The notes beneath the pieces are model-generated. The model made no database searches. It saw only the letters and a list, made by a program, of their open reading frames with translations, and was not told the DNA's origin. Position numbers and translations under genes: made by a program. This document shows positions 1 through 21,841 of a stretch of DNA of 21,841 nt, one piece after another (position 1 is the first letter of the stretch; every line of letters starts with the position of its first letter). This DNA comes from a virus, in the IMG/VR virus record IMGVR_UViG_3300042562_003531, positions 1-21,841 of that record; one strand, 5' to 3'.

Positions 1-834
1 ATGTCGAACGGGCCATGGACAGATGCAGAGAACGACCTGATCGTTGCGGATTACTTCGCGATGTTGGCTGCGGATGTCGCGGGCAAGCCTTACAACAAGG
101 CCGAGCACAATCGCGAACTTCAGGCCCGCATCGACCGCAACCGCAGTTCCATCGAGTTCAAGCACCAGAACATCAGTGCAGCATTGCAGGGGCTCGGTGA
201 AACGTGGATCCCCGGCTACAAGCCTGCCGTCAATTTGCAGATGACCCTTGTCGATGCTGTGGCGCGCTGGCTCGCGCTCAATCCGGCCTGGTTGGGCCGG
301 ACGCCAGGCGCGCGCAAAGCGACGGGTATGGCCGATATGGCCCGGCTTTGGATCGGACCGCCACCAACGCTTTCGAACCAGCCCCCACCTGCCGAGCTGG
401 ATCAGATGCTGCACATCGCCCGAAAGTTCGATGTGGCCGAGCGGGATGCCCGCAACCGCGCCCTTGGCCGAGCTGGAGAGGAACGGGCGCTGGCACATGA
501 AAAGTCTGCTCTGGCCGATGCCGGGCGAAGCGATCTGGCCCGCAAGGTGCGCTGGGTGTCGGAAGAGGATGGCGACGGCGCGGGCTACGACATCGAGAGC
601 TTTGCTCCGGACGGGCGGCTCCGCCTGATCGAGGTGAAGACGACGAATGGCTGGGAACGAACGCCCTTCCACATTTCCCGCAACGAACTGGCCGTTGCCG
701 AGGAACGGCGCGCCGATTGGTGCCTGATGCGGCTGTGGAATTTCTCACGCGAACCGAAGGCATTTGAGCTGCGCCCGCCGCTGAACGCACATGTATCACT
801 GACCGCGACCAGCTTTCAGGCTAGCTTTCACTGA
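1..834 (+). CDS. DUF3883 domain protein, PD-(D/E)XK nuclease-like
   Basis: The product is 277 aa if translation starts at the ATG that forms the first three bases of the window. An upstream start cannot be excluded because the preceding sequence is not visible. The C-terminal third has the DUF3883 signature: GAGYDIES with D197, then RLIEVKTT with E211 and K213, which gives a D-x13-E-x-K restriction-endonuclease-like core. The N-terminal part (about 1-100) contains a conserved-looking RSSIEFKHQNISA stretch that I associate with this family. DUF3883 proteins are often found in restriction and defence loci, and the domain is thought to be a nuclease or DNA-binding module; the substrate is unknown. 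The gene is convergent with the recombinase operon, with only four bases between the two stop codons. It may be the last host gene beside the element or a cargo gene; the sequence does not decide. Confidence 0.8.
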   Translation: MSNGPWTDAENDLIVADYFAMLAADVAGKPYNKAEHNRELQARIDRNRSSIEFKHQNISAALQGLGETWIPGYKPAVNLQMTLVDAVARWLALNPAWLGRTPGARKATGMADMARLWIGPPPTLSNQPPPAELDQMLHIARKFDVAERDARNRALGRAGEERALAHEKSALADAGRSDLARKVRWVSEEDGDGAGYDIESFAPDGRLRLIEVKTTNGWERTPFHISRNELAVAEERRADWCLMRLWNFSREPKAFELRPPLNAHVSLTATSFQASFH

Positions 835-838
835 GCGG

Positions 839-1216
839 TCAGTCGAACACTCGCCCGGGCTGATCGGCCCATGGCAACTCTGCCACCCCGCACAGGTCCT
901 TGAGCGTCAGCACCGTGGGTTCACGCTGCAGGACCAGCCGCTCCAACACCGATGGCGACAGCCATGCCAGCCGAATTATGCGGCTGACATAGCGGTCGGA
1001 GAAACATTCTTTGGCGGCCAGATCCGCCAGCGTGGTGACTTCGCCACGTTCGATCAGTTGTCGCCAACGCCAAGCAAGACCGATTGCGCGCAGGACGTGT
1101 GGGTCCTGCCCTCGCTCCATTTCGACCTCCACCTCTTTGGGCGGCAGGATGCGCGGGCGGCCGCCGCGCTTGCGGATGGTCAGCGGGATGTGGATGCGCA
1201 GCGTGTCGTTCATCAT
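839..1216 (-). CDS. Small HTH-like protein, last gene of recombinase operon
   Basis: This 125-aa basic protein has no catalytic motif that I recognise. Residues about 60-95 (LADLAAKECFSDRYVSRIIRLAWL) read like a helix-turn-helix: a LADLAA helix, a short turn, then a recognition-type helix with RYVSRIIRL. The N-terminal part is rich in Arg, Lys and Pro (KRGGRPRILPP), which fits DNA contact. The start is ATG at 1214-1216; a second ATG follows directly. It overlaps the recombinase stop in an ATGA junction, so translation is probably coupled to the recombinase. I associate small proteins of this type with DUF2924-linked recombinases in alphaproteobacterial prophages. A role as recombination directionality or accessory factor is possible but is inference only. 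Confidence 0.75.
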   Translation of the reverse strand: MMNDTLRIHIPLTIRKRGGRPRILPPKEVEVEMERGQDPHVLRAIGLAWRWRQLIERGEVTTLADLAAKECFSDRYVSRIIRLAWLSPSVLERLVLQREPTVLTLKDLCGVAELPWADQPGRVFD

Positions 1217-2538
1217 GCCACCTGCTTTCTCGGTGGTGCGACCAGGGCAGCGATTGCCCCAAGACCCTCGTGGCGCAGATCGACGGCCAGCCCCGCCTCA
1301 CCCACCGTCACACGGGCGACCAGCAGCTGCACAACGCGCGCTTGTTCGGCCGGGATCAGCGCCGTCCACATCTTGTCGAACTGGGCCAATGCCGCTGTCA
1401 CGTCCGCCTCGCCAAGGTCGGGCCGATCCTTGCGCAGCACCTTAGCGACGCGATGTGCGGCTTCCGGCGTGCGCAGCAGGCGGCGAATCTCGCCGATCAC
1501 CGCATCCTCGACCATGCCGCCCGGCAGGCGCTGAGGGCCGCGCAACACGGCATCAGGCCGCTTCTGGATGACGTCCATCGAGACGTAGTAGCGGTAGAGC
1601 CGGGTGCCCTTCTTGGTGTGATGCGGGGTCATGGCCACGCCGCTCTCGGTGAAAACCAGCCCTCGCAGCAGGGCCGGTGCGGGCGCCCGCGCCACGGCGA
1701 TCCGAGCGACACGGTTGTTGGCCAGCACATCGTGGACCTGCGCCCATAGTGCTTCATCGATGATCGCTTCATGCTCACCGGGGAAGGCTTCCGTCTTGTG
1801 CACGGCCAGCCCGCGATAGACCCGGTTGTGCAGCAGCTTGTAGAGGTAGCCCTTGTCGAAGGACTTGCCCTTCTTGGTCTGGATCCCGCGGGTGTGCAGC
1901 TCATCGATCACCTGCGTCGTAGAGCTGGACCGCGCGAACAAACGGAAGATTTTCTGCACCGCCTCGGCCTCGGCCGGGTTCACGACCAGCTTGCGGTCCT
2001 TTACATCATAGCCCAATGGCACCGGCCCACCCATCCAGATGCCCTTTCGGCGCGAGGCGGCCACTTTGTCGCGGATCCGCTCACCGATCACCTCGCGTTC
2101 GAATTGCGCGAAGGATAGCAGGATGTTCAGCGTCAGCCGTCCCATGGATGTGGTGGTGTTGAAGGATTGAGTGACCGAGACGAACGTGACGCCGTTGCGG
2201 TCGAATATCTCGACCAGCTTGGAGAAATCCATCAGCGCGCGCGACAGCCTGTCGATCTTGTAGACCACGATGATGTCGATCAGCCCGTCCTCGATTTCGG
2301 CGATCAATTGCTTCAGCGCCGGGCGATCCAGATTGCCGCCGGAAAAGCCGCCGTCATCATAACGGTCGCGCAAGCAGACCCAGCCCTCGGCGCGCTGGCT
2401 GGCGATATAGGCCTCGCAGGACTCACGTTGCGCATCGAGGCTGTTGAATTCCATGTCGAGCCCTTCCTCGCTCGACTTGCGGGTGTAAATGGCACAGCGA
2501 AGGCGACGGACTGGCTCGTTTTTGGGTGGCTTGGTCAT
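1213..2538 (-). CDS. Large serine recombinase (site-specific integrase)
   Basis: The product is a 441-aa serine recombinase that would integrate and excise the element. The N-terminal resolvase domain (about 12-160) shows AIYTRKSSEEG with the likely nucleophile S22 beside R20, the FSGGNLDRPAL segment, and the catalytic IDRLSR motif (D96, R97, R100). The long E-helix region SFAQFEREVIGERIRDK follows. A Recombinase domain covers about 165-275. The segment after it (LLRGLVFTESGVAMTPHHTKKG) sits where a zinc ribbon is usual but lacks the paired cysteines. I chose the ATG at 2536-2538 rather than an in-frame start 39 codons upstream, because it overlaps the DUF2924 stop as ATGA and places the resolvase domain at the usual distance from the N-terminus. 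It is the third gene of a four-gene operon. Confidence 0.93.
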   Translation of the reverse strand: MTKPPKNEPVRRLRCAIYTRKSSEEGLDMEFNSLDAQRESCEAYIASQRAEGWVCLRDRYDDGGFSGGNLDRPALKQLIAEIEDGLIDIIVVYKIDRLSRALMDFSKLVEIFDRNGVTFVSVTQSFNTTTSMGRLTLNILLSFAQFEREVIGERIRDKVAASRRKGIWMGGPVPLGYDVKDRKLVVNPAEAEAVQKIFRLFARSSSTTQVIDELHTRGIQTKKGKSFDKGYLYKLLHNRVYRGLAVHKTEAFPGEHEAIIDEALWAQVHDVLANNRVARIAVARAPAPALLRGLVFTESGVAMTPHHTKKGTRLYRYYVSMDVIQKRPDAVLRGPQRLPGGMVEDAVIGEIRRLLRTPEAAHRVAKVLRKDRPDLGEADVTAALAQFDKMWTALIPAEQARVVQLLVARVTVGEAGLAVDLRHEGLGAIAALVAPPRKQVA

Positions 2539-3041
2539 CGGCTGAACCCCGCACTTGCGCCGTGAGCGAGGCCGAAAAATTTCCATCCGTTCCGGTTGGT
2601 GCCTGTGATCGCCCGCGCCGCAGCAGAAAGCGACTTGAACCGCCGCCCCTGCCATTCAAACCCATCGGCGCGAACAGTGACGGAGTGTTCGACTCCCTCC
2701 CAATCCCGGACCAGCCGGGTGCCCGGCATCGGTCGGCGCGGATCTGCCACCATCGGCCCCGGCGCACCGTTGGCGACCTCGTCAGCCAGCGCATCCAGCG
2801 TGCGCCGCGCCTCACGGCCCAGCCCACCTAGAGCCAGTTCCTGCAAGCGATAGCCAAGCCGCAGCTCCAAGTTCCCCCGGCTGGCATTCGGGGCTGGCGC
2901 ATCGAAGATAGCCGCCCACTTCGCCTGAAGCTCCGGCACCGTCATTGCCCTGAGTCCGGCTAGTGCGGCCACGACGTCGATGAGCTCCGCCTGGTCGCCC
3001 AGTCTCGGCTTCTCCGCTGATTTCCTTGTGTTTTTCGTCAT
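2535..3041 (-). CDS. DUF2924 domain protein
   Basis: This 168-aa protein matches the DUF2924 family as I know it. The N-terminal helical part contains LRAMTVPELQAKWAAIFDAPAP. A middle stretch NLELRLGYRLQELALGGL follows. The C-terminal part (GTRLVRDWEGVEHSVTVRADGFEWQGRRFKSLSAAARAITG, then NGWKFFGL) resembles a small beta fold found in phage and recombinase-linked proteins. DUF2924 genes commonly sit directly before serine recombinases in alphaproteobacterial mobile elements; the biochemical role is not established. The gene overlaps both its upstream 73-aa neighbour and the recombinase in ATGA junctions, which suggests that the proteins are made in fixed proportion. An accessory DNA-binding role in integration is plausible but unproven. 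Confidence 0.85.
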   Translation of the reverse strand: MTKNTRKSAEKPRLGDQAELIDVVAALAGLRAMTVPELQAKWAAIFDAPAPNASRGNLELRLGYRLQELALGGLGREARRTLDALADEVANGAPGPMVADPRRPMPGTRLVRDWEGVEHSVTVRADGFEWQGRRFKSLSAAARAITGTNRNGWKFFGLAHGASAGFSR

Positions 3042-3259
3042 TCGTCGTCTCCAACTCGGGTTCGCAACTGTTGACGACGACGGCGTGTCAGGGCAAGGAT
3101 GTCCAGCGAACTGTCTCCAAGGTTCGGAGAATTTTCGTTTATTCGCCGTGGGTTGGAGCGAGAAATGGCCATAGCGAGGATTGCAGCCAATTCTGCCAGC
3201 CGCTCTTCTGTAGTGAGCGTGTCAAGTGGTGCTGCAACGCTGATGGTGGTGCCGGGCAT
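3038..3259 (-). CDS. Small hypothetical protein, first gene of recombinase operon
   Basis: The product is a 73-aa soluble protein. The N-terminal half (LTTEERLAELAAILAMAISR) is predicted to be helical and acidic. The C-terminal half is basic (LALTRRRRQQLRTRVGDDE). It is not a domain that I can name. The start is ATG at 3257-3259, and the stop overlaps the DUF2924 start as ATGA. I have seen similar short proteins before DUF2924 genes, so I consider it real despite its size. It is the first gene of the integration operon and lies directly behind a perfect 10-bp inverted repeat at 3262-3290. A regulatory or accessory DNA-binding role is inference. Confidence 0.65.
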   Translation of the reverse strand: MPGTTISVAAPLDTLTTEERLAELAAILAMAISRSNPRRINENSPNLGDSSLDILALTRRRRQQLRTRVGDDE

Positions 3260-3261
3260 GG

Positions 3262-3290
3262 AGAGCGAACCTCAAGAGGCGGTTCGCTCT
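3262..3290 (-). promoter_or_regulatory. Perfect 10-bp inverted repeat in leader of recombinase operon
   Basis: AGAGCGAACC at 3262-3271 and GGTTCGCTCT at 3281-3290 are exact reverse complements with a 9-base loop. The repeat begins two bases before the start codon of the 73-aa gene on the minus strand. The best Shine-Dalgarno-like bases on that strand (GAGG, about 10 bases from the ATG) fall in the loop and the adjoining arm. As RNA, the hairpin could mask the ribosome site of the integration operon. As DNA, it could be an operator or a recombinase site. In the rest of 3260-3453 I see only a weak -35-like AGTCAA (TTGACT on the minus strand) at 3321-3326 and no convincing -10. Confidence 0.5.
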
Positions 3291-3462
3291 TTGGTGGCCT
3301 GATGCAAGGAACGTTTTCAAGTCAAAACAATGGGTTGTCGCAGTACCAAGTAGCTCAGCGCGCACATGCGTTATGGATTCGTACCTATTCACTTTAGGAC
3401 TTTGCTTGAGTAGCCTCTGAGAATGAGGCACCCTCCAAAAAACGAACAAGAGCGTGAGCGTA

Positions 3463-4665
3463 ATGAAAAGTCTCTTCCCTTGGTTCTTTGTAACCGATGC
3501 TGACTACGCCAAGATTTGGCAGAATGGCATTCTGACGGTAGATGCGAACGTTCTGCTCGATCTGTACAGATACCACACAAGTACACGGGACGCACTTCTC
3601 GCAGCGTTAGAGTCCTTCAAAGGTCGAATCTGGATTTCGCATCAGACCGCAAGTGAATTCTTGAGGAATCGAAAATCTGTAATTGTGGATATGACGCTCG
3701 ACTTTGAAAGATCGTCGAAGCCAATAGATGATCTAAAGAAGGCGATTCTGGATGCAAATGACCGGCTGAAATCCCACCGTGTCATTCCAAAATCAACAAT
3801 CGAAGAATTTGGGTCTGAGTTAGACGCAGCAATCACAAAGATTTCAAAAGCAATCTCAACAGAAAAATCAAACGCACCCGACTACCTCACCACAGATCAA
3901 ATCCTTGATCGCCTTATCAAATTACTTGAGGGAAATATTAGTGGTAAGCCAGGCGATCTTGATGATGCACTGAAAGAAGCCACTAGGCGGAAATCAGGGA
4001 AAATTCCGCCAGGTTATATGGACAAAGACAAGGATGGTGACAGGCACGCTGGCGATTACTTTATGTGGCGCGAGATTCTTAGCTTCGCCAAAGCTAAGAA
4101 GATGCCGGTTATTTTCGTAACGTCAGAACGCAAAGAAGACTGGTGGGAGATAAAAAGCGGTCGGACGCTCGGCCCGCGCCACGAACTCCTTCAGGAAGCT
4201 CAGGAAACATCAGGCCAAGGGTTTGCTATATACCACACGGATCGATTTCTAGAGTTCTATGAGAAAAGCAAAGGACAAAGTGCCAGCACCGAAGCATTGG
4301 CAGAGATCCGTGAAATCGCTGAAAGTCGTGAGGCTTCGAGGCTTCCGGCAGTATCTGTCGTTCAAGAAGTTTTGGCCGCTGACGAGCAGAGCAACAAAGG
4401 AATTCTTCACGTACGCCTAGCGAGACCAGTACGGAACTTTACTGGTAGCGGGCATTTCGAGCCAAGACTTCGACATGCGCCACGGCTTGAAGTCAAAGTG
4501 ATTTCTACTCCGGAAGGAGTTCCTGACATTAACATACGCGCGAACACAGGTACTAACTACGACTTTAATGCGCACATTCACGCCTTTGGAAACGGGAGCA
4601 CACTGCCGCCAGGTGAATACCTTATTGAATACTCCGCAATATGCTCAGACATCGCAGTGTCGTAG
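3463..4665 (+). CDS. PIN-like domain protein (DUF4935/PIN_8), putative RNase
   Basis: This 400-aa protein (403 aa if GTG at 3454 is used) has a PIN-type nuclease core of the DUF4935 (PIN_8) type. Acidic residues fall where the family places metal ligands: D27 in TVDANVLLD, E65 in TASEF, D198 in AGDYFMW, and D226 in TSERKEDWW. Residues about 80-190 form a helical, charged insert. A C-terminal extension of about 100 residues (from about 300) looks beta-rich and is not a domain that I recognise. PIN_8 proteins are predicted RNases found in defence settings. The gene is clearly AT-richer than the genes on both sides, with AAA, GAT and ATT codons frequent, which suggests separate acquisition. It stands alone, convergent with the immunity operon. 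Shine-Dalgarno matches are weak for both starts; I prefer ATG at 3463. Confidence 0.82.
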   Translation: MKSLFPWFFVTDADYAKIWQNGILTVDANVLLDLYRYHTSTRDALLAALESFKGRIWISHQTASEFLRNRKSVIVDMTLDFERSSKPIDDLKKAILDANDRLKSHRVIPKSTIEEFGSELDAAITKISKAISTEKSNAPDYLTTDQILDRLIKLLEGNISGKPGDLDDALKEATRRKSGKIPPGYMDKDKDGDRHAGDYFMWREILSFAKAKKMPVIFVTSERKEDWWEIKSGRTLGPRHELLQEAQETSGQGFAIYHTDRFLEFYEKSKGQSASTEALAEIREIAESREASRLPAVSVVQEVLAADEQSNKGILHVRLARPVRNFTGSGHFEPRLRHAPRLEVKVISTPEGVPDINIRANTGTNYDFNAHIHAFGNGSTLPPGEYLIEYSAICSDIAVS

Positions 4666-4770
4666 CAGTTGATGGCCATCGGCGAATATGCATTCATTCT
4701 TTCCCAATCGGGTGCGAACCAATATTGAGAGATTTGCGCTCCCTCTCATTCCTTCTTGCCTCACCTGAAT

Positions 4771-5496
4771 TCAATGCCGCGTAGCTGGTTGCACCAGCCC
4801 ATCCGTCCGAAGCCGCAGCGAAGCTTTCCACAGCGGCGTCTTTGTAAACAGGTTGCGTTCATTGCTCATAAGCCCCTTGGCCCGGTCCATGTGCAGCAGC
4901 CCCGTCCAGCAGAGCGGCCGTAGCACCTGGATGTAAAGGCTGCTCAGAATGTTGTCGAAATTTCCCTTCGGGCCGGGCTCGCCGAACAGCACGCGGCGAA
5001 GATCGGCCCCAGAGGCACCGTTCTCGTTTTCGACGTTCATCACGTTCAGGAAAACGTCCCAGTTCCGCAAGGTGGGGTCGTCGTCAAAGCGTGAGAACCG
5101 TGCATGGTTGACCTCGAAAAGATAGAACGGCGTGACGATTCCGAAGGTCTGCCCCGGGTGCCCAACAAGCGTTTGGCCCGCCTTGCTCAGCTTGATCTCG
5201 CCCTTACAATGCCGCCCGATTTTCATTGCGATCATCACATCGTGCAGATCCATCAGCGGACCGAAATCTATTTCGTTCAGTACCTTGTTGACGGCGAAGA
5301 GGTCGGCTTCGGTGTGGCCGGGCCCTTCGAATTCACGCGCGGCCCAGTGCACGAACACCCGCTTGAACGCCTTGGAGGGCGTCAACCCGATCGAGCCGTG
5401 CTCACCGAGGTAAGCGAAGGTCTTTTCCAGCCCACCCACGATAGGCGAAAGAGCGAGCGCCGGATTGGCATCATCGATATCGAGGAATTCAATCAA
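4771..5496 (-). CDS. Hypothetical protein, third gene of repressor-nuclease operon
   Basis: I do not recognise a domain in this 241-aa protein. It is soluble, with no signal peptide or membrane segment. It has a central segment LMDLHDVMIAMKIGRHCKG followed by FGIVTPFYLFEVNHARFSRF, and a C-terminal part ILSSLYIQVLRPLCWTGLL that could be a winged-helix-like fold. The start is TTG at 5494-5496, chosen because AGGAGG lies six bases upstream on the minus strand; no in-frame ATG is as well placed. The gene follows the AbiJ-like nuclease gene after 37 bases in the same direction and is convergent with the PIN gene. Position suggests that it works with the nuclease (partner, sensor or antidote), but that is inference from synteny only. 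Confidence 0.72.
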   Translation of the reverse strand: MIEFLDIDDANPALALSPIVGGLEKTFAYLGEHGSIGLTPSKAFKRVFVHWAAREFEGPGHTEADLFAVNKVLNEIDFGPLMDLHDVMIAMKIGRHCKGEIKLSKAGQTLVGHPGQTFGIVTPFYLFEVNHARFSRFDDDPTLRNWDVFLNVMNVENENGASGADLRRVLFGEPGPKGNFDNILSSLYIQVLRPLCWTGLLHMDRAKGLMSNERNLFTKTPLWKASLRLRTDGLVQPATRH

Positions 5497-5533
5497 ATCA
5501 GCCCTCCTGGTCGCGATTCTGGTGATCTAGCGC

Positions 5534-6901
5534 CTACTTCACGCGATGAGCGGCGAACAGTCGTTCGAAGAACGCGGCTATCATCTTGTCCACCGAGTCG
5601 TGACCCGTCCCATTCGTTTGCAAAAAGTCCGCACCCCCAAAACGGAAGACTTCGTAGCCTCGGATCCGCAACGCGCGATCGGCCTCGACCATCCGCGCGT
5701 ACCTTTGTGGGTCGGCTCGGTCACCGTCCGCGTAGTGATGTTTGCCGTCTATTTCGATGACGACACGTTGTCGGCCCGGCAAGAGCATGAGAAAGTCCAT
5801 TCGTTGTCGGAAGAGAGCTTGCTTGTCCGGAAGTCTACTGACGATTTCGGGGTCGTAGTGGAGGTAGACCTGCGGAACGAGCGCTGGCAGGCGTTCACCA
5901 AGTTTCTCTGAAAAGAGCCGAAAGTACGCAGCGAAGAACTGTTTTTCTGGGCCATCGTCGAGAGAAGCGATGAGCCGTTTTCCCAGTGCGGTGCGTGCCT
6001 CCACCAAATCGGAAATGCTTTCGCGCTGCATCCACCAGCGGACAAGATCAAGCCATGTGAGTCCATTTCCGATCGGCAGGTCAAATATGAGGCAGCTTGC
6101 CGCGTGGTCGAGGACGACGATCTCGTTATCAATGGCGTCGGAGAAACCAAGCCTCGGTTTGGGTCCAATCGAAGCAAAAATCAGGTTCTTCGGTCGGCCT
6201 TCGACGCCGCGCCGAACTGGCCGAACCGAGTATGTTGCGCGCCCGGAAACTTCTCCGGTTCGGGCCACCTCATATCCATCAATTCTCAGGATTTCAGAAA
6301 GGGCGATTGCCAGCGCGTCTTGATCGTCCGCATCACGTATTCTGGGGTCGAGGGTCGTCTCAACGAGAAGTGCAAAGCGCCGTGTTGGGCAAACCGTCGC
6401 GCCTACAAACTCGAAGACATCTCGCGCGTTCCAGGCCGGTTGGGGGCCGGTCGCATTGATCCGGAGCTCGTCGCCCTTGCTTGGGCCAAAGAAGTCCGCA
6501 GCACTGCTCAAGTCGAAAAGCGCGTCGATTATTTCAGGTCGAATTCCTTTTCCGTGCATCCGAGTGCCGAGGAGATCAGCTACCCGATCGCGTGTAATTG
6601 TACTGATATCCGGCTGCCCCTCGTCTTGAAGCCTGAAGACCGCATCTTGGAGCGGAATGTCTTTCGTCTGCTCTGCAAGCTCTAGCGCTAGTTGAAGTGC
6701 TTTCCGCTGTGGCAGGCCGGCAAGCGTGTTGCGGGCGACCGTCTTTTTGCTGTCCCCTTCGACCAAGGGAACTAATCGGCTGGTGAAGAACGCATCGATG
6801 TCCACCCCCCGCATGGTGTCCCTGAAGCGGCAACCTGCCGCTTCCAATATGTCCTCTAGTAGGTTCTTGCTCTGCATGTTTGCGCCAGCCGTGGAAACCA
6901 T
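5534..6901 (-). CDS. AbiJ-NTD3-like protein with VSR/DUF559-type nuclease domain
   Basis: This 455-aa protein appears to be a phage-defence protein. Residues 236-249 (GRPKNLIFASIGPK) through LTWLDLVRWW (281-290) match my recollection of the AbiJ-NTD3 region. The C-terminal domain (about 365-425) is a very-short-patch-repair/DUF559-like PD-(D/E)XK nuclease: RMDF (D369), VVIEIDGKHHY (E383, D385, K387), then EADRALRIRGYEVFRFGG. AbiJ-type proteins give abortive infection in other bacteria; the target here is unknown. The start ATG at 6899-6901 is preceded on the minus strand by GGGAG at suitable distance and lies only four bases after the repressor stop, so it is almost certainly co-transcribed with the repressor. 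M9 is a weaker alternative start. Composition is GC-rich, but less so than that of the replication genes. Confidence 0.82.
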   Translation of the reverse strand: MVSTAGANMQSKNLLEDILEAAGCRFRDTMRGVDIDAFFTSRLVPLVEGDSKKTVARNTLAGLPQRKALQLALELAEQTKDIPLQDAVFRLQDEGQPDISTITRDRVADLLGTRMHGKGIRPEIIDALFDLSSAADFFGPSKGDELRINATGPQPAWNARDVFEFVGATVCPTRRFALLVETTLDPRIRDADDQDALAIALSEILRIDGYEVARTGEVSGRATYSVRPVRRGVEGRPKNLIFASIGPKPRLGFSDAIDNEIVVLDHAASCLIFDLPIGNGLTWLDLVRWWMQRESISDLVEARTALGKRLIASLDDGPEKQFFAAYFRLFSEKLGERLPALVPQVYLHYDPEIVSRLPDKQALFRQRMDFLMLLPGRQRVVIEIDGKHHYADGDRADPQRYARMVEADRALRIRGYEVFRFGGADFLQTNGTGHDSVDKMIAAFFERLFAAHRVK

Positions 6902-6905
6902 GAGC

Positions 6906-7583
6906 TCAAATCTCCCGCGCGAACCAGCGGATGCGACCGATGATGTTGATCTCCTCGGCGCTGCGCTCGTAGGGGGTGTAGAAGCCGTTGTCGGAGATCA
7001 CCCGTACGGCAGGCGGATCACTGTTGGGGATGTGCTCCAGCCGCTTGGCCACCAATCCCATGCCGTCGTCCAGCACGAAGATACCCGGTGGGTTCGGCGC
7101 GCGGCGCGTCATGTCGACCAGCACCGTGTCGCCATCAAGCAGTGTCGGCGCCATGCTGTCACCTTCGACATGCATGATGCGCAGTTGCGACGGGGTGGCC
7201 TTGAGGCTGCCCTTTATCCAGGATCGGCGGAAGTGGTAGGCGCGGCCGGGCGTGTCCTGGTCTTCGGTCACGATGGCGCCGCCCCCCATCGACGGGCGCG
7301 GGCTGGCATGGGCTATTGCCACGAACGTCTCGTCGGGGTTTTCAATGAAAGGCGGCTCGCCCTCGACCTCTCCGATGCCGTGGATCAGCCAGTCCCGCTC
7401 CACTTTCAGCACGCGCGCGACATCGGCCAGCCGGTCGATTCCGGGGCGCACGGACCTGCCGCGCAGGATGTCATAAACAAAGGATCGGTTCACCCCCGCC
7501 ATCTCGGCGACATGGGCGGGGCTCAGGCCGAGTTGCTGGGCGCGAGCACGCAGCCGGTCGGAGAGCGTGTGATGTTCAGTCAT
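6906..7583 (-). CDS. XRE/S24-family phage repressor (CI-like)
   Basis: The product is a 225-aa LexA/CI-type transcription regulator. The N-terminal XRE helix-turn-helix (about 7-62) includes LGLSPAHVAEMAGVNRSFVY followed by DILRGRSVRP. The C-terminal S24 peptidase-like domain (about 125-220) holds the Ser-Lys pair: S143 in VEGDSMAP and K180 in LVAKRLE. Such repressors hold a prophage silent and self-cleave when RecA filaments form. I chose the ATG at 7581-7583, preceded by GGGGA on the minus strand, over an in-frame start 37 codons upstream that would cross the promoter region. It is divergent from the 225-aa gene at 7693, as expected for an immunity region. It heads an operon with the AbiJ-like nuclease and the 241-aa protein. 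Confidence 0.9.
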   Translation of the reverse strand: MTEHHTLSDRLRARAQQLGLSPAHVAEMAGVNRSFVYDILRGRSVRPGIDRLADVARVLKVERDWLIHGIGEVEGEPPFIENPDETFVAIAHASPRPSMGGGAIVTEDQDTPGRAYHFRRSWIKGSLKATPSQLRIMHVEGDSMAPTLLDGDTVLVDMTRRAPNPPGIFVLDDGMGLVAKRLEHIPNSDPPAVRVISDNGFYTPYERSAEEINIIGRIRWFAREI

Positions 7584-7614
7584 TTTGTCCCCAAGGGGCT
7601 GTGGATCAAATAGG

Positions 7615-7643
7615 ATAAAACAGGATTGCTTGGAGCTCGTCAA
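7615..7643 (-). promoter_or_regulatory. Putative promoter of repressor operon
   Basis: On the minus strand, TTGACG (plus-strand 7638-7643) and TTTTAT (plus-strand 7615-7620) lie exactly 17 bases apart. They match the sigma-70 consensus at five of six and four of six positions. The -10 box ends 31 bases before the repressor ATG, which leaves room for a short leader with its GGGGA site. This is the best promoter candidate in the 109-base divergent region. I could not find an equally good one for the rightward gene; TTGGAG at 7630-7635 has only a poor -10 partner. Confidence 0.45.
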
Positions 7644-7645
7644 GC
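7628..7645. promoter_or_regulatory. Putative repressor operator (GCTTG-N8-CAAGC)
   Basis: GCTTG at 7628-7632 and CAAGC at 7641-7645 form a perfect 5-bp inverted repeat with an 8-base centre, 18 bp overall. That is the size expected for an XRE-repressor dimer site. It lies between the divergent repressor and early genes and covers the putative -35 box of the repressor promoter. Binding there could give autoregulation. Two AGGAT direct repeats (7612-7616 and 7622-7626) lie beside it. That it binds this repressor is inference. Confidence 0.4.
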
Positions 7646-7692
7646 CATTAGAACAGAAGGTAAACAACCAGTGCGGGATTCGAGGGGTCATC

Positions 7693-8370
7693 ATGGAGAT
7701 CGAGAAGGCATATTTTACCCTCCCGGAGATCCTCGACCGCTGGTCGATTTCTGAGGCTGACCTGGTCTACCTAGCCGAAAACGACAAGCTTCGGCTGTCG
7801 GTGCGGGTATTTGGTGTTCCGTTGGAGTTCGGGGACTACGAGGAAGCCGAGGGTGGCGACCACTTCCGCGTGCCCTTCGAGCGGATCCACTACAATGGTC
7901 TGCTGGAGCTTCATGCGCGCGACGTCTTCCAGCTTTTTCGCACCGCTGAGCTGACCATCGCCGATTTTCGAACGCCGCGTGCAGGCTATGCGACGATCTG
8001 GGGTGACAGGGACGGCGTACCGCTGACCATTGGTGACTTGCTGCTAAGGCGCGAAGAACGCGACCGTTTTGAGGCGGAAACGCAGTTTTCTGGCGCAACA
8101 GTTGCGCCTCCACACTTCAGCGCTTCGGCGGACTATCACCAGGTCCGCTGCGGCGCGCGCCAGTTCCGGCTTGGTCCGATCCAGGCACAGGTCGTGCGAG
8201 CTTTGCACGCCGCGGCTAGTGGCGGACACGCTTGGCAGAGCGGCAAGAGCATCCTCTCGGCCGCTGGCTCGAAGAGCCTCAAGATGTCCGATGTGTTCAA
8301 GTCGCAGCCGCATTGGCGCGAGTTGATCGAATCGAATGGCCGGGGTTCCTACCGCCTCGCTTGCGGTTGA
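7693..8370 (+). CDS. Hypothetical early phage protein, possible DNA-binding
   Basis: This 225-aa soluble protein is encoded divergently from the repressor, so it is the first gene of the rightward early transcript. I do not recognise a named family. The N-terminus (AYFTLPEILDRWSISEADLVYLAEN) reads like an HTH-type segment of the kind used by excisionases and phage adaptor proteins. The C-terminal part (about 160-225) has RQFRLGPIQAQVVRALHAAA and then SGKSILSAAGSKSLKMSDVF, which looks like a winged-helix domain. The ATG at 7693 is preceded by GAGGGG at good spacing; in-frame starts further upstream would run into the operator region. By position it could be an early regulator or antirepressor, but no motif proves this. 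Confidence 0.75.
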   Translation: MEIEKAYFTLPEILDRWSISEADLVYLAENDKLRLSVRVFGVPLEFGDYEEAEGGDHFRVPFERIHYNGLLELHARDVFQLFRTAELTIADFRTPRAGYATIWGDRDGVPLTIGDLLLRREERDRFEAETQFSGATVAPPHFSASADYHQVRCGARQFRLGPIQAQVVRALHAAASGGHAWQSGKSILSAAGSKSLKMSDVFKSQPHWRELIESNGRGSYRLACG

Positions 8371-8535
8371 TCCCACCGCCGCCCCCCCGGCGTTGCAACG
8401 TCGGCCGCGCCTGCTGTGGGATGGTAGAGAGGATCAGAGTGGGATCACCGTCCACCACCATCCTCGCTTTCCCAAGGTTTCTGCAGTCCAACTGATCCCT
8501 CTCCGCATCCCACTTCGATCCTGACGACATCCCAC
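8370..8535. repeat. Five phased ATCCCAC/GTGGGAT boxes, candidate early control region
   Basis: The 7-mer ATCCCAC or its complement occurs five times: 8370-8376, 8416-8422 (complement), 8439-8445 (complement), 8507-8513 and 8529-8535. Steps between copies are 46, 23, 68 and 22 bases, close to multiples of about 22.7, so the sites would lie on the same face of the helix. A one-mismatch copy, ATCCCTC, is at 8495-8501, and a 10-bp palindrome, CGTTGCAACG, is at 8391-8400. This 214-base gap separates the 225-aa gene from the early operon and holds no gene that I can support. It could bind the repressor, the HTH protein encoded next, or a replication initiator. Confidence 0.5.
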
Positions 8536-8584
8536 CGTAGGATTCTGCATCTTCCTCCCAACGTAAGCCTGCCGGGAGACGACG

Positions 8585-8794
8585 ATGCAACTGAAACACC
8601 TCAATCAGAAAGAGCTGGCGCGGCGGTGGAACATCTCCCACCGCACGCTCGAACGCTGGCGGTGGGCCGCCGAAGGCCCACAGTTCATGAAGCTGGGCGG
8701 CCGGGTGGTCTACCGGATGGAAGACATCATCGCCTTTGAGCAAGACCAACTGCGCCAGAGCACCGGCGCAGAAATTCGGGCGGGGGCGGCATGA
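8585..8794 (+). CDS. Excisionase/AlpA-like helix-turn-helix protein
   Basis: This 69-aa protein is a single small winged-HTH of the MerR/excisionase (HTH_17) type. It shows LNQKELARRWNISHRTLERWR as the two-helix DNA reader, then the wing GPQFMKLGGRVVYRMEDIIAFE. Proteins of this size and shape act as excisionases or transcription activators in phages. The start has GGGAG seven bases upstream. The stop overlaps the next gene in an ATGA junction. The array of ATCCCAC boxes directly upstream is a natural candidate target, so autoregulation is possible; that is inference. No protein other than this one in the early region has so clear an HTH. Confidence 0.88.
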   Translation: MQLKHLNQKELARRWNISHRTLERWRWAAEGPQFMKLGGRVVYRMEDIIAFEQDQLRQSTGAEIRAGAA

Positions 8795-9150
8795 TGGTCG
8801 CCGGTTTCAAACCCGCTCGAGTGGTGCCGTTTGTGGGCATCAAAAGCCACGACCTCAACGAGGTGTGCTTTTGCGCATGGGTGGCACAGGCGGAACCCGG
8901 CGAGACGTTGGTCTACCATCGCGGCTTTCTCGCGGTCGATGCGACTTCAGTCATCTCGAAGCTGCCATCCGATCAGCAGCGTGTCCTGCGCCTGGTGGCT
9001 GCGGCCGCCTTGCGCGCCGCCGAGCAGGACCTCGTCCATCTCGTTCAGGCCCGGATCGGGCCGGACCAGTTCGCCTACATCGCCATCGCCCGGAGCAAGC
9101 CCCGCCAGGCCGGTGCGTCCCTCTCGGTGCGCCTGCTCGTGGCCGCCTGA
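8791..9150 (+). CDS. Hypothetical phage protein
   Basis: I do not recognise this 119-aa protein. The first 45 residues look beta-rich (VVPFVGIKSHDLNEVCFCAWVA, then ETLVYHRGFLAVD). Residues about 52-80 look like a helix pair rich in Ala and Leu (SDQQRVLRLVAAAALRAAEQ). The end returns to strand-like sequence. There is no signal peptide, membrane segment or metal-binding cluster. The start overlaps the HTH gene stop as ATGA, and the next gene follows after 27 bases with a GGAG site. Position in the replication operon suggests an early accessory role. Confidence 0.72.
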   Translation: MMVAGFKPARVVPFVGIKSHDLNEVCFCAWVAQAEPGETLVYHRGFLAVDATSVISKLPSDQQRVLRLVAAAALRAAEQDLVHLVQARIGPDQFAYIAIARSKPRQAGASLSVRLLVAA

Positions 9151-9177
9151 CCCCCATCCACCAATACGGAGACCGAA

Positions 9178-9666
9178 ATGCCTTTCCCCAACAACACGCC
9201 CGGCATCGACGAGTTGATCAACCTGCCCGCAGGCGAGATCGCCCTGCTTCCGTTGGACCTGCTGGCCGCCATGCAGCGCGAGATCGACGCGGCTGCGAAG
9301 CAGATGAAGGCCGTCACCGCGCGCTTCAACACTGCGTTGGAAGTCCGGTTTGCGACCCGCGCCGCCGAGGTGCGCAGCGCCTATGGCAAGGACACCGGCA
9401 CGGTGCGCTTTGATGAGGGTGATTTCACCATCGTCGCCGATCTGCCGAAGCGGGTGGATTGGGATCAAGACCGCTTGGCCGCCATGGTCGAGCGTATCCG
9501 CGCCGCCGGGGATGACCCCGCCGAATATGTCGAGGTCAGCTTCAAGGTGCCGGAGCGCAACTATGTCGCCTGGCCCGATGCCATCCGCCAGGGCTTCGAG
9601 CCCGCGCGTACGGTGCGGACCGGCACGCTGAAGGTCGAGATCCTCCCGCAAGGGGGTGCGCAGTGA
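9178..9666 (+). CDS. Hypothetical phage protein upstream of Sak4-like ATPase
   Basis: This 162-aa protein has an N-terminal helical half (about 20-65: LLAAMQREIDAAAKQMKAVTARFNTAL), probably a coiled coil. A beta-containing half follows, with TGTVRFDEGDFTIVADLPKRVDWD and YVEVSFKVPERNYVAWP. It has no catalytic motif that I can name. Its stop overlaps the GTG start of the ATPase gene (GTGA), so the two are translationally coupled and probably act together in recombination or replication. It could be a DNA-end or annealing accessory factor, but the sequence shows nothing decisive. The start ATG has CGGAGA at good spacing. Confidence 0.75.
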   Translation: MPFPNNTPGIDELINLPAGEIALLPLDLLAAMQREIDAAAKQMKAVTARFNTALEVRFATRAAEVRSAYGKDTGTVRFDEGDFTIVADLPKRVDWDQDRLAAMVERIRAAGDDPAEYVEVSFKVPERNYVAWPDAIRQGFEPARTVRTGTLKVEILPQGGAQ

Positions 9667-10529
9667 CCCTGCCCATCATCACCGCCGACCAGCGGTTGGC
9701 CGAACCGCGCGGCATCAAGGGCTGTATCTTCGGGAAATCTGGCATCGGCAAGACCAGCCTTCTGTGGACGCTGGATCCGGCCCGCACGCTGTTCATGGAT
9801 CTGGAAGCGGGCGATCTCGCCATAGAGGGTTGGCCGGGCGACAGCATCCGGCCGCGCACGTGGGCAGAATGCCGGGACTTCGCGGTGTTCATCGGCGGCG
9901 CAAACCCCAGCCTGCGCGACGAGCAACCCTACAGCCCGGCGCACCACGCAGCGGTCTGTCAGAAGTTCGGCGACCCGGCCGCACTCGACCACTACGACAC
10001 CATCTTCGTCGACTCGATCACCGTGGCCGGGCGGCTCTGCTTTCAATGGTGCAAGGGCCAGCCCGAGGCGCTGTCGGAAAAGACCGGCAAGCCGGACGTG
10101 CGTGGGGCTTACGGGTTGCATGGCCGCGAGATGATCGCCTGGCTCACGCATCTGCAGCACACGCGGGCCAAGAACGTCTGGTTCGTCGGCATCCTCGACG
10201 AGAAGCTGGACGACTTCAATCGCAAGGTCTTTCAGCCGCAGATCGACGGATCAAAGACCGGACTGGAGCTGCCGGGGATCGTCGATGAGGTGATCACCAT
10301 GGCGGAACTGAAGGCCGAAGGGGGCGATCCCTACCGCGCTTTCGTCTGCCAGACGATCAACCCTTGGGGCTTTCCGGCCAAGGACCGCTCCGGCCGCCTC
10401 GGCCCGGTCGAAGAACCCCACCTCGGCCGCCTGATGGCCAAGATCCGCAAGCCCGCCGCCCCGGCGACCGAACGGCTGACCTATCAGCCGCCCGTCGAGG
10501 CAGCCACGCCCGAACACCCGCAATCCTGA
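9663..10529 (+). CDS. AAA_24/Sak4-like RecA-fold ATPase
   Basis: This 288-aa P-loop protein has Walker A GKSGIGKTS at 24-32, a Walker B-like TIFVDSIT with D117, and a RecA-like core ending near residue 230. Length and motif spacing fit phage AAA_24 ATP-binding proteins, some of which (Sak4 type) anneal single strands in phage recombination. The C-terminal 40 residues are Pro- and Ala-rich and probably disordered. The start is GTG at 9663, overlapping the previous stop as GTGA; no ATG near the N-terminus keeps the P-loop at its usual distance. The next gene encodes a possible single-strand-binding protein, the partner expected for an annealing ATPase. I am sure of the ATPase fold and less sure of the Sak4 assignment. 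Confidence 0.85.
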   Translation: MTLPIITADQRLAEPRGIKGCIFGKSGIGKTSLLWTLDPARTLFMDLEAGDLAIEGWPGDSIRPRTWAECRDFAVFIGGANPSLRDEQPYSPAHHAAVCQKFGDPAALDHYDTIFVDSITVAGRLCFQWCKGQPEALSEKTGKPDVRGAYGLHGREMIAWLTHLQHTRAKNVWFVGILDEKLDDFNRKVFQPQIDGSKTGLELPGIVDEVITMAELKAEGGDPYRAFVCQTINPWGFPAKDRSGRLGPVEEPHLGRLMAKIRKPAAPATERLTYQPPVEAATPEHPQS

Positions 10530-10548
10530 TCATAGAAGGAAGCACCCC

Positions 10549-11148
10549 ATGGGGTCCTGGAACGATTTCAACGACGCGCAGAGCAACACCAATCTCATCC
10601 CGAAAGGCACGCTGGCCAAGGTGCGGTTGACCATCCGGCCGGGCGGGTTCGACGATGCCTCACAGGGCTGGACCGGCGGCTACGCCACGCGCGGCTCGAC
10701 AGGTGCTGTCTATCTGAACGGCGAGTTCACCGTCACCGAGGGCCAGTATGCCCGGCGCAAGATCTTCACCCTGATCGGGCTTTACAGCCCCAAGGGCCCG
10801 GACTGGGCAAACATGGGCCGCAGCCTCGTGCGTGGCATGCTGAATTCGGCGCGCGGGATTTCCGACAAGGACCAGTCGGCGCAGGCGCAATCCGCGCGCC
10901 GGATCAACGGGCTCAAGGATCTCGACGGCATCGAATTCCTCGCTCGGATCGACGTCGGCACCGATGCCAGCGGCGACGACAAGAACGAGATCCGCAGCGC
11001 CGTGACGCCGGACCACCGGGATTACGCCCAGAACATGGGACTGGCGCCGTCCTTTGCCGGGCAACCCGCCGCAGCGGCCGTCCAGCAACCTGCCGCGGCA
11101 ACGCAGCCATCGGCAGGCGTGCCCGGCCGTCCGTCCTGGGCGCAGTGA
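10549..11148 (+). CDS. Possible SSB-like/DUF669-type phage protein
   Basis: This 199-aa protein has a folded N-terminal part (about 1-150) with beta segments such as GTLAKVRLTIRPGG, AVYLNGEFTVTEG and YARRKIFTLIGLY. The tail (from about 165) is rich in Ala, Pro and Gln (PAAAAVQQPAAATQP). A beta-barrel plus a flexible tail is the layout of phage single-strand-binding proteins, and DUF669-type proteins often follow Sak4-like ATPases. The tail ends in PSWAQ rather than the acidic tip of bacterial SSB. GAAGGAAG lies upstream of the ATG. The SSB role rests on layout and neighbours, not on a diagnostic motif. Confidence 0.7.
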   Translation: MGSWNDFNDAQSNTNLIPKGTLAKVRLTIRPGGFDDASQGWTGGYATRGSTGAVYLNGEFTVTEGQYARRKIFTLIGLYSPKGPDWANMGRSLVRGMLNSARGISDKDQSAQAQSARRINGLKDLDGIEFLARIDVGTDASGDDKNEIRSAVTPDHRDYAQNMGLAPSFAGQPAAAAVQQPAAATQPSAGVPGRPSWAQ

Positions 11149-11159
11149 GGGTCTGATCC

Positions 11160-12851
11160 ATGCGCCTTCGTCCCCGTCAAAGCCTGTTTGTGGAGCGCAG
11201 CCTCGCTGCGCTCTGCGATCACGGCAACACCCTCAGTATCGCCTCGACGGGGTTCGGCAAGACCATCGCCCTGTCGGCAGTTGTCGCAAAATCCCTCGAG
11301 GGGAGCGACGCCAAGGCGTGCATCCTTGCGCATCGCGACGAGCTGACCGCGCAGAACTGGACCAAGTTCGGCCGGGTCGCACCCGAAATTTCCAGCTCGG
11401 TGTTCGATGCCGAAACCAAGAGCTGGGCCGGGCGGGCGACCTTTGCCATGGTGCCCACGCTGACCCGGCCCGCCAATCTGGCCGCGATGCCCACGCTGGA
11501 CCTGCTGGTGATCGACGAGGCGCATCACGCGGTGGCTGACAGCTACCGCCGGATCATCGATCATGTCCGAGCTGCCAACCCCGCCTGCCGGATCTTCGGT
11601 GTCACCGCCACGCCGAACCGAGGAGACCGCAAGGGACTACGCGAAATCTTCGACAATGTCGGCGACCAAGTGCGGCTTGGCGAGTTGATCGCCTCAGGCC
11701 ATCTGGTGCCGCCGCGCACCTTCATCATCGACGTAGGCGTCCAGGAACAGCTGCGCGCTGTGCGCAAGACGGCCGCCGATTATGACATGGCTGAGGTCGC
11801 GCAGATCATGAACCGCGCGCCGGTCACGGATGAGGTGGTCCGGCATTGGCAGGAAAAGGCGAGCGAGCGGCCGACTGTGGTGTTCTGTTCCACCGTTGCC
11901 CATGCAGAAAACGTCGCTGCCGCCTTCAACGGTGCGGGCATTTCGGCAGCCGTCATCCATGGCGATCTCGATGCCGGCACGCGCCGCCGGATCCTTGCCG
12001 CCTATGCCGCGGGCGAAATCCGCGTCATCGTCAATGTCGCGGTTCTGACCGAAGGCTGGGACCATCCGCCCACCTCCTGCGTCGTGCTGCTGCGCCCCAG
12101 TTCCTACAAATCGACCATGATCCAGATGGTCGGCCGGGGTCTGCGCACGGTGGACCCCGAGGAACACCCCGGCATCGTCAAGACCGACTGCATCGTGCTG
12201 GATTTCGGGACATCGAGCCTGATCCACGGCACGCTGGAACAGGATGTCGATCTGGACGGCAAGACCGAGACCGGTGAGGCGCCGACCAAGATCTGCCCGG
12301 CCTGCGAAGCGGAGATCCCGCTCGCGGCCACCGAATGCCCGCTGTGCGGCGAGGCTTTCCCGCGTGAGATTGCCGAGACGGTCGAAGGCGCGGACGCTAC
12401 CCCACTGTCGGGTTTCATCATGTCGGAGATCGACCTTCTAAAGCGGTCAAGCTTCGCATGGGTCGATCTGTTCGGCGATGATGCGGCGCTGATGGCCAAC
12501 GGCTTCAATGCCTGGGGCGGTATCTTCTATCTCGATGGCCGCTGGCACGCCGTCGGCGGATCGAAGGGTCGCGCGCCGCGGTTGCTGGGCGTCGGCGAGC
12601 GGACGGTCTGTCTCGCGCAAGCCGATGACTGGCTGAACGAATACGAGACCGACGAGAGCGCTTTCAAGTCGAAGGGCTGGCTGAAGCAGGCAGCGACCGA
12701 AAAGCAGCTGCAATATCTGCCGCCCGCGTTCCGGCAAGACTACGGCCTGACCCGCTATCGCGCCTCGGCGCTGATGACCTTCGGCTTCAACAAGCGCGAA
12801 ATCCGCCAACTCGTCGGCCGCGCCAGCCCCGATATCGGGAGGGCAGCGTGA
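11160..12851 (+). CDS. SF2 DEAD/DEAH-box helicase with zinc ribbon
   Basis: This 563-aa superfamily 2 helicase has motif I STGFGKT (29-35), motif II DEAH (119-122), motif III-type TATP (149-152), and motif VI QMVGRGLRT (322-330), which carries the arginine finger. It also has VFCSTVAHAE (241-250) and IHGDLDAGTRR in the second RecA lobe. After the helicase core, C379, C382, C393 and C396 make a CxxC-x10-CxxC zinc ribbon. The C-terminal 150 residues contain an extra domain with SKGWLKQAATEKQLQYLP. Enzymes of this type open duplex DNA in phage replication or recombination. The start ATG at 11160 has only a weak site (GAGGG) upstream. The stop overlaps the next gene as GTGA. Confidence 0.9.
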   Translation: MRLRPRQSLFVERSLAALCDHGNTLSIASTGFGKTIALSAVVAKSLEGSDAKACILAHRDELTAQNWTKFGRVAPEISSSVFDAETKSWAGRATFAMVPTLTRPANLAAMPTLDLLVIDEAHHAVADSYRRIIDHVRAANPACRIFGVTATPNRGDRKGLREIFDNVGDQVRLGELIASGHLVPPRTFIIDVGVQEQLRAVRKTAADYDMAEVAQIMNRAPVTDEVVRHWQEKASERPTVVFCSTVAHAENVAAAFNGAGISAAVIHGDLDAGTRRRILAAYAAGEIRVIVNVAVLTEGWDHPPTSCVVLLRPSSYKSTMIQMVGRGLRTVDPEEHPGIVKTDCIVLDFGTSSLIHGTLEQDVDLDGKTETGEAPTKICPACEAEIPLAATECPLCGEAFPREIAETVEGADATPLSGFIMSEIDLLKRSSFAWVDLFGDDAALMANGFNAWGGIFYLDGRWHAVGGSKGRAPRLLGVGERTVCLAQADDWLNEYETDESAFKSKGWLKQAATEKQLQYLPPAFRQDYGLTRYRASALMTFGFNKREIRQLVGRASPDIGRAA

Positions 12852-13264
12852 ACCATGGGGCGCACATCGTATCGCCACCCGAACCGGCTGCGGACCCCGC
12901 GCGCTACTGGCATCCGCGCCTTCAACCCTGCGCCGTTTGCCTGCGACCCGCGCAAGGCTTCGGCTTTTTCAACCCGACCAAACCACGGCCCCGCAACCAT
13001 CGCTGGTTCTGCTCGATGCCCTGCCAGGCATGGTTCGCGGCCCGCCATCGGAAAGGACTGACCATGCAGGGCACCACCGAGGAAGAACGCCATGCCATCG
13101 CTCTGGTGATGAAACGGCTGGGCCAGACGATGGACCAGATCGGCTGGGACAAGCGGCTCCGCGATCTCACCACCGCCGACGTCACGGCGCTGATCGAGGA
13201 GGTGCTCGATGGCTACGGGGCCGAGATGTCGCGCATTGCCGCAACGGCGGAGGTGCCGTTTTGA
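12848..13264 (+). CDS. DUF6511 domain protein with cysteine cluster
   Basis: This 138-aa protein has the DUF6511 hallmark RYWHPRLQPCAVCLRPAQGF near the N-terminus. C28, C31, C55 and C59 (CxxC, then CSMPC) form a likely zinc knuckle. The C-terminal half (about 72-130) is helical (EEERHAIALVMKRLGQTMDQ and ADVTALIEEVLDGYG). The function is not known. The family sits in replication operons of alphaproteobacterial phages. The start is GTG at 12848, overlapping the helicase stop as GTGA. The stop overlaps the TTG start of the nuclease gene as TTGA, so three proteins are linked in one translational chain. A DNA-binding or adaptor role for the zinc knuckle is inference. Confidence 0.85.
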   Translation: MNHGAHIVSPPEPAADPARYWHPRLQPCAVCLRPAQGFGFFNPTKPRPRNHRWFCSMPCQAWFAARHRKGLTMQGTTEEERHAIALVMKRLGQTMDQIGWDKRLRDLTTADVTALIEEVLDGYGAEMSRIAATAEVPF

Positions 13265-14031
13265 CACTGGATTTCAACCCGCGCCCCTCCATGGCCGACC
13301 GGATCAACGCATTGGTCGACGAAGCGCTCAGCGCCGAGCGAGAGGCCACGCCGCCCCGGACCTATCTCGGTGCATCCCGGCTGGGGCATGCCTGCGAGCG
13401 CGCCTTGCAGTTCGAATTCGTGGGCGCGCCGAAAGACGAGGGCGCGGACTTTGGCGGCCAGACGCTGCGGATCTTCGCGATCGGCCACCAGCTCGAGGAT
13501 CTGGCCATTCGCTGGCTGCGTGCGGCCGGGATCGACCTCTACACCCGCAAGGGCAATCGCCCTGATGGCGAGCAGTTCGGCTTTTCCGTCGCCGGTGGCC
13601 GTATCAGGGGCCATGTCGACGGGATCATCGCTGACGCCCCGGCTGCACTCGGTCTGCGCACCCCCGCGCTCTGGGAGTGCAAGACGATGAACGCCAAGAA
13701 CTGGCGGGCGTGCGTCAAGGAGGGGGTCACGGTCTCCAAGCCGGTCTATGCCGCCCAGATCGCGATCTACCAAGCCTACATGGAAGCGACCGTGCCGGGC
13801 ATCTCGGCCGCGCCCGCGTTGTTCACCGCGATGAACAAGGATACGGCCGAGTTGCACCACGAGTTGGTGCCGTTTGATGCGGCCCTCGCGCAGCGCATGT
13901 CCGACCGCGCGGTGCGGATCCTTCAGGCCACAGATGCAGGCGATCTGTTGCCGCGCATCGCCGCAAGCCGCGACTTTTTCGAATGCCGCTTTTGCTCGCA
14001 CGCCGAGCGGTGTTGGGGGTTATCCGGATGA
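13261..14031 (+). CDS. Cas4/RecB-like PD-(D/E)XK exonuclease, likely Fe-S
   Basis: This 256-aa PD-(D/E)XK nuclease has IGHQLED near residue 75, D120 in IRGHVDGII, E139 and K141 in LWECKTM (D-x18-E-x-K), and a following Q166xxxY170 helix (motif QxxxY). C45 near the N-terminus plus C242, C245 and C251 at the C-terminus give the one-plus-three cysteine layout of Cas4- and AddB-type iron-sulfur nucleases. It would resect DNA ends for annealing by the Sak4-like protein. The start is TTG at 13261: GGAGGTG at 13249-13255 is very well placed for it, and it forms a TTGA overlap with DUF6511. An in-frame ATG lies ten codons later. The stop overlaps the primase-helicase start as ATGA. Confidence 0.88.
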   Translation: MTLDFNPRPSMADRINALVDEALSAEREATPPRTYLGASRLGHACERALQFEFVGAPKDEGADFGGQTLRIFAIGHQLEDLAIRWLRAAGIDLYTRKGNRPDGEQFGFSVAGGRIRGHVDGIIADAPAALGLRTPALWECKTMNAKNWRACVKEGVTVSKPVYAAQIAIYQAYMEATVPGISAAPALFTAMNKDTAELHHELVPFDAALAQRMSDRAVRILQATDAGDLLPRIAASRDFFECRFCSHAERCWGLSG

Positions 14032-16331
14032 GCGATGACAATGTCATCCAGTTCAACCCATGGCGGGATTTCAACGACGCGTCCTCGCAGATCGACCCGT
14101 TCGGCGATGAGCCGGACCCGGTGCAGATCGCGCGGTTCATGCAGGTCGTCTTCGGCTATTGCGACGGTTTGATCCCGGTCCGCAGTTTCATCGACAAGGG
14201 CCAAGGGATCGACGGCCGCCCACATAACATCTGGATCGAGGCGAATGCCGAGACGCCGGAAAAGATGGCGACGTTTGCCGCATGGGCCTCGCGCGAAGGC
14301 GCCGCGGTCTATGTGATCCCCGGCACGGTGGCGGCAGCAGGACAGGCCAAGGCCGCCGAGATCCTGCAGATGCAGACCGTGGTCGTCGATCTGGACAGCG
14401 GCGACATCTCCGCCAAGCGCGCCCATCTGGAACGACACCTCGGCCAGCCCACCATGGTGGTCGAAAGCGGCGGCGTCACGCCCGAAGGCCAGCGCAAATG
14501 CCATGTCTGGTGGAAACTTAACGAGCCTACCGAGGGTAGTGACATCCGCCGCCTCTGCGGACTACGCGGTGACATTGCGGCCAAGGTCGGCGGCGACATG
14601 CATTTCCGCTCGGCTCACCAGCCGATCCGGGTGGCGGGCTCGGTCTACTACAAGAACGGCCTTAAGACACAGGTCCGGATCGTCGAGCTGAACACTGCCA
14701 TGGAGCGCGATCTAGTCGACTTCGTCGAGGCGGTGGCCGACATGCCGCCCGTGCCGGGGCTGTCCTTGCAACCGAAGTTTGCCGATCCAGGCAAGCCCGC
14801 CGTCGATGACGTGCTGGTCACCCCGGTGCGCGAGGGCGCGCAGGATGACTGGTCGCGCTTCGAGGGTGCCAGTGCGGCGATCGGGCATTTCATCCGCATG
14901 GTCCACGAAGGCCGGATGTCGAAGGACGAGGGCTGGGCAGGCATCTGTGGCTACAACGCCGCCATGTTGCGGCCCGCTTGGCCTATCGAGCGTCTGCAAC
15001 GCGAGTCACAGCGTCTGTGGGAACTGCATGTCCAGAAATACGGGCCACCTCTGATCCGATTGGCAGCCGGGGCGCCGGGGCCGGATGAGATGCCGGCCTT
15101 CACCTTGGGCGCGCTACTGGATGACGTGAGCCCGATGCCGGCGGACATTATTGCGCCCCGTGTGCTGACTCCGGGTGGCTTGCTGGTGTTGGGCGGTGCC
15201 CCCAAGGTCGGCAAGAGCGATCTGACCATCAGCTGGCTCGTACACATGGCGGCCGGTGTGCCATTTCTCGGCTTCACTCCGCCACGCCCGTTGCGGGTCT
15301 TCTACCTGCAGGCTGAAATCCAGTACCACTACCTGCGCGAGCGGTTGCGGCAAATAGCCCTTCCCGCCAAGGTTCTCGCTGCCGCGCGCGAAACCTTCGT
15401 GGCCACGCCCAAACTGAAGATGCTGCTCGACAACGACGGCAGCGTGCGGGTGGCGCGCGCCATCCAGGCGGCATTTCCGGATGCGCCGGTGGACATCATC
15501 TGCATCGACCCGATCCGCAACCTTTTCGACGGCGGGCCGGACGGTGGCGGCGAAAACGATAATACCGCGATGATGTTCTTCCTGAAGGACCGGGTCGAGG
15601 TGCTGCGCGACTACATCAACCCTGCCTGCGGCGTGATCCTCGTCCACCACACCAAGAAACTGTCGAAGCAGCAGTTGAAGGATGACCCCTTCCTGGCCCT
15701 GTCCGGCGCCAGCGCGCTGCGCGGCTTTTACACCTCGGGGCTGATCCTGCACCGGCCGGACGAGGATGCACCCGAGCGCAAGCTGGAGATCGAGCTGCGC
15801 AACGGCCCGGCGCTGCCGTCAAAGCTGATCGACAAGGTGCGCGGCCAATGGCTCGAGATCAACCCGATGAACGAACGGCTCGTTCGTGCCGAGGTGGGGG
15901 CGAAACACGACGCCGAACGCTTGCGCAAGCATGACGTCATTCTTGGCCTGCTGTTTGATGAGGCTCGGCGCGGCAGGCTCTACACTCTGGCGCAGTTTTC
16001 CGAGGCTTTCGAGAATACCGGGGGCCTTGGCGGGCGCACCATCGTCCACGACCGGCTCAGCGTTCTCGCCACGAAGGGCAAGGTGAAGTTCGTCCGCGGC
16101 CCCGCCGCGACCGGGATCGGTCTTGCCGCCGAGCGGAGCAAATACGGCTACCTCTGCGTCGAAGGCATGATGCTCGGCACGGGTGGCGAATCCATCGATC
16201 ACGAGACCGGCGAAGTTGGGCCGGAACTGATCCCGGTGCTGCCCAGCCATTACAAATGTGCGCAAACCGGCGCGGTCCTGCCAGTCGAAAACCCCTCGGT
16301 CTGGGTCTACCAGGAGGAGGATGCGGCATGA
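14028..16331 (+). CDS. Primase-helicase fusion (AEP-like primase plus RepA/AAA_25 helicase)
   Basis: This 767-aa replication protein has two enzyme parts. Residues about 40-230 resemble an archaeo-eukaryotic-type primase of the RepB-like group: the metal-binding VVVDLDSGD (D121, D123), then KCHVWWKL (H159) and HQPIRVAGSVYYK (R201). Residues about 380-570 are a RecA-fold helicase domain of the AAA_25/RepA type with Walker A GAPKVGKS (390-397), Walker B DIICIDPI (D494) and VILVHHTKK. A C-terminal segment (about 628-700) looks like a winged helix. Such proteins prime and unwind at phage and plasmid origins. ATG at 14028 overlaps the nuclease stop as ATGA, with GGGGG upstream. The repeat cluster just downstream is a natural candidate for its origin. 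Confidence 0.88.
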   Translation: MSDDNVIQFNPWRDFNDASSQIDPFGDEPDPVQIARFMQVVFGYCDGLIPVRSFIDKGQGIDGRPHNIWIEANAETPEKMATFAAWASREGAAVYVIPGTVAAAGQAKAAEILQMQTVVVDLDSGDISAKRAHLERHLGQPTMVVESGGVTPEGQRKCHVWWKLNEPTEGSDIRRLCGLRGDIAAKVGGDMHFRSAHQPIRVAGSVYYKNGLKTQVRIVELNTAMERDLVDFVEAVADMPPVPGLSLQPKFADPGKPAVDDVLVTPVREGAQDDWSRFEGASAAIGHFIRMVHEGRMSKDEGWAGICGYNAAMLRPAWPIERLQRESQRLWELHVQKYGPPLIRLAAGAPGPDEMPAFTLGALLDDVSPMPADIIAPRVLTPGGLLVLGGAPKVGKSDLTISWLVHMAAGVPFLGFTPPRPLRVFYLQAEIQYHYLRERLRQIALPAKVLAAARETFVATPKLKMLLDNDGSVRVARAIQAAFPDAPVDIICIDPIRNLFDGGPDGGGENDNTAMMFFLKDRVEVLRDYINPACGVILVHHTKKLSKQQLKDDPFLALSGASALRGFYTSGLILHRPDEDAPERKLEIELRNGPALPSKLIDKVRGQWLEINPMNERLVRAEVGAKHDAERLRKHDVILGLLFDEARRGRLYTLAQFSEAFENTGGLGGRTIVHDRLSVLATKGKVKFVRGPAATGIGLAAERSKYGYLCVEGMMLGTGGESIDHETGEVGPELIPVLPSHYKCAQTGAVLPVENPSVWVYQEEDAA

Positions 16332-16352
16332 TGAATTTGACCGATCAGCGCT

Positions 16353-16557
16353 GCGAATTCTGGTCGCCTGTCTCCGGATTCTGGCCAGAATCCGCAGATT
16401 CTGCTCCCTCCGCGAATTCTGGATTCTGTTTTTTCTCTCATGATTTCATGGGTTTGGAGAGTTCCTTCCAGAATCCGGACGGTCCTGCACGAATTCTGCT
16501 CCGGAGTCTGGAAATCCCCATTGGGATCAGTGCGTTGGAGCAGAATCCAGAATCCGG
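16353..16557. repeat. Cluster of CCGGATTCTGG-type repeats and palindromes, candidate origin
   Basis: The 359-base interval 16332-16690 has no independent gene that I can support; the resolvase reading frame stays open through it. It is packed with copies of one motif, CCGGAKTCYGG or its complement: 16374-16384, 16468-16478, 16501-16511 and 16547-16557, plus a one-mismatch copy at 16385-16395. The first copy and the mismatched one abut to make a perfect 20-bp palindrome at 16375-16394. Shorter GATTCTG copies lie at 16397-16403 and 16422-16428, and GAATTCTG copies at 16355-16362, 16414-16421 and 16491-16498. Dense palindromic repeats directly behind a primase-helicase gene suggest a replication origin or an operator array. 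Confidence 0.6.
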
Positions 16558-16564
16558 AAAACTC

Positions 16565-16621
16565 CCCCTAAAGGGGTGGGTGAACTCCCCCCGCGAGGCG
16601 GGGACGTTCACCGCCCACCCC
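16565..16621 (+). promoter_or_regulatory. Overlapping hairpins before resolvase gene, possible RNA switch
   Basis: CCCC-TAAA-GGGG (16565-16576) can form a short hairpin. A longer one pairs GGGGTGGGTGAAC (16573-16585) with GTTCACCGCCCACCCC (16606-16621) with a three-base bulge, and encloses an inner CCCCGC-GAG-GCGGGG stem (16589-16603). The two structures share GGGG at 16573-16576, so they exclude each other. That is the layout of an attenuator or translation switch, 70 bases before the resolvase ribosome site. No U-run follows, so simple intrinsic termination is unlikely. Confidence 0.4.
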
Positions 16622-16690
16622 TGGGCCATTTCACGGGCCGAAATCTGGCCCGCCCGCCGTCAATCCAGCAGCCACCCTGAGGAGGAAACC

Positions 16691-17230
16691 ATGATGGTTC
16701 AAGCAATCCTGACCACCCACATGCGCGAGGCTATCCCCGATCTGCCACCCGCTTTCCTTGCGGATCGGACAGTACTGGCGCTCGACCTCGGCACTACGAC
16801 AGGTTGGGCCCTGCATGGTGCCGATGGTCTGATCACCAGCGGGACCGTTTCCTTTCGCCCAGGTCGCTTCGACGGCGGCGGCATGCGCTACTTGCGCTTC
16901 ACCAACTGGCTGGGTGAGATAGACCGTCTGTCCGGACCCATCGCCGCCATCTGGTTCGAAGAGGTCCGCCGTCATGCGGGCACTGACGCCGCCCACGTCT
17001 ATGGCGGGCTGATGGCCACGCTGACCGCTTGGGCCGAGCTGCGGGGCGTGCCTTACGAGGGCGTCCCGGTCGGCACCATCAAGCGCCACGCCACCGGCAA
17101 GGGCAACGCAGACAAGGAGGCGATGATCGCCGCTGCTCGGGCCCGTGGCTTCACCCCCGCTGACGACAACGAGGCGGATGCCATCGCGATCCTGTTCTGG
17201 GCGCTCGAAACCAAGGGGGGCCCGCAATGA
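16691..17230 (+). CDS. RuvC-like Holliday junction resolvase
   Basis: This 179-aa RNase H-fold nuclease of the phage RuvC-like group has the first catalytic aspartate D32 in LALDLGTTTGWAL, an acidic second strand IWFEEVRRH (E90/E91), and the C-terminal acidic helix DDNEADAIAILFW (D158-D163). It would cut branched DNA made in recombination-dependent replication, so that concatemers can be packaged. The ATG at 16691 has GGAGG at 16681-16685. A second ATG follows directly. The same frame is open back to an ATG at 16328 that overlaps the primase-helicase stop as ATGA, which would give a 300-aa protein with a low-complexity N-terminus. I favour 16691 because of the strong ribosome site and the family length. 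The stop overlaps the next start as ATGA. Confidence 0.85.
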   Translation: MMVQAILTTHMREAIPDLPPAFLADRTVLALDLGTTTGWALHGADGLITSGTVSFRPGRFDGGGMRYLRFTNWLGEIDRLSGPIAAIWFEEVRRHAGTDAAHVYGGLMATLTAWAELRGVPYEGVPVGTIKRHATGKGNADKEAMIAAARARGFTPADDNEADAIAILFWALETKGGPQ

Positions 17231-17433
17231 GCGGGATGCGTTTCATGCCGAAAGGTTACGGCGGCCATCGCCGCAACCCCGATGAGGTCAAGCGCGACGG
17301 ATGGCGCGAACAGGGCGTGCTTGCCGTCGCCATCGACGATCACCGTCTGACATGGCCTGAACGGGAACTGGTGCGCCAACTTGGCGAGAAGCTTTACGGC
17401 ACCGCCATGAGCGGGCGGGAGGTGCAGCGATGA
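17227..17433 (+). CDS. Small hypothetical phage protein
   Basis: This 68-aa basic protein has no family that I can name. It begins MSGMRFMPKGYGGHRRNPDEV, contains a helical stretch LTWPERELVRQLGEKLYG, and ends in Arg/Gln-rich sequence. Both ends are ATGA overlaps: with the resolvase at 17227-17230 and with the DUF6362 gene at 17430-17433. This argues strongly that it is translated. It may be an early DNA-binding or regulatory protein, but nothing visible proves this. Confidence 0.75.
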   Translation: MSGMRFMPKGYGGHRRNPDEVKRDGWREQGVLAVAIDDHRLTWPERELVRQLGEKLYGTAMSGREVQR

Positions 17434-17858
17434 CCGTCTGGACCCCCGCGCTTGTCGAGGAGCGCTTGGCCGAGGCCGCCTTCGTGCTGAAGCGCCTGCC
17501 CGAACCCCGGCGGCAGAGCTATTTCGGCACATGGCCTGCGATCCTGCACAGCTTCGCCGACAAGGTGGGCCAAGAGCCAAGGCCGATGCGCGTGTTGCCC
17601 TCGCCGCAAGCGATCAGCCGGATGGAGGAAACGCTGGCTTGGACGGCTTGCCTCGAGCCCATGGACGGTCGCATCGTCTGGATGAAAGCCCATGGTGAAC
17701 GCTGGAAAGAGATCTGCTGGGCGGCAGGCCTGCAGCGATCAGCGGCTCACCAACACTGGCAATTCGGACTGTCGGTGATTGCGCTCACCCTCAACAAGCG
17801 GCGGATCAACCGCAACCTGTCGAAGCAACGGGTGATCGAACTGGCCAGTGGCGCGTAA
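17430..17858 (+). CDS. DUF6362 domain protein
   Basis: This 142-aa protein matches DUF6362 as I know it. It opens with VWTPALVEERLAEAAFVLKRLP, followed by YFGTWPAILHSF, and has a helical C-terminal part (ERWKEICWAAGLQRSAAHQHW) that resembles an HTH used for DNA contact. The family is common in alphaproteobacterial prophages near the end of the replication operon. A late-gene regulator role has the right position but is not shown. The start is coupled to the 68-aa gene by ATGA. The stop is TAA, and a 421-base gap follows, so the operon may end here or continue under a new promoter. Confidence 0.82.
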   Translation: MTVWTPALVEERLAEAAFVLKRLPEPRRQSYFGTWPAILHSFADKVGQEPRPMRVLPSPQAISRMEETLAWTACLEPMDGRIVWMKAHGERWKEICWAAGLQRSAAHQHWQFGLSVIALTLNKRRINRNLSKQRVIELASGA

Positions 17859-18279
17859 GCCCGCGCGCCACATGGGAAAATGTCCGCCGGACAGTTTTCG
17901 ATGAGACAGAAAGACCGGCTGCGGGTTAGTTTCTGGATATACTCGGGAGAGGCGCGCGCAGCAGACAACGCGCCGCTGGCTTCCGGGGTCCAACCAAGGG
18001 TCCAACCGGGGTCCATCCCGCTAACCCACTGATTTCTGGTTCCTTCCTGGCCATATTCGTATGCTGGCGGGCGAAGCGCGGCACATCGCTAGCGACAGGG
18101 CCGGATTTTTGGGAAGCCACCCGGAAGCCACTGCCGCCTGAACCCGCCTGAAACATCGCAAAATCAAACTCTTGACGCTGGACAGCCCTGGTGGCCGCTG
18201 GACCCTGCTTGGAGTCCAGTCTGGACTCCGGAGTCCGGAAGCCAGCGGTATCCACGTTGATCCGAGGAATGACCCCACG
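17859..18279. other. Gap with short direct repeats and inverted repeats before the methyltransferases
   Basis: This 421-base stretch holds no gene that I can support firmly. Three direct repeats of GGGTCCAACC type start at 17986, 17998 and 18009. At 18211-18229, GGAGTCCAG-T-CTGGACTCC is a perfect 9-bp inverted repeat. Overlapping it, GGACTCCGGAGTCC (18223-18236) is a perfect 14-bp palindrome inside CCGGAGTCCGG (18228-18238), which is a copy of the motif found before the resolvase gene. A short dyad TGTCCGCCGGACA (17881-17893) follows the DUF6362 stop but is too small for a sure terminator. GAGGA at 18264-18268 is the probable ribosome site for the methyltransferase. Confidence 0.5.
17880..18032 (+). 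CDS. Possible 50-aa open frame after DUF6362 (uncertain)
   Basis: An ATG at 17880 opens a 50-codon frame ending at TGA 18030-18032. It lies in the same frame as DUF6362 and begins 21 bases after its TAA. The product would be basic at first (MRQKDRLRVSFWIYS from the second ATG at 17901) and would end in a GVQPRVQPGS repeat encoded by the GGGTCC repeats. It has no clear ribosome site and no domain that I recognise. It may be only the decayed end of a longer gene or chance. Confidence 0.2.
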   Translation: MSAGQFSMRQKDRLRVSFWIYSGEARAADNAPLASGVQPRVQPGSIPLTH

Positions 18280-19623
18280 ATGACGCTGAGCTTTGCCCCG
18301 GATCGGATCGAGATGTGGCCGCTGGCCAGGCTCCAGCCCTATGCCCGCAACGCGAAGGCGCATGGCGCGGACCAGGTGGCGAAGATCGCCGCCAGCATGG
18401 CTGAGTTTGGCTGGACGGTGCCTTGCCTGGTGTCCGAGGATGGCGAGTTGATTGCGGGTCATGGCCGGGTGTTGGCGGCGACGCAGTTGGGGCTGACCGA
18501 GGCCCCGGTGATTGTGCTGGGGCACCTGACCGAGGCGCAGCGGCGGGCCTACCGGATCGCCGACAACAAGCTGACGGAGTTGGGCACCTGGGACGAGGCG
18601 CTGCTGTCGGCGGAACTGAACGATCTGCTGGCCGAGGATTTCGACCTGTCGCTGGTCGGTTTTTCTGATGGCGAGTTGGATAAGCTGCTGGCTTTCGTGC
18701 CTGAGGGGGACGGTGAAGACGGTGGCGCCGGGGGCTCGGTGCCGCCGGTGACCATCCCCGAACCACCGCGCAATCCTGCCTCGCGCACCGGCGATCTGTG
18801 GATCCTCGGGGACCACCGGCTGCTTTGCGGCGACAGCACCAGCGCTGCTGACGTGCGCCGTCTGATGAATGGCGAACGGGCGATCCTGTTCGCCACCGAC
18901 CCGCCGTATCTGGTGGATTACGACGGTTCCAACCATCCGACACGGAACAAGGATTGGTCGGCGTCCTACGGCACGACCTGGGATGACAGTTCGCAGGGGG
19001 CCGAGCTTTACGACGGCTTCATCGCGGCCGCCGTCGCGGAAGCCATCGCCGAAAACGCCGCCTGGTATTGCTGGCATGCATCTCGCCGCCAGGCGATGCT
19101 GGAAGCCTGCTGGGAAAAGGCCGGAGCCTTTGTCCACCAGCAGATCATCTGGGTGAAGGACCGCGGGGTTCTGACCCGGTCGCATTATCTGTGGAAGCAC
19201 GAGCCCTGCTTCATGGGCTGGCGTCGGCCGAACCGCCCGCCAAAGGTGGCTGAGGAAACGCTGCCATCGACATGGGCGCTGCCGAGCTTCGCAAAAGAAG
19301 AGCGGCCCGACCACCCGACGCCGAAACCGCTCGACGCTTTCGGGATCCCGATGCGCCAGCATGTGGCGCGGGGCGGCCTCTGCTACGAGCCGTTCTGCGG
19401 CTCCGGCTCGCAGATCATGGCGGGCGAGGCCAATGGCCGCCGCGTCTTTGCGATGGAAATCAGCCCGGCGTACATCGACGTCGCCGTGGAACGCTGGCAG
19501 GCCGACACCGGCCGCGACGCGCTTCTTGATGGCGATGGTCGGAGCTTCGCGCAGGTGAGGACTGAGCGGCTGGGGGATGCACCGGCCGTGCCTGAAGAAA
19601 CCCAACCCGAAGCCGCCGCGTGA
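18280..19623 (+). CDS. ParB-domain DNA methyltransferase (N6-adenine/N4-cytosine type)
   Basis: This 447-aa fusion has a ParB/Srx-like N-terminal domain (about 8-115) with LQPYARNAKAHGADQVAKIA and IAGHGRVLAATQLG, a Gly/Pro-rich linker (about 140-165), and an amino-methyltransferase domain. Catalytic motif IV is DPPY (207-210) in FATDPPYLVDYDG. HPTPKP (345-350) and the S-adenosylmethionine-binding PFCGSGSQIMAGE (371-383) follow, so the order is that of the beta class. The phage would use it to mark its own DNA against host restriction. The target is probably A in a short site; it cannot be read from the sequence. I chose ATG 18280 over the in-frame TTG at 18172 because of the upstream GAGGA and because the ParB domain begins there. 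The stop overlaps a GTG start in the +1 frame. Confidence 0.9.
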   Translation: MTLSFAPDRIEMWPLARLQPYARNAKAHGADQVAKIAASMAEFGWTVPCLVSEDGELIAGHGRVLAATQLGLTEAPVIVLGHLTEAQRRAYRIADNKLTELGTWDEALLSAELNDLLAEDFDLSLVGFSDGELDKLLAFVPEGDGEDGGAGGSVPPVTIPEPPRNPASRTGDLWILGDHRLLCGDSTSAADVRRLMNGERAILFATDPPYLVDYDGSNHPTRNKDWSASYGTTWDDSSQGAELYDGFIAAAVAEAIAENAAWYCWHASRRQAMLEACWEKAGAFVHQQIIWVKDRGVLTRSHYLWKHEPCFMGWRRPNRPPKVAEETLPSTWALPSFAKEERPDHPTPKPLDAFGIPMRQHVARGGLCYEPFCGSGSQIMAGEANGRRVFAMEISPAYIDVAVERWQADTGRDALLDGDGRSFAQVRTERLGDAPAVPEETQPEAAA

Positions 19624-20819
19624 CATGCATGACCTGGCTCTACATCCCTCCGGACGCGCTTCCGGAACCGCAGACGCATGCCTCTTTGGCCTCTCCCTCT
19701 GCTCTGGCGCGGGCGGACTCGACCTCGGGCTCACCATCGCCAACCCCGGATATCGTGCTGTGGGCCATGTCGAACGGGAAACCTACGCCGCAGCCACTCT
19801 CGTGGCGCGGATGGAGGACGCGTCCCTGGATCAGGCTGTTGTCTGGGACGACGTTGGAACCTTCGACGGCCGCCCGTGGCGTGGCGCGGTGGACATCATC
19901 ACTGCGGGCTATCCGTGCCAGCCGTTCTCCGTCGCAGGCAAGCGCCGAGGCGCGTACGACCCTCGCCACCTTTGGCCCCATGTCGCCCGCATCATCGGCG
20001 AGGTTGAACCGCCATTCGTCTTCCTCGAGAATGTCGCCCATCATCTCCGCCTCGGCTTCCCCGAAGTCGCCGCAGGACTGGTCGGCATGGGCTACTGCCT
20101 TGCGGCAGGCCTCTTCACAGCGGCGGAAGTCGGCGCGCCCCACAAGCGCGAACGTCTGTTCATCCTCGCCATCCGTGAAGGCGACGAGTTGGCCGACCCC
20201 GCGCGCCTGCTCTGGCACCCGGTCGAGTGGCGGCAACCGGACGGAATTGCTGCGGCTCTGGCCGACACCGAGGGCCAGCGCCAACGAAAACCGGCAGACG
20301 AAACCCACGCCGTCGCAGGAAGCGGGGCAGCACGGGATGAACCTGGCGACGACAGCCGCGATGTGGCCGACCCCGCAGATCGACAGCTTCCGCAGTCGGG
20401 GCGGCGAGCGGAAGGACGAGAAGGGTCTCGACCGGATGGCGCGCGATTGGCCGACGCCGATGGCAAACGACGGCTGCAAGCCGAGCGCGGGCAATCGCCA
20501 GACAGCGGACCTGACCCACGCGGCGGGAATGTGGATGACGCCGACGGCGCGGGATCACAAGGATGGGGCGACGACATTGGTGAACACCCCGGTGAACGGC
20601 CTGCTTGGCCGCCAGGTCCTGGTGATGACGGTCGCTGGGAGCGATACCTCCGAGCTGCGCCGGACCTTGAACCCGCTGTTCGTCGAGGCGCTGATGGGCT
20701 GGCCCACCGGGTGGACCGGCTTCGCCTCTGTGGCAACGGCGTGGTCCCCCTGGTTGCAGCGCATGCGCTGCGAACTTTGGCAGCTGAATTGCTGGCAGAT
20801 TGATGAAGCAGCAGCATGA
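19620..20819 (+). CDS. Overlapping +1-frame protein with WPTP repeats, dual-coding candidate
   Basis: A 399-codon frame covers the whole cytosine methyltransferase gene, shifted by one base. It begins with GTG at 19620 in a GTGA overlap with the previous stop (ATG at 19629 is an alternative start). It ends in an ATGA overlap with DUF7220. The first half is Ser/Thr/Arg-rich (SGTTLEPSTAARG, then SLRAIRASRSPS). The second half reads like the variable region of other phage methyltransferases: WPTP at 191, 214, 249 and 277, WMTP at 305, a segment DSFRSRGGERKDEKGLD, and LNPLFVEALMGWPTGWTG (350-367). I recall proteins of this kind annotated as hypothetical or methyltransferase-like in phages. Expression is unproven; a chance open frame in GC-rich DNA is the main alternative. 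Confidence 0.45.
   Translation: MTCMTWLYIPPDALPEPQTHASLASPSALARADSTSGSPSPTPDIVLWAMSNGKPTPQPLSWRGWRTRPWIRLLSGTTLEPSTAARGVARWTSSLRAIRASRSPSQASAEARTTLATFGPMSPASSARLNRHSSSSRMSPIISASASPKSPQDWSAWATALRQASSQRRKSARPTSANVCSSSPSVKATSWPTPRACSGTRSSGGNRTELLRLWPTPRASANENRQTKPTPSQEAGQHGMNLATTAAMWPTPQIDSFRSRGGERKDEKGLDRMARDWPTPMANDGCKPSAGNRQTADLTHAAGMWMTPTARDHKDGATTLVNTPVNGLLGRQVLVMTVAGSDTSELRRTLNPLFVEALMGWPTGWTGFASVATAWSPWLQRMRCELWQLNCWQIDEAAA
19625..20803 (+). CDS. DNA (cytosine-5) methyltransferase
   Basis: This 392-aa C5-cytosine methyltransferase has motif I LSLCSGAGGLDLGL (23-36), E50 of motif II, motif IV AGYPCQPFS with nucleophile C98, motif VI ENV (135-137), motif VIII RERLF (175-179) and motif X GNGVVP (370-375). 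The variable region between motifs VIII and X (about 185-340) is unusual: rich in Asp, Gly and Arg, with repeated LAD(P/T/A) units. It is the other reading of DNA that encodes WPTP repeats in the +1 frame. ATG at 19625 lies one base after the previous stop; an in-frame ATG at 19577 would overlap the ParB methyltransferase. The enzyme would protect phage DNA from host restriction. The stop precedes the DUF7220 start by 12 bases. Confidence 0.88.
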   Translation: MHDLALHPSGRASGTADACLFGLSLCSGAGGLDLGLTIANPGYRAVGHVERETYAAATLVARMEDASLDQAVVWDDVGTFDGRPWRGAVDIITAGYPCQPFSVAGKRRGAYDPRHLWPHVARIIGEVEPPFVFLENVAHHLRLGFPEVAAGLVGMGYCLAAGLFTAAEVGAPHKRERLFILAIREGDELADPARLLWHPVEWRQPDGIAAALADTEGQRQRKPADETHAVAGSGAARDEPGDDSRDVADPADRQLPQSGRRAEGREGSRPDGARLADADGKRRLQAERGQSPDSGPDPRGGNVDDADGAGSQGWGDDIGEHPGERPAWPPGPGDDGRWERYLRAAPDLEPAVRRGADGLAHRVDRLRLCGNGVVPLVAAHALRTLAAELLAD

Positions 20820-21064
20820 AGCAGTCCCGCATCATGTCGCTGGTCGAGGCAGTCGCTAATGTGGTCGTGGGCTATGGCGTCGCGGTCGCTACCCAGATCC
20901 TGATCTTCCCCATCTTCGGATTGCACACGACGCTGGCGCAGAACCTGAAGATGGGGCTGGTCTTCACCGTCGTATCGATTGGCCGCAGCTACGCCTTGCG
21001 GCGGTTGTTTGAAGCGATCCGGCTGCAAGTTGCTGGCCCCCAAGACAAAACCAAGCTTCCTTAG
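20816..21064 (+). CDS. DUF7220 family small membrane protein
   Basis: This 82-aa protein has two probable transmembrane helices, about 10-36 (VEAVANVVVGYGVAVATQIL then IFPIFGL) and about 44-60 (LKMGLVFTVVSIGRSYA). A basic end RRLFEAIRL follows. The conserved-looking QSRIMSLVEAVANVVVGYG at the N-terminus fits DUF7220, a phage family of unknown function usually placed between the replication genes and the packaging genes. The start ATG at 20816 overlaps the stop of the +1 frame through the methyltransferase gene as ATGA. The methyltransferase frame itself stops 12 bases earlier. Confidence 0.82.
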   Translation: MKQSRIMSLVEAVANVVVGYGVAVATQILIFPIFGLHTTLAQNLKMGLVFTVVSIGRSYALRRLFEAIRLQVAGPQDKTKLP

Positions 21065-21091
21065 TCGCCGTGTTTTAGGTCCTCAAGGCGA

Positions 21092-21117
21092 ATACGGGTT
21101 TCCGCGTCGCCCCGTAT
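21092..21117. repeat. Short inverted repeat upstream of DarT-like gene
   Basis: ATACGGG (21092-21098) and CCCGTAT (21111-21117) form a perfect 7-bp inverted repeat with a 12-base centre, in the 90-base gap between DUF7220 and the DarT-like gene. It could be an operator or a weak hairpin at the end of the early operon. There is no T-run after it, so I do not call it a terminator. Confidence 0.3.
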
Positions 21118-21154
21118 CCCGTAATCCTTCGTTTGAAGGTCGGCAGGTCGCGGA

Positions 21155-21841
21155 ATGGCACGCAAGAAGACGTACTCGGAGCAGATCGCAGATCACATCG
21201 CCGCGGTGGTGGATGATCGGGGCATTGAGCATGTCCTGCACTTCACGTTGCTGGAAAACCTATCAGGCATCGTGAAGCATGGACTTCACAGCCGGTCGGT
21301 TCTTCAGCACGCTGACTACGATGTTTTCGCCAGCGATGCCGACCGCCTAGATGGACAGGACGGCGCGATTTCAGTATCCATATCGTGCTACTATCCAAAA
21401 ATGTTCGAGGCAAAGCGCTATCGATCCGGTGGTGCGTCTTGGGTGATCCTAAGCTTCGATCCGAGCATCTTGTGGAACTATCACTGCCTTTTCTATCGGT
21501 ATGGTGCCGCAACAAGCGCGACTAAATATGAGCATGGCAAGAGGTACGGCGGCTTCGCGCTAGAACGAATATTCGCTGACTGTACGGTAAATTTGGATGA
21601 ACGTGGAACCGGGTTCCGAGAGGCGCACGGTCTCCCACCCAATTGGCCAACCTTTCCTGAGACCGAAGTGCAGGTAATGAATTCTATCCATCCAGATTAT
21701 CTTTTGGGTGCATGGGTTGAGACACGAGAAGACCAAGATCGGGTGCAGAAGGTTTTGGCTGATTGTGGACGCGAAAATTGCGACACCGTAGTGCACCCGT
21801 TCGAACCGAGAATTTGCCGCAAGCCATATTTTTGGGGCTGA
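21155..21841 (+). CDS. DarT-like DNA ADP-ribosyltransferase (DUF4433)
   Basis: This 228-aa protein resembles DarT, which uses NAD+ to ADP-ribosylate thymidine or guanine bases in single-stranded DNA. HVLHFTLLENLSGIVKHGL (about 26-44) fits the NAD-binding start of the family. DADRLDGQDGAISVSI (61-75) carries the conserved Arg/Asp and strand. PTFPETEVQVM (165-175) with E171 matches the PTxPxxEV catalytic glutamate motif. DarT acts as a toxin paired with the macrodomain antitoxin DarG, and DarTG systems block phage replication. No DarG is present within the window; the gene ends at the last base, so a partner may follow directly. The gene is AT-richer than the early genes, which suggests a cargo gene. 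AGG seven bases before the ATG is a modest ribosome site. Confidence 0.78.
   Translation: MARKKTYSEQIADHIAAVVDDRGIEHVLHFTLLENLSGIVKHGLHSRSVLQHADYDVFASDADRLDGQDGAISVSISCYYPKMFEAKRYRSGGASWVILSFDPSILWNYHCLFYRYGAATSATKYEHGKRYGGFALERIFADCTVNLDERGTGFREAHGLPPNWPTFPETEVQVMNSIHPDYLLGAWVETREDQDRVQKVLADCGRENCDTVVHPFEPRICRKPYFWG

Follow-up and report, generated by a model that had tools for sequence, protein, structure and literature searches.

The gene directly behind the S24 repressor of this prophage, which encodes a 455-aa protein, is likely to be anti-phage cargo that is read from the repressor promoter, made in the lysogen, and acts by sensing infection and then attacking with a nuclease. A lysogen-expressed defence role for this gene is well supported by the anatomy of the locus. 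Because the occupant behind the dormancy gene is a probable DNA-cutting enzyme, protection of the host by this virus is probably limited to the dormant state. The window, i.e., the whole stretch of DNA that was analysed, is a virus record of 21,841 bases, which is judged by its relatives to be an alphaproteobacterial prophage; its nearest genome loci lie in Roseivivax, Paracoccus, Rhodovulum, Jannaschia, and Maliponia. The features of the locus are as follows.

1213..2655, minus strand: large serine recombinase (integrase), bordering the slot at its far end (Resolvase 3e-37, Recombinase 2e-16)
2535..3041, minus strand: DUF2924 protein, likewise at the slot's far border (Pfam 3e-44)
3454..4665, plus strand: 403-aa PIN_8-domain protein (Pfam PF18476 4e-58; phrog_9788 7e-88)
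5496-4771, minus strand: 241-aa protein (P0003 family), TTG start, 37-nt gap after the 455-aa gene
6901-5534, minus strand: 455-aa protein, proposed anti-phage effector, 4-nt gap after the repressor
5537..5821, minus strand: nuclease domain of the 455-aa protein, residues 361-455 (alignment of 24 homologues and profile-profile comparison to DUF559)
6128..6607, minus strand: AbiJ_NTD3 domain of the 455-aa protein, residues 99-258 (Pfam PF18860)
7583-6906, minus strand: S24 repressor (ORF call; HTH and Peptidase_S24)
6912..6916, minus strand: GGGAG, Shine-Dalgarno-like sequence in the repressor's last codons, for the next start codon
7615..7643, minus strand: putative repressor (lysogeny) promoter, TTGACG at 7643-7638, 17-nt spacer, TTTTAT at 7620-7615

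An exchangeable slot behind the repressor

The open reading frames, strands, and gaps agree with the order noted at first, namely the S24 repressor, the 455-aa gene after four bases, and the 241-aa gene after 37 bases, all on one strand. This layout is not due to chance, since purifying selection acts on each of the three genes (dN/dS about 0.03-0.2) and the repressor and nuclease genes are adjacent in every close relative found. Counting the window, 16 distinct prophages retain this pair of genes.

The shared repressor, mostly 83-95% identical and present in many viral contigs, defines a census of 74 distinct Rhodobacterales-type prophages (73 plus the window). Among the 73, the nuclease occurs alone in 14, together with the 241-aa gene in one, and not at all in 58 (30 with the 241-aa gene alone and 28 with neither), which makes the window the second prophage to carry both. 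When the window is compared with sister prophages that have other cargo, the DNA similarity ends at the repressor stop codon. Between this stop codon and the DUF2924 and serine recombinase genes the slot contents vary, and the borders are constant; the DUF2924 gene is a conserved partner of the recombinase in the sister prophages.

PADLOC matched 26 of 30 slot cargo proteins, taken from the larger slot ORFs and not as a random sample, versus none of ten window backbone proteins. The matches include Lamassu (L046), PD-Lambda-4 (L048), PifA (L050), IetAS (L079), Olokun (L102), PDC-M16 (L107), SIR2-pAgo (L115), OLD/GajA-like or OLD/Gabija-like proteins (L044 and L095), GmrSD HEC-06 (L049), PDC-M01 (L010), and RmrA (L051), and a DitA gene is among the further occupants named by PADLOC. 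Most slot cargos lack an AbiJ_NTD3-DUF559-like nuclease, and several occupants lie on the opposite strand. This virus family, dormant in marine and soil alphaproteobacteria, usually carries an anti-virus defence gene in its slot.

Several further genes of the window and its relatives deserve mention. The PIN_8 gene (403 aa, phrog_9788) is convergent with the operon and lies inside the slot before the integration module; it was not found in the sister prophages examined, and its product is a candidate for extra cargo or a second defence gene. A candidate defence protein, PDC-S36 (NOV_C), is encoded near the recombinase module in the window (1-834, plus strand) and in L050, L052, L069, and L078, with two copies in opposite orientation in L050. 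Ahead of other cargo, 2-5 nt past the repressor stop, L056, L065, L075, L084, L092, L096, and L113 share a recurrent short gene (about 76-81 aa; M[AS]HVIIRG.NGRRHEVDF...). The slots of L071, L099, L069, and L041 hold cargo genes of 400-600 aa without a PADLOC match, which are candidate new defence systems. At the other end of the window, a DarT-family ssDNA ADP-ribosyltransferase is encoded at 21155-21838 (plus strand, Pfam E 2e-10), where the record ends.

Domains and homologues of the 455-aa protein

The 455-aa protein had been predicted to join an AbiJ-NTD3-like region to a VSR/DUF559-type nuclease, and both assignments are supported. AbiJ_NTD3 (PF18860) matches with an E value of 8e-29, well above the cut-off (100.6 bits against 32.5), and exceeds the cut-off in seven further homologues as well. 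In an alignment of 24 homologues, R367, D369, E383-I-D-G-K-H-H-Y390, D408-R409, G415-Y, and R420 of the C-terminal domain are invariant. They include a core of the form D, E-x-D-G-x-x-H, D-R, R (D369, E383, D385, G386, H388, D408, R409, and R420), which at the level of sequence is the pattern of DUF559-type PD-(D/E)XK enzymes. The window protein itself scores under the DUF559 cut-off (E 0.0042; 17.4 bits against 20.6), and two family members clear it (Acinetobacter, 21.6 bits; Pseudomonas quercus, 21.1 bits). A profile-profile comparison (hhalign) of the nuclease with four DUF559 proteins gave a probability of 94.5% and an E value of 7.6e-8, and purifying selection extends across all parts of the gene.

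Many of the named top viral Foldseek matches of the nuclease model are restriction, homing, VSR, or DUF559 nucleases; no Foldseek match of the model reached E <= 0.001, and its nuclease part is of moderate confidence. Searches of solved-structure sequences with the alignments of the nuclease and 241-aa families returned nothing. PADLOC 2.0 gave no match for the AbiJ_NTD3-DUF559 nuclease, and the phage records contained no relative of the nuclease or of the 241-aa protein. In a sample of 289 genomes drawn from the class (alphaproteobacteria), AbiJ_NTD3 was above the cut-off in five. A literature search for the spelling AbiJ_NTD3 found nothing; the domain is written AbiJ-NTD3 in PMC3710099.

A classical AbiJ with a HEPN toxin domain was considered and rejected: the AbiJ front end is shared, but no HEPN family was found in the protein with Pfam, NCBIfam, or PADLOC, and no R-x4-6-H motif (the HEPN RNase motif) is invariant among the conserved columns of the 24-homologue alignment. 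Because it lacks a HEPN domain, the 455-aa protein is not an AbiJ.

Homologues of the nuclease are also encoded on plasmids and chromosomes, where no repressor is adjacent. On plasmid pAoF64/95 the homologue lies beside DUF1837 and a DEAD/DEAH helicase and a Lit-family protein, in Blastomonas beside AbiJ-NTD4 and SIR2, and on plasmid pHG1 beside AVAST type 1. The one exception is a P. aeruginosa plasmid, where defence genes are not adjacent.

Proposed expression from the repressor operon and alternative readings

In phage lambda, RexAB is co-transcribed with the repressor. For the prophages described here, each of the 77 distinct upstream regions has a TTGAC motif 57-62 nt ahead of the repressor's ATG (60 nt in 65 of them), in agreement with a putative promoter at this place. 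In the intergenic region 7584-7692, between the repressor and the divergent gene, period-10 ATCC repeats (AATCCTGTTTTATCCTATTTGATCC) overlap the putative -10 element and are conserved in the sister prophages; they are a possible operator.

We propose that the 455-aa gene is anti-phage cargo, carried in a defence slot that is anchored at the repressor in this Rhodobacterales-type family of temperate phages. The gene would be transcribed from the repressor promoter and translated via the Shine-Dalgarno sequence in the repressor's last codons, and the nuclease would be made in the lysogen because these two proposed elements drive its gene. The N-terminal region with AbiJ_NTD3 may then sense infection and release the C-terminal PD-(D/E)XK nuclease, which would cut invader and/or host DNA with a restriction or abortive outcome. 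On exit from lysogeny the repressor promoter would fall silent and the nuclease would be diluted, limiting self-damage.

The translational part of this proposal is consistent with a GGGAG in the repressor's last 15 nt at 65 of 76 loci (four others have GGGAA) and with ORFs of at least 60 codons whose start codon falls between -3 and +8 relative to the stop at 53 of 76 loci, versus 19% of random anchors; in both counts the loci come from related prophages and are not independent. It is nevertheless conceivable, if unlikely, that the nuclease is defence cargo with a promoter of its own, located for example inside the repressor 3' end, and that the adjacency merely marks where cargo lands. The homologues without an adjacent repressor fit such a reading, as do the opposite-strand slot occupants, which must have promoters of their own. 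It is opposed by the position of the nuclease start codon, which nearly all relatives with the nuclease have at a distance of 2-5 nt from the repressor stop, and by the GGGAG in the repressor tail. A separate promoter or terminator between repressor and nuclease was looked for as well, and none was matched in a crude scan of 4000-8600 that likewise failed to pick up the repressor promoter. Transcription from the repressor promoter appears to be a property of the nuclease, the 241-aa gene, and several other cargos and not of all occupants; it is not a rule for the whole slot because some of these are encoded on the opposite strand.

How the operon would be switched off is a separate matter. The repressor is of the CI/LexA-like type (Pfam: Peptidase_S24, 6e-13, and HTH), and the Ser143 and Lys180 dyad is present in the window repressor, with the Ser motif found in 82 and the Lys motif in all 83 of 83 repressors. 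RecA cleavage of the window repressor on SOS induction is doubtful, however, because its linker has no Ala-Gly or Cys-Gly scissile bond (residues 67-125) and Met99-Gly100 takes the position that aligns with the Ala-Gly of the phage JBD30 repressor. Ala-Gly occurs in 23 of 83 repressors, mostly further along the linker. The original prediction that repressor cleavage lowers the nuclease on induction is not borne out by this Met-Gly; nuclease levels would fall just as much if the repressor promoter were shut off in some other way.

A more far-reaching reading, which we hold only tentatively, is that the repressor stop codon serves as a plug-in point, where unrelated defence cassettes, swapped into the lysogeny operon, borrow the repressor's promoter and ribosome-binding site. 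If so, defence would be confined to the lysogen, and self-protection on induction would come from the wiring and not from a dedicated inhibitor. About 74 close prophages with one repressor and swapped defence genes offer a ready series for studying repressor-operon coupling versus prophage-nuclease autoimmunity.

The 241-aa protein has no Pfam domain match, is conserved (26 sequences aligned), and is preceded by an AGGAGG Shine-Dalgarno sequence 5 nt upstream of its TTG start. Foldseek searches with its model (pLDDT 72.6) gave weak winged-helix look-alikes alone (MarR, Fur, linker histone; E > 0.1), so that a DNA-binding role would be a guess. Its family usually supplies the first gene behind the repressor in sister prophages and is also widespread by itself in phages and plasmids of alphaproteobacteria, in some cases close to defence or toxin-antitoxin genes. 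That it forms a two-gene system with the 455-aa protein, for instance a toxin-antitoxin or nuclease-regulator pair, is very improbable. The shared strand, the 37-nt gap, the Shine-Dalgarno sequence, and the pairing of the two genes also in Roseivivax lentus would suit such a system, but 14 of the 16 nuclease prophages lack the 241-aa gene. Conversely, the 30 prophages that have it without the nuclease carry it directly at the repressor stop codon (20), behind a gene of about 77 aa (seven), or displaced (three); plasmids (223 records matched) and unrelated phages likewise have it in the absence of the nuclease. On the prophage census the predicted two-gene module was rejected. In several loci whose cargo differs (e.g., L046, L069, and L078), remnants resembling the 5' end of the 241-aa gene, recognised by eye, persist downstream of the repressor. 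The 241-aa gene therefore probably occupied the slot first, with the nuclease inserted later between it and the repressor.

Least probable of all is that the nuclease acts as a homing-type endonuclease, cutting slots that are empty and so propagating its insertion at the stop codon of the repressor: the insertion boundary at this codon and the homing and VSR-type nucleases among the structural look-alikes would fit, but AbiJ_NTD3 is known to accompany conflict effectors (PMC3710099), homologues lie among defence genes at unrelated sites, and the slot accepts many unrelated cargos, most of them without such a nuclease. For the preferred reading, namely lysogen-made anti-phage cargo, the original prediction retains its domains, its kept operon layout, and the support of defence genes as slot mates, having lost the two-gene module and the cleavage-driven lowering.

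Relation to known systems

Uncharacterised candidates that emerge from this analysis are the AbiJ_NTD3-DUF559 nuclease, the 241-aa P0003 family, and the slot genes without a PADLOC match. In a study of 173 Rhodobacteraceae prophages, the words defense, moron, and abortive do not occur in the main text (PMC8224337).

The effector resembles two described architectures in part. AbiJ-NTD3 has been predicted to be fused to the REase-fold domain DUF2726 (Anantharaman et al. 2013, PMC3710099), so that AbiJ-NTD3 precedes a restriction-endonuclease-fold domain in both cases; the nuclease described here is, however, DUF559-type by profile comparison, and DUF2726 did not match the 455-aa protein in the domain search. 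Lactococcal AbiJ likewise has an AbiJ-NTD-type domain ahead of a toxic enzyme, but ends in a HEPN RNase.

The placement of the gene also has precedents. Lambda RexAB and 434 Hex, which are reported to be co-expressed with the repressor and to act in exclusion or lysogeny control (PMC11077077, PMC3564112), are similarly placed with the repressor, but the proteins are unrelated and are not nucleases. In S. aureus phage 80alpha, the lysogen expresses Tha from the cI promoter, and induction turns this expression down (Rostol et al. 2024, PMC11087260). As with Tha, the defence gene lies in the repressor operon, and reading in the lysogen is proposed here too; Tha, however, is an RNase of the HEPN type, accompanied by an antisense gene, ith, for its inhibitor, whereas the present protein is PD-(D/E)XK-like and has no recognised inhibitor. 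Vibrionaceae P2-related (K139-like) phages carry variable anti-phage cargo too, in an antiviral hotspot flanked by the repressor and the integrase (Rousset et al. 2022, PMC9122126). The slot described here differs in its serine recombinase and DUF2924 protein, its alphaproteobacterial hosts, and its phage lineage; its cargo set is a different one that includes the AbiJ_NTD3 nuclease and is anchored at the repressor stop, often with predicted translational coupling. Repressor-integrase hotspots and cI-operon defence are thus already known elsewhere, and what appears to be new is the phage family, an effector architecture that PADLOC 2.0 does not match, and the anchoring of cargo at the repressor stop with a predicted ribosome-binding site inside the repressor gene.
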